52,308 nt of DNA from Acidimicrobiia bacterium. GTDB taxonomy: Bacteria > Actinomycetota > Acidimicrobiia > Spongiisociales > UBA5794. The DNA lies in contig JARFRN010000227.1 of the NCBI GenBank assembly GCA_029287195.1, positions 1 through 52,308 on the forward strand. The letters run 5' to 3'. This document shows positions 1 through 52,308 of this stretch, in pieces. The notes below the pieces were generated by a model that was given only the letters and a program-made list of their open reading frames with translations, ran no database searches and was not told the origin of the DNA. Numbering within the stretch: the first letter of the stretch is position 1; each line of letters opens with the position of its first letter. The translations under genes were made by a program, and so were the position numbers.

Positions 1-1407
1 CTGCCTGACCAGGTTGTAGTCGATTCCCGCCCCGTCATCCCTCACGACCACCTCGAAACTGGATCCGCGCCGGGCAAGCGACACTGATACGAGACCGGTA
101 GCGGGTTTGCCAACGGCCTCGCGCTCCGCGGGGAGTTCGATGCCATGGTTGATGGCGTTGACGATGAGCTGGCGGACCGGGTCGGAGATCTTGTCGAGCA
201 CTTGTCGATCGACGTCGAGATCGTCGGCAGCCGCTATCTCAAATCGGATCTCCTTGCCGAGCTTCTTTGCCAGATAACGGACTAGCTGTGGCAGGGTGTT
301 TGTCATCTGCCGTACCGGTACGGCACCCAATTCCATGGCATTCATCTCGAGCGACGAAGTCGCTCGGACGAGATCAGTCATATGATCGATCATGTCGAGC
401 GTGACTTGCGGTGAGTAGCGCAGCTCGCTGAGCACGCTGTCGAGCTCGACCCGCATGCCGGCGACGTGGTTGATCAATCGGTATAGCCTGCCGGCGCTTA
501 CCTGGATAGTCTGCCCGGAAGCCCAGTTCTCCAATGATCCCAGCAGACCACCGAGGTCCGGACCATAGACTTCGTCATCTTCGCCGGGAACGGTCGGGCT
601 AATCACGTCATGCGGAGCCGTGTCGAGAGGAACCTGACGGGCTGAGACAACACCCGCCCGCTCTGGTAGAGGATCGGTCGTGACCGGCGGCGGAGCCGGC
701 TCGAACGGCTGGACTTGATGCTCTGCCACGGGCGGTGGGTAGACGGTGACCTGCGGCGCAGGCGGATCGGGAAGCGGTTCGGGCGCAACGAGTGGCGAAG
801 ACTCAGGCGCGACAGGTGGCTGAGGCGAGGAGGTGACCTGCAGCTCTGGAGTCGCGGCTGGCTCGGGCGTGGCCTCCTCGACGGGCGACGGCAGAGATCC
901 GGGGAGCGGGACCACCTCGGCGATCTGACTACCGTCGCGATCGACGGCTTCGCCGTCCTGCTCCGCAGGCGCCGGAGCAGGCGTAGGCGGGCTTGAATGC
1001 GGCGCTTCGATCGGCTCCCCGAGAGCGTACCCGGTCGCCCGATTCAGCGTTTCCATCGCCGCAATCATCTCCGGACTACCTGTATCGGGGTCGGCACCGG
1101 TTGCAGGCGTCAGAGAAGCAGCGAGCGCAACGAGAGAACGGCCAAGATTCGGATAGGGCTCGACCTCTTTGGCTTTGACCGCTCGCCACAGATCTTCGAT
1201 CATCTTGCCTGCATCGGAAATTGCCTCGAATCCCATGACGCGGGCGGTGCCCTTGATGGTGTGTCCCTCGCGCAGCATGACACCGGCCATCTCATCGTCA
1301 ACGCTGCCGCGTTGCATGGCCTCCCCGCCCTCGATCAATCGTTTGGAACGAGCCGCGACTTCATCGAGGAACATCTGCAGAAGCTCAGGATCTGCGCTCC
1401 AACTCAC
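1..1407 (-). CDS. cheA: CheA-like chemotaxis histidine kinase, partial (C-terminus beyond window edge)
   Basis: Minus-strand reading gives an Hpt motif (REGHTIKGTARVMGF), a long Pro-rich linker, and the CheA N-box (DPVRQLIVNAINHGIELPAEREAVGKP...DDGAGI). GTG start near 1407. Open at the window edge, so not in the ORF track. Confidence 0.8.
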   Translation of the reverse strand, partial: MSWSADPELLQMFLDEVAARSKRLIEGGEAMQRGSVDDEMAGVMLREGHTIKGTARVMGFEAISDAGKMIEDLWRAVKAKEVEPYPNLGRSLVALAASLTPATGADPDTGSPEMIAAMETLNRATGYALGEPIEAPHSSPPTPAPAPAEQDGEAVDRDGSQIAEVVPLPGSLPSPVEEATPEPAATPELQVTSSPQPPVAPESSPLVAPEPLPDPPAPQVTVYPPPVAEHQVQPFEPAPPPVTTDPLPERAGVVSARQVPLDTAPHDVISPTVPGEDDEVYGPDLGGLLGSLENWASGQTIQVSAGRLYRLINHVAGMRVELDSVLSELRYSPQVTLDMIDHMTDLVRATSSLEMNAMELGAVPVRQMTNTLPQLVRYLAKKLGKEIRFEIAAADDLDVDRQVLDKISDPVRQLIVNAINHGIELPAEREAVGKPATGLVSVSLARRGSSFEVVVRDDGAGIDYNLVRQ

Positions 1408-1509
1408 GCTCTGCCCTTCCGGCGCCCTTATCTCAAGGGTATCGACGCGGCCAACTAGTCACTTGAGCCATACGCTACCGCCAACGCCGGCGACCCGGTC
1501 GAGGGACCG

Positions 1510-3072
1510 CTACTCCCACTCGATGGTCGCCGGGGGCTTCGATGAGATGTCGTAGCTCACCCGATTGATGCCCTCTACCTCGTTGATGACGCGGGATGAG
1601 ATTCGTTCCAGAACCTCATGCGGCAGCCGTGCCCAGTCGGCAGTCATCGCGTCCTCACTGGTGACCGCTCTGACGATGAGCGGATAGGCATATGTGCGGC
1701 CATCACCCTGGACTCCAACCGAACGAATCGCCGGCAGTACGGCAAAGCTCTGCCAGAGCTCACGATACAGCCCGGCTCGCCGTACCTCTTCGAGCACGAT
1801 GGCATCAGCCGCCCGCAGAATCTCGAGACGTTCCTTGGTCACTTCGCCGATGATTCGCACTGCCAGCCCTGGACCCGGGAAGGGTTGGCGCCATACGATC
1901 TCCTCGGGAATTCCCAGTTCTTCGCCGACCGCACGCACTTCGTCCTTGAACAGGTCTCGCAGCGGCTCCACGAGCTGCAGCTCCATATCCTCGGGCAGCC
2001 CTCCCACGTTGTGATGGCTCTTGATCTTGGCGGCATCAGCCGTCCCGGACTCGATCACGTCGGGATAGAGGGTCCCCTGAACGAGGAAGCGCACATCTTT
2101 GACCTCAGCGGCCACCTCTTCGAATACCCGAATGAACGTCTCTCCAATGATCTTGCGCTTCTCCTCGGGGTCGGTGACGCCTCCAAGAGCGGATAGGAAC
2201 CGCTCTTCGGCCTTCACATGAATCAGGTTCATGTGGAAGCTGGAGCGGAACGTCTCCTCGACCTGTGCGGCTTCGTCCTTGCGCAGCAATCCGTGATCGA
2301 CAAACACACAAACGAGCTGGTCCCCGATCGCCCTGTGAACGAGGGCTGCAGCCACCGAAGAGTCGACTCCACCCGAAAGACCACAGATCACCGCGCCGTC
2401 GTCGACCGCGGTCCGCACCGCATCGACCGACTGTTCGATGATGCTGATATGAGTCCACAGCGGGCGGGCGCGGCATGCCTCGTATAGAAAATGCTTGAGT
2501 ATCTCCTGGCCCCGCCCGGTGAGCACTACCTCGGGATGGAACTGAACCCCGAAGATGCCCCGCTCCCGATCCTCCATTGCCGCTACCGGCGAATCCGGTG
2601 TTTCGGCGACAACCGTGAAGCCGACCGGAGCTCTGGTGACGGCATCGCGGTGACTCATCCACACCACCTGCTCATCCGGGAGTTCGTGGAGTAAGAGCGA
2701 TGGCTCGAGAACTGCTAGATCGGCCCGGCCATACTCAGCAACGTCGTTGCGGGACACCTCACCGCCGAGCGTGTGTGCGATCATCTGATGGCCGTAGCAG
2801 ATGCCGAGAGTAGGTATCCCGAGTTCGAGGATTCCCGCATCCATGTCGTAGGCGTCAGCGGAGTACACCGACGCCGGGCCACCCGAGAGGATGATTCCCA
2901 CGGGATCCATCGCCTTGACCTCGGCCGCACTGATACTGCGCGGAACTATCTCGGAGAGGACATGAGCCTCTCTGACCCGCCGTGCGATGAGCTGAGCGTA
3001 CTGGGCTCCGAGGTCGACTACCAGCACCTTGTCGAAATCGCCGCTGGATGCCTGCCCGGCCGATTCAGCCAC
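1510..3072 (-). CDS. guaA: GMP synthase (glutamine-hydrolysing)
   Basis: 520 aa; GATase class I motifs (GICYGHQ, FHPEV), ATP-PPase SGGVDSS, C-terminal [14 protein letters not shown]. Confidence 0.97.
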
Positions 3073-3073
3073 G

Positions 3074-4231
3074 CTATCCCATCCCCACCTGTTGGGCCTT
3101 CTGCAGCGATTTGCCCTCGGTCTGCAGCGCAGGAGCCACCATCACCTCTGCCTTTTGAAACTCCTTCACGTCGGCGTAGCCGGTGGTGGCCATCGAGACC
3201 CGTAGGGCTCCGAAGAGATTCAGCCTCCCATCGTTCTCGTGGGCCGGCCCCACGAGTATCTCCTCCAAGGTACCGAGCTCACCGGTCTTGACCCTCGTTC
3301 CCCGCGGCAGAGTCTGGTGAAACGTCGCCATGCCCCAGTGATTGCCCTTGGCGGGGGCCTCCTTGGCGGCGGTGAGTGGCGACCCGAGCATGACGGCATC
3401 GGCGCCACAGGCGATGGCTTTGGCGATATCGCCGCCGGTACGCATCCCCCCATCGGCGATCACGTGAACGTAGCGACCCGTCTCTTCGAGATACCGGGTG
3501 CGAGCACCGGCAGCATCGGCGATAGCCGTTGCCTGCGGGACTCCGATCCCGAGCACGCCACGCGAGGTGCAGGCCGCCCCCGGGCCAACCCCGACGAGCA
3601 CTCCAACCGCGCCCGTCCGCATCAGGTGGAGGGCCCCCGAGTATGAGGCGACACCGCCGACCATGACCGGAACCGGGACTTCAGCGATGAACTTGAACAG
3701 GTCCAGGGGCTCGGCGCGGCTGGAGACGTGCTCCGCCGACACGACCGTCCCTTGCACGACCAAGATGTCGAGGCCGGCATCGAGGGCGTGACGATACCAA
3801 CGCTCTACGTGCTGCGGCGTCAGGCTGGCGGCGGCCAGCCCACCGCCGGCTTTGATTTCGGCGACCCGCTGCCCGATGAGCTCCGGCTTGACCGGCTCCT
3901 GGTATACCTTCTGGATCAATGCCGTGGCTTCGTCGCTCGCAGCTGCGCCGATCTCCTCGTAGACGGGCATCGGATCCTCATAGCGAGTCCACAGACCCTC
4001 GAGATTGAGCACACCGAGGCCCCCCAGTCGACCGATCTCGATTGCGGTTGCCGGGCTCACCGCCGAATCCATTGCTGCACCCATCATGGGCAGATCGAAG
4101 GTGAAGGCGTCTATCTCCCAGCTGAGTCTGACGTCCTCCGGATCCCGGGTACGTCGCGATGGCACGATCGCAATGTCGTCGAATCCCCAGGCACGGCGGC
4201 CTGATTTGGCTATCCCGATCTCAATCTCCAC
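3074..4231 (-). CDS. guaB3: GuaB3-family IMP dehydrogenase-related protein
   Basis: Actinobacterial GuaB3-like N-terminus ([33 protein letters not shown]) and IMPDH/GMPR barrel motifs ([27 protein letters not shown]). Probable GTG start inside ORF 3074..4258. Confidence 0.88.
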
Positions 4232-4351
4232 CGCAGTCCTCCCGTATGGCGCCGGCACGCGGCAGCGTACCAGGCAATCGGAGACACCATCGGCCGGCCC
4301 AACCCCACGATCGAACGCGTAGGTTCGGCGCCCATCTCAATCGGAGGCAGC

Positions 4352-5128
4352 ATGGCGTACGAGCATGGAATGATCACCTGGGCGGACCTGGCGTCACCGG
4401 ATGTCGAAGCCGCCAAGCCCTTCTACGCCGGTCTGATGGGTTGGGAAGCGGACGACATCGAGTACGAGGGCCAGTTCGCCTATGCAGTGTTTCGTCATGC
4501 AGGAGAACTGGCTGCCGGGATGGGCAAGCAGTCGGAGGAAATGGCCGAGCAGGGAATACCGCCACTGTGGACGACCTATGTCAATGTCGACGGTATCGAC
4601 GAAATCGCCGCGTCATTTGCCGCCAATGGTGGAGAGATCGTCGTCCCGCCCATGGATGTAATGGACCAGGGCCGTATGACCTACGGGCTGGATCCCACAG
4701 GCGCGCCGATCGGTTTCTGGCAGGCAGCGGCTCATCACGGTGCGGATAGATTCAACGACCCCGGTTTCCTGACGTGGAGCGAGCTGACCACGCGCGATCC
4801 GCGAGCAGCAATCGAGTTCTACACCACGATCCTGCCGTGGACGGTCACCCAGATGGACATGGCCGGCCTCCCGTACTACATATTCGTGCTCGGGGAACGT
4901 CCCGTCTCCGGCATCATGACCATGGACGAAAGCCGGCCTGCCGAGATCCCTTCGCATCGGATGACCTACTTCCGGGTTGAAGACACCAGAGCCGCCGTCG
5001 ATGAGGTTGCCTTGCTCGGCGGCCAAGTCCCGGTCCCGCCGTTTGACACACCACAAGGCACCGCCGCGGTGATCAGCGATCCAAGTGGCGGCACCTTCTC
5101 GATCATCGACCCGGCTCCGCAGGCATAG
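4352..5128 (+). CDS. Two-domain VOC (glyoxalase/bleomycin-resistance-like) protein
   Basis: 258 aa with two tandem VOC repeats (ITWADLASPDVEAAKPFYAGLMGW / LTWSELTTRDPRAAIEFYTTILPW); RBS GGAGG upstream. Confidence 0.9.
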   Translation: MAYEHGMITWADLASPDVEAAKPFYAGLMGWEADDIEYEGQFAYAVFRHAGELAAGMGKQSEEMAEQGIPPLWTTYVNVDGIDEIAASFAANGGEIVVPPMDVMDQGRMTYGLDPTGAPIGFWQAAAHHGADRFNDPGFLTWSELTTRDPRAAIEFYTTILPWTVTQMDMAGLPYYIFVLGERPVSGIMTMDESRPAEIPSHRMTYFRVEDTRAAVDEVALLGGQVPVPPFDTPQGTAAVISDPSGGTFSIIDPAPQA

Positions 5129-5191
5129 ATCCAGAGCTTTCCCACGTCCACCCCGATGCGCGGGTTCGGTAGTACGACCGGTGCCCACACC

Positions 5192-5290
5192 ATGGATCAG
5201 AAAGAGCTGTGTGAGATCGCCCGGAGAAGGCTTGCTCGAGAGCTCTCAGCCAACGAGTGTCGCCTGTATCTGATCGACGGGTGCGGTTGA
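5192..5290 (+). pseudogene. Short ORF or remnant resembling the C-terminal tail motif of large actinobacterial BTAD/WD40-type proteins
   Basis: Translates as MDQKELCEIARRRLARELSANECRLYLIDGCG*, resembling the tail motif LxxLAxxRLTRxLTxxECxxYLHxxxC. Confidence 0.4.
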
Positions 5291-5377
5291 CACCGTTCCT
5301 GCGCAGAAGTCCGGCGCACCGCGCGCTCCATTGCTACGCAAGACCGGAGGGGGTGCGGAGAGCGGTAACCTCACGGT

Positions 5378-7009
5378 ATGCCACTACGAACAGCAAGCCT
5401 CGAGAAGCTAGACAACGGTTCATTCGACGTTCTGATAGTGGGAGGGGGTATCAACGGTGCCGTATCGGCGGCCGTCCTCGCCGGACGCGGCGCATCGGTT
5501 GCGTTGATCGACCGCAGCGACTTCGGAGCCTTCACCAGCCAGGAGTCTTCCAACCTCGTCTGGGGTGGGTTCAAGTATCTGGAGAGCTACGAGTTCATCC
5601 TCGTGCGCAAGCTCTGTGTATCCCGCAACCGCTTGATCAAGGCCTATCCGGACAACATCAAGCCGATCCCGTTCATGGCGGCTCTCGACCACGGCTCCCC
5701 CTTCCCGCCCTGGCTGGCGATCATGGGCAGCACCGCCTACTGGGTCATCGGCAGCTTCAAGACACACAACCCGAGACTGCTCAGCGCCGAGAAGATCAAG
5801 GCCGAGGAACCGATCATCGACACAACCGACGTTCGCGGCGGGATCGAGTACTACGACGCGTACCTGAAGGACAACGACTCCCGATTTGTGTTCAGCTTCG
5901 TACGCTCTGCGATGGACGTAGGCGCCACGGCCGCCAACTACGTCGAGTTGGTGAGTGCCGAGCGCAACGATGTCGGGTGGAGAGCCAAGTTGCGTGATGT
6001 CGACAGTGGGCGCGAATTCGAGTGCAACGCCCGCATGATCATCAATGCGGCCGGACCGTTCATCGACGGGCTCAACCAGCAACTTGGCCTGAAGACCAAG
6101 CATCGCGTCGTGTACTCGAAGGGCATCCATCTCATTGTCGACCAACTCACATCCAAGGAACGAGTGCTCGCCTTCTTCGACGACACCCAACGTCTGTTCT
6201 ATGTCATCCCAATGGGAAGGCGTTCTGTGATCGGCACCACCGATACCCGGGTCGACGACCCGTACACCGAAGTCAACGATGAGGACCGTACGTTCCTGTT
6301 GGACCAGATCAATGCCAGGCTCGATCTGGAGAAGCCGCTGACGCCGGACGACATCATCGCCGATCGCAGCGGCGTGCGACCGCTCGTCGTCGAGACGGAC
6401 GGCGACGACATGAAAGACGTCGATTGGACCAAACTGTCGCGCAAACATGAGATCGAGGTCGATCACGGACGCAGGGTGATATCGATCTTCGGCGGCAAGC
6501 TGACCGACTGTCTCAATGTCGGCGAAGAAGTAGCCGATGCGGTCGAAGAGCTCGGTGTGCCGCTGGAGGAGGACACCCACAACTGGTATGGAGAACCGGC
6601 CAAGGCGACCCGACAGGAGTTCTATCGCCAGGCTCGACTCATGAAGCTCGACGATCTACGCCACAAGGCGGACGTAGAGCCACTATCAGATCGATTGTGG
6701 CGTCGCTATGGGCGCAGGGCGTTCGAGATGCTCGATGAGATTCGAGCCAACCCGGATATGGGGAAAGACATCATGGAGAATGCCGATTACCTACGCGTCG
6801 AACTCCACGTCGCGGCCGGGACCGAGATGATCACCAAGCTCGAGGACTTCATGCGGCGCCGTTCGAAGATCAGCCAGGTGGTCCCGGAGGATGTGGTTCG
6901 AGCGTCTTCTGGTGTACGCGATATCGCCGAGATCTTGTTTGGAGAAAGGGCCGAAGAGCGCCTGGCCGAGTATTTCGGCGAGGTTCCTTCTTCCATGGAG
7001 CGCAACTAG
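5378..7009 (+). CDS. glpD: Glycerol-3-phosphate dehydrogenase (FAD-dependent)
   Basis: 543 aa; FAD-binding DVLIVGGGINGAVSAAVLAGRGASVALIDRSDFGAFTSQESSNLVWGGFKYLE; C-terminal GlpD-like domain. Confidence 0.92.
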   Translation: MPLRTASLEKLDNGSFDVLIVGGGINGAVSAAVLAGRGASVALIDRSDFGAFTSQESSNLVWGGFKYLESYEFILVRKLCVSRNRLIKAYPDNIKPIPFMAALDHGSPFPPWLAIMGSTAYWVIGSFKTHNPRLLSAEKIKAEEPIIDTTDVRGGIEYYDAYLKDNDSRFVFSFVRSAMDVGATAANYVELVSAERNDVGWRAKLRDVDSGREFECNARMIINAAGPFIDGLNQQLGLKTKHRVVYSKGIHLIVDQLTSKERVLAFFDDTQRLFYVIPMGRRSVIGTTDTRVDDPYTEVNDEDRTFLLDQINARLDLEKPLTPDDIIADRSGVRPLVVETDGDDMKDVDWTKLSRKHEIEVDHGRRVISIFGGKLTDCLNVGEEVADAVEELGVPLEEDTHNWYGEPAKATRQEFYRQARLMKLDDLRHKADVEPLSDRLWRRYGRRAFEMLDEIRANPDMGKDIMENADYLRVELHVAAGTEMITKLEDFMRRRSKISQVVPEDVVRASSGVRDIAEILFGERAEERLAEYFGEVPSSMERN

Positions 7010-7033
7010 ACACTGCGGAACCACGGGAATTAC

Positions 7034-7049
7034 ATGCACATCGCTGCAT
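7034..7049. promoter_or_regulatory. Inverted repeat ATGCA-N6-TGCAT upstream of hoxE, possible regulator site
   Basis: ATGCACATCGCTGCAT, perfect 5-bp arms with 6-bp spacer in the glpD-hoxE intergenic region. Confidence 0.35.
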
Positions 7050-7166
7050 AATCCCTTGTGCCGCTTGCCTTTCTCGGGTTCCATCGTCACCTCCCGATGG
7101 GCCTTTGTCCCCTGGATTGCCGCCGCCTCTCCGACGATTGTGGGGCCGAGACTCGAGTGAGGAACG

Positions 7167-7703
7167 ATGAGCGACACAACGATGCGCAGTGTCGCCGAGG
7201 CAGCGGACCGGGCGCCGGGGGAGCATCCATCTGGTGACAACAGGTTCGACCTCGTCGACAAACACCTAAAACGCTCTCGTTACGCCCAGGACCAACTCAT
7301 TGAGACCTTGCACGTCGCCCAGGATGTCTTCGGGTTCCTCTCCGAGGACATCCTGATCTACGTTGCCAGGGCACTGCGGCTGCCGCCCAGCATGGTCTAC
7401 GGCGTAGCGACTTTCTATCAACTGTTCACCTTCGACCCTCCGGGCGATCACTCGTGCACCGTGTGCACCGGCACGGCGTGCTTCGTCAAGGGAGCGGACG
7501 ACATCGTCCAGGGCGTGTCTGCGGCGTACAACGTACCCGCCGGGGAGACATCGGAGGATCGCAGCCTGACCCTCAAGACCGCCCGCTGTCTCGGCTCTTG
7601 CGGCTTGGCCCCTGTGGTCGTGTTCGACGGCGAGGTGCTCAGCCACCAGAGCGTGCAGTCGACTTTGGATCTAGTGGCGAGCGCGGTGGGAGGTGACGGC
7701 TGA
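7167..7703 (+). CDS. hoxE: NAD-reducing hydrogenase subunit HoxE (NuoE-like 2Fe-2S)
   Basis: NuoE-like Cys pattern [13 protein letters not shown]...[11 protein letters not shown]; first gene of a hoxEFUYH-ordered operon. Confidence 0.92.
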
Positions 7704-9337
7704 TGGCGGCACCAATCGACCTCCACGAAGTGATGGAGCGGGAGCGCGAGGAACGGTTCCGCACGAGGTGGCGCGTCAAAGCCTGCGCCAGCACGGCATG
7801 TCTCTCCGCCGGCGCCGGGGCCACCATCCAGGCCATGGAGGACCTGATCGAGCGTGAAGAGGACCTGGCCCTCGAAGTGCAGGTCATCCCAACGGGTTGT
7901 ATGGGCCTGTGTAGCGCCGGCCCGCTGATGCGCATGATGCGGCGCGGCGGTGACGAAACCGACTACCGGAAGGTGATGCCGGAGGCCGCCGTTGAGATCA
8001 TGCGGAGCCACGTGTTCGACGAGAAGCCGATTCCGGAGTACCAGCTAGACAAGTCGATCCCCTTCTTCACCAGCCAGGAGCGCATCGTCCTCGCCAACGG
8101 CGGTGTCATCAATCCGGACCGGATCGAATCGTACGTCGCTCACGGTGGCTATCAAGCGCTGGAGAAAGCGCTGACGACGATGAAGCCCAAGCAGGTGATC
8201 GAGCAGATGCGGCTTTCCCGGATCCGCGGCCGCGGCGGTGCCGGCTACCCGGTTGCCAGCAAATGGAGCCTATTGGCGGCTGCACCGGGCAAGACGAAGT
8301 ATGTGGTAGCGAACGGCGACGAAGGTGATCCCGGCGCCTACATGGATCGCACCATCATGGAGGACGATCCGCATCGCGTCCTAGAGGGCATCGCCATCGC
8401 GGCCTATGCCACCGGGGCCTCAGAGGCCTACATCTACGTCCGGGCCGAGTATCCGCGAGCAGTGGAAAGACTCGACCGTGCCATCCGGGTGGCGCGCCGC
8501 AACCGGCTGCTCGGCCGCAAGATTCTCGACACCAATTTCGACCTCTCGGTAGAGGTTCGCATCGGCGCAGGAGCCTTTGTCTGTGGTGAAGAGACTGCAC
8601 TGATGGCCTCTATCGAGGGCCGCCGCGGCACACCCCGGCTGCGGCCTCCCTACCCGACTGAGAAAGGCCTATGGGGCAAACCGACGATGATCAACAACGT
8701 CGAGACCCTCGCCAACGTCCCGGCAATCATCGATCGGGGCGGCGAATGGTTTGCCTCGATCGGAACCGAGAAGAGCACCGGCACCAAGGTGTTCGCGCTC
8801 GCCGGCGACGTCACCAATACCGGCCTCATCGAGGTACCGATGGGAACGACGTTGCGGGAGATCGTCGAGGACATCGGCGGCGGGGTCCCGGATGAGAAGC
8901 AGTTCAAGGCTGCCCAGACGGGTGGTCCCTCCGGAGGGTGTATCCCGGCAAAGTTCCTCGATACCCCGGTCGACTACGACAGCTTGCGGGAACTGGGATC
9001 GATCATGGGATCGGGCGGCCTGATCGTGATGGACGAGGACGTCCGCATGCCCGATGTGGCCAAGTTCTTCATGGAGTTCTCCATGGAGGAGAGCTGCGGC
9101 AAATGCACCCCCTGCCGGGCCGGCACGGTCCAGATGCACAACCTGCTGCAGAGAATCACCGACGGCGACGGCTCCCGGCAGGACATTCGTGACCTGGAGC
9201 ATCTCTGCTCGGTGGTGCGCGACACCAGCCTCTGCGGCTTGGGCCAGTCGGCTCCCAACCCGGTGATCAGCACACTGCAGTACTTCCGTGATGAATACGA
9301 CGCTCTGATCACCCGGGAGGAGGTGCTCCATGCGTGA
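7703..9337 (+). CDS. hoxF: NAD-reducing hydrogenase diaphorase subunit HoxF (NuoF-like)
   Basis: N-terminal thioredoxin-like 2Fe-2[14 protein letters not shown] (NADH/FMN site), [25 protein letters not shown]. Confidence 0.95.
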
Positions 9338-10073
9338 GACACGTCCCACCGTTCACGTCAGCTTCGACGGCGTCGAGCACGAGGCCTTCGTCGGCGAGTC
9401 GGTGCTCGAGTGCGCCCGCCGCTGCGGGGTAACGATTCCCTCGCTGTGTTTCCTCGAGGGACTCACGGTCTGGGGTGGCTGCCGCATCTGCGTCGTTGAA
9501 GTCGCCGAGGACCACCGCCTCCGGCCGGCCTGCGCCACCCAGGTTGCGGCAGACATGGAGATCAAGACGGAAACCCCACGCCTGCGGGCGTATCGCAAAT
9601 CGATCCTCGAGTTGCTGTTTGCCGAGGGAAACCATGTTTGTGCGGTGTGCGTCTCGAACGGGAACTGCGAGCTGCAGGACATGGCGGTCTTCTGCGGCAT
9701 GGACCATGTTCGTTACGACTCGCAGGCTCCACCTCGCGAGGTCGATTCCAGCCACCCCAAGTACGTGTTCGACCAGAATCGCTGCATCCTGTGCACCCGC
9801 TGCGTTCGCGTTTGCGACGAGATCGAGGGAGCCCACGTCTGGGACATCAGTCATCGGGGCGAGCACGCCGAGGTGATAACTGAGCTCAACAGGCCCTGGG
9901 GCGAGTCCCTGTCTTGTACCTGGTGCGGCAAGTGCGTTGCAGTGTGCCCGACCGGCGCCCTGTCCTATCAAGGTCGCGCCATCGGGGAGATGGAGCACGA
10001 TCCGGCCATGATCAAGCGACTTGCCGTAGCTCGTAATCGCGGGGAGTGGCTCGATCCGGGGGTGATGACATGA
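9330..10073 (+). CDS. hoxU: NAD-reducing hydrogenase subunit HoxU (NuoG N-terminal-like ferredoxin)
   Basis: Multiple Fe-S motifs ([52 protein letters not shown]). Confidence 0.93.
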
Positions 10074-10612
10074 AGCAGGCCCGCATCGCCACAGCCTGGC
10101 TGGGCGGCTGCTCTGGATGCCACATGTCGTTCCTGGACATGGATGAATGGCTCTTCGAGCTGGCCGAGATCGCTGATGTGGTGTACAGCCCCATCGCCGA
10201 TATCAAAGACTTCCCGACTGATGTCGACGCCACCCTCGTCGAGGGCGCAGTTGCCAACGAGGACAACCTCGAGTTGGCGCTGGATATTCGCGCGAAGTCG
10301 CGGCTGGTGCTGTCTTTCGGCGACTGTGCCGTGAGCGGCAACGTGACGGCTATGCGCAATCCCCTGGGGGATCCGCAGCAGATCCTGGAACGGGTGTATG
10401 TGGAGGCCCCGGACCGAGATGGGCGCATCCCGGAAGCACCCGGGATCGTGCCGCCGCTGCTGCCGAAGGTCTTGGCATTGCACAAGGTGATCAGGGTCGA
10501 TGCGTTCATCCCGGGATGCCCGCCCCCGGCGGACCGCATCCAGGCAGCGCTGGAAGCCCTGCTCGAAGGCTCCCTGCCCCCAAATCGGGGCGAAGCTATC
10601 CGATGGGGTTGA
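10070..10612 (+). CDS. hoxY: [NiFe]-hydrogenase small subunit HoxY
   Basis: [19 protein letters not shown] signature; ATGA overlap with hoxU. Confidence 0.95.
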
Positions 10613-10621
10613 GGAGGCACT

Positions 10622-12061
10622 ATGTCTAAAACCGTCACAATCGATCCGGTCACCCGGATCGAAGGTCACGCCAAGATCACCATCGGGCTCGACGAAGCCG
10701 GCAAGGTGGACACGGCGCGCTTCAGCGTTACCGAGTTCCGCGGCTTCGAGGAGTTCTGCAAAGGGCGCCTGGTGTGGGAGATGCCCAGCCTCACTGCCCG
10801 CACTTGCGGTATTTGTCCGGTGAGCCATCTGCTTGCCTCGGCCAAAGCCGGCGATGTCATCATGGGTTTGCGGATTCCGCCGACGGCGGTGAAGTTGCGC
10901 CGGCTGGTGAACCTGGGACAGATCATCCAGAGCCACGCACTCAGCTTCTTCCACCTCAGCTCTCCCGACCTGCTGCTCGGATGGGACGCCGATCCCGCGG
11001 TGCGCAATGTATTCGGGTTGATGGGGGCCGAGCCGGAGTTAGCACGGCGCGGTATCCGACTGCGCAGCTTCGGGCAGTCGGTGATCGAGGCCATCGCCGG
11101 TCGCAAGGTTCACTCCCCCGGCATCGTGCCGGGCGGAATCGCCAACCCGATGACCGCCGAGACCCGTGACTGGATGCTCGTCGGCCTCGATGCAGCCCAG
11201 CAGACCGCCGAAGAGGCGCTCGAGCTGTTCATCTCGATGCTGGGGAAGTTCGAGCGGGAAGCGCGCGCGTTCGGCACGTTCCCCAGTCTGCATCTGGGCC
11301 TCGCCAACGATGCCGGCACCTGGGAGAACTACGACGGGCACCTCCGGTTTGTGGATTCCGAAGGCAACGTCGTTGCCGACCACATCGACGTCGCCGACTA
11401 CCGCGAGTACATCGGCGAAGCGTCCCGACACGACTCCTACCTGAAGTCTCCGTATTTCAAGCCGCTGGTCGAGGACAGCGACGACGTCTTCAAGGGCGTC
11501 TATCGAGTAGGGCCGTTGGCGCGGCTCAACGTCTGCCAGACGATGGGGGCGGCCCGAGCCGACGAGGCGCTACAGGCGTACCGGGAAACGGTCGGGGGGA
11601 CGGCCAACTCGTCGTTCTTCTACCACTACGCCCGATTGATCGAGATCCTGGCGTCGACCGAGCTGGCGCGGGACCTGCTCAACGATGATGCAATCTTGGA
11701 CCCGATGGTGCGCGCCACTGCCGGCATCAACCATCGCCGCGCCGTCGGCACCTCGGAGGCTCCTCGCGGCACGCTCTTCCATGAATATCAGGTCGACGCC
11801 AGTGGGCTGTTGGAGAACGTCAACATGATCATCGCCACCGGTCAGAACAACCTGGCAATGAACGAAACGGTGCTCCAGATCGCCCAAGAGTGGATCGACG
11901 GACATGACATCCCCGAACCGGTGCTGAATCGGGTCGAGGCCGGGATTCGGGCATTCGACCCGTGCCTGAGCTGCTCGACGCATGCCATCGGCAAGATGCC
12001 GATGGAGGTCAGCCTGTTGGACCACGAGGGCGCCGAACTCGACGGGGTGCGGCGGGGGTAG
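10622..12061 (+). CDS. hoxH: [NiFe]-hydrogenase large subunit HoxH (group 3d type)
   Basis: N-terminal Ni ligand motif [11 protein letters not shown]-terminal [34 protein letters not shown] with cleavable tail. Confidence 0.96.
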
Positions 12062-12501
12062 TGGGGCACTCGAGCACACTCGTCATCGGCTATGGCAACG
12101 ACCTGCGCTCGGACGACGGCGCAGGTCGTGTCGTTGCCGACCGCATCGGCAAGCTCGACCTTCCTGGAGTCGAAGTGCGTTCACTCTCTCAGCTGACACC
12201 CGAACTATCGCTGGACATCGCAGGCATGAGCCGAGTCGTCTTTGTCGATGCCAGCACCGAGGTTGCCGAAACGACTTTGATTCCGGTGGTTGCCGACACG
12301 GTTGAGGAAACGGCTTGGTCGCACTTCACAACCCCGGGGAGCCTGCTGGCGATTACCGGCACCATCGGCCCACTGCCGGAGCATGCGCACACCGTGTCGA
12401 TCCCCGTAGCCGATCTCGGTCTTGGTATGGAGCTCTCCCCGATTGGCGCCGCCGGGGTAGAAGCCGCGGTAGAACTCATTGTAGATTTGATAGGTGAGTA
12501 A
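12061..12501 (+). CDS. hoxW: Hydrogenase maturation protease (HoxW/HyaD family)
   Basis: VIGYGNDLRSDDGAGRVVAD motif; GTG start overlaps hoxH stop (TAGTG). Confidence 0.85.
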   Translation: MGHSSTLVIGYGNDLRSDDGAGRVVADRIGKLDLPGVEVRSLSQLTPELSLDIAGMSRVVFVDASTEVAETTLIPVVADTVEETAWSHFTTPGSLLAITGTIGPLPEHAHTVSIPVADLGLGMELSPIGAAGVEAAVELIVDLIGE

Positions 12502-12516
12502 TTACTCACCTATCAT
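12487..12516 (+). promoter_or_regulatory. arsR promoter with a perfect 28-bp palindromic operator (12488..12515)
   Basis: TGATAGGTGAGTAATTACTCACCTATCA equals its own reverse complement. It sits between TTGATA (-35, 12487) and TATCAT (-10, 12511..12516; 18-bp spacer), 6 nt before the ATG at 12523. Confidence 0.85.
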
Positions 12517-12522
12517 GGAGTC

Positions 12523-13272
12523 ATGGACGCTGTGTTCAGGGCACTCGACGACCCCAGCCGACGCTTACTGCTCGACTCGCTCTTCGAGAGTGACGGCCAA
12601 ACGCTGGCGGAACTGACGACGCAACTTCCAGACATGACCCGGTTCGGAGTGATGAACCACCTGCGGGTGCTCGAGGAGGCCGGGATGGTCGTGTCCAAGA
12701 AGGTTGGTCGCAACAAGCACCACTACCTGAACCCGGTCCCGATCCGTGAAGTCCACGACCGCTGGATCAGCCGCTACACCGAGTCCCTGGTGGAAGGGCT
12801 GTCCAGGCTCAAGCAACAATTGGAGGGAAAGACGATGACCACACCGAGCCACGTTTACCAGACGTACATCCGGTGCGAGCCGGCGTCCGCCTGGGATGCA
12901 ATTGTCAACGGCGACCAGACCGTGCAGTACTACTACGGGACTCGGGTCGAGTCCGACTTCACCGAAGCCGCCCCAATCCGCTACCTCTCCCCTGATGGGT
13001 CCGTTGTAGCCGATGGTGTGATCATCGCCGTCGACGAGCCACGTCGTCTCGAGCTGATGTTCCACGCCCGCTGGGACCAGGAGCTATCGGAGGAGGGGCC
13101 GGTTCGAATGGTGTGGCTAGTCGATGAGGCCAACGGGCTCACCACGCTGACGGTCGAGTCCTACATGGACCCGGAGTCGAAGACCTACGGCAACTTCAGC
13201 GAGGGCATCCCCTACATCGTTGCCGGCATGAAGACACTCCTCGAAACCGGCGAACCGCTGGGCTCGAGCTAG
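12523..13272 (+). CDS. ArsR-family winged-helix regulator fused to SRPBCC/AHSA1-like domain
   Basis: N-terminal ALDDPSRRLLLDSL...VMNHLRVLEEAGMV (ArsR wHTH); C-terminal YIRCEPASAWDAIVNGDQTVQYYYG...(AHSA1/SRPBCC). Confidence 0.88.
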   Translation: MDAVFRALDDPSRRLLLDSLFESDGQTLAELTTQLPDMTRFGVMNHLRVLEEAGMVVSKKVGRNKHHYLNPVPIREVHDRWISRYTESLVEGLSRLKQQLEGKTMTTPSHVYQTYIRCEPASAWDAIVNGDQTVQYYYGTRVESDFTEAAPIRYLSPDGSVVADGVIIAVDEPRRLELMFHARWDQELSEEGPVRMVWLVDEANGLTTLTVESYMDPESKTYGNFSEGIPYIVAGMKTLLETGEPLGSS

Positions 13273-13362
13273 GGCTCTTTCCGTGCGTTCCGGCGCCGCC
13301 TCGTACGAGATTTCGGCCCCAGCCCCGCAAGAAGCACGTATCCACCAGCTCGGACCGCACCG

Positions 13363-14879
13363 CTACGTAGAACCGGTCGCACCCACCCAGATACGTACCT
13401 GGTGATTTGAATCCAAGTCGTTGAATACCGACATAGCGACAAGGCTGTCGTCTAGAACTGCAAGAGTCGGATAGGGTTCGACTCCGGGAACGGGTACTTC
13501 GTTCCAGAGAACTCCGTTGCGTGATAGCAGGCCTTTGTTGTACTCGAAGCTCGTCGGATAGCCGAGAAAGCCCGCTGGGCCCGCCAGTTTGTAGCAAGAC
13601 TCACAAGGCTCGTCGAGCACGATCCAGTCGGCTCCAAGACCCCGCCGGCAACACTGAGTACCGTCTGCGGAGGTCAAGTGGAGGCTCTCGCCGCTCACAA
13701 CGAGCGAGAAGGGCGAGCATTCCGCTGGGGGTTGGACCGGATCAGGCACCCATTCGGACCCTGAGTCCGACACCCATAGCACTGTCTCCAAGCGTTCCCC
13801 GCCATCCGCACTCGCCCCCACGGCAACAAAGCGATTGCCCCAGGCTGTCGGGAGGAAGCAGCCGGACGGGAGCAGGCCGTCTCCCTCGACCGGCTCGAAT
13901 GCAGCCCCGCCGAGTGACGTCCACGCCGCATACAACTGGATTTCTGTGAGTTGCGGTTTCATCGAGCTGGAATAGGTGCGGCGCGGCAACGGGAAGGTCC
14001 TTATCACCTCCTCCCCGTGGCAGTTCACAATCCGGACCCATGCCGCCCGATCAACGATGACCACCTGAGGGTCTTCGAAGAAGAGGCGCGTCTCCAAGCC
14101 ACTGTCGCTCCACTGCAGGAATTCGCTACCGCGGTAGACCACTTCCCCATTCAGATCAGCACCCTCGGGGACAAACGGCGCGACGGCATCGCGCCACAGA
14201 TCCGCGTACCCAGACATGAGGACGAAGATGTCGCCATCGCCGGCGACGGCCGTCGAGATGCTGGGATCGGTCAATCCGCCAGGGGTCTGCAACGGAATTC
14301 TGGTCCATGAGAGAACGGCGCTCTGCCGCAAATCATCTGCCCGCCATAGGCCATCACCGGAGCCGGTGTTGGCCGTAAGCAGTAGCCGTCGCGCATCGGG
14401 ACGAGGCGAGGATCTGCGATAGGCACGCCGAGGTCGAAAGGCCGTGACGTCCAGGCCATGCCATCATCGCTGCTCCACAATTCGTTGGCGACGAAGTCGC
14501 CTTGAGGACTCCGCAGCTGCATGACCATGTACTTGGCGTCGTGAGCTTCGACAAAACCGGAGTGGTCGGAGAGCTCCCAACCCGGGGGTATGGCCGGAAC
14601 CGCGGTTGCCTCAGCCCACTCGACCGTCGCCGCAAGACCGCCGGCAGAATCCGCCGATAGGAATCGAGCTGCCGGAGTCCCGCCGGGAACGTCGGCGCCG
14701 TCGACCCCAGGCAGGCCGCCGTCGCCGCGACCAGCAAGTAGCCAGCCGGTAATGGTCCCGGCTATGAGCACGATTGCGAGTATCAACAAGCGGGGCGGGC
14801 TGCTCTCCCGCTCTCGGGGAACCGTTTCGTCGAGGGGGCTGAGCGGTGTCACGCTGCCGGATCCCCGTTGCGACCCCAT
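13363..14879 (-). pseudogene. Membrane-anchored hypothetical protein (sialidase/propeller-like, W-S-x-D-G motifs) split by a frameshift
   Basis: ORF 14271..14912 (TM plus N-terminus) runs out of frame. The next frame reads LLTANTGSGDGLWRADDLRQSAVLSW... straight into ORF 13363..14331. Junction about 14378-14386. Confidence 0.65.
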
Positions 14880-14974
14880 GCATCCGAGCATAGCCCCCAC
14901 AGGCCGAACCATTCATTGCTGACCCGGCGCCTATCAACGCAACATCCGGCCGATAGCCTCTCGTGCGCCTCGAC

Positions 14975-15961
14975 TCAGAGTGCGGCCAGTCCGGTGGCCT
15001 CCCGGACGATTTGCTGAAAGCCCTCTGCCTTGGTGCGGGCATCCAGCGCTCCCCGCCGCATGATCCTGGCAACCTCTTCGTCGTCGAGGTTCTCGTAGGC
15101 ATTGCGGATCGGGGCCAGCGCGGCAATCACGGCATCGGCAACTGCGTCCTTGAACTTGCCGTAGCCACGCGACCCGTATTCCTCGACAAGATCGTCGATG
15201 GAGCGTTCGGTACAGGCCGACATGATCTCGAGCAAGTTGGAGATACCGGGCTTCCCCGCGGGATCGAAGCGCACGTCGGGATCGGAATCGGTCACAGCCG
15301 AGCGAATCTTCTTGCGCACCACATCAGGACTGTCGAGGATGAGCACACGGCTCTTGTCGTTGGGATCCGTTTTGGACATCTTGGACGTCGGGTCGGTGAG
15401 CGACATCACCCGGGACGTCGTTTCCGGGATGAGAGCGTCGGGGATGGGAAAAACCTCGCCGAAGCGGTTGTTGAATCGCTCCGCCAGATCCCGTGTCAAC
15501 TCGAGGTGCTGCCGCTGATCATCGCCGATCGGTACCAGGTTGGCGTGATACAGCAGGATGTCCGCTGCCATGAGCACCGGGTAGGCAAACAACCCCAGAT
15601 TGGCGGCCTCACCTTTGGCTACCTTGTCCTTGTACTGCGTCATCCGACCCAGCACCCCTGTCGGCGTCATCGCACCCAGAATCCAACTCAGCTCACTGTG
15701 CTGCGGTACCTGGCTCTGGAAGTAGAACAACGACCGATCCGGGTCGATTCCGGTGGCCATCAGCACCTTGGCCGCCTCGAGGCGGTCCGACTCGAACTGC
15801 TTCGGGTCATAGTCCACAGTGATCGCATGCAGATCGACAACGCAGTAGACGCAGTCATACGAATCCTGCAGCTTCACCCAGTTACGCAACGCTCCCAGGT
15901 AGTTGCCCAGGTGAACATTGCCGGTGGGCTGAAGCCCGGAAAAGACTGTCTGCCGATCCAC
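14975..15961 (-). CDS. trpS: Tryptophanyl-tRNA synthetase
   Basis: FSGLQPTGNVHLGNYLGALRNWV; KMSKT-type motif (SKMSKTDPND). Confidence 0.97.
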   Translation of the reverse strand: MDRQTVFSGLQPTGNVHLGNYLGALRNWVKLQDSYDCVYCVVDLHAITVDYDPKQFESDRLEAAKVLMATGIDPDRSLFYFQSQVPQHSELSWILGAMTPTGVLGRMTQYKDKVAKGEAANLGLFAYPVLMAADILLYHANLVPIGDDQRQHLELTRDLAERFNNRFGEVFPIPDALIPETTSRVMSLTDPTSKMSKTDPNDKSRVLILDSPDVVRKKIRSAVTDSDPDVRFDPAGKPGISNLLEIMSACTERSIDDLVEEYGSRGYGKFKDAVADAVIAALAPIRNAYENLDDEEVARIMRRGALDARTKAEGFQQIVREATGLAAL

Positions 15962-15979
15962 TCTGTCGATCCTCTCGTG

Positions 15980-16013
15980 AAAAAACGCCGGGGCTCGGCC
16001 TCCGGCGTTTTTT
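15980..16013 (-). terminator. Intrinsic terminator in the trpS 5' leader (attenuator candidate)
   Basis: Minus strand AAAAAACGCCGG-AGGCCGAGCC-CCGGCGTTTTTT: 12-bp stem incl. A/U arms, U6 tail. Confidence 0.85.
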
Positions 16014-16028
16014 GACGCGCGAAGGCGA

Positions 16029-16067
16029 CTACCGCTGCAGCCACCACCAGCTCTGCGTCAGTGCCAT
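16029..16067 (-). CDS. Putative Trp leader peptide MALTQSWWWLQR
   Basis: ATG GCA CTG ACG CAG AGC TGG TGG TGG CTG CAG CGG TAG; three consecutive Trp codons just upstream of the terminator that precedes trpS. Confidence 0.8.
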   Translation of the reverse strand: MALTQSWWWLQR

Positions 16068-16073
16068 CGCATC

Positions 16074-16102
16074 AGGTTACCGGTCGCTGGTCAACGGAAC
16101 AA
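16074..16102 (-). promoter_or_regulatory. Putative promoter of the trpS leader (TTGTTC-17-TAACCT)
   Basis: TANNNT -10 ends 6 nt before the leader-peptide ATG, as expected for a leaderless transcript. Confidence 0.55.
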
Positions 16103-16114
16103 TCTGAACAGAGC

Positions 16115-16141
16115 GAGGGGGCCGGACGTGCCGGCCCCCTC
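16115..16141 (-). terminator. Hairpin terminator candidate downstream of the rhodanese gene
   Basis: GAGGGGGCCGG-5 nt-CCGGCCCCCTC, 11-bp perfect stem; no clear U-tract. Confidence 0.6.
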
Positions 16142-16165
16142 TGAGTTGCTACGGCTCTTCCGAGA

Positions 16166-17143
16166 TCAACCGGAGGTGACCTCCTCGCCTGCCTCTACCC
16201 AAGCCTGGTAGCTACCGGTGAACGCCTTGGCGTTATCGAAGCCAAGAACACCCAGCACCGGCATCGACAGAGAAGCACGGAAACCGGACTTGCAGTAGAC
16301 CACCACTGCCGCGTCCTTCGGGATCTGGTCCATGTTCTCCGTGATCGTGCGCAGTTCGATGTTGGTGGCATCGAGGATGTAGCCCTCGGCGTATTCGCCC
16401 GGGGTCCGAACGTCGAGAAGGAAAGCACCCGCATCGTGCGCGGTCTTCACTGCTTCCACATCACCGGCCGTCAGCCAGCCCTCGGGGATGGTGGAGAGCC
16501 AGCCGTCGACAGCTGCAACCAGCTCGGGTTCGAAGCCGGGATCGCCTACGGCCTCGGCCTCAACGGCCTCAGTCGAGACCTCTTCGCCGGCCTCGGTCCA
16601 TGCCAGCCAGCTGCCGGAATACGACAGGGCGTTGTCGTAACCCATCATCCGCAACGAGGAAACGGCCAAACCGGCGCGGTAACCGGACTTGCAGTACACG
16701 AAGACCTGACGGTCGGTCGGGATCTTGTCCACGTTGGCGCCAAGCTCACGCAACGGAATATTGACGGCCCCGGGGATGTGCCCCTCGGCATATTCTTCAG
16801 GCTGACGTACGTCGATGACCAATGCATCGCTGGCCTCGACTGCATCCTTGAAGGCGACCGTGTCGCCGACGTTCATCCATCCCTCAGGGATGGTGCTCTC
16901 GTACTCGTACACTGCGGCAACGAGATCGAACTCCTCCTCAGGAGCCGCGGTTGTCGTGGTCTCTTCGGGAGCCTCTGTGGTAGCTGCCGGCGCCTCTGTC
17001 GTCGGAGCAGCTGTGGTCGTCTCCAACGGAGGTACGGTGCCTTCAGTTGTATCTGAGGACTCGTCGTCGCCACCGCATGCGGCGGCGATCAAGCCAAAGG
17101 CCAGGAGCAGCCCGATCACAGAAATGCGACGGAGCATATTCAT
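16166..17143 (-). CDS. Lipoprotein with two tandem rhodanese domains
   Basis: Lipobox LIAAACGG, Thr/Ala-rich linker, two rhodanese copies each with a catalytic loop (VFVYCKSGYRAG, VVVYCKSGFRAS). Confidence 0.92.
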   Translation of the reverse strand: MNMLRRISVIGLLLAFGLIAAACGGDDESSDTTEGTVPPLETTTAAPTTEAPAATTEAPEETTTTAAPEEEFDLVAAVYEYESTIPEGWMNVGDTVAFKDAVEASDALVIDVRQPEEYAEGHIPGAVNIPLRELGANVDKIPTDRQVFVYCKSGYRAGLAVSSLRMMGYDNALSYSGSWLAWTEAGEEVSTEAVEAEAVGDPGFEPELVAAVDGWLSTIPEGWLTAGDVEAVKTAHDAGAFLLDVRTPGEYAEGYILDATNIELRTITENMDQIPKDAAVVVYCKSGFRASLSMPVLGVLGFDNAKAFTGSYQAWVEAGEEVTSG

Positions 17144-17191
17144 GTTTGTTTCCCTTTCGTTGATGCGACCCGGCTTGCCGGGTCTTCTGTG

Positions 17192-17869
17192 TCAAACCTT
17201 TTCTGTTTCTTCTTCCGCCTCGGCGGTGGTTCGAGCCTCCATCTCCTCAACCCACTTGGCGTGCTCGAGCCGGGCCTCGTCGATGTCGACGTAGCCCCGG
17301 GTCATGCCGGACAGCGCTTTGTAGACAAATGTGAAGTAGAGGTGGCCGACCAGGAGCAGGGCCAGAGCCAACATCGACAGGTCGTGGATGACTGCAGCCC
17401 ACGCTTGGCCGGTAGGGCCGAGGGATGGCATGAAGAACCACATGACAAGGCCGGATGCCACAATGGATGCCGACAGCAGCATCACCAGAGCGTGATGCAT
17501 CTTCTGACCGGCATTGAGCCTGCCCTGCTTGGGCATATTGGCGGTGTGGCCAAAGGCATATGACCAGAAGCGCTTCAGCCATCGCCAGTCATCCCGGTCG
17601 TACTTGAAGGAGTCAATCATCAGCTCCTTGGCGCCTTCCCGGTCGGCGAACCAGTAGACAAATGGCACCGCCATGAAGACGACTGCCGCAACACGGTGGA
17701 GCCAGCGGGTGAATCCACCTGATGCCAGGCCCGCCAGCGCCGGCCACAGGATTACCAGACCCGTGAGCAACAGTACGAGGAATGAACTGGCCAGCATGGC
17801 ATGCACGACCCGAGGTCGTTTCCGATAGCGGAGGATCTCTCGCTCACGCAATGGTTCGCGTACTGCCAT
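17192..17869 (-). CDS. Membrane cytochrome b subunit (formate dehydrogenase gamma / thiosulfate reductase C-like)
   Basis: RVVHAMLASSFLVLLLTGLVILWPAL...HRVAAVVF; several TM segments; operonic with FeS and Mo subunits. Confidence 0.8.
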   Translation of the reverse strand: MAVREPLREREILRYRKRPRVVHAMLASSFLVLLLTGLVILWPALAGLASGGFTRWLHRVAAVVFMAVPFVYWFADREGAKELMIDSFKYDRDDWRWLKRFWSYAFGHTANMPKQGRLNAGQKMHHALVMLLSASIVASGLVMWFFMPSLGPTGQAWAAVIHDLSMLALALLLVGHLYFTFVYKALSGMTRGYVDIDEARLEHAKWVEEMEARTTAEAEEETEKV

Positions 17870-17870
17870 G

Positions 17871-18647
17871 TCAGCCCTCCTCCTGGTTGGTGTCTGTTGC
17901 GTCGCCCTCGATCATCTCCTCGGCTTCGAGAACAACCAGTTCCTCCTGGTGACGGCGGCGAGCAATGACGCCTCCGACGCCCGCCAGAACCGCAGCCCCC
18001 AGTGTCAGCGCCACTGCACTGGGTTGCACGACCTTCTGCCACATGTCCGCCATGAACGGGGTCTTGGGGTCCAGCGGAATGTCCAGCAGTTGGGGATCAT
18101 CCGGGGCTACCACCAACATGCCGAGCCCACCGGCTTGAGTCTCGCCGTAGACCTGTGCATTTGGGTAGCGTTCCCGCAATACCTCGGCACGCCGATGAGC
18201 CTCAGCCCTGATTTCCTCACGCGGGCCGTACATGAGCGCATCGCTCGGGCATGTTCTTACGCACCAGGGCTCGCCACCGGCAGCGACGGTCGCCGCACAG
18301 CCGTCGCACTTGCTGGACTTGCCCTCCCACATCACAGGCACCTGGTAGGGGCAGGCTTCGGTGCAATAGGAGCAGCCGCTGCAGACGCTGCGATCGAGGC
18401 GGGTGAGACCATCTTCTTTGTACAGCGCCCCCGTCGGGCACACAGTCACACAGGCTGCATCGGCGCAGTGATAGCAGCGATGATTGTTCCAGCCGCCCGT
18501 CAGCTTGGGGAACTCGCCGTGGGTCTTCTCGATCAGCTGGACATATTGCTGACCTTCCCCGAGCTCATTGCCAACCTTGCACGAGGCGACGCAGGCCTGG
18601 CAGCCGATGCAACGGCCCAGATCTAGGAGGAATGCGTAGTCGGCCAT
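17871..18647 (-). CDS. 4Fe-4S ferredoxin electron-transfer subunit (PsrB/FdnH-like) with C-terminal TM
   Basis: Four Cys clusters (CIGCQACVASCK, CYHCADAACVTVCPTGAL, CSGCSYCTEACPY, CDGC...CVRTCP). Confidence 0.9.
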   Translation of the reverse strand: MADYAFLLDLGRCIGCQACVASCKVGNELGEGQQYVQLIEKTHGEFPKLTGGWNNHRCYHCADAACVTVCPTGALYKEDGLTRLDRSVCSGCSYCTEACPYQVPVMWEGKSSKCDGCAATVAAGGEPWCVRTCPSDALMYGPREEIRAEAHRRAEVLRERYPNAQVYGETQAGGLGMLVVAPDDPQLLDIPLDPKTPFMADMWQKVVQPSAVALTLGAAVLAGVGGVIARRRHQEELVVLEAEEMIEGDATDTNQEEG

Positions 18648-18648
18648 G

Positions 18649-20940
18649 TCACACCCCCTCCCTGGTGAGTCTTACGAAGTTGACCCGCATCCCCGCTCCC
18701 CCACTGATCGGATCGAGCTTGTAGCGAGTTTGCAGCTTGGTGTCGCTGGCACCCTTGCCGTTGGCTCGGGTGAGGCCCTCAGACTTGTGGCCGAACCCGT
18801 GCGCCATGAACACGGCATCACCTCTTATCCGCTGGGTGGCCTTGACCTTGACCGGACCGTCGGTGACGCCGTCCTGGTTCTCCAGCATCACGTAATCGCC
18901 GTCCTCGATACCGAGCTGCTGCGCGATATCCGCATTGACCCACACCTCGTTCTCGGGATCGAGATCGCTGAGCACCGGCGTGTTCTGTGTCTTGGCAAAC
19001 GTATGCACCGGGCTCCTGCCGTAGAGCAAGCGGAAGTACCCGGCTGGGGGCTCATCAACCGGTTCGTAGACCGGCATTGGGTCGTGACCGGCTTCGGCGA
19101 GCTCCTCTGAATACAGGTTGATCTTGCCGGAGGCGGTGTGGAACGGCGACGAACCATCGAAGTCCTCCAGGTACGGCTTGCCGTCCTGGATGATGACTCC
19201 ACCACGGGACCGCATGTCCTCGATGCTGGAGCCCACCGAAACGAGCCGCTTGTCGATGAACTCCTCGATGGTCTCCCACTTGTAATAACCGTCGAGGCCA
19301 ACTCGGAGACCGAGCTCGCGGGAGATCCACCAACCGGGCTTGGTGTCGTACATCGGTTCGACGGCCGGCTCGCGCAAGGCGATGTAGGGCGTCTTGTGCG
19401 ACACCTTCCACAGGTCCTCGTACCGCTCGAGATAGGTGGCCTCGGGAAGCACGACATCGGCCCAGGCAATGTGTTCCATGGGCAACACGTCGATCGCCAC
19501 GACGAACTCGAGAGCCTTGAGGGCCTCGAGAGTTCGTTGTGGATTCGGCACCGAATGCAGCAGATTGGTCCCGTAGACCATGAGACCCTTGATGGGATAG
19601 GGCTCACCGGTGATCATCGGCTCGATCAGCTCCTGCAAGGCGGTTGGACCGCGCATGAACGCCTGGCGCACGCCGTCGGCCCGTGCCTTGCCGGTCGGAC
19701 CCAGCGGCAGTTCTGCGCTCTCCTCCCCCGGCTCGGCGGAGCAGCCGCCGGAACTACCGGTGATCGTCCACGGCGGCAGCGGGTAGTCATCGAGATACGC
19801 CGACTTGTTGAAGTACAAGCCGCCTTCACGGCCGTAGGCGCCCAGCAGGGCGTTGATGAGATACGTGGCCCTCATGCGCTGCGAGTCGTTGCCGTACCAC
19901 GTCGTGTGACGACCGGGCACGACTGCAGAGCGCGGCAGGTTGGCTGCCATGACTTGGGCGGTCTCCCGGATCTGGGCGGCCGGCAGGTCGGTGATTCCGG
20001 CCGCCCAGTCGGGAGTGAATTCGGCCACATGTGCGGCGAGTTCATCGAAGCCTTGCGTCCATTCATCGACATAGGCCTTGTCGTAGAGGCCGTCGCCGAT
20101 GATCACGTTCATCCATGCCAGCAGAAGCGCGGTGTCCGTGCCCGGCTTGATGGGCAGCCAATAGTCTGCCTTGGCAGCAACGCTGGAGAACCGAGGATCG
20201 ACCACGATGACCTTGGCGCCACGGGCATGGGCATTGGCGAAGTCCTGCATGGTCGTGTTGCGGGCGTCTTCGCCGATGTGGCTGCCGATGAGCGTCATCG
20301 CCTCGATGGCATCCCAATCCACCGGCTCGTGCCCGCCTACCGCCGACCCATAGGTCAATGTGGCAGCCTCGTCGCGGGGGCTGAGGCACAGGGACGACGA
20401 GGGCTTGGCTGCGTTGGGGGTACCCCACGCCTGTGCGAAGTAATCGGCAAACCAGTGGTCGCCCGAGGTATGGCCAAACACGGCAAGGGCCTCCTCGCCA
20501 TATTTGTCCCTGATTTGCAGTAGGGCAGCGGCGGTGTAGTCGAGGGCCTCTTCCCAGGAGACCTCTTTGAACTGGCCCGATCCGCGGTCACCGGTGCGGA
20601 TCATGGGTGCCTGGAGGCGATCCGGGTCGTACATGAACGATGGGCCACCTTGGCCTCGAGCGCACAGCATTCCGCGACTCTTCGGGTCCAGCGGATTGCC
20701 GTCGATCTTGCGAACAACACCGTTGACGGTATGCACCACCACGCCGCAGCGCCATGGACAGATGTCACAGACGTTGTAAGTCGTCTCAATGGGCCCTTCG
20801 AGGTACCACGGCTCCTCGACGGAGAAGACGCCGCCGGCGGGGCCAATTGGATTGGTGGGAGCCATCAATGCCAACCCGCCGCTGGCAAGCCCACCTTTAA
20901 GGAACGACCTGCGCGTGATATCGAGCTTTACACGTGCCAC
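18649..20940 (-). CDS. Tat-exported molybdopterin oxidoreductase (polysulfide/thiosulfate reductase PsrA/PhsA-like)
   Basis: TRRSFLKG Tat signal; CDICPWRCGVVVH 4Fe-4S; molybdopterin-binding and C-terminal dinucleotide-binding segments; GTG start. Confidence 0.88.
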   Translation of the reverse strand: MARVKLDITRRSFLKGGLASGGLALMAPTNPIGPAGGVFSVEEPWYLEGPIETTYNVCDICPWRCGVVVHTVNGVVRKIDGNPLDPKSRGMLCARGQGGPSFMYDPDRLQAPMIRTGDRGSGQFKEVSWEEALDYTAAALLQIRDKYGEEALAVFGHTSGDHWFADYFAQAWGTPNAAKPSSSLCLSPRDEAATLTYGSAVGGHEPVDWDAIEAMTLIGSHIGEDARNTTMQDFANAHARGAKVIVVDPRFSSVAAKADYWLPIKPGTDTALLLAWMNVIIGDGLYDKAYVDEWTQGFDELAAHVAEFTPDWAAGITDLPAAQIRETAQVMAANLPRSAVVPGRHTTWYGNDSQRMRATYLINALLGAYGREGGLYFNKSAYLDDYPLPPWTITGSSGGCSAEPGEESAELPLGPTGKARADGVRQAFMRGPTALQELIEPMITGEPYPIKGLMVYGTNLLHSVPNPQRTLEALKALEFVVAIDVLPMEHIAWADVVLPEATYLERYEDLWKVSHKTPYIALREPAVEPMYDTKPGWWISRELGLRVGLDGYYKWETIEEFIDKRLVSVGSSIEDMRSRGGVIIQDGKPYLEDFDGSSPFHTASGKINLYSEELAEAGHDPMPVYEPVDEPPAGYFRLLYGRSPVHTFAKTQNTPVLSDLDPENEVWVNADIAQQLGIEDGDYVMLENQDGVTDGPVKVKATQRIRGDAVFMAHGFGHKSEGLTRANGKGASDTKLQTRYKLDPISGGAGMRVNFVRLTREGV

Positions 20941-20981
20941 TATTTCCGACCTCTACTCCGACCTCTGTCCATTCCGACCCT

Positions 20982-20997
20982 TGTGAAGGAATTCACA
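20982..20997. promoter_or_regulatory. CRP/FNR-family operator (TGTGA-N6-TCACA)
   Basis: TGTGAAGGAATTCACA, perfect match to the CRP-type consensus, about 42 bp upstream of the Mo-oxidoreductase GTG. Confidence 0.7.
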
Positions 20998-21064
20998 TGT
21001 CCGCATATGCGGATTGGGTAATGTGATCATTCCAGAGTGGGGTGAGTGGACCCAGTGCCGACCT

Positions 21065-21163
21065 GTCCCTTCGGATGGGACGAAGGCCCAGAGGCGGCAG
21101 TCCCTCGCATCCCGGGACAATGGGACCTTTGAAAGGGACCATCAGTCCCAACAGTGGCGGGAC
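21065..21163. repeat. Cluster of eight GGGAC/GTCCC half-sites
   Basis: GTCCC at 21065, 21100, 21145; GGGAC at 21077, 21114, 21122, 21135, 21159, all within 99 bp. Confidence 0.75.
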
Positions 21164-21177
21164 CCTAGTCTGGAAGT

Positions 21178-21206
21178 TTGACCGCTGAACCCAAGTGGTC
21201 CATACT
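21178..21206 (+). promoter_or_regulatory. Sigma-70-type promoter upstream of cimA (TTGACC-17-CATACT)
   Basis: TTGACC 21178..21183, 17-bp spacer, CATACT 21201..21206. Confidence 0.65.
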
Positions 21207-21213
21207 CCCCGCC

Positions 21214-21249
21214 ATGAATTGCCCAACCGGCAACATCGCCATTAGATAG
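21214..21249 (+). CDS. Possible leader peptide MNCPTGNIAIR upstream of cimA
   Basis: ATG AAT TGC CCA ACC GGC AAC ATC GCC ATT AGA TAG, beginning 7 nt after the -10; two Ile codons near the stop; terminator follows. Confidence 0.4.
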   Translation: MNCPTGNIAIR

Positions 21250-21284
21250 GCGCCGCGCCGTATATCGGCGTGTGCGCCGCCGTG

Positions 21285-21308
21285 ACCCTCCGTGCTACGG
21301 AGGGTTTT
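21285..21308 (+). terminator. Intrinsic terminator/attenuator immediately upstream of cimA
   Basis: ACCCTCCGT-GCT-ACGGAGGGT followed by TTT; ends about 20 nt before the cimA ATG at 21329. Confidence 0.7.
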
Positions 21309-21328
21309 GCTTATCCAGGAGCGCTCGA

Positions 21329-22912
21329 ATGAGTACCCGCCCAGTCGAAATATATGACACCACCCTCCGCAACGGCACCCAACAGGAGGGGATTTCGCTG
21401 ACGGCGCGGGACAAACTGAAAGTGGCCCGCCTCCTCGACGATCTCGGTGTTGCCTATATCGAAGGTGGCTGGCCCGGTGCAAATCCGAAAGATGACGAGT
21501 TCTTTCGTCGCGCCAGGACCGAACTCGAGTTGCAGACATCGACACTGGTGGCATTCGGTTCCACCCGGCGGGCCAAGGTGCGACCTGAGGATGATGAGCA
21601 GTTGGCGGCCCTCCTCGCCGCGGAAACCGACGTCATCTGTCTGGTCGGCAAGACATGGGACTACCACGTCGAACACGCCCTCCGTACCGACCTTGACGAG
21701 GCAGTTGCGATGATCGGCGACTCCGTCGCGTACCTACGCTCCCAAGGACGCCGGGTCTTCTTCGATGCCGAGCACTTCTTCGACGGTCATCGGGCCAACG
21801 CCGATTTTGCACTGGCCGCGCTGCGGGCGGCTCACGACGCCGGTGCAGAACGCCTTGTGTTGTGTGATACCAACGGCGGCTTCTTGTCCCACGAGGTGTA
21901 GCGGATTGTCGGCGAGGTGGGCGCAACGCTCGGCGATGCGACGCTGGGGTGCCACTTCCACAACGATTCAGGGATGGCGGTCGGCAACTCGATTACCGCC
22001 GTGCTCGAAGGTGTTCACCAGGTGCAGGGATGTATCAACGGATACGGCGAGCGGACCGGCAACGCCGACCTCTGTTCACTGATCCCCAATCTGTCGCTGA
22101 AGATGGGCTTCGAGACGATCCCGGCTGATCGCCTGTCGCGACTGACAACGGTTTCACACCACCTGGCGGATCTGGTCAACCTCACTCTCGACCCCCACAT
22201 CCCTTACGTCGGTAGCTCAGCCTTCACTCACAAAGCCGGTCTCCACACCTCGGCGCTGGCACGACGCAGCGACGCCTACGAGCACCTGAACCCGGTAAGT
22301 GTCGGCAATGCAACGCGAGTCGTTGTCTCGGAGCTGGCGGGCCGATCAACCGTGTTGGCGAAGGCCAGAGCGCAGGGTCTCGACCTCAGTACCGAAGATG
22401 CCCAGCGGGTGGTCGATCGCATCAAGGAGCTGGAGCACATTGGCTACCAATTCGAGGCAGCCGACGGGTCATTTGAATTGCTACTGCGGGAGGCCCAAGG
22501 GTGGAAGCAGGACTTCTTCGAAATCGAGTCCTACCGTGTCTTTGTCGAGCACCGTAACAACGACGTGGTCGCTGAGGCCACCGTCAAGGTGTACGTAGGT
22601 GACGAGCGCGTGGTCACGACACGGGAAGGAGACGGACCGGTCAGCGCTTTGGACCGGGCGTTGCGGGCCGCGCTGAGTTGGGCTTATCCCGAGATCGCGG
22701 ATATCCATCTCACCGATTACCGCGTTCGCGACCTCGATTCGAGCGACGGAACCAGTGCCCGGGTGCGGGTGCTCTGCGAACATGCAGACATCGAAACCGC
22801 GTGGGGCACGGTCGGCGTACACGAGAACATCATCGATGCTTCGTGGAAGGCAGTGGTTGAAGGCTTGGTCATCGGATTGCTCCGTCACGTCAAGCGGAAC
22901 GGGGACGACTGA
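21329..22912 (+). pseudogene. cimA: (R)-citramalate synthase interrupted by an in-frame TAG codon (21899..21901)
   Basis: N-part VEIYDTTLRNGTQQEGISLTARDKLKVARLLDDLG...LCDTNGGFLSHEV, TAG, then in the same frame RIVGEVGATLGDATLGCHFHNDSGMAVGNS...; RBS AGGAG. Confidence 0.85.
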
Positions 22913-22996
22913 TCAGTCAACTTGGAGTTCGATGCGATCGAACACCAACCTCGGCCACCGACAATGCGCTCGAGTGTTGACGCTATGTTGCCCCAC

Positions 22997-24970
22997 ATGG
23001 ATTCCAAGACCCTTACGGCCACCGATCTATGGAACATGAGCCGAGTCGGCCAGCCCGAGCCGGCAAGCGACGGCAGCTGGGCAGTTGTCCCCGTCACCAG
23101 CTACGACATAGAAGGGAACGAAGGCACTACCCGCCTGTGGCGAGTCTGGGCCGATGGCTCGACCCGGCCCCTCACCAACCCGGATGCGTCCGGCACGGCC
23201 CCGGCACTGGCGCCCGATGGAAACGCCGTCGTGTTCATGCGGAAGCGCGCCGATGCCGACAAGCCGCAACTACACATCATGCGGATCGACGGCGGCGAAG
23301 CAGAGTGTCTTACCGATCTGCCGCTGGGAGTCTCCGCCGCCGGTTGGCTGCCGGACGGCTCGGGTCTGATCCTGGCCGCCCCATTACTGCGCGGCCATCC
23401 CAGCGTCGCTGCCACCCTCGAGGAGCTCGATCGAAGAGACGGTGCACCTACCGAGCCTGTGGTGACCGAGGATCGCATCTATCGGTACTGGAAACGCTGG
23501 CTGGTTGGGGGCGAGATGCACCACCTCTTCCACCTCGACCTATCCAGTCGAGAAGCAGTCGATCTCACGCCCGACCTCGATGATCTGATCGCTCTCGACG
23601 ATCCGACGGGCGTTTTCGATGTATCGCCGGACGGCACCGAAGTGGCGTTTACGGTCGACGTTGCCGGAGTCCCGCACGACCGATTCAGGTTCGCCATCCA
23701 TACGGTTGGCCTGGACGGCGCTCCGCCACAGCAACTCACGTCACCGCACCTGCTGCCTGCGCAGCAGCTGCGACCCCGCTACAGCCCGGAGGGCCGCCAC
23801 CTGATCTACGGCGTACAGCGCGAGCCGGATTACTACGCAGCCCAAGTTGAACTCGTTCACCACAATCGGGAGACCGGGGAAGAAGTGAGCCTTGCCCCGG
23901 AATGGGATCGATCGGCGGGCGGATGGGAGTACAACAGCAAAGGTGACATCGTGTTGCACGCCGGTCATGAGGGTGGCATGGCCGTTTTTGTCCTCCCCCG
24001 GGGAGCCACCTCCCCCACTCAATTGACCAGAGGGCTTTACGCACACGGGCCCCGCCCCACGACCGGCCCGATGTGGCTGCGGGTCGAGAGTCCGGCCCAC
24101 CCGGCAGAAGCGGCAGTTCTCGATGAGAGCGGAGTGCGTCGCGTGGGGGCATTCAATCAGACCATTCTGGACGACCTCGAGATGGGAGCGACCGGGGAAT
24201 TCACCTTCGGCGGAGCAAACGGCGCCCCGGTCCAGGCATACATCGTCTACCCACCGGGATTCGATCGGTCGAAGAAGTGGCCGCTGGTTCACAATATCCA
24301 CGGTGGCCCTCACAACGCATCGGGTGGCTCCTGGCACAGGCGGTGGAACACGCAGGCCCTCGCTGCCGCTGGGTACGTTGTCGTGTCGGTGAATTTCCAC
24401 GGCTCCGATTCTTTCGGCGATGATTTCACTCGGTCGATTCGCGGCGCCTGGGGGGACAAGCCCGCTGCCGACATCCTGGCGGCAACCGACCATCTCATCG
24501 GCGAGGGCTTCATCGACCAGGATCGCATGGCAATCGTTGGCGGCTCGTACGGCGGCTATCTGGTCTCCTGGTTGATCGGTCGGACCAACCGGTTTGCGGC
24601 CGCGATCTGCCACGCGGGTGTTACCGATGTGCTCGGCCAGTGGGCCAGCGACATAACTGCCGGCCGCGAAACGGCGATAGGCGGGGTTCCCTGGGAGGAT
24701 ATGGAGGCAGTGCAGCGTTGGAGCCCGCTGGCACACACCCACGGCATGGCGACACCAACCCTCATCATCCACGGTGAACTCGACTACCGAGTCGTAGTCA
24801 CACAGGGCTTGACGCTCTACGGCATTCTCAAGCAGAAAGGGGTCGATGCCCGGTTGGTCTACTACCCGGATGAAGGACACTGGATCGAGAAGCCGCGCAA
24901 CTCGATCCACTGGTACCGAGAGTTCATGGACTGGCTGGAGCGGTACATTGGTAGAGGACCGTCGCAATGA
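22997..24970 (+). CDS. S9-family prolyl oligopeptidase / acylaminoacyl-peptidase-like
   Basis: Beta-propeller N-half; catalytic GGSYGGYLVSW, C-terminal HGELDYRV...DEGHWIEKP. Confidence 0.93.
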   Translation: MDSKTLTATDLWNMSRVGQPEPASDGSWAVVPVTSYDIEGNEGTTRLWRVWADGSTRPLTNPDASGTAPALAPDGNAVVFMRKRADADKPQLHIMRIDGGEAECLTDLPLGVSAAGWLPDGSGLILAAPLLRGHPSVAATLEELDRRDGAPTEPVVTEDRIYRYWKRWLVGGEMHHLFHLDLSSREAVDLTPDLDDLIALDDPTGVFDVSPDGTEVAFTVDVAGVPHDRFRFAIHTVGLDGAPPQQLTSPHLLPAQQLRPRYSPEGRHLIYGVQREPDYYAAQVELVHHNRETGEEVSLAPEWDRSAGGWEYNSKGDIVLHAGHEGGMAVFVLPRGATSPTQLTRGLYAHGPRPTTGPMWLRVESPAHPAEAAVLDESGVRRVGAFNQTILDDLEMGATGEFTFGGANGAPVQAYIVYPPGFDRSKKWPLVHNIHGGPHNASGGSWHRRWNTQALAAAGYVVVSVNFHGSDSFGDDFTRSIRGAWGDKPAADILAATDHLIGEGFIDQDRMAIVGGSYGGYLVSWLIGRTNRFAAAICHAGVTDVLGQWASDITAGRETAIGGVPWEDMEAVQRWSPLAHTHGMATPTLIIHGELDYRVVVTQGLTLYGILKQKGVDARLVYYPDEGHWIEKPRNSIHWYREFMDWLERYIGRGPSQ

Positions 24971-26358
24971 GCTATGACCTCCACATGAGCCCCGATGACT
25001 TCCGCCGGCGCGGCCACCAGATGGTGGATTGGGTGGCTGACTACTTGGAGAACATCGAGCAATACCCGGTGATCTCGCAGGTCAAGCCGGGAGAGGTGCG
25101 AGCCGCACTCCCGGCGGCGGCGCCGGAAGGACCGGAGCCGTTCGAGACGGTGCTGCGTGATCTCGACGAGATCATCATGCCGGGCATAACTCACTGGCAG
25201 TCACCTCACTGGTACGCCTACTTCCCCGCCAACAGCTCCGGACCTTCGCTGCTCGGAGAACTTGCGGCCGCCGGCCTCGGCGTCCAAGGGATGCTGTGGG
25301 CAACATCACCTGCGGCAACCGAACTGGAGACCGTAGTAGTGGATTGGATGGTCGATCTGCTTGGCTTGCCGACTGAATGGAAGACCACCGGCCGGGGAGG
25401 TGGCGTTATCCAGATGAGTGCCTCGGACTCGACGCTGGTAGCCCTGGTAACGGCTCGCGAGCAGGCTGCTGCGCCGACCGACACTCTCGTGGTATACGCC
25501 TCGGACCAAACCCACTCGTCCTTGGAGAAGGGCGCCCGCATCGCCGGCTTCAGCCACGTTCGATCGATCAGAACGGACGCACAATTTGCGCTCGACCTTG
25601 CTGCCCTGCAGCAGGCGATAACCGCCGATCGGGACGCAGGCCTCATACCGGCATTTGTCGCAGTGACGGTCGGCACCACCGCAACGACCGCTGTCGATCC
25701 GGTCCGGCAGACCGCCACGATCGCAACCCGGGAGGGAATGTGGTGCCATGTCGATGCCGCCTACGCCGGTTCCGCCATGATCTGCCCGGAGTTCCGTCAT
25801 CACCAGGATGGCCTGGACCTCGTCGATAGTTACACTTTCAATCCGCACAAGTGGATGCTGACCAACTTCGACTGCAACCTCTACTACGTGGCCGACCGCC
25901 GACCGCTGCTCGACGCAATGAGCATTCTGCCGCCATACCTCCGCAACGAAGCCACCCTGTCCGGCGACGTGATCGACTATCGGGATTGGCACGTGCCCCT
26001 CGGTAGGCGCTTTCGGTCGCTCAAGCTCTGGTTTGTGCTTCGCCACTACGGCGCTGAGGGAATCCGCCGGTTCATTAGAGAACATGTCCGATTGGCTCAG
26101 GACCTCGCCGGGCGCCTGGAAGCAGACGATCGGTTCGAGCTGGTGGCCCCCCATCCGTTTGGACTGGTGGTCTTTCGCCACACCGATGGCAACGAGGCGA
26201 CCGCGCAACTGGCCAAGCACCTCAACAGCTCCGGCCGTGTCGCAGTCACACCAACAATGCTTGGAGATGCCACCGCAATCCGAGTATCCATCGGGTCGAC
26301 CCGCACGACCGCAGACCATGTCGACCAACTGTGGTCGATGATCGGTGAACTCGCCTGA
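24967..26358 (+). CDS. Group II PLP-dependent decarboxylase (aromatic-L-amino-acid decarboxylase-like)
   Basis: ITHWQSPHWYAYFPANSS; PLP-lysine motif SYTFNPHKWMLTNFDCN. Confidence 0.92.
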   Translation: MSYDLHMSPDDFRRRGHQMVDWVADYLENIEQYPVISQVKPGEVRAALPAAAPEGPEPFETVLRDLDEIIMPGITHWQSPHWYAYFPANSSGPSLLGELAAAGLGVQGMLWATSPAATELETVVVDWMVDLLGLPTEWKTTGRGGGVIQMSASDSTLVALVTAREQAAAPTDTLVVYASDQTHSSLEKGARIAGFSHVRSIRTDAQFALDLAALQQAITADRDAGLIPAFVAVTVGTTATTAVDPVRQTATIATREGMWCHVDAAYAGSAMICPEFRHHQDGLDLVDSYTFNPHKWMLTNFDCNLYYVADRRPLLDAMSILPPYLRNEATLSGDVIDYRDWHVPLGRRFRSLKLWFVLRHYGAEGIRRFIREHVRLAQDLAGRLEADDRFELVAPHPFGLVVFRHTDGNEATAQLAKHLNSSGRVAVTPTMLGDATAIRVSIGSTRTTADHVDQLWSMIGELA

Positions 26359-26717
26359 TGGAATCGACCACGAAAGTCGCCGCCCTCAACACCCGGCTGG
26401 AGGCCGAGCTGGCAGTCGCACAGCTTGCCGAAGCGGGAATCGATTCCTTCATCGTCGCCGACAATGCCGGCGGCACGTTCCCGATGATGCAGATGGTGAC
26501 GGGAGGCTACAAGGTAATGGTGCTAACCGCAGTGGCCGACGAGGCAACCGAAGTTCTCGGAGAAATGGCGACCAATGGATCCTCGGATGCCCGGACTCCC
26601 GGGCTAATGGAGGTCCTGCGCGGGTATTCCCCGAGGGAGCTGGTCATCCTCGCCATCGTCACCTTCGTCGTGGCAATCCCGCTGACCGCATATACAGTGC
26701 GGGTGCTGTTGTTCTGA
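26358..26717 (+). CDS. Small DUF2007-like protein with C-terminal TM helix
   Basis: 119 aa, KVAALNTRLEAELAVAQLAEAGIDSFIVADNAGG, DUF2007-like pattern. Confidence 0.6.
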   Translation: MESTTKVAALNTRLEAELAVAQLAEAGIDSFIVADNAGGTFPMMQMVTGGYKVMVLTAVADEATEVLGEMATNGSSDARTPGLMEVLRGYSPRELVILAIVTFVVAIPLTAYTVRVLLF

Positions 26718-26726
26718 TGTCTCGCG

Positions 26727-27275
26727 TCAGCGCTGCCCGCTGTTGCGGATGATCCCCAGGAACTCGCGCATCATGAATGCCGTGGCCCCCCACATGATTC
26801 CATCGTCGAATTCGTAGAACCACATGGTTCTCCCAAACCACTCCGACGTACGCCACGCCCCGTCGTCGAGGAGCTCCGCAAGTGCCGGTTCGATAACGGC
26901 AGCCACCTCCTCCTCCTGCAGAACGAATTGCTCCGGGCGGCGTACCTTGGCAACGACCGGAACGATCAGGTTCCCCGGATCCCGCGTAGTGATTGGGGTC
27001 AGCCCGCCGATGACGTGGACGCCGTTCTCGGGGAGCCCGATTTCTTCACACGCCTCGCGTTTGGCCGTTTCCTCCGGGCCTTCGCCGGGCTCGAGACGCC
27101 CACCGGGAAAGACCACGTCTCCCGGATGCGTACGCATGTGATCGGGCCGGCGGGTCAGAATGACCCGAACCCGATCCTGCGCATCGCGGTAGACCGGGAC
27201 CAATACCGCCGCCCTAGCCTCGGCTGGGTACCGGACCGGCCCCAATGCCTCAAGACTGGTCCAAATGTCGAGCAC
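26727..27275 (-). CDS. NUDIX hydrolase (CoA pyrophosphatase-like)
   Basis: ILTRRPDHMRTHPGDVVFPGGRLEPGEGPEETAKREACEEIGL. Confidence 0.9.
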   Translation of the reverse strand: MLDIWTSLEALGPVRYPAEARAAVLVPVYRDAQDRVRVILTRRPDHMRTHPGDVVFPGGRLEPGEGPEETAKREACEEIGLPENGVHVIGGLTPITTRDPGNLIVPVVAKVRRPEQFVLQEEEVAAVIEPALAELLDDGAWRTSEWFGRTMWFYEFDDGIMWGATAFMMREFLGIIRNSGQR

Positions 27276-27312
27276 CGAAGCACCTTACGTGATGGCGGGA
27301 TAAGCTGCTGCG

Positions 27313-27927
27313 ATGGCACACCTACTGGGCCACGAGCCTCGGTTCACAACACGGTTGGTGCTGCGCCCGTTTCGGCGTAAAGACACCGGACCCGTTCACG
27401 AGGCGGTGCGCGCTTCACTTCCTGATTTGGCCGAATTCCTGCCTTGGGCAGTGGGTTATCAGCGCAGCGTGACGTCGCAGTTCATCAAGGACTCGATCGG
27501 GGCGTGGGCCAGCGGCAGAGCCTTCGACTTCGCGATCAGAGCCAAGGAAGACGAGGATCGCCACCTCGGCAATGTGTCGGTCTGGTTCACCTCCAAGGCG
27601 AACCTGGTTGGCGAGGTCGGCTACTGGATCCGCAGCGATGTGTCCGGATTGGGTATCGGTACCGAAGCAACGGCGCGCGTCCTCGAGGTGGCATTCAGCG
27701 AACTCCGGATGCATCGCGTGATCGCCCGGATTGCGGCAGGAAATGTGGCGTCGGAGCGGATCGTGCAGAAGCTCGGGTTCCTCAAGGAAGGAACGCTTCG
27801 CGACGAAGTCAAGGTGGGTACCAGGTGGTTGGATCACACCATCTGGGGCCTGCTCGACCGGGAGTGGCGCTACGAGAAGCGCCGCTACGAGACTGAGATC
27901 TCCTACCCCCCGCTGACGGGAACCTGA
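27313..27927 (+). CDS. GNAT acetyltransferase (RimJ/RimL family)
   Basis: RLVLRPFRRKDTGPVHEAV...GYWIRSDVSGLGIGTEATARVLEVAFSELRMHRVIARI. Confidence 0.92.
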   Translation: MAHLLGHEPRFTTRLVLRPFRRKDTGPVHEAVRASLPDLAEFLPWAVGYQRSVTSQFIKDSIGAWASGRAFDFAIRAKEDEDRHLGNVSVWFTSKANLVGEVGYWIRSDVSGLGIGTEATARVLEVAFSELRMHRVIARIAAGNVASERIVQKLGFLKEGTLRDEVKVGTRWLDHTIWGLLDREWRYEKRRYETEISYPPLTGT

Positions 27928-27980
27928 CCGGGCGCCCAAATCGTTCCTTCTGCACCAAGACTCATTAGGGTTCCGAGGAT

Positions 27981-28700
27981 ATGGATCCGCGAACACTGCA
28001 ACTGATCCAGCGCGGTCTCATCGCCGCGGTGACGGTGGTGCTTGCATTGGTGGTTGTGATCGCCTTCATTCGCGTTCTTCAGTCAAGCGAGCAGAGCACG
28101 GCGATCCGTACCACAACGTCCACAACCACAGTCACGCAGCCGGGAGACACCACCACGACGACCTCGTCTTCCAACGGCACCACAACGACAACCTCCGGTG
28201 CCGTTGCCCCTGCAGTGTGCGCAGACGAAGAGCCGACCGATGGCAACGTCACGGTGCTGCGGGTTTACTACCCGTGCGGCTCGAATACTCTCGCCAGCGG
28301 CCAGGTCTGGGTGTATCGGGCAGTAGCACCGACGGACCTCGTGTTGACAACCACGATGAACGAAATGGTCAAGGGTGTGGACGACGAGGAGGCGGCGCTC
28401 GGGTATAGATCGCCATTCCCCGATACCGCTACCGGCTCGTTCCTGGGCGCCACCATCGACCGTGATGAGGCCAAGGCCTTCCTCGAGTTCACTTCCGACG
28501 TATTCCCCGACGGCGTGGACACACCCGAGGGCGCCCAGGTCTTCCTGTCGACTCTCAACGCCAACGTGTTCCAATTCAGCACCATCAACCAGGTCGAGTA
28601 CCGGCTGGGCGGGTCCTGCGATGCTTTCTGGCAACAACTCGGCGCCAGCTGCGAAGTGATCACCCGCAGCGAGTGGCAAGCGTCATTGAACACGGGCTGA
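27981..28700 (+). CDS. Membrane-anchored GerMN-domain protein
   Basis: N-terminal TM, Thr-rich linker, GerMN-like domain paralogous to the 29243..30751 protein. Confidence 0.75.
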   Translation: MDPRTLQLIQRGLIAAVTVVLALVVVIAFIRVLQSSEQSTAIRTTTSTTTVTQPGDTTTTTSSSNGTTTTTSGAVAPAVCADEEPTDGNVTVLRVYYPCGSNTLASGQVWVYRAVAPTDLVLTTTMNEMVKGVDDEEAALGYRSPFPDTATGSFLGATIDRDEAKAFLEFTSDVFPDGVDTPEGAQVFLSTLNANVFQFSTINQVEYRLGGSCDAFWQQLGASCEVITRSEWQASLNTG

Positions 28701-28773
28701 GCGCAACCGACATTCTGCAGAAGAGACTTCTCGTGTGGTGCAAGGAGGCGACCCGAGGCTCTCCTAGGGTGAG

Positions 28774-29250
28774 ATGCCAACGATGACGAAACCTGAGACC
28801 GGCGAGCAGACGTTTGCCCACTTCCATGGCCGAGCCGAGCCCAAGCTGCGTCGCGCACTGATTGCCCGCTACGGCGGCGAGGTAGGGCGCGAAGCAACCG
28901 CCGAGGCACTCGCCTACGGGTGGGAACACTGGGAGCGGGTGCGCCGTATGGACAACCCGGTTGGATATCTGTACCGGGTCGGTCGGAGCAGATCTCGGCG
29001 CCTCCGGCCACGCCGATCCGTCTTTGAGCCCGGACCCCAATCAGAGCTGCCGTGGATCGAACCCGGTTTACCTATGGCGCTGAACGAGCTCTCGGCACGG
29101 CAGCGACAGGTAGTGATTCTCGTACACGGCTTCGAGTACACGCACCGGGAAGTCGCCGATCTTCTCGGCATCTCACGCTCGTCCGTGCAGAACCACGTTG
29201 AACGAGGTCTGGCCAAGCTTCGATCCGAACTCGAGGTGCCTCATGTTTGA
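28774..29250 (+). CDS. ECF-type RNA polymerase sigma factor
   Basis: Region 4 LSARQRQVVILVHGFEYTHREVADLLGISRSSVQNHVERGLAKLR; degenerate region 2. Confidence 0.85.
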   Translation: MPTMTKPETGEQTFAHFHGRAEPKLRRALIARYGGEVGREATAEALAYGWEHWERVRRMDNPVGYLYRVGRSRSRRLRPRRSVFEPGPQSELPWIEPGLPMALNELSARQRQVVILVHGFEYTHREVADLLGISRSSVQNHVERGLAKLRSELEVPHV

Positions 29251-30751
29251 TCTGAAACGCGATCTTCGCCGCTACATCGATGGTTTGGAGGAGCCCATCT
29301 CGATACAGGAGGCGATGTCACCACGCCGCAAGCGTCGCTATCGGGTGCCTGCCGCCATCTTGGCAGGGGCTGCCGTCGTGGTGATTCCCGCTCTAGTGTT
29401 GCTCGGGCTGCGGCTGCTGCCTCCCGGAGAAAGCGATGTAGCCGAGACGACCTTCCCACCGACAACGGCGACCACCACGACCGGCGTAGAAACCACATCC
29501 CCGCCGGTCTCCACGGCGGTGGTCCCGAATCTCGATGGCTTGACTGTGGCGGACGCTCGCGAGATCCTCGACGAGCTCGGACTCGTACTGGAGGTGACCG
29601 AGCAATACCCCAGCCGATCGGGCTTTGGGTTGATCACTGCGCAGGGCCCGCTCGCCGGAGAGACGGCGGATGTGGGCTCAGCCGTTGCCGTCGGCATTCG
29701 CGTCGAGGCTCCGTGTCTTGCCGGCCCGGCCGAACCGGAGATTCCGGCAGGATCGATGATGGTGAAGGTCCTATTCGAATGTGCCGGCGATGGCCTCTAC
29801 CCGGACGTCTCGACACCAGTCTCTCGTACCGCCCCGGACGGCCCCAACGTGATCGAGGCGACATTGCGGGCGTTGCTGGCAGGGCTCACTGATGACGAAC
29901 GAGCGACGGGCTTGGGATCCTTCTTCTCGGCGGACACCGCCGATGCCCTCAACTCAGTGACCCTTGGCAGCGGCCGGCTCGTCGTTGACTTCAATGATGC
30001 GATTCTGATCAACAACGCCGGCACCAGCACCGGCAGTACGTACTTCCTCGCCGAGCTGAATGCCAACCTATTTCAGTTCCCTGAGGTCGGCTCCATCGAG
30101 TATCGGCTCAACGGCAGTTGTGATGCTTTCTACGGATGGCTCCAGGGGAGCTGCCAGGTCGGCACCCGGGCCCAGTGGGAGCAGTCGCTGGCTGCGTGGG
30201 ATGCGGAACGCGTTCAGCTCACGCGGCCACGCGAGGAGACCGGCGCCGATGAAGTCGTCGGCAGGAGCTACGCCGGCAGTCTTCGAGATGGCCAGAATCG
30301 ACTCGACGAGCTTATCGATGGCACACGCGTCTTCAGCTCGTTCGATCGACTCACCAGCTGGCCAATCGATGACGCTACCGGCGGCGAAACGCGGTATTGG
30401 GCCGTTCATGTGGCCGGACGGGGCACTGAGATGATCTGGCTCGTCGACACAGTCGGCAACACGGAGGGCGGGCTCGTGATCTTCGAGGTGCGTGCCGCGC
30501 TGGAGATCCCGTGGGACGAGATCTATCCGATCCTCACCGCCGACGCGTTCGTGATGAGTGGGCGTGACGAATGCACCATCGATGACGCCTTCGATCCGCA
30601 GCTCGTCGCGGTCGGTCAGCTCACGCTCGGCCCGAACGACGAGCTCACGGGACTCACAGAGGTACTACGGGCCTGGCGAGTCGATCCGGGGGTGGCCACC
30701 ATCACCGAGCTACCCGTCGTGGGGATCTCCTGTACCAGTAACACCTTCTAG
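29243..30751 (+). CDS. Transmembrane PASTA + GerMN-domain protein, possible anti-sigma/sensor
   Basis: Cytoplasmic about 45-aa N-terminus, TM helix, PASTA repeat (VPNLDGLTVADAREILDELGLVLEVTEQYPS...), GerMN-like domain; start overlaps the sigma gene by 8 nt. Confidence 0.75.
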   Translation: MFDLKRDLRRYIDGLEEPISIQEAMSPRRKRRYRVPAAILAGAAVVVIPALVLLGLRLLPPGESDVAETTFPPTTATTTTGVETTSPPVSTAVVPNLDGLTVADAREILDELGLVLEVTEQYPSRSGFGLITAQGPLAGETADVGSAVAVGIRVEAPCLAGPAEPEIPAGSMMVKVLFECAGDGLYPDVSTPVSRTAPDGPNVIEATLRALLAGLTDDERATGLGSFFSADTADALNSVTLGSGRLVVDFNDAILINNAGTSTGSTYFLAELNANLFQFPEVGSIEYRLNGSCDAFYGWLQGSCQVGTRAQWEQSLAAWDAERVQLTRPREETGADEVVGRSYAGSLRDGQNRLDELIDGTRVFSSFDRLTSWPIDDATGGETRYWAVHVAGRGTEMIWLVDTVGNTEGGLVIFEVRAALEIPWDEIYPILTADAFVMSGRDECTIDDAFDPQLVAVGQLTLGPNDELTGLTEVLRAWRVDPGVATITELPVVGISCTSNTF

Positions 30752-30810
30752 ACGCCGAAACACACAAGAACCAGGATCGCTCGCCCGGCTCCCCTTCGGG
30801 TACCTTCCTC

Positions 30811-30848
30811 AATGAGATTAGGGCCCCTTCCGGGGCCCTAATCTCATT
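30811..30848. terminator. Bidirectional terminator hairpin between convergent genes
   Basis: AATGAGATTAGGGCCCC-TTCC-GGGGCCCTAATCTCATT, 17-bp perfect stem. Confidence 0.85.
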
Positions 30849-30887
30849 CTCGATACGATTCGGCGGCTCCACCGCCAAATCTCCGTG

Positions 30888-32531
<1,644 letters not shown>

Positions 32532-32544
32532 TTACCGGGCCCTC

Positions 32545-32832
32545 CTAAGCAAGAACGGCGAGTACGTCGCGCGCCGAGAGGATCAGATAGTCGACACCTT
32601 CGACCTTCACCTCAGTGCCGCCGTACTTCGAATAGAACACTGTGTCACCTACGCTGACATCGAGCGGGATCCGCTCTCCGTCCTTGAACTCGCCGGGACC
32701 TACCGCAAGCACTTTGCCCAACTGGGGCTTCTCCTTTGCGGTGTCGGGAATGACGAGTCCACTGGCGGTGCGGGACTCTGCCTCTTCCTCGGGCTGGACC
32801 ACGATGCGGTCACCCAGGGGCTTGAGATTCAT
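32545..32832 (-). CDS. groES: Co-chaperonin GroES
   Basis: [48 protein letters not shown]. Confidence 0.98.
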
Positions 32833-32854
32833 CCGACTTTCCTCCTTCCGAGGG

Positions 32855-32881
32855 TTAGCAGTCTGACTGATTGAGTGCTAG
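32855..32881. promoter_or_regulatory. CIRCE operator 1 (HrcA box)
   Basis: TTAGCAGTC-N9-GAGTGCTAG versus consensus TTAGCACTC-N9-GAGTGCTAA. Confidence 0.85.
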
Positions 32882-32884
32882 ACA

Positions 32885-32911
32885 TTAGCACTCTCTCACG
32901 GCGATTGCTAG
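32885..32911. promoter_or_regulatory. CIRCE operator 2 (HrcA box)
   Basis: TTAGCACTC-N9-GATTGCTAG. Confidence 0.85.
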
Positions 32912-32934
32912 CAGACGAGCCTGCTGAGTGCTAG
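32908..32934. promoter_or_regulatory. CIRCE-like operator 3 (degenerate left arm)
   Basis: CTAGCAGAC-N9-GAGTGCTAG; overlaps operator 2 by 4 bp. Confidence 0.55.
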
Positions 32935-33021
32935 GGCCTCGAACACCCTGGTTCTTGCATAACCCACTGCCGGTATTACACGGCTGATATGGCCCGCCAC
33001 TTGCGCAGGAACGGAGTGGAG

Positions 33022-34137
33022 TCAGCGACGCCGCCCCCGCCGCAGCGAAGAGAAGATGTCGGCCAGTTCCTCGCCGGTGAGGAGGCCAATGACCTTGCCC
33101 TGGTCGACGACGACCAGGATTCCGGCGGTGCCGGCCTCCCGCCCAAGCGCAGTGCGCAGCGACACATCAGCACCAATGACGTCATCGGGACCGATCGGCT
33201 TCATCGCATCGCGCACCAGCCGTGAACTGCGCTCGCCCGGCGGCACTGCCTTGGTTTCCCTGGTGCCAAAGACTCCGAGCACCCGGCCGCCTACGGCTAC
33301 CGGCAGCGGCCGCAGCCTGTCTCCCCAGCCATGCAGCTCCAGTGCCGCGGCCACAGTCGAGTCGCCGTCGACCGCCATGTCCGTCCGCCGCATGACATCA
33401 GCGACGCTGAGACCGTCGATACGCTTGGCAAAAGCCTCTTGGACCGCCGATACGGAGGCCGCTTGGAACAGAAACCACCCGACTGCAACGAACCACACGG
33501 CGGAGAAGTCGCGCGCCGCGATCACTAGTGCCACACCGGCCACCACTAGCAGGGCCCCGAGCGCCCTCCCGGAAGCAACGGCCAGCCTCGTAGCCCGAGT
33601 TCGGTCTCCACTCCTTCGCCACACCAGGGCTCGCAACATGCGACCGCCATCCAGCGGCAGCCCGGGAAGCAGATTGAACACTGCGATCGACAGATTTGCC
33701 ACACCAAGAATCAAAGCTATGCGAGACGGCATGCGGAGAGCGCCGGATAGCGCCCAGGCCAGCCCCAGGAACGCCATGCCCAGGCCAAACGACGCCGCCG
33801 GTCCCGCCAGGGTGACATACAGCTCGTCGCTCGGCGTTGTGGCTTCTTCCTCGATCTCCGAGACCCCGCCGAAGATGAACAGCCTGATCCGACGCACGTT
33901 CAATCCTCGTCGCAGTGCTACGAGTGAGTGACTCAGCTCATGGATGAAGATGCTCCCGAGGAAAAGCAGCCCGCCGGCGGCTGCGGCGAAGAACAGGCGA
34001 TCAGGCGACCTGCCGGGGAAAGCCCGGCTCAGGTCAACATACAGAGACCAGGTGAGCAATCCGGCGATCACCAGCAGCGAGAAGTCGGCCACGACGTCGA
34101 TCCCGCGCACGGAACCCAGCCGGAAGCCGCGTCGCAT
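33022..34137 (-). CDS. M50-family site-2 protease-like membrane metalloprotease with CBS domains
   Basis: HELSH motif (FIHELSHSLVALRRG), NLLPGLPLDGGRML, C-terminal CBS-like pair. Confidence 0.9.
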   Translation of the reverse strand: MRRGFRLGSVRGIDVVADFSLLVIAGLLTWSLYVDLSRAFPGRSPDRLFFAAAAGGLLFLGSIFIHELSHSLVALRRGLNVRRIRLFIFGGVSEIEEEATTPSDELYVTLAGPAASFGLGMAFLGLAWALSGALRMPSRIALILGVANLSIAVFNLLPGLPLDGGRMLRALVWRRSGDRTRATRLAVASGRALGALLVVAGVALVIAARDFSAVWFVAVGWFLFQAASVSAVQEAFAKRIDGLSVADVMRRTDMAVDGDSTVAAALELHGWGDRLRPLPVAVGGRVLGVFGTRETKAVPPGERSSRLVRDAMKPIGPDDVIGADVSLRTALGREAGTAGILVVVDQGKVIGLLTGEELADIFSSLRRGRRR

Positions 34138-34143
34138 CGCCTG

Positions 34144-35154
34144 CTACGATCCCAGGCGAAGTGTTGAGCTGACGTCCAGTGCCCAGGGGGTTACGTCACC
34201 ACGCTCGAGGCGAAACTCCCCGGCCGCAGCGATCATGGCGCCGTTGTCGGTACATAGCGCCGGCGAGGGGAGATGCAAGGCCACCCCTCGTACAGCAGCC
34301 TCCTCTTCGAGCCGCTGCCGCAGACGGCGATTCGCCAATACACCCCCTCCACCGGCGACGCGATCGACACCTGTGGCCTCGACGGCGTTGTAGGTCTTCT
34401 CCACCAATACATCGACAATGGCTTCTTGAACCGCAGCCGCCACATCTGCCAGCGGCGGTACTGCGTTACCAGTCTTTGCCTTCTCCAGGTACGTAACCAC
34501 CGAGGTCTTCAAACCCGAGAACGAGAAGTCGTAGGGACGGTCGCGCAGCGCCCTCGGGAAGCGGACAACGGAGGCATCGCCTCCCTCAGCCGCCCTGTCG
34601 ATTGCCGGGCCGCCGGGAAACCCGAGGCCCATGAACCTGGCGATCTTGTCGAATGCTTCGCCGGCGGCGTCGTCGATGGTTGCACCAAGGACCTCGTATT
34701 CGCCCCAGTTGCGCACATGAACCACCTGGCTATGCCCGCCGGATGCGAGAAGGACGATCGCCGGCGGCTCGAAGTCGGCGTGTTCGAGACGGGGTGCAAA
34801 CAGATGACCTTCCATGTGGTCGACTCCGACGAAGGGAGTGCCCAGGGTCCACGCCAACGCTTTCCCAAAGGAGAAGCCAACCATCAGCGCGCCGACTAGG
34901 CCGGGACCCCGGGTGGCGGCAACTGCGTCGAGTTGATCCGAATGCACCCCGGCCTGGCGCAGCGCCAAATGGACCATTGGTCGAATAGCCTCAACGTGGG
35001 CGCGAGCGGCGACCTCAGGCACCACACCGCCGAACCTGGCGTGTGCGTCCATCTGTGACGCCAGCACGGTTGACAGGACTTCATTACCGGCCACAACTGC
35101 AACGCCGGTCTCGTCGCAGCTCGTCTCGATGCCCAGGATCAACGGACCCGTCAT
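34144..35154 (-). CDS. tsaD: tRNA N6-threonylcarbamoyladenosine transferase TsaD
   Basis: ILGIETSCDETGVAVV; HMEGH; ASGGHSQ. Confidence 0.97.
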   Translation of the reverse strand: MTGPLILGIETSCDETGVAVVAGNEVLSTVLASQMDAHARFGGVVPEVAARAHVEAIRPMVHLALRQAGVHSDQLDAVAATRGPGLVGALMVGFSFGKALAWTLGTPFVGVDHMEGHLFAPRLEHADFEPPAIVLLASGGHSQVVHVRNWGEYEVLGATIDDAAGEAFDKIARFMGLGFPGGPAIDRAAEGGDASVVRFPRALRDRPYDFSFSGLKTSVVTYLEKAKTGNAVPPLADVAAAVQEAIVDVLVEKTYNAVEATGVDRVAGGGGVLANRRLRQRLEEEAAVRGVALHLPSPALCTDNGAMIAAAGEFRLERGDVTPWALDVSSTLRLGS

Positions 35155-35663
35155 GCTGTTTCCTCCGCACTGACTGCGATCTCACGCAGTCGCTCCGCGT
35201 ATTCCGGCCGGTCGATGTCGGTCACCCACATGATCACAGCATCGTCGTCCCGGTAGTAATGCTTGCGTATGCCGACCACAGTCATATCGAACTTCTCGTA
35301 GAGGCGTTGGGCTCCGATGTTGGTCGAGCGCACCTCGAGAGTGAGGTTGCGGGAACCACGCTCGAGACCGGCATGGATCAACTGCAGCATGAGCTTGGTT
35401 CCAAGTCCGTGATGACGGGCTTTCGGCCGCACTGCCAGCGTCGTCACGTGGGCGTCATCCTCGATCAGCATCAAACCACCAAAACCGATGATCTCGTCCG
35501 CGGCTTCGACCACTACATAGACCCGGTCGTGGCGACCCAACTCGTCGATGAAGATACCTTCTGACCACGGCTGCGGGTAGATAGCACGTTCCAGCTCGAC
35601 AATCAGCGGCAGATCCTCGATGGTCATCGGTCGGAACACGAGCGGACGATCGGAAGTAATCAC
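35151..35663 (-). CDS. rimI: Ribosomal-protein-S18-alanine N-acetyltransferase-like GNAT
   Basis: GNAT fold with RimI motifs (TLAVRPKARHHGLGTKLM...LEVRSTNIGAQRLYEKF); GTGA overlap with tsaB. Confidence 0.9.
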   Translation of the reverse strand: MITSDRPLVFRPMTIEDLPLIVELERAIYPQPWSEGIFIDELGRHDRVYVVVEAADEIIGFGGLMLIEDDAHVTTLAVRPKARHHGLGTKLMLQLIHAGLERGSRNLTLEVRSTNIGAQRLYEKFDMTVVGIRKHYYRDDDAVIMWVTDIDRPEYAERLREIAVSAEETA

Positions 35664-36376
35664 TCTGCTGCTCCCGGCCAGGCGCCCTCTTCGCGGAAAT
35701 CCGTCCAATTGATTCGCGCATCGGGTTCCCGCATGTACAGCGGCCGAACGTCCTCAGGCCGGACGTACTGTCCGCGTTGGGCATGGAATGCCGCAATTTC
35801 GAGAAGGACATCCGCCGACGGATAGCGGGGGCGGCCTCGTCTGACCCGGTGAAGTCCGCGCAGAGCCCCCGGCGGGAAATCATCGGTATCCCCCACCATC
35901 AGCACATCCTCAGCATCGCTGTCGAGGAGATGATGCAGTCCCTCCGCCGTCACCACCTCGGCTTCGCCGTCTGGGGCTACACCACCGGGAACAGGGAGAA
36001 AGGGCCGTGTCGCGTATTGGCCTCGTCTGATATCGACGACCGGCCAGATACGACGTCTTCCGGTTGCAGCCCGAACTGCCAGAGCGGTGAGCGAGGAGAT
36101 CGCCACCATTGGCGCCCCGATCGCAGCCGCGATCGCCTGGGCCGTCGAGATCCCGGCCCGGATACCCGTAAACAGCCCGGGGCCGACATCAACCGCAATC
36201 ACGTCGACATCGTTTGGTCTCCAGCCGGCAGACTCGAAACAGAAGTCGATGGCCGGCACGAGAAACCCACCGTGACCGCGACGGTCGACACGCACCGACA
36301 TGGCGGCGAGTTGATCCCCATCCCCGAGAGCCACCGATGACGCGCTGGTTGCGGTATCGATTGCAAGTATCTTCAT
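35660..36376 (-). CDS. tsaB: tRNA threonylcarbamoyladenosine biosynthesis protein TsaB
   Basis: MKILAIDTATSASSVALGDG...DVDVIAVDVGPGLFTGIRAGISTAQAIA. Confidence 0.93.
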   Translation of the reverse strand: MKILAIDTATSASSVALGDGDQLAAMSVRVDRRGHGGFLVPAIDFCFESAGWRPNDVDVIAVDVGPGLFTGIRAGISTAQAIAAAIGAPMVAISSLTALAVRAATGRRRIWPVVDIRRGQYATRPFLPVPGGVAPDGEAEVVTAEGLHHLLDSDAEDVLMVGDTDDFPPGALRGLHRVRRGRPRYPSADVLLEIAAFHAQRGQYVRPEDVRPLYMREPDARINWTDFREEGAWPGAAE

Positions 36377-36825
36377 GGCCTCAGCTCCGCCAGGTTCTTG
36401 TGGATCCACTTGCCCGAGGGAACGAAACGAAATAGCCGTTCGCCCTCACCGACTATCTCGATCTTCACCATCAAATGGTCCTCTGGAACCCCATGGGCAA
36501 CCACGTCACCCCATTCGATCAACAACACTCCGTCCCGGGCCTGCTCAGGTAGGTCTAGGTCCTCGAACTCGGCGCTCGTTCCCAACCTATAGACGTCGGC
36601 ATGAACTACGGGCAGGAAGCCATTGTGGGCCCGCGCCAAGATGAACGACGGGCTCGTCAGAGGTTCCTCGACGCCTAGACCCTCGCCTACTCCGGCGGCG
36701 AACAGGGTCTTACCTGCGCCAAGCCTTCCTGAGAGCAGCACGATATCTCCCACGCCGAGGTGAGCTGCGAGGTGGCGACCGAGCGATAGAGTCTCAGCAG
36801 GCGATGCGGTAGGTACTTCGATCAA
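36373..36825 (-). CDS. tsaE: tRNA threonylcarbamoyladenosine biosynthesis ATPase TsaE
   Basis: LLSGRLGAGKTLFAAGVGEGLGV...SPSFILARAH...HADVYRL. Confidence 0.95.
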   Translation of the reverse strand: MIEVPTASPAETLSLGRHLAAHLGVGDIVLLSGRLGAGKTLFAAGVGEGLGVEEPLTSPSFILARAHNGFLPVVHADVYRLGTSAEFEDLDLPEQARDGVLLIEWGDVVAHGVPEDHLMVKIEIVGEGERLFRFVPSGKWIHKNLAELRP

Positions 36826-37490
36826 GTAAACAGGTCCAGTTGTTCCGGTTCTGGGTCTGCAGCCTCGGCGGAGTCATCATTTGAGGGATCCGGCGAGCGC
36901 CTCTGGAGCTTACCCTCGATGACGGCTTGCACCAGCTGAAAGTCCTCACGCATCTCGGCGAGGACTCGAGCACTTCCCCGCAACGCAGCCGCCGGATGGA
37001 AAGTCGGCACGAGGAACCTGCCCCACCATTCATAGGCGGTTCCCCGCAGACGTGTGATACCCGTATCGGTGCTAAGCAGGAGCTTCGAAGCGAAGTTGCC
37101 CAGCGTCACGACTACCTTCGGCTGGATCAACTGCAGCTGAGTCCTCAGGTAGCCCTTGCAAGCCTCGATCTCATCGGGGCGCGGATCACGGTTGCTGGGG
37201 GGTCGGCATTTGACAACATTGCCAATGTATACGTCGCTGCGCGCAAGGCCGATCTCGCCCAACAGTTGTTCGAGCAGTTCGCCGGATCGTCCGACAAAAG
37301 GCAATCCTTGTTCATCCTCTCGCTGTCCCGGGCCCTCACCAACGAACATCACATCCGCGTCGGGATTGCCCGAGCCAAAGACAACGTTGATCCGATTCTC
37401 CGAAAGGCGGCAGCGGGTGCAATCGCTCACCTCCGCCGCCAGGACGGCCAGCTGCTCGGCACGCTCGGGGGCCGGGGGGATCTCAGTCAT
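36822..37490 (-). CDS. Uracil-DNA glycosylase (family 4-like)
   Basis: CTRCRLSENRINVVFGSGNPDADVMFVGEGPGQREDEQGLPFVGRSG...VLVPTFHPAA-type motif; Cys-rich Fe-S pattern. Confidence 0.9.
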   Translation of the reverse strand: MTEIPPAPERAEQLAVLAAEVSDCTRCRLSENRINVVFGSGNPDADVMFVGEGPGQREDEQGLPFVGRSGELLEQLLGEIGLARSDVYIGNVVKCRPPSNRDPRPDEIEACKGYLRTQLQLIQPKVVVTLGNFASKLLLSTDTGITRLRGTAYEWWGRFLVPTFHPAAALRGSARVLAEMREDFQLVQAVIEGKLQRRSPDPSNDDSAEAADPEPEQLDLFT

Positions 37491-38394
37491 CACCCACCGC
37501 CGGAACCCCCGCAACGGGCCTGGCGGCAACGACCGCGCTGATGATGGCGCGAGCGACACCGTCGAATGTCGATTCTCCCAGAAGGTCCTGGTCCGCAGCC
37601 TCCTCTCCGCAGGAAACTACAAAGACGATATCCCCGTCGTAGCGGGTGTGCGCCGGCCGGAGGGTGGCCGCCAGGGCATCGTGGCTACGCACGCTGAGGC
37701 GAAGCAGATCGGACTTCGTGAGGTCGGCATCAGTGGCGACCACTATCAGCGTGGTGTTCTCCCGGGACCCCTGGAACGCCGGCGGGCGTTCGCCGGCGGG
37801 CCCGCCGGTGATCTGTTTGCCGTCCAAATCGATGACGTCGCCGACGGCATTGAGGGCCACCAACACGCCGAGTGTGGCATCCCCGACGGATATTGCCGCC
37901 GAACCGATCCCCGCCTTGCGCATTTCCTCGAAGCCCCGCCATTTGGCCACAGTGGCTCCGGTTCCGGCGCCGACGCTTCCCAACACCACCGGCTCCGGGC
38001 TGCAGGCTCTGTAGGCGGCGGCACCGGCATCAGCATCCGGAGGCTGAGCAGCCCCGACGATGAGATCGTAGAGAATCGCCGTGGGCACGATTGGAACGGG
38101 TCCGGCCGGAGTGGGATGCCCGCGCCCTTCAGCCGCAAGTTCTCGCATCACGCCGTCGGCGCTGGCCAATCCAAACGCGGAGCCACCCGAGAGGACGATC
38201 GCCTGTACCGTTTCCACCTTCATCCCGGGTGCGAGCAAGGCGGTTTCCCGGGTACCGGGAGCACCGCCGCGGGCCTCGCATACAACCCGGTTGGGTTCCG
38301 GAAGACTGACCACCGTTACCCCGGTGGCAGCATCTAGATCGGTCCAGTGGCCAACTTCGACTCCGGGGACGGCCGTAATCGTCGAGTTAGTCAA
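37483..38394 (-). CDS. P1-family peptidase (DmpA / L-aminopeptidase-D-esterase-like)
   Basis: VPGVEVGHWTDLDAATGVTVV...LSGGSAFGLASADGVMREL...GSVGAGTGATVAKW; TTG start overlapping the alr end. Confidence 0.9.
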   Translation of the reverse strand: MTNSTITAVPGVEVGHWTDLDAATGVTVVSLPEPNRVVCEARGGAPGTRETALLAPGMKVETVQAIVLSGGSAFGLASADGVMRELAAEGRGHPTPAGPVPIVPTAILYDLIVGAAQPPDADAGAAAYRACSPEPVVLGSVGAGTGATVAKWRGFEEMRKAGIGSAAISVGDATLGVLVALNAVGDVIDLDGKQITGGPAGERPPAFQGSRENTTLIVVATDADLTKSDLLRLSVRSHDALAATLRPAHTRYDGDIVFVVSCGEEAADQDLLGESTFDGVARAIISAVVAARPVAGVPAVGDD

Positions 38395-39502
38395 GCAGTC
38401 CTCCCGTGTAGAGCCTGGGCAACCGGGGGCCGAAATTGCACACGATCTCGTAGTTGATGGTCTCCAGCCACCCTGCCCACCTCTCGGCACTGACTTCCGC
38501 CGTCCCCTGGACCCCCATCACGACGACTTCGTCACCTACCTCCACCGGATCGTTCCCTAGATCGACGAGGATCTGGTCCATGGTGACGGTTCCGGCGTAT
38601 GGGTACTCCCGGCCGCGAACTAGCACCACGCCACCGGTGTCGCTCAGGCGACGACTCACCCCATCGGCATATCCGATGGGAACAGTTGCCACCTTGGCCG
38701 CGGCCGGCAGGGCCCGCCGGCGTCCGTACGAGGGCCTGGTCCCGGCGGGGTGACGGCGTACGTAAGAAACCTCCGAAACGACGCGCATTGCGGGTCGGAG
38801 TTCGAGATGGGGACCTACGTCGGGTGCCGGGCGTAGCCCGTAGATCCCCAACCCTGCCCGCACCATCGAATACCGGGCCTGAGGGAAGCAGAGGCCACCC
38901 GCGGTGTTGGCCGCATGCAGGATTGGCGGGTCGATATCGTGCCCGGCGAGTTCCGCCACAAATGCGTCGAAGCGGTCGATCTGAGACTGAGTGAAATCGG
39001 CGTCTTCCTCGGCCACGGCAAAATGCGTCCATACACCCTCTAGTTCGAAGGCCGGATTCTCCTCGATGGCCATCGCCAATTCCAGCCCATCGGCGGGCCC
39101 CGCACCCACCCGGTGCATGCCGGTGTCCACCTTCAGATGCACCGGCAGCGGCGCCTCCGATCCGATACAGCCGCCCAGTACCTCGAGGAAGCTGTGGCAG
39201 TAGACCGTCGGTACGAGGTTCCACTCCACAACAAGTGGCGCTTCCTCGGGCGTTGGCTCCGACAGCAGCAGGATAGGAACGGACATACCTGCCTCCCGCA
39301 GGCGGATCCCCTCTTCGACTAGGGCAACGGCCAGCCACTCCGCCCCGCCCTCGAGGGCCATCTCCGCGACGGGCACATCCCCATGGCCGTATCCGTCTGC
39401 CTTGACTACGGCACACACGGAGGCGGGGGCCACCGCGGTAGCAATCGTCGCCACGTTGGCTCGAATTGCCTCCAGGTCGACCTCGACGCGCGATGGCCTC
39501 AC
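38387..39502 (-). CDS. alr: Alanine racemase
   Basis: RVEVDLEAIRANVATIATAV...AVVKADGYGHGDVPVAE; GTGA overlap with nnr. Confidence 0.95.
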   Translation of the reverse strand: MRPSRVEVDLEAIRANVATIATAVAPASVCAVVKADGYGHGDVPVAEMALEGGAEWLAVALVEEGIRLREAGMSVPILLLSEPTPEEAPLVVEWNLVPTVYCHSFLEVLGGCIGSEAPLPVHLKVDTGMHRVGAGPADGLELAMAIEENPAFELEGVWTHFAVAEEDADFTQSQIDRFDAFVAELAGHDIDPPILHAANTAGGLCFPQARYSMVRAGLGIYGLRPAPDVGPHLELRPAMRVVSEVSYVRRHPAGTRPSYGRRRALPAAAKVATVPIGYADGVSRRLSDTGGVVLVRGREYPYAGTVTMDQILVDLGNDPVEVGDEVVVMGVQGTAEVSAERWAGWLETINYEIVCNFGPRLPRLYTGGLLD

Positions 39503-40908
39503 GACAGCTCCCCGACGGCGTAGACGAGCTCCTCGGCCGTAACGGTGCGCAAGGCGGCAAGCCTCGAGCCGGCTACCCCATGCCAGAAGGCGCCGGATCG
39601 GGCTGCGATCTCTGTGTCGAGACCCTGGGCCCACAACGCAGCCACCACGCCGGAGAGCACATCACCGGTTCCGATGGTGGCGAGCTCAGGGCCGCCGCTG
39701 GTGATCACCCATTGCTCACTACCGAGTACAAAAGTCGGGTTCCCTTTCAAGAGAACGACGATCCCCGTCTTCTCCGGTAGCGCCCTCGCTGATACATAGC
39801 CGGCCTCCTCGTCGGCGAGTCGACGGTATTCCCCGGCATGCGGCGTAATCAAGGTGGGCTCGTCGCGCTCGGCAAGCGGCACGAGACCCCCAAGGCTGTT
39901 GAGTCCGTCCGCATCTATGAGGAGATTTCCCCTCCGTCCCGCTACCAATGCATGGACGAACTCGGGGACAACCCCGAGACCGGGACCGAGCACCATGACA
40001 TCGAATCGTTCGCAGTAGTCCAAGACCGCAGCCGCGTCTTCTGCGGAGAACATGTCGCCATCCCCGACCCCGTGGGTCAACAACCCGGCGGACATCGCCG
40101 CGGCCTGTGCCTGTGTCGCACCCGGAGAGACCAAAGATGCGCTGCCGGCACCGGCATAGAGCGAACTGCGGGCGGCCAGCACACCGGCACCGACCATGCC
40201 GCGAGCGCTGCCGACGACGGCCACCGATCCAACCGACCATTTATGGGCAGTACGGGAGCGGGTCGGGACCGGAGCATCGGATGCCTCACAGAGCTGCAGC
40301 TCGGGCACGCCTCCGACGAGCCCAATGTCGACAACCTCGACGAATCCGCAGTGTTCCGGGCCCTCCCCGAGGAGATGCCCGGGCTTGAGAGCGTGGAAGG
40401 TAACGGTGACATCGGCGGTGAACGCCCGGCCGACGACAACGCCGCTTCCGGCTTGCAGCCCGCTGGGCACATCCACCGCCAGGACTGGGGCCGGATGCTC
40501 GAGCCAGGGAGCTACCCCGGCCGGTAGTGATCCGCGAAAACCCACTCCAAATAGGGCGTCGATAACGAGGTCGGCCGGTTCCGGTTCCCCAAAATCGACA
40601 ACGTCTACACCGGCGGCAGCGGCGCGAATGGACGCGAGCCGAGCCGGCGAGAAATCCCCCCGGGGAGACCCGAGGGCGTGCACCCTTACCTGGGCACCGC
40701 GCTGTCTCAAATAGCGAGCGGCAACATACCCGTCGCCCCCGTTGTTGCCGGCCCCGGCGAGAACTGCGACCCTCGAGCCGTAACCGACGCCCATGCGGAC
40801 GGCTGCCAGTGCAACCCCGAGGCCGGCTCGCTCCATCAACACCTCGACGGGTTCGACCGAGGCAGCATCGAGTCGGCCCGATTCCTCGGGTGTGATCACA
40901 AGCTGCAT
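39499..40908 (-). CDS. nnr: Bifunctional NAD(P)HX epimerase/dehydratase
   Basis: YjeF-like N-domain (VLAGAGNNGGDGYVAARYL) plus carbohydrate-kinase-like C-domain (LLKGNPTFVLG...GTGDVLSGVVAALWAQG). Confidence 0.93.
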   Translation of the reverse strand: MQLVITPEESGRLDAASVEPVEVLMERAGLGVALAAVRMGVGYGSRVAVLAGAGNNGGDGYVAARYLRQRGAQVRVHALGSPRGDFSPARLASIRAAAAGVDVVDFGEPEPADLVIDALFGVGFRGSLPAGVAPWLEHPAPVLAVDVPSGLQAGSGVVVGRAFTADVTVTFHALKPGHLLGEGPEHCGFVEVVDIGLVGGVPELQLCEASDAPVPTRSRTAHKWSVGSVAVVGSARGMVGAGVLAARSSLYAGAGSASLVSPGATQAQAAAMSAGLLTHGVGDGDMFSAEDAAAVLDYCERFDVMVLGPGLGVVPEFVHALVAGRRGNLLIDADGLNSLGGLVPLAERDEPTLITPHAGEYRRLADEEAGYVSARALPEKTGIVVLLKGNPTFVLGSEQWVITSGGPELATIGTGDVLSGVVAALWAQGLDTEIAARSGAFWHGVAGSRLAALRTVTAEELVYAVGELS

Positions 40909-40918
40909 CCGGCGATTC

Positions 40919-41120
40919 TATTCAGCATCGGACGTCGGCGGAACTGGGCGGGACGGGCGTAGACCCGGCAGGAGTGGCGGTCGTAGCCGGCGCTTCGGTG
41001 GTTGTGGTCACTGTTGCTACGTTTCGGCGACTGCTTCGGCGGAGTCCGGCGCCGGTTCAGGGTCAGCTGCGCACGCCGCCGGGCCACGACGCTACCGGGC
41101 ACCAGAGCCGTGGCTCACAT
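40919..41120 (-). pseudogene. Possible degraded Thr-rich linker/lipoprotein fragment
   Basis: Minus-strand pieces in different frames: AADPEPAPDSAEAVAET* and VATVTTTTEAPATTATPAGSTPVPPSSADVRC*. Confidence 0.3.
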
Positions 41121-41124
41121 ACTC

Positions 41125-41502
41125 TCAGGCCTCCCCGAGAGAGAGCGCCATCACCAGCGCTTGATCGTCGGTGTGGGTGATGGTGACCAACACCCGACCG
41201 ACCCCAATGGATTCTGCCCGTGCGGCCGCCTTACCGGAGAGGCGGACTTTCGGTGCCCCACCCCCCGAGATTTCGATGTCCTTCCACGGAACGTGCCGCC
41301 AGCCGACACCGAGGCTCTTCATTACGGCCTCTTTGCCGGCGAAACGTGCCGCCAGGCGTTGTGACGGGTCCTTGAAGCGGTGGGCGTAGCTCCATTCGTG
41401 ATCGGTGAAACAGCGCTCCTTGAATCGCTCCGGATCCTTGTGCAACAGTCGACGAACTCGATCGATCTCGGCCAGATCGACACCCATACCAACGATGTCC
41501 AT
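41125..41502 (-). CDS. acpS: Holo-[acyl-carrier-protein] synthase
   Basis: MDIVGMGVDLAEIDRVRRLL...FAGKEAVMKSLGVG. Confidence 0.95.
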   Translation of the reverse strand: MDIVGMGVDLAEIDRVRRLLHKDPERFKERCFTDHEWSYAHRFKDPSQRLAARFAGKEAVMKSLGVGWRHVPWKDIEISGGGAPKVRLSGKAAARAESIGVGRVLVTITHTDDQALVMALSLGEA

Positions 41503-41518
41503 CCGTCCAGGCTAACCC

Positions 41519-43822
41519 TCAGCCGCCGCTCGGGGTTCCGACGAGGACTATCAAGGCTTCATCAGTAGGGGCCCGGTAGTAGCTCTCTGCGCCCCAGTAG
41601 GTTCCGCCTATGAAGATCTTGCCGTCGGCGAGGAAGAGCTGCGAGGCGCCGCTGATGCTTCCTTCGGCAGCGACTACTGCTTCGACCCACTCGGATCCGT
41701 TTGAGAAGAAGACGCTGATCCCCATCTCATTGCCGCCGCCGTACAACTCGTCCATCGCTGCCGTCGCTTCATCGTCGGGAATTGCCATTACATCGCCGTT
41801 CCCGAGCTCGATGGTCGTGACGCCATCTTCCCAAGTCACGATATCGGCGACGGCATCATCCTCGAAGTCTTGCCACGTCAGTGACAGCACAAGCTCACCC
41901 GACCCGGTCTCGGTCACTCGCAGCAACGACTCTCCGTCTTCGAAGAAGGCCGTGTACCGATCCTGTTCGATAACGAGGGGCCGATAATCGCCCCAGCGTT
42001 CCTTGACGGCCAGCGCACCGACCGTTCCAGCGTCGTCGACAGCCACCGATGTCAGCCAGGCGTGAGAACCGTCGTCTTGGGGAACGATGGCAAACTCGGT
42101 GGACCATGAGATTCCGTCGGGAGAGGACCACAGCGCCGGTCCGCCCGATCCCTCGCCAACGCCAATCAGGCCGGAGCCGGTATCAACGACGCTGTGCAGC
42201 CACAGATCCGTCCCGTCGGCATCGGTAGAGGACCAGGTGCCATTCGACATCTTCCAGGTCGAAGCACGTTCTCCGAACTCACTGAAGTCGTTGACCCGAG
42301 CGATGAACCCATCTGCGGTGGCGACGACGAACGAGACGTGCCCTCCCTCACCATCGGTGGCATACTCGACCGACCAGCTCTCGCCGTCGGGAGAGGTAAC
42401 CAGAGCGGTTCTACTCCGGTAGTAGTAGTCCCCTTCGGGGTACTCGACGGTCTCCCATGAACGCTCCTCAGCCTGGTACCACTCATCCCAGGTAACCGCC
42501 AGATAGACCTCGCCCGTGTCCGGGTCGGTGAACTGAGGCGCCGGACCTTGGTATAGGTCGTCGAGGGAGCCGGAGGCGATCTCGTTCCCGGTATCGGCAT
42601 CGGCCACGGTGAAGTTGCCGTCGCGCTCGTTGACTGTGATCACATAGCCGTCGTACTCGACACTGACAATCGGACCGGCGGCCTGCTCCGGCTCGTAGAT
42701 CGGAATCGGAAGCGGAGATCCACCGCCGTAATAGCCGCTCCAAGCCCTCTCCCAGATCTCCCATGGAACGATAGTGATGACCTCACCTGTGTCTGGATCC
42801 CAGATCCGCTGACCTTCTCCGCCCCAGTTGAACAGCTCATCGAGCATCCCACTCATGAGCTCCTCATCGGTGCTGCTGTCGACCAATACGAAGGTCGATC
42901 GCATGTAGTCGAGCGTGACTTCGTAGCCCTCGAAGACCAGGACCCGCGGCGGCTCTTCCGGATAGGTCTCCAGGGTGATTGCCAACAAGACCCCCGCAGG
43001 TCCGGCCGCGCCGTTCTGGATGTAGATGTGCTGATCTGGTTCTGCCGCCAGCGGCACGTCTGTCATCGACCATTCGACGCCGTCGGCGGAAGTGAAAACC
43101 GCAATACCGCCTTCGCTCAGAGGTTCACTCGCCTGGGCCAACGCGAACACTCGGTCACCATCGCCGACAACCCGCGAGATCCACCAGTTGTCGGGTGTCT
43201 GATAGCTACCGGCTCGCTCCCAAGAGATGCCATCGTCGGATACGCTCGTCACCAGCGCCTGAGCTTCGTCACCGGGTGGACCCCAGGTCGGGCTGATGGC
43301 GACCAGTTGCCCGTCGAGGATTCCCAGCCAAGCCATTTCCGTCAAGCCCGACCCCGCGAGTTCGATCCGATCCCACGTGTAATCGACTGTGGGGAAGTTG
43401 GTGGTGAAACCAACCTCGGTCGGGCCCATGTTGGTGATTTGGGTCGCCGCGGCGAATGGCTCCGACCGCATACCGGCCTCGAAACCGGCAGCATCTCCCC
43501 CGGCGCGGGTGGCGGGACCAGCCGGTAGATCGATGGTATTGGTTGCATCCTCGGGTTCGGGCGGTTCTTCAACTGCTGCGACCTCAGGAGGTCCGCCCTC
43601 GGTGCCGTCGGAAGACGGCGGAGCCGCAGCCTCAGCCTGTGCAATAGTTGTCGTGGATGCGATCTGTGTGCTGTCATCGCCTACGGCTTGCACGGTGGCC
43701 TCGCCGTCGCTGGTCAGAGCAAACGTGACCACCGCAATGACGGTTGCAATGGCCAGCGCGCTGAGGGCCCCCCACACTCCCCAGCCGTCGGCGGCGCCTC
43801 GTTCGTTGGTGGTCTGCGACAT
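41519..43822 (-). CDS. Large TM-anchored extracellular propeller-like protein with three inserted modules
   Basis: N-terminal TM helix; W-S/DG repeats (SPDGESWSVEY, SSPDGISWSTEF); repeated ~65-aa modules ending DPDTGEVxxxVxWxxW; ATG at 43822 with RBS AAGGGGA. Confidence 0.8.
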   Translation of the reverse strand: MSQTTNERGAADGWGVWGALSALAIATVIAVVTFALTSDGEATVQAVGDDSTQIASTTTIAQAEAAAPPSSDGTEGGPPEVAAVEEPPEPEDATNTIDLPAGPATRAGGDAAGFEAGMRSEPFAAATQITNMGPTEVGFTTNFPTVDYTWDRIELAGSGLTEMAWLGILDGQLVAISPTWGPPGDEAQALVTSVSDDGISWERAGSYQTPDNWWISRVVGDGDRVFALAQASEPLSEGGIAVFTSADGVEWSMTDVPLAAEPDQHIYIQNGAAGPAGVLLAITLETYPEEPPRVLVFEGYEVTLDYMRSTFVLVDSSTDEELMSGMLDELFNWGGEGQRIWDPDTGEVITIVPWEIWERAWSGYYGGGSPLPIPIYEPEQAAGPIVSVEYDGYVITVNERDGNFTVADADTGNEIASGSLDDLYQGPAPQFTDPDTGEVYLAVTWDEWYQAEERSWETVEYPEGDYYYRSRTALVTSPDGESWSVEYATDGEGGHVSFVVATADGFIARVNDFSEFGERASTWKMSNGTWSSTDADGTDLWLHSVVDTGSGLIGVGEGSGGPALWSSPDGISWSTEFAIVPQDDGSHAWLTSVAVDDAGTVGALAVKERWGDYRPLVIEQDRYTAFFEDGESLLRVTETGSGELVLSLTWQDFEDDAVADIVTWEDGVTTIELGNGDVMAIPDDEATAAMDELYGGGNEMGISVFFSNGSEWVEAVVAAEGSISGASQLFLADGKIFIGGTYWGAESYYRAPTDEALIVLVGTPSGG

Positions 43823-43909
43823 GATCGTCCCCTTGGATCGAGTCGGCGCGGCCCAGCGCCTCCGCACCCATGCAGTTGAAACGCTCTATTGGATACGCCG
43901 GGTTCCCGA

Positions 43910-45733
43910 CTATTCGACGGTAACCGACTTGGCGAGGTTCCGGGGTTGGTCGATGTCGTGGCCGCGCAGCCGGGCAACGTGGTAAGCCAACAACTGCAGT
44001 GGAACCACTGCCGCTACCGGGCCCAGAAGGTCGTCGGCACGGGGGACCCGCAACACCCGGTGGGCGAACTTGTGGATCTGATCGTCGTCCTCGTAAGCAA
44101 CGGCAATCACCTTCCCGCCCCGGGCCTTTACCTCCTGCACGGCGGAGATCGTCTTGTCATAGAGTGCCTGCTGGGTAAGCACGACGATCACTGGGGTACC
44201 TTCGGTGATCAACGCAAGAGTCCCGTGCTTGAGCTCTCCGGCCGGCATCGCTTCCGAATGCAGGTAGCTGATCTCCTTGAGCTTGAGCGAGCCTTCCATC
44301 GCAACCGCATAGTCGAGGCCGCGACCGATGAAATACACGTCGTCGGCATCCACTATCGCCTCAGCTGCGGCCGAGATCTCGCTCTCCTGGTGTAACAGCT
44401 CCTCCACCTGAGCAGGCAGTTGACTGAGCCCGTGAGCAACGCGACCGGCGAGATCCTCGTCCACCACGCCCCGCACCCGGCCGATCCGTAGCGCAAGCAG
44501 GTATTGCGCAATCAGCATCGCCAGGTATGCCTTGGTCGAGGCTACCGAGATTTCAGGTCCGGCTCGCGTGTACAGGATGTCATCGGCCTCGCGCGACAGG
44601 GTGCTGCCGACGACGTTGGTCAAGGCAAGCAGCCGTGAGCCCCGCTCCTTGGCAAGCCGTGCGGCCGCCAACGTATCGGCAGTCTCCCCTGACTGGCTGA
44701 TCGCCACGGTGAGGCTCTTGGCCGAGATGAGCGGATCGTTGTAGCGCATCTCATGGGCGTACTCGACATTGGTGGGAATGCGCAACAGCCTGCGAAATAT
44801 CTCTTTGCCGACCAATCCGGCGTGATACGCCGTCCCGCAGGCGGTGATCCACAGCTCATCGAAGTCTCGGGCGAACTCGTCGTCGAACTTCACGTCCTCC
44901 AACCAGGCGTTCCCATATTCGTCGAGTCGTCCTGCCAGGGTTTCGGTGACTACGGCCGGCTGTTCGTGAATCTCTTTGAGCATGAAGTGCTCGAATCCAC
45001 CCTTCTCGGCCTGCTCCGCATCCCAGTCGACGTGCATGACCTCACGATCGATCACACCACCTTCGATCTTCTCGATCTGCGCCCCGTCTTCGGTGACGAC
45101 AACCAGCTCGCCGTCTTCCACGATCAGAAAATCTCTGGTGCGGTGGAGCACGGCAGGAATATCGGACGCAAGGAAAGTCTCTCCGTCGCCGAGGCCAACG
45201 ATAAGGGGGCTGATCCGACGCACGGCGACGATCTTGCCGGGTTCTCGCTTTGTCATTACGACGAGGGCGTAAGCACCTTCGGCTTTGGCAACGGCAGCGC
45301 GCACTGCTGCTCGCAGATCGCCGTCGTACTCCCGCGCTACGAGGTGGGCCAGGATCTCAGTGTCCGTCTCCGACATGAACCCGTGGCCGAGGTCTTCGAG
45401 TTCTTCCCGCAGGCTCTGGAAGTTCTCGATGATCCCATTGTGAACCACGACAAACTCGCCGGATGGATCCGTGTGGGGGTGGGCGTTGACGTCGCTGGGC
45501 TCACCGTGGGTAGCCCAGCGAGTATGACCGATACCGATCGTGCCCACCAGCGGGCTCGAATTGAGCAAGTCTGCAAGTCGGTCGATCTTGCCTTCCGCCT
45601 TGCGAACATCGATGTCGCCGTTGGTGACGGCGACGCCGGCGGAGTCATAACCGCGGTACTCCAGCCGCCTCAGCCCATCCAGCAGAATCGGAGCTGCCTG
45701 TTGTGGGCCGACATAGCCCATGATTCCGCACAC
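43910..45733 (-). CDS. glmS: Glutamine-fructose-6-phosphate aminotransferase
   Basis: (V/M)CGIMGYVGPQQAAPILLDGLRRLEYRGYDSAGVAV; SIS domains; GTG start; C-terminal PRNLAKSVTVE. Confidence 0.97.
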   Translation of the reverse strand: MCGIMGYVGPQQAAPILLDGLRRLEYRGYDSAGVAVTNGDIDVRKAEGKIDRLADLLNSSPLVGTIGIGHTRWATHGEPSDVNAHPHTDPSGEFVVVHNGIIENFQSLREELEDLGHGFMSETDTEILAHLVAREYDGDLRAAVRAAVAKAEGAYALVVMTKREPGKIVAVRRISPLIVGLGDGETFLASDIPAVLHRTRDFLIVEDGELVVVTEDGAQIEKIEGGVIDREVMHVDWDAEQAEKGGFEHFMLKEIHEQPAVVTETLAGRLDEYGNAWLEDVKFDDEFARDFDELWITACGTAYHAGLVGKEIFRRLLRIPTNVEYAHEMRYNDPLISAKSLTVAISQSGETADTLAAARLAKERGSRLLALTNVVGSTLSREADDILYTRAGPEISVASTKAYLAMLIAQYLLALRIGRVRGVVDEDLAGRVAHGLSQLPAQVEELLHQESEISAAAEAIVDADDVYFIGRGLDYAVAMEGSLKLKEISYLHSEAMPAGELKHGTLALITEGTPVIVVLTQQALYDKTISAVQEVKARGGKVIAVAYEDDDQIHKFAHRVLRVPRADDLLGPVAAVVPLQLLAYHVARLRGHDIDQPRNLAKSVTVE

Positions 45734-45794
45734 GCGCGAACCTCCATGTGTTGGGACCGGAGGAGTGCTGCAGAATCTGAGACTCTGCTCCACT

Positions 45795-45939
45795 TCGAGA
45801 TGACTTTGTCCCCGGAATCGCTCCCGGGCTTTTTCACCTCGTCACGGTCGTGGAGGACCGAGAGGGCACCCGCCGACTGATCGATACTCCCTCCACCTCG
45901 TCACCTCGGCCGCTTTGCATTCGGGCGAGGGCTGGCGCT
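45795..45939 (-). ncRNA. glmS self-cleaving ribozyme/riboswitch
   Basis: Minus strand A|GCGCCAGCCCTCG...CGAGGTGACGAGGTGGAGGGAGTATCGATCAGTCGGCGGGTGCCCTCTCGGTCCTCCACGACCGTGACGAGGTGAAAAAGCCCGGGAGCGATTCCGGGGACAAAG, matching the recalled glmS ribozyme core (GCGCC / UGACGAGG / UAUCGA-UCGGCGGGUGCC / P3 / P4), about 60 nt upstream of glmS. Confidence 0.93.
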
Positions 45940-46040
45940 TGAGATTTCTCCGGTCGGTTCAGTTGTTGGCGACAAGCCTAACTGGTCGGCGAATCAGGCG
46001 TTGAATCACATGCCCAGAATCGGCTAGGTCGACTAGGACA

Positions 46041-47360
46041 TCATCCGAGCGACTCGGCGACAACCGCGCCGACTGAATCTGCAATCCGCTCAGCCATGTC
46101 TGCAGTAGCCGCCTCGACCATGACTCTGACCAGCGGCTCTGTACCGGATGCCCGAACCAGAATCCTGCCGTCGTCTCCAAGATGGCGCTCGGCATCTGCC
46201 ACGGCATTCCAAACGTCGGCCGACCCGTCCAACTTCGCCTTGTCGGCAACGGTGATGTTGCGCAGCACCTGCGGATACTCGGTGATCACCTTGCGCAGCT
46301 CGACGAGCGGTTTCCCTGTAGCCGCCATGACCTCGGCAAGCCGGACTGCGGTGCGGAGACCATCGCCCGTCGTGCCGCGATAGAAAATGATGTGACCTGA
46401 TTGCTCACCGCCGAGTGCAGCCTTAGCCTCGCGCATCGCCTCGTAGACGTAACGATCGCCGACTGCCGTCTCGACCACATCGACCCCTAGTCGCTCCATG
46501 GCGCGCCGGAAACCTAGGTTGGCCATTACGGTCGTCACCACGGTGTTGTTGCGGAGCTTGCCCTGTTCCTTGAGTTGCTTCGCAAAGATCGCCATGAGGA
46601 CGTCGCCGTTGGCCACGACGCCTTCCTCGTCGACGGCAATGAGCCGGTCGGCGTCACCGTCGAAGGCAAGGCCGGGCCGTCCGTTGACCAGCCCGGCAAG
46701 ATACTCCGGTTGGGTGGCCCCGCACCCCGCATTGATATTCATCCCATCGGGTTCTGCAGCATGGACTTCCACCGTCGCCCCGAGTGCTTCGAACAGCTGC
46801 GGGGCTGCCTTGAAGGCCGCACCGTTGGCTGTGTCCATCACGAACTCGAGTCCGCGTAGCCCGTAGTCGGTGTTGGCGGTCAGGTTCTCCACGTAGCGGT
46901 CGACCGCATCGAGCATATTGCTCCGCATACCGATGAGTGCGCCGTCGGGATGCTTCCACGGAGCCCCCCGCCGGTAACGGGTCTCGATGACAGTTTCCTG
47001 TTCGTCCTTGAGTTTGCCCCCTGTGGGACCGAGGAACTTGATGCCGTTGTCGTGAGCCGGGTTGTGTGAGGCGCTGACCATGACACCGAGCGGTGCCTCG
47101 AGTTGCCGGATGAGCCGAGAGACTCCTCCAACGGGGAGGATGCCTACGTCGATCGTGTCCACCCCGACCGAGCTGAAGCCCGCGTGCAGCGCCGTAGTGA
47201 ACATCGGCCCCGAGCGGCGCGTATCGCGACCTATGACGACGGGACCCTCCATCGACTCCCCGGCGGCGCGGGCCAGATTCAGGGCAATATCAACGGTCAG
47301 GTCGGTATTGGCGCGGCCTCGAACCCCGTCCGTGCCGAAGAGACGGTCTACGCCTGCCAC
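46041..47360 (-). CDS. glmM: Phosphoglucosamine mutase
   Basis: RLFGTDGVRGRANTDLT; active-site VSASHNPAHDNGIK. Confidence 0.97.
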   Translation of the reverse strand: MAGVDRLFGTDGVRGRANTDLTVDIALNLARAAGESMEGPVVIGRDTRRSGPMFTTALHAGFSSVGVDTIDVGILPVGGVSRLIRQLEAPLGVMVSASHNPAHDNGIKFLGPTGGKLKDEQETVIETRYRRGAPWKHPDGALIGMRSNMLDAVDRYVENLTANTDYGLRGLEFVMDTANGAAFKAAPQLFEALGATVEVHAAEPDGMNINAGCGATQPEYLAGLVNGRPGLAFDGDADRLIAVDEEGVVANGDVLMAIFAKQLKEQGKLRNNTVVTTVMANLGFRRAMERLGVDVVETAVGDRYVYEAMREAKAALGGEQSGHIIFYRGTTGDGLRTAVRLAEVMAATGKPLVELRKVITEYPQVLRNITVADKAKLDGSADVWNAVADAERHLGDDGRILVRASGTEPLVRVMVEAATADMAERIADSVGAVVAESLG

Positions 47361-47753
47361 TTAGCGCTTCGTGAATTGAGGGGCGCGCCTGGCCTTGCGC
47401 AGGCCGTACTTCTTGCGCTCGACGCGGCGGGCGTCACGTGTGAGCATGCCGCCCTTTTTCAGGGTGGCTCGGAATTCGGTATCCACCTCAACCAGAGCTC
47501 GGGCAATCCCCAGTCGCAGCGCGTCACTCTGTCCCGTAGTACCACCGCCGTGGAGCTGGGCCACGACGTCGTAGTGGCCCTCTACCTCCACCGCTCGCAG
47601 TGGTTCGAGGACTCGTTGGCGCAGTGCTGCATGGGGGAAGTAGTCGTCGAGCGAGCGGCCGTTTAGCTTCACCTCGCCACTGCCCGGGTAGAGACGAACA
47701 CGCGCCACGGAGCTCTTGCGTCGGCCGGTGGCTTGAACGAGCGGCTTTGCCAT
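47361..47753 (-). CDS. rpsI: 30S ribosomal protein S9
   Basis: [24 protein letters not shown]...[14 protein letters not shown]. Confidence 0.98.
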
Positions 47754-48211
47754 CAGGCTTGGACCTTTCTGATATCAAGCGGTTGCGGGTTCTGTGCGGC
47801 GTGCGGATGCTCGGGTCCCGCATAGACCTTGAGCTTGCCGAGGATCTGACGTCCCAGCCGGTTCTTCGGCAACATTCCCTTGACGGCGTTGCGGACGACC
47901 CGGTCGGGATAGGTTTCCCGGAGTTGTCGCAACGAAGAGGCGCGCAGACCGCCGGGAAAACCGGAGTGCCGGTAGTAGACCTTTTCGTCTTCCTTCTTGC
48001 CGGAAATGGCAACCTTCTCGGCGTTGATCACCACCACATAATCGCCACCATCCACGTGAGGGGCGAATGTCGGCTTGTGCTTGCCGCGGAGTATCTGGGC
48101 CACGTTCGAAGCCAGCCGTCCCAACGGCACATCTGCGGCGTCGACCACGAACCAATCATGGCTCAAGTCACCCGGCTTGGGGGAGTAGGTTCTTTGCAGC
48201 TTCGGCTTCAT
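47753..48211 (-). CDS. rplM: 50S ribosomal protein L13
   Basis: [50 protein letters not shown] overlap with rpsI. Confidence 0.98.
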
Positions 48212-48228
48212 CAGACAGTCCTCGAACG

Positions 48229-48265
48229 AAAAAAGGGGCACATAGAGGAGCCCCCGGAACTCGGG
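48229..48265 (-). promoter_or_regulatory. Putative rplM leader attenuator (mutually exclusive hairpins)
   Basis: GGGGC-N10-GCCCC-TTTTTT overlaps an alternative hairpin CCCG-AGTTC-CGGG. Confidence 0.5.
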
Positions 48266-48274
48266 AGCTTGCGC

Positions 48275-48304
48275 ATGATAAGCCATCGAACACGATTGCG
48301 CCAA
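48275..48304 (-). promoter_or_regulatory. Putative rplM promoter (TTGGCG-18-TATCAT)
   Basis: -35/-10-like hexamers upstream of the rplM leader hairpins. Confidence 0.5.
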
Positions 48305-48313
48305 CTGGCTCTT

Positions 48314-49048
48314 CTATTCGTAGCTCACACCAACCAAAGTCAGACCATGTGCAGGTGCCGCCCCCTTGGCGCGCTGTCTGTCCCGTGAGACGAGTATTTC
48401 AGAAGCCAGCTCCGGCGCGACCTTCCCACGACCGATCTCAACCGATAGCGCAACCAGCGAACGAACCATCTGATGACAGAAGGAACCGGCCTTCGTCTCG
48501 AATGCCAGCAGACCGCTGCCACGGTCCGTCCACTCGGCGGCATCGAGCCGACGCACCGTACTGCGCTCGCCCGCCTTGCGACAGAATGCAGCAAAGTCAT
48601 GCTCACCGATCAGCGGGCTCATCCCCCGATTCATTGCCGAAACATCGACGGGGGTCTCGTAGTGCCATGACGTCTTGGCGAGGAACGGATCAGGCTCCTC
48701 CCGGTTGAGCACCAGATACTGGTATGCGCGTCGGGTGGCCGAGAACCGAGCATTGAAACCGTCCGGTGCCATAGCCACCGAACTGACGGCGATTTCGGGT
48801 GCCAGTTGCCGGTTGAGCGAACGCTTGATCCGCGTGAGATCCAACCCCGCTTCGCCGTCGAACGACACAACCTGATGGCGGGCATGCACCCCTCGGTCTG
48901 TGCGGCCGGCCACGGCCGTCTCGACCTCGCCCGTCAGCTTGAAGAGCGCCGACTCCAGTTCTCCCTGCACCGTGCGAACGTTGGGCTGGCGTGCATAGCC
49001 GTGGAACCCGGAGCCGTCGTAGGCCAGATCGATCCGATACGTCGCCAT
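48314..49048 (-). CDS. truA: tRNA pseudouridine synthase A
   Basis: YRIDLAYDGSGFHGYARQPNVRTVQGELE; AGRTDRGVHA. Confidence 0.96.
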   Translation of the reverse strand: MATYRIDLAYDGSGFHGYARQPNVRTVQGELESALFKLTGEVETAVAGRTDRGVHARHQVVSFDGEAGLDLTRIKRSLNRQLAPEIAVSSVAMAPDGFNARFSATRRAYQYLVLNREEPDPFLAKTSWHYETPVDVSAMNRGMSPLIGEHDFAAFCRKAGERSTVRRLDAAEWTDRGSGLLAFETKAGSFCHQMVRSLVALSVEIGRGKVAPELASEILVSRDRQRAKGAAPAHGLTLVGVSYE

Positions 49049-49049
49049 G

Positions 49050-49583
49050 TCAAACTATGGGTGAGAATCCGAAGATGGCATCGACGATCAACAACCCTGC
49101 GAGCGCCCCGACGGCCACAACGAATGCTCGCTCGCGCGGCAAATCGCTCTCGTACTGGATCCCACGGGCGATGATGAAGATGAACCAGGCGAACCCGAGC
49201 GCAAACGGGACCAGACCGGCTGAGTTCATCGCAATCGCAATCGCCAGAGTCAGCAATGTGGTCGGGTAGGCAAAGCCGGTGAACCGCAGATATGTAGCGT
49301 ACTGACCCGAGCCTTGCACGATGTAGCGCACGATCGCCCACGCAATCCCCGAGTAGAGCAGCCACTGCACCAGTGCGGCCAGCACGAACCGAATCAGCAG
49401 ATCCCACGCTCCCACATTGAACAGCGAGCGCAATCCTCCAAAGAACCCCGCAAACTGGAGTAGACCGGTGATGGCGACGAGGATCAATGCGTCGCCGGTG
49501 GCACGATCGTTGAAGTCCATCCAAACAAACGCCTCCCTCTGGAGACGGATCGTTTGTAGGAACCTGTTGGCTATCTCACCCAT
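49050..49583 (-). CDS. Polytopic membrane protein (Yip1-like)
   Basis: 177 aa, about five hydrophobic segments, Yip1-like arrangement. Confidence 0.6.
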   Translation of the reverse strand: MGEIANRFLQTIRLQREAFVWMDFNDRATGDALILVAITGLLQFAGFFGGLRSLFNVGAWDLLIRFVLAALVQWLLYSGIAWAIVRYIVQGSGQYATYLRFTGFAYPTTLLTLAIAIAMNSAGLVPFALGFAWFIFIIARGIQYESDLPRERAFVVAVGALAGLLIVDAIFGFSPIV

Positions 49584-49616
49584 TGCCTCTCTCGGATTCG
49601 ACCGTGGCCACGGAGC

Positions 49617-50033
49617 TTAACTCTTGGGACCTACCCCGGAACCGCAACTCAGGCGATGCTCCGGCCTATCGCTGCTCCGTCCGCCTGAGAAGACCCAGTG
49701 GTGCTTCGAGGCGCGGACGGCCTCGATGCCCACCCGCCACAGGATGAACGATCCTACGAAAAAGGAGACGATGATGGCGAGGACGGCGGGACGGCCCGAG
49801 CCGGTATCGCCGCTGATCAGTGCAAAGATCAGCGGTCCCCTCATCGCTGAGGACTTCGAGAAGACGGAATATAGCCCGCAAACTCCGCAGAGGCTTCCTC
49901 GAGGATCATCGATCACTACGGGCTTCCGCTCAATGCTTGGATCCCTCCCCTCATCAGCCCGATCAGGGCCGCAACTCCGCAGGACGGCACCCCACCGGGA
50001 GCGACCGTCCGCCGATTTCACAGTCGCCACCAA
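49617..50033 (-). CDS. Hypothetical protein with one TM segment
   Basis: 138-aa ORF with a convincing TM (AVLAIIVSFFVGSFILWRVGIEAVRA); N-terminal part looks non-coding, true start unclear. Confidence 0.3.
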   Translation of the reverse strand: MVATVKSADGRSRWGAVLRSCGPDRADEGRDPSIERKPVVIDDPRGSLCGVCGLYSVFSKSSAMRGPLIFALISGDTGSGRPAVLAIIVSFFVGSFILWRVGIEAVRASKHHWVFSGGRSSDRPEHRLSCGSGVGPKS

Positions 50034-50099
50034 AGCGGCGTAGCCGGTGCCGGGCTGTATCGGCGTGAGCTACGCACCAAGCGAGGCCGGCTGTGATAG

Positions 50100-50495
50100 C
50101 TACAACGCAATGAGCCCCGCGTCGGTTGGATCGAAGCCGCACCCATCGAAGTAGAACGCGCGGTACTCGGGATCGAAGTCGACATGAAGCCATTCGCAGC
50201 CGGTGCGACGCGCCTCAGCCGCGGCGATGGCAACCAGCTCTCTGCCTATGCCCTGGCGACGGTGCTCCATAGCGACAACCGTGTCGAGTATGAAGGCGTG
50301 GAATGCACCATCCCAGGCCACGTTGACGAAACCAACTAGCTCTTGTCCCACATAGGCGCATACCCAGCCCAGGCTGTGCTCGGCGAGCTGCGTCCGCCAG
50401 TCGTCCTCGTAGATGGGGTGATCGAACCCGGCTGCATGCAGCCGATTTAGCGCGTTGTTGCCGACGTCGCCGCGCCATTCGTAGCGAATCTGCAT
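50100..50495 (-). CDS. GNAT acetyltransferase
   Basis: MQIRYEWRGDVGNNALNRLHAAGF...VVAMEHRRQGIGRELVAIAAAEARRTGCEWLHVDF. Confidence 0.9.
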   Translation of the reverse strand: MQIRYEWRGDVGNNALNRLHAAGFDHPIYEDDWRTQLAEHSLGWVCAYVGQELVGFVNVAWDGAFHAFILDTVVAMEHRRQGIGRELVAIAAAEARRTGCEWLHVDFDPEYRAFYFDGCGFDPTDAGLIAL

Positions 50496-50579
50496 GCCGC
50501 GAGTGTAAGGGAACACCCCATCTAGAGGCCCGCGGGCGCGGCCCGCTTCGCGTAATCTTGACGGGTGAGAGGAGGCGTG

Positions 50580-51053
50580 ATGCTGGATCTGGACGTCGAA
50601 ATGGTCGAGCTCGAACCAATGCACGTTGTCTCGGCCCGAGGCTACGGGACAGAACCGGAATACGAGGCCTGGGATTCCATTCTCGAGTTCGCCGAGGAGA
50701 GGCGAATCGACCCCTGGGACAAGACGCATCGCTTCTTTGGGTTCAACAACCCGGACCCGTCTCCGGAGCGAGCGGCCTACGGCTACGAGCAGTGGATGAC
50801 CGTCGACGATGCCGTGTCTCCGGCAATCGGGCTCGAGGTGAAGGATACCCCCGGTGGTCGCTACGCAAGGGTGCACATCCACGGCCTCGACATGATCGGG
50901 GACGCTTGGCAGTATCTCGTCGACTGGTGTGACAACCACTCCGTGGCCATCGATACAAGCCGTGAGCCGTGCCTGGAAGAGGTACTGAATCCAATCGACC
51001 TACCGGAGAAGGATTGGGACATAGACCTCTACCTGGCGATAAGCGACAACTGA
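50580..51053 (+). CDS. GyrI-like / AraC effector-binding-domain protein
   Basis: DVEMVELEPMHVVSARGYGTEPEYEAWDSI...VKDTPGGRYARVHIHG...; RBS GAGGAGG. Confidence 0.85.
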   Translation: MLDLDVEMVELEPMHVVSARGYGTEPEYEAWDSILEFAEERRIDPWDKTHRFFGFNNPDPSPERAAYGYEQWMTVDDAVSPAIGLEVKDTPGGRYARVHIHGLDMIGDAWQYLVDWCDNHSVAIDTSREPCLEEVLNPIDLPEKDWDIDLYLAISDN

Positions 51054-51081
51054 GCCGGGACGGCAAGACGCATATGGGGTA

Positions 51082-51480
51082 TCAACCGGGTGACCGTTCC
51101 GGTCGCCGACATCGCACGCTCGGTCGAGTTATGGCTGCGCCTGGGTTGATCCAAATCGTCGACGGTGGCGACGACTGAGCACGCTTCGAGCATCCGGACG
51201 GCGGCTCGACTCTTTCGCGACATCGGATACCAAGGGTTGTCTCCCAAACGACCCCACCGTCTACATGGGGTGCCCCGGCCTCGACACAGAGGTTGCCCAA
51301 TTGCGTTTCGAGGCTCCCCTTCAAGCGGGACCGGACGATACGCAGTGGTTGTGGCGCGAGGCAAGGCTGCTCGAGCCGAACGGCAACGAAACATGTCTGT
51401 CGTGCGCCGGCGCGAACCGGCTCAATCCGCCACGGCGACTGGCAACGACGGGAGCACTACGGGAGCTTCGAGGATGCCCG
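51082..51480 (+). pseudogene. Degraded VOC (glyoxalase-like) gene with frameshifts and stop
   Basis: Successive frames give RVTVPVADIARSVELWLRLG*, ARFEHPDGGSTLS, and DTEVAQLRFEAPLQAGPDDTQWLWREARLLEPNGNETCLSCAGANRLNPPRR, in VOC order. Confidence 0.75.
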
Positions 51481-51933
51481 TAACACCGATGGATCTGTAG
51501 CGACGGCCGGAATGTCCGCGATGGGCACCCAGCGAGCTCCGAGGACCTCATCCGATGGGGCCAAATCTTCGTTTGCCGCCTCCAGCAGAAATCTGACGTC
51601 GTAGTGGGTGTGGGCGGGCCTGTCCCCGCTGGCCGGGATGGCATGAACGTCGACGTCGAAGATACCCTCGCTGATCGGGATGCCGACGACCCCGGTCTCC
51701 TCGTACACCTCGCGTATTGCAGCTGTGAGCACATCTTCCCCGGGATCGATGTGGCCCCCCGGCTGCAGCCACTCTCCCAACTTGGCGTGATGGATCAGCA
51801 ACAAACGTCGACGACCGGCGTCGACCACGAACGCGCTGGCTGTAACATGACCCGGAGCGAAATAGTCGGCTGAGAATGCCGGTTCCCCGCTATCGATGAG
51901 GGCGAGGATCGCCTGAACCGCAGATGCTTCCAC
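51457..51933 (-). CDS. NUDIX hydrolase
   Basis: LLIHHAKLGEWLQPGGHIDPGEDVLTAAIREVYEETGV. Confidence 0.92.
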   Translation of the reverse strand: MEASAVQAILALIDSGEPAFSADYFAPGHVTASAFVVDAGRRRLLLIHHAKLGEWLQPGGHIDPGEDVLTAAIREVYEETGVVGIPISEGIFDVDVHAIPASGDRPAHTHYDVRFLLEAANEDLAPSDEVLGARWVPIADIPAVATDPSVLRASSKLP

Positions 51934-51993
51934 AGCAGGCGCGGCATAACCCTCGAGTAGAAGGCGAAGGCTTTCCAGGCGGCTGCTCAGAAA

Positions 51994-52308
51994 CTAAACG
52001 AACTCGATGATGCACATTTCGGCACCATCGCCCCGCCTGGGTCCGAGCTTGACGATGCGGGTGTAGCCACCGGGCCGGTCGGCGTAGCGGGGTCCGACAT
52101 CGTCGAACAGCTTCGTCACTACTTCGCCGTCTTGGATCTTGCGCAGAACGAGCCGACGCGCATGAAGATCACCACGTCGCGCCTTGGTAACCATCTTCTC
52201 GACATAGGGCCGGAGTTGCTTGGCTCGCGTCTCCGTGGTCGTGATCCGCTCTTCCTGGATCAACGATGCCGCCAGGTTGGCGAGGATCTTGCGCTGATGC
52301 GACGGGCT
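51994..52308 (-). CDS. rplQ: 50S ribosomal protein L17, partial (N-terminus beyond window)
   Basis: Minus strand [44 protein letters not shown], open at the window edge. Confidence 0.96.

Follow-up and report, generated by a model that had tools for sequence, protein, structure and literature searches.

The gene for tryptophanyl-tRNA synthetase (trpS) in the genome of an uncultured member of the Acidimicrobiia is very probably controlled by a classical three-segment, ribosome-mediated transcription attenuator. A short leader ORF with three consecutive Trp codons lies between the predicted promoter and an intrinsic terminator, and the bases just past its stop codon form an antiterminator with the 5' arm of that terminator; this pairing covaries across the order to which the genome belongs. 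The 52,308-nucleotide stretch of DNA that was analysed, referred to below as the window, carries all parts of the element on its minus strand.

Organization of the trpS locus

The gene itself (14975-15961, minus strand, GTG start at 15961) encodes a 328-aa tryptophan--tRNA ligase, identified by its match to TIGR00233 (340 bits, cut-off 176.75). A Shine-Dalgarno-like GAGAGG (15971-15976, minus strand) lies between the terminator and trpS and is also visible in other members of the genus. The genome, assembled as 305 contigs totalling 3.6 Mb and 83% complete, yielded one trpS copy; close named relatives are uncultured Acidimicrobiia, and the more complete of the leader-bearing relatives have one trpS each. 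Upstream of trpS is a gene for a predicted secreted protein or lipoprotein with two rhodanese-like domains (16166-17143, minus strand), followed by its own terminator-like inverted repeat at approximately 16117-16139; the promoter of the trpS leader sits between this repeat and the leader terminator. Elsewhere in the window, a glmS ribozyme (RF00234, 90.9 bits) occupies 45786-45950 on the minus strand, directly 5' of a glmS ORF (43910-45793, minus strand).

The first-pass annotation, made from the letters alone, had read a promoter, an ATG 7 nt beyond its -10 box, a 12-codon ORF with three consecutive Trp codons and, some 15 nt later, a U6-tailed terminator preceding trpS, and each of these parts was recovered. 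The promoter (16074-16102, minus strand), read from sequence, consists of a -35 element TTGTTC (16102-16097), a 17-nt spacer and a -10 element TAACCT (16079-16074), with 6 nt between TAACCT and the leader ATG at 16067. A consensus promoter scanner made no call at TTGTTC/TAACCT because the pair scores under the scanner threshold. From this geometry, the predicted transcription start is position 16067, the first base of the leader ATG, or a site near it, and the transcript would be leaderless. The leader ORF (16029-16067, minus strand) reads ATG GCA CTG ACG CAG AGC TGG TGG TGG CTG CAG CGG TAG and encodes MALTQSWWWLQR, with the Trp codons at positions 7-9 (16049-16041). Fifteen nucleotides separate its stop codon from the terminator hairpin (15980-16013, minus strand; AAAAAACGCCGGAGGCCGAGCCCCGGCGTTTTTT / AAAAAACGCCGGAGGCCGAGCCCCGGCGUUUUUU), which is supported by sequence, fold and conservation, carries the U6 tail and has an energy of -20.0 kcal/mol over its inner 30 nt. 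The leader as a whole is about 107 nt long, and the ORF, the segment following it and the terminator fill all of it.

Conservation of the leader across the order

Comparison with related trpS upstream regions had been proposed in the first-pass annotation as a check on the Trp codons and the terminator, and both proved to be conserved. Upstream regions were collected from relatives and oriented by tblastn; a Trp-containing leader followed by an intrinsic terminator was present 5' of trpS at 34 of the 50 readable loci of the order, the window included, and these 34 loci are spread over six families. The leaders have 11-14 codons and 1-3 Trp residues, the first Trp usually being codon 7 or 8 and the stop falling 2-5 codons past the last Trp. 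Stop codons are swapped freely (TAG in 16 leaders, TGA in 15 and TAA in 3), as expected of coding sequence. Within the genus the peptides are MALTQSWWWLQR, MAMTQGWWWSQR, MAMAHSWWCSQR, MALTHHWWPKR, MTLSNSWWWSRR and MALTRNWWRTTR; those of other genera and families include MKMTGRWWWRS, MNSTNAWWRIS, MNTTIMQWWWQRI, MNVARSWWPDPT, MELVGSWWWRQR, MQTNRWWWPGER, MSCRRNWWWRSEPS, MITTSTQWWWSAV and MKSLVHVWWSRR, among others. The terminator stem is kept with compensatory changes across the 34 loci. A TANNNT box is found 6-10 nt 5' of the leader start at 32 of the 34 loci, and at 6-7 nt in 23 of them, a conserved distance that fits the geometry of a putative leaderless transcript; the TTG...-17-TAA..T spacing is readable in the five nearest relatives.

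The frequency of such leaders was set against chance by counting RTG ORFs of 8-15 codons with a correctly placed WW upstream of trpS. These were found in 25 of 57 members of the order but in none of 40 genomes belonging to the remaining orders of this class (Fisher p = 1.3e-7); dinucleotide shuffles gave 2 in 3420. When a -10 box was also required, the counts were 22 of 57, 0 of 40 and 0 of 3420, respectively. The Trp leader 5' of trpS is not due to chance. Against the model, 9 of the 34 leaders have a single Trp codon only, and about one-third of the trpS genes of the order have no recognisable leader.

The presence of one Trp codon or none in some relatives would also suit a fossil leader ORF, with the terminator acting merely as an insulator of trpS from the upstream gene or as a fixed attenuator; the hairpin is nearly symmetric and could stop transcription on the plus strand as well. 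The upstream gene, however, has the terminator-like repeat of its own described above, with the promoter lying between the two hairpins. Moreover, trpS was located in five further species of the genus, all of which retain at least two Trp codons, the reading frame and the stop, and most of which retain the pairings. We regard a fossil leader or simple insulator as highly improbable.

Alternative pairings of the leader RNA

The first-pass annotation had seen by eye no obvious classical partner for an antiterminator; a clear one adjoins the leader stop and covaries. In the antiterminator (15998-16026, minus strand), segment 2 (16026-16015) starts just beyond the stop codon, reads GCCUUCG-C-GCGU with the single C bulged, and pairs with segment 3, ACGCCGGAGGC (16008-15998), in the 5' arm of the terminator. 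Eleven pairs close a CAAAAA loop, with an energy of -17.4 kcal/mol both as a duplex and in the nascent-RNA fold. Equivalent 2:3 pairings occur in relatives as CCUCC:GGAGG (L011, L018), GCCACC:GGUGGC (L032), GGCCGCC:GGCGGCC (L016, L045), GAUCCC:GGGGUC (L020), GAAUCGCC:GGCGAUUC (L037) and CGAGGUC:GACCUCG (L010). A weak antiterminator in three members (L006, L019 and L044) counts against the model.

A MAFFT alignment of the whole element left segment 2 out of register, so that covariation of 2:3 could not be counted by column there, and for this reason between-genome swaps and anchor-based counts were used instead. In the swap test, the energy of the 2:3 duplex from each genome was compared with that of segments exchanged between genomes (20000 permutations). 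Native pairs had a mean of -16.6 kcal/mol versus -13.4 kcal/mol for swapped pairs, and none of the permutations came this low (z between -7.4 and -7.5 over two runs; z = -6.4 after close relatives were thinned to 23 loci). Five control segments were swapped against segment 3 in the same way, namely the start of the ORF, its Trp-codon region, the promoter, the spacer and the sequence further downstream, and all gave |z| < 0.9. At the base after CCGG, which is bulged in many terminators, the pair with segment 2 is A:U, U:A, C:G, G:C or U:G depending on the species; such varied pairs are not demanded by the terminator alone. The 2:3 stem accounts for a conserved GCGCGC-like motif that lies between stop and terminator and makes up the inner, loop-adjacent half of this stem.

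The Trp codons themselves lie on the 5' side of a protector hairpin (16024-16045, minus strand), found in the minimum free energy fold, in which GGUGGCUGC, comprising Trp codons 8-9 and the following bases, pairs with GUAGUCGCC. This 1:2 hairpin is lengthened by pairing of UGACGC (16060-16055) with GCGUCA past the stop. The lowest-energy fold of the whole leader combines the 1:2 hairpin with the terminator (3:4), with z = -2.8 relative to shuffles, and the last 18 nt of the ORF pair better with their own segment 2 than with swapped ones (z = -4.3; -3.5 after dereplication). All three pairings, 1:2, 2:3 and 3:4, are supported, 1:2 less strongly than 2:3. Sequence and comparison show all of these parts to be present and conserved, with covariation in both the 2:3 and the 1:2 pairing.

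An alternative is that trpS is controlled by a T-box or riboswitch, that is, by an RNA that senses a tRNA or ligand, with the WWW ORF incidental. In Firmicutes many genes for synthetases are under T-box control, and in Actinobacteria ileS may be as well (PMC1262725). Here, however, no Rfam family was found over trpS at gathering score, and a permissive scan returned chance matches only, none of them credible; the Rfam T-box model specifically had no match at trpS in either scan. Between them, the ORF, segment 2 and the terminator fill the leader RNA, and the ORF is conserved as coding sequence. The probability of a T-box or riboswitch at this locus is accordingly negligible.

Proposed mechanism

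In the attenuator model, transcription would begin at or near the leader ATG, and a ribosome could load at the extreme 5' end of the RNA. With charged Trp-tRNA plentiful, the ribosome would pass UGG UGG UGG and reach the UAG stop, where its leading edge would mask segment 2, and the terminator would form before trpS. With charged Trp-tRNA scarce, it would stall on the Trp codons, breaking the 1:2 hairpin and leaving segment 2 free to pair with segment 3 as this emerges, so that RNA polymerase would continue into trpS. Without translation, the 1:2 hairpin would form and the terminator would prevail. Within this scheme, we infer where the ribosome would sit and how the switch would respond to charging of the tRNA. 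The parts themselves match the layout of leader-peptide attenuators as a class, in that a run of regulatory codons lies in a short ORF, an intrinsic terminator separates ORF and gene, an antiterminator excludes the terminator and is so placed that a ribosome would mask it from the stop codon and leave it free on stalling, a protector hairpin holds the regulatory codons, and the gene downstream serves the metabolism of the amino acid in question.

Alternative folds were computed, as the first-pass annotation had suggested, and those of the nascent RNA agree with this model. Nascent RNAs were folded at the point where the 5' arm of the terminator has just emerged, the ribosome being assumed to cover 16 nt counted from its P site. 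The antiterminator fold of the window had an energy of -17.4 kcal/mol with the ribosome stalled on Trp versus -5.4 kcal/mol once it stood at the stop codon, where it masks the 5' half of the antiterminator; the means over the 34 loci were -17.2 and -5.8 kcal/mol, respectively. In equilibrium folds with the ribosome footprint, the terminator still beats the antiterminator in most sequences, which counts against the model; a working switch would have to be kinetic, with an antiterminator that forms first and then lasts.

The attenuation of trpS claimed in the first-pass annotation thus gains support from the conserved Trp codons, frame, stop, terminator and promoter geometry at 34 loci, whereas its suggestion that the mechanism might differ, for example by ribosome occlusion, loses its basis now that an antiterminator has been found. 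If occlusion acted by itself, the footprint of a ribosome on the short ORF would block or permit the terminator with no true antiterminator involved, and with the 15-nt spacer of the window, a ribosome that has reached the stop does come to within a few bases of the foot of the terminator. In relatives, however, the gap of 17-32 nt between stop and terminator stem is too long for a stalled ribosome to reach the stem, a ribosome stalled on Trp sits still further upstream, and occlusion gives the 2:3 covariation no role. Occlusion as the sole mechanism is very unlikely, and the ribosome at the stop has only its usual part in attenuation. The T-box, riboswitch, occlusion-only and fossil-leader readings were all rejected.

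Distribution of the element and its relation to trpE

Within the class, the trpS element was found only in the order of the window. A covariance model built from the MAFFT alignment scored its own element at 82 bits and has little power outside the order; its matches in the phylum below approximately 36 bits are mostly due to chance, with the exceptions of L127 and G305 (L229). The latter is a Streptomyces-like second-trpS locus, and second trpS copies in large Streptomyces-like genomes have MTTRTCTQLWWAA-type leaders with similar promoter spacing (L225-L229). At L127 (near 1515-1600), in the distant actinobacterium G374, MMIHTAQWWWPTE and a terminator-like hairpin precede a trpS that aligns differently from the trpS of the window.

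No Trp leader was found at trpE of the genome of the window or of the other family members examined. In five members of the order (G037, G039, G043, G046 and G051), trpE is of a lower-scoring type and is preceded by a Trp leader, e.g. MSRTRTVAAGQWWWSPPY, and the trpE leaders of the order carry WW or WWW (L172, L173, L174, L260 and L262). The three that were fully read have a terminator-like hairpin with an arm able to pair with bases just past the leader stop. Leaders on both trpS and trpE were seen only in G046, the trpS upstream region of G039 having been left out of the reading. At trpE of the genome of the window (L159, G000:C23), TAACCT stands a few bases 5' of a possible ATG, which suggests a leaderless trpE mRNA, probably without an attenuator. 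It is an evenly balanced proposition that in this order the Trp attenuator would act on the only trpS, a housekeeping gene, instead of on trpE, that a shortage of charged tRNA-Trp would thereby raise the synthetase while trpE is without such a switch, and that lineages with the other type of trpE would have the switch on trpE, or in one genome on both.

Comparison with known attenuators

Attenuators of this kind are already known, including those of Streptomyces trpS genes with leaderless leaders. Reportedly, Vecchione and Sello described in 2010 a ribosome-mediated attenuator of an auxiliary, antibiotic-resistant trpS in Streptomyces coelicolor. An attenuator has also been predicted for trpS2 of S. 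avermitilis (PMC1262725). Like the element described here, the attenuators of these two species have a leader ORF with Trp codons and hairpins that should terminate transcription before trpS, and the Streptomyces-like second-copy loci (L225-L229) share the leaderless promoter geometry and have MTTRTCTQLWWAA-like leaders. The Streptomyces attenuators differ from that of the window in leader peptide and RNA sequence, and they control a second or auxiliary trpS, whereas the element described here would control what is apparently the sole trpS. In S. lividans TK24, a leaderless trpL2-trpS transcript with the leader MMTRTCTQLWRAA was seen by RNA-seq (PMC8079986); it likewise has a short ORF, apparently leaderless in the window too, and then hairpins before trpS, but a single Trp codon and no reported U-rich stretch, as opposed to the three Trp codons and U6 tail of the window.

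The trp biosynthetic attenuators of Streptomyces and Corynebacterium, among them the S. lividans trpE leader MFAHSTRNWWWTAHPAAH (PMC1262725, PMC8079986), resemble the element in their double or triple UGG and their mutually exclusive antiterminator and terminator; they control biosynthesis, whereas trpE in the genome of the window has no such leader. The leader of the Escherichia coli trp operon (Rfam RF00513, Trp_leader) follows the same 1:2, 2:3, 3:4 logic, and the RF00513 model had no match to the window at either the gathering or a permissive threshold. The E. coli trp leader has a 5' untranslated stretch, whereas the leader of the window is shorter and apparently leaderless. None of the papers searched ties Acidimicrobiia to such leader peptides. 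The novel points are the taxon, the proposed control of an apparently sole trpS while trpE is without such a leader, and the comparative proof of the structure.

Because the kind is well known, a specialist would be only moderately surprised. The element extends classical attenuation by leader peptides at a synthetase gene to a further order of Acidimicrobiia, most of whose members are uncultured, and comparison gives strong proof of the alternative hairpins in a leader of about 90 nt. The compact, apparently leaderless design, in which the ribosome would load at the first base, may be useful for the study of transcription-translation coupling in actinobacteria. The placement of the switch on trpS or on trpE raises the testable evolutionary question of which gene a lineage controls by the charging of tRNA-Trp.
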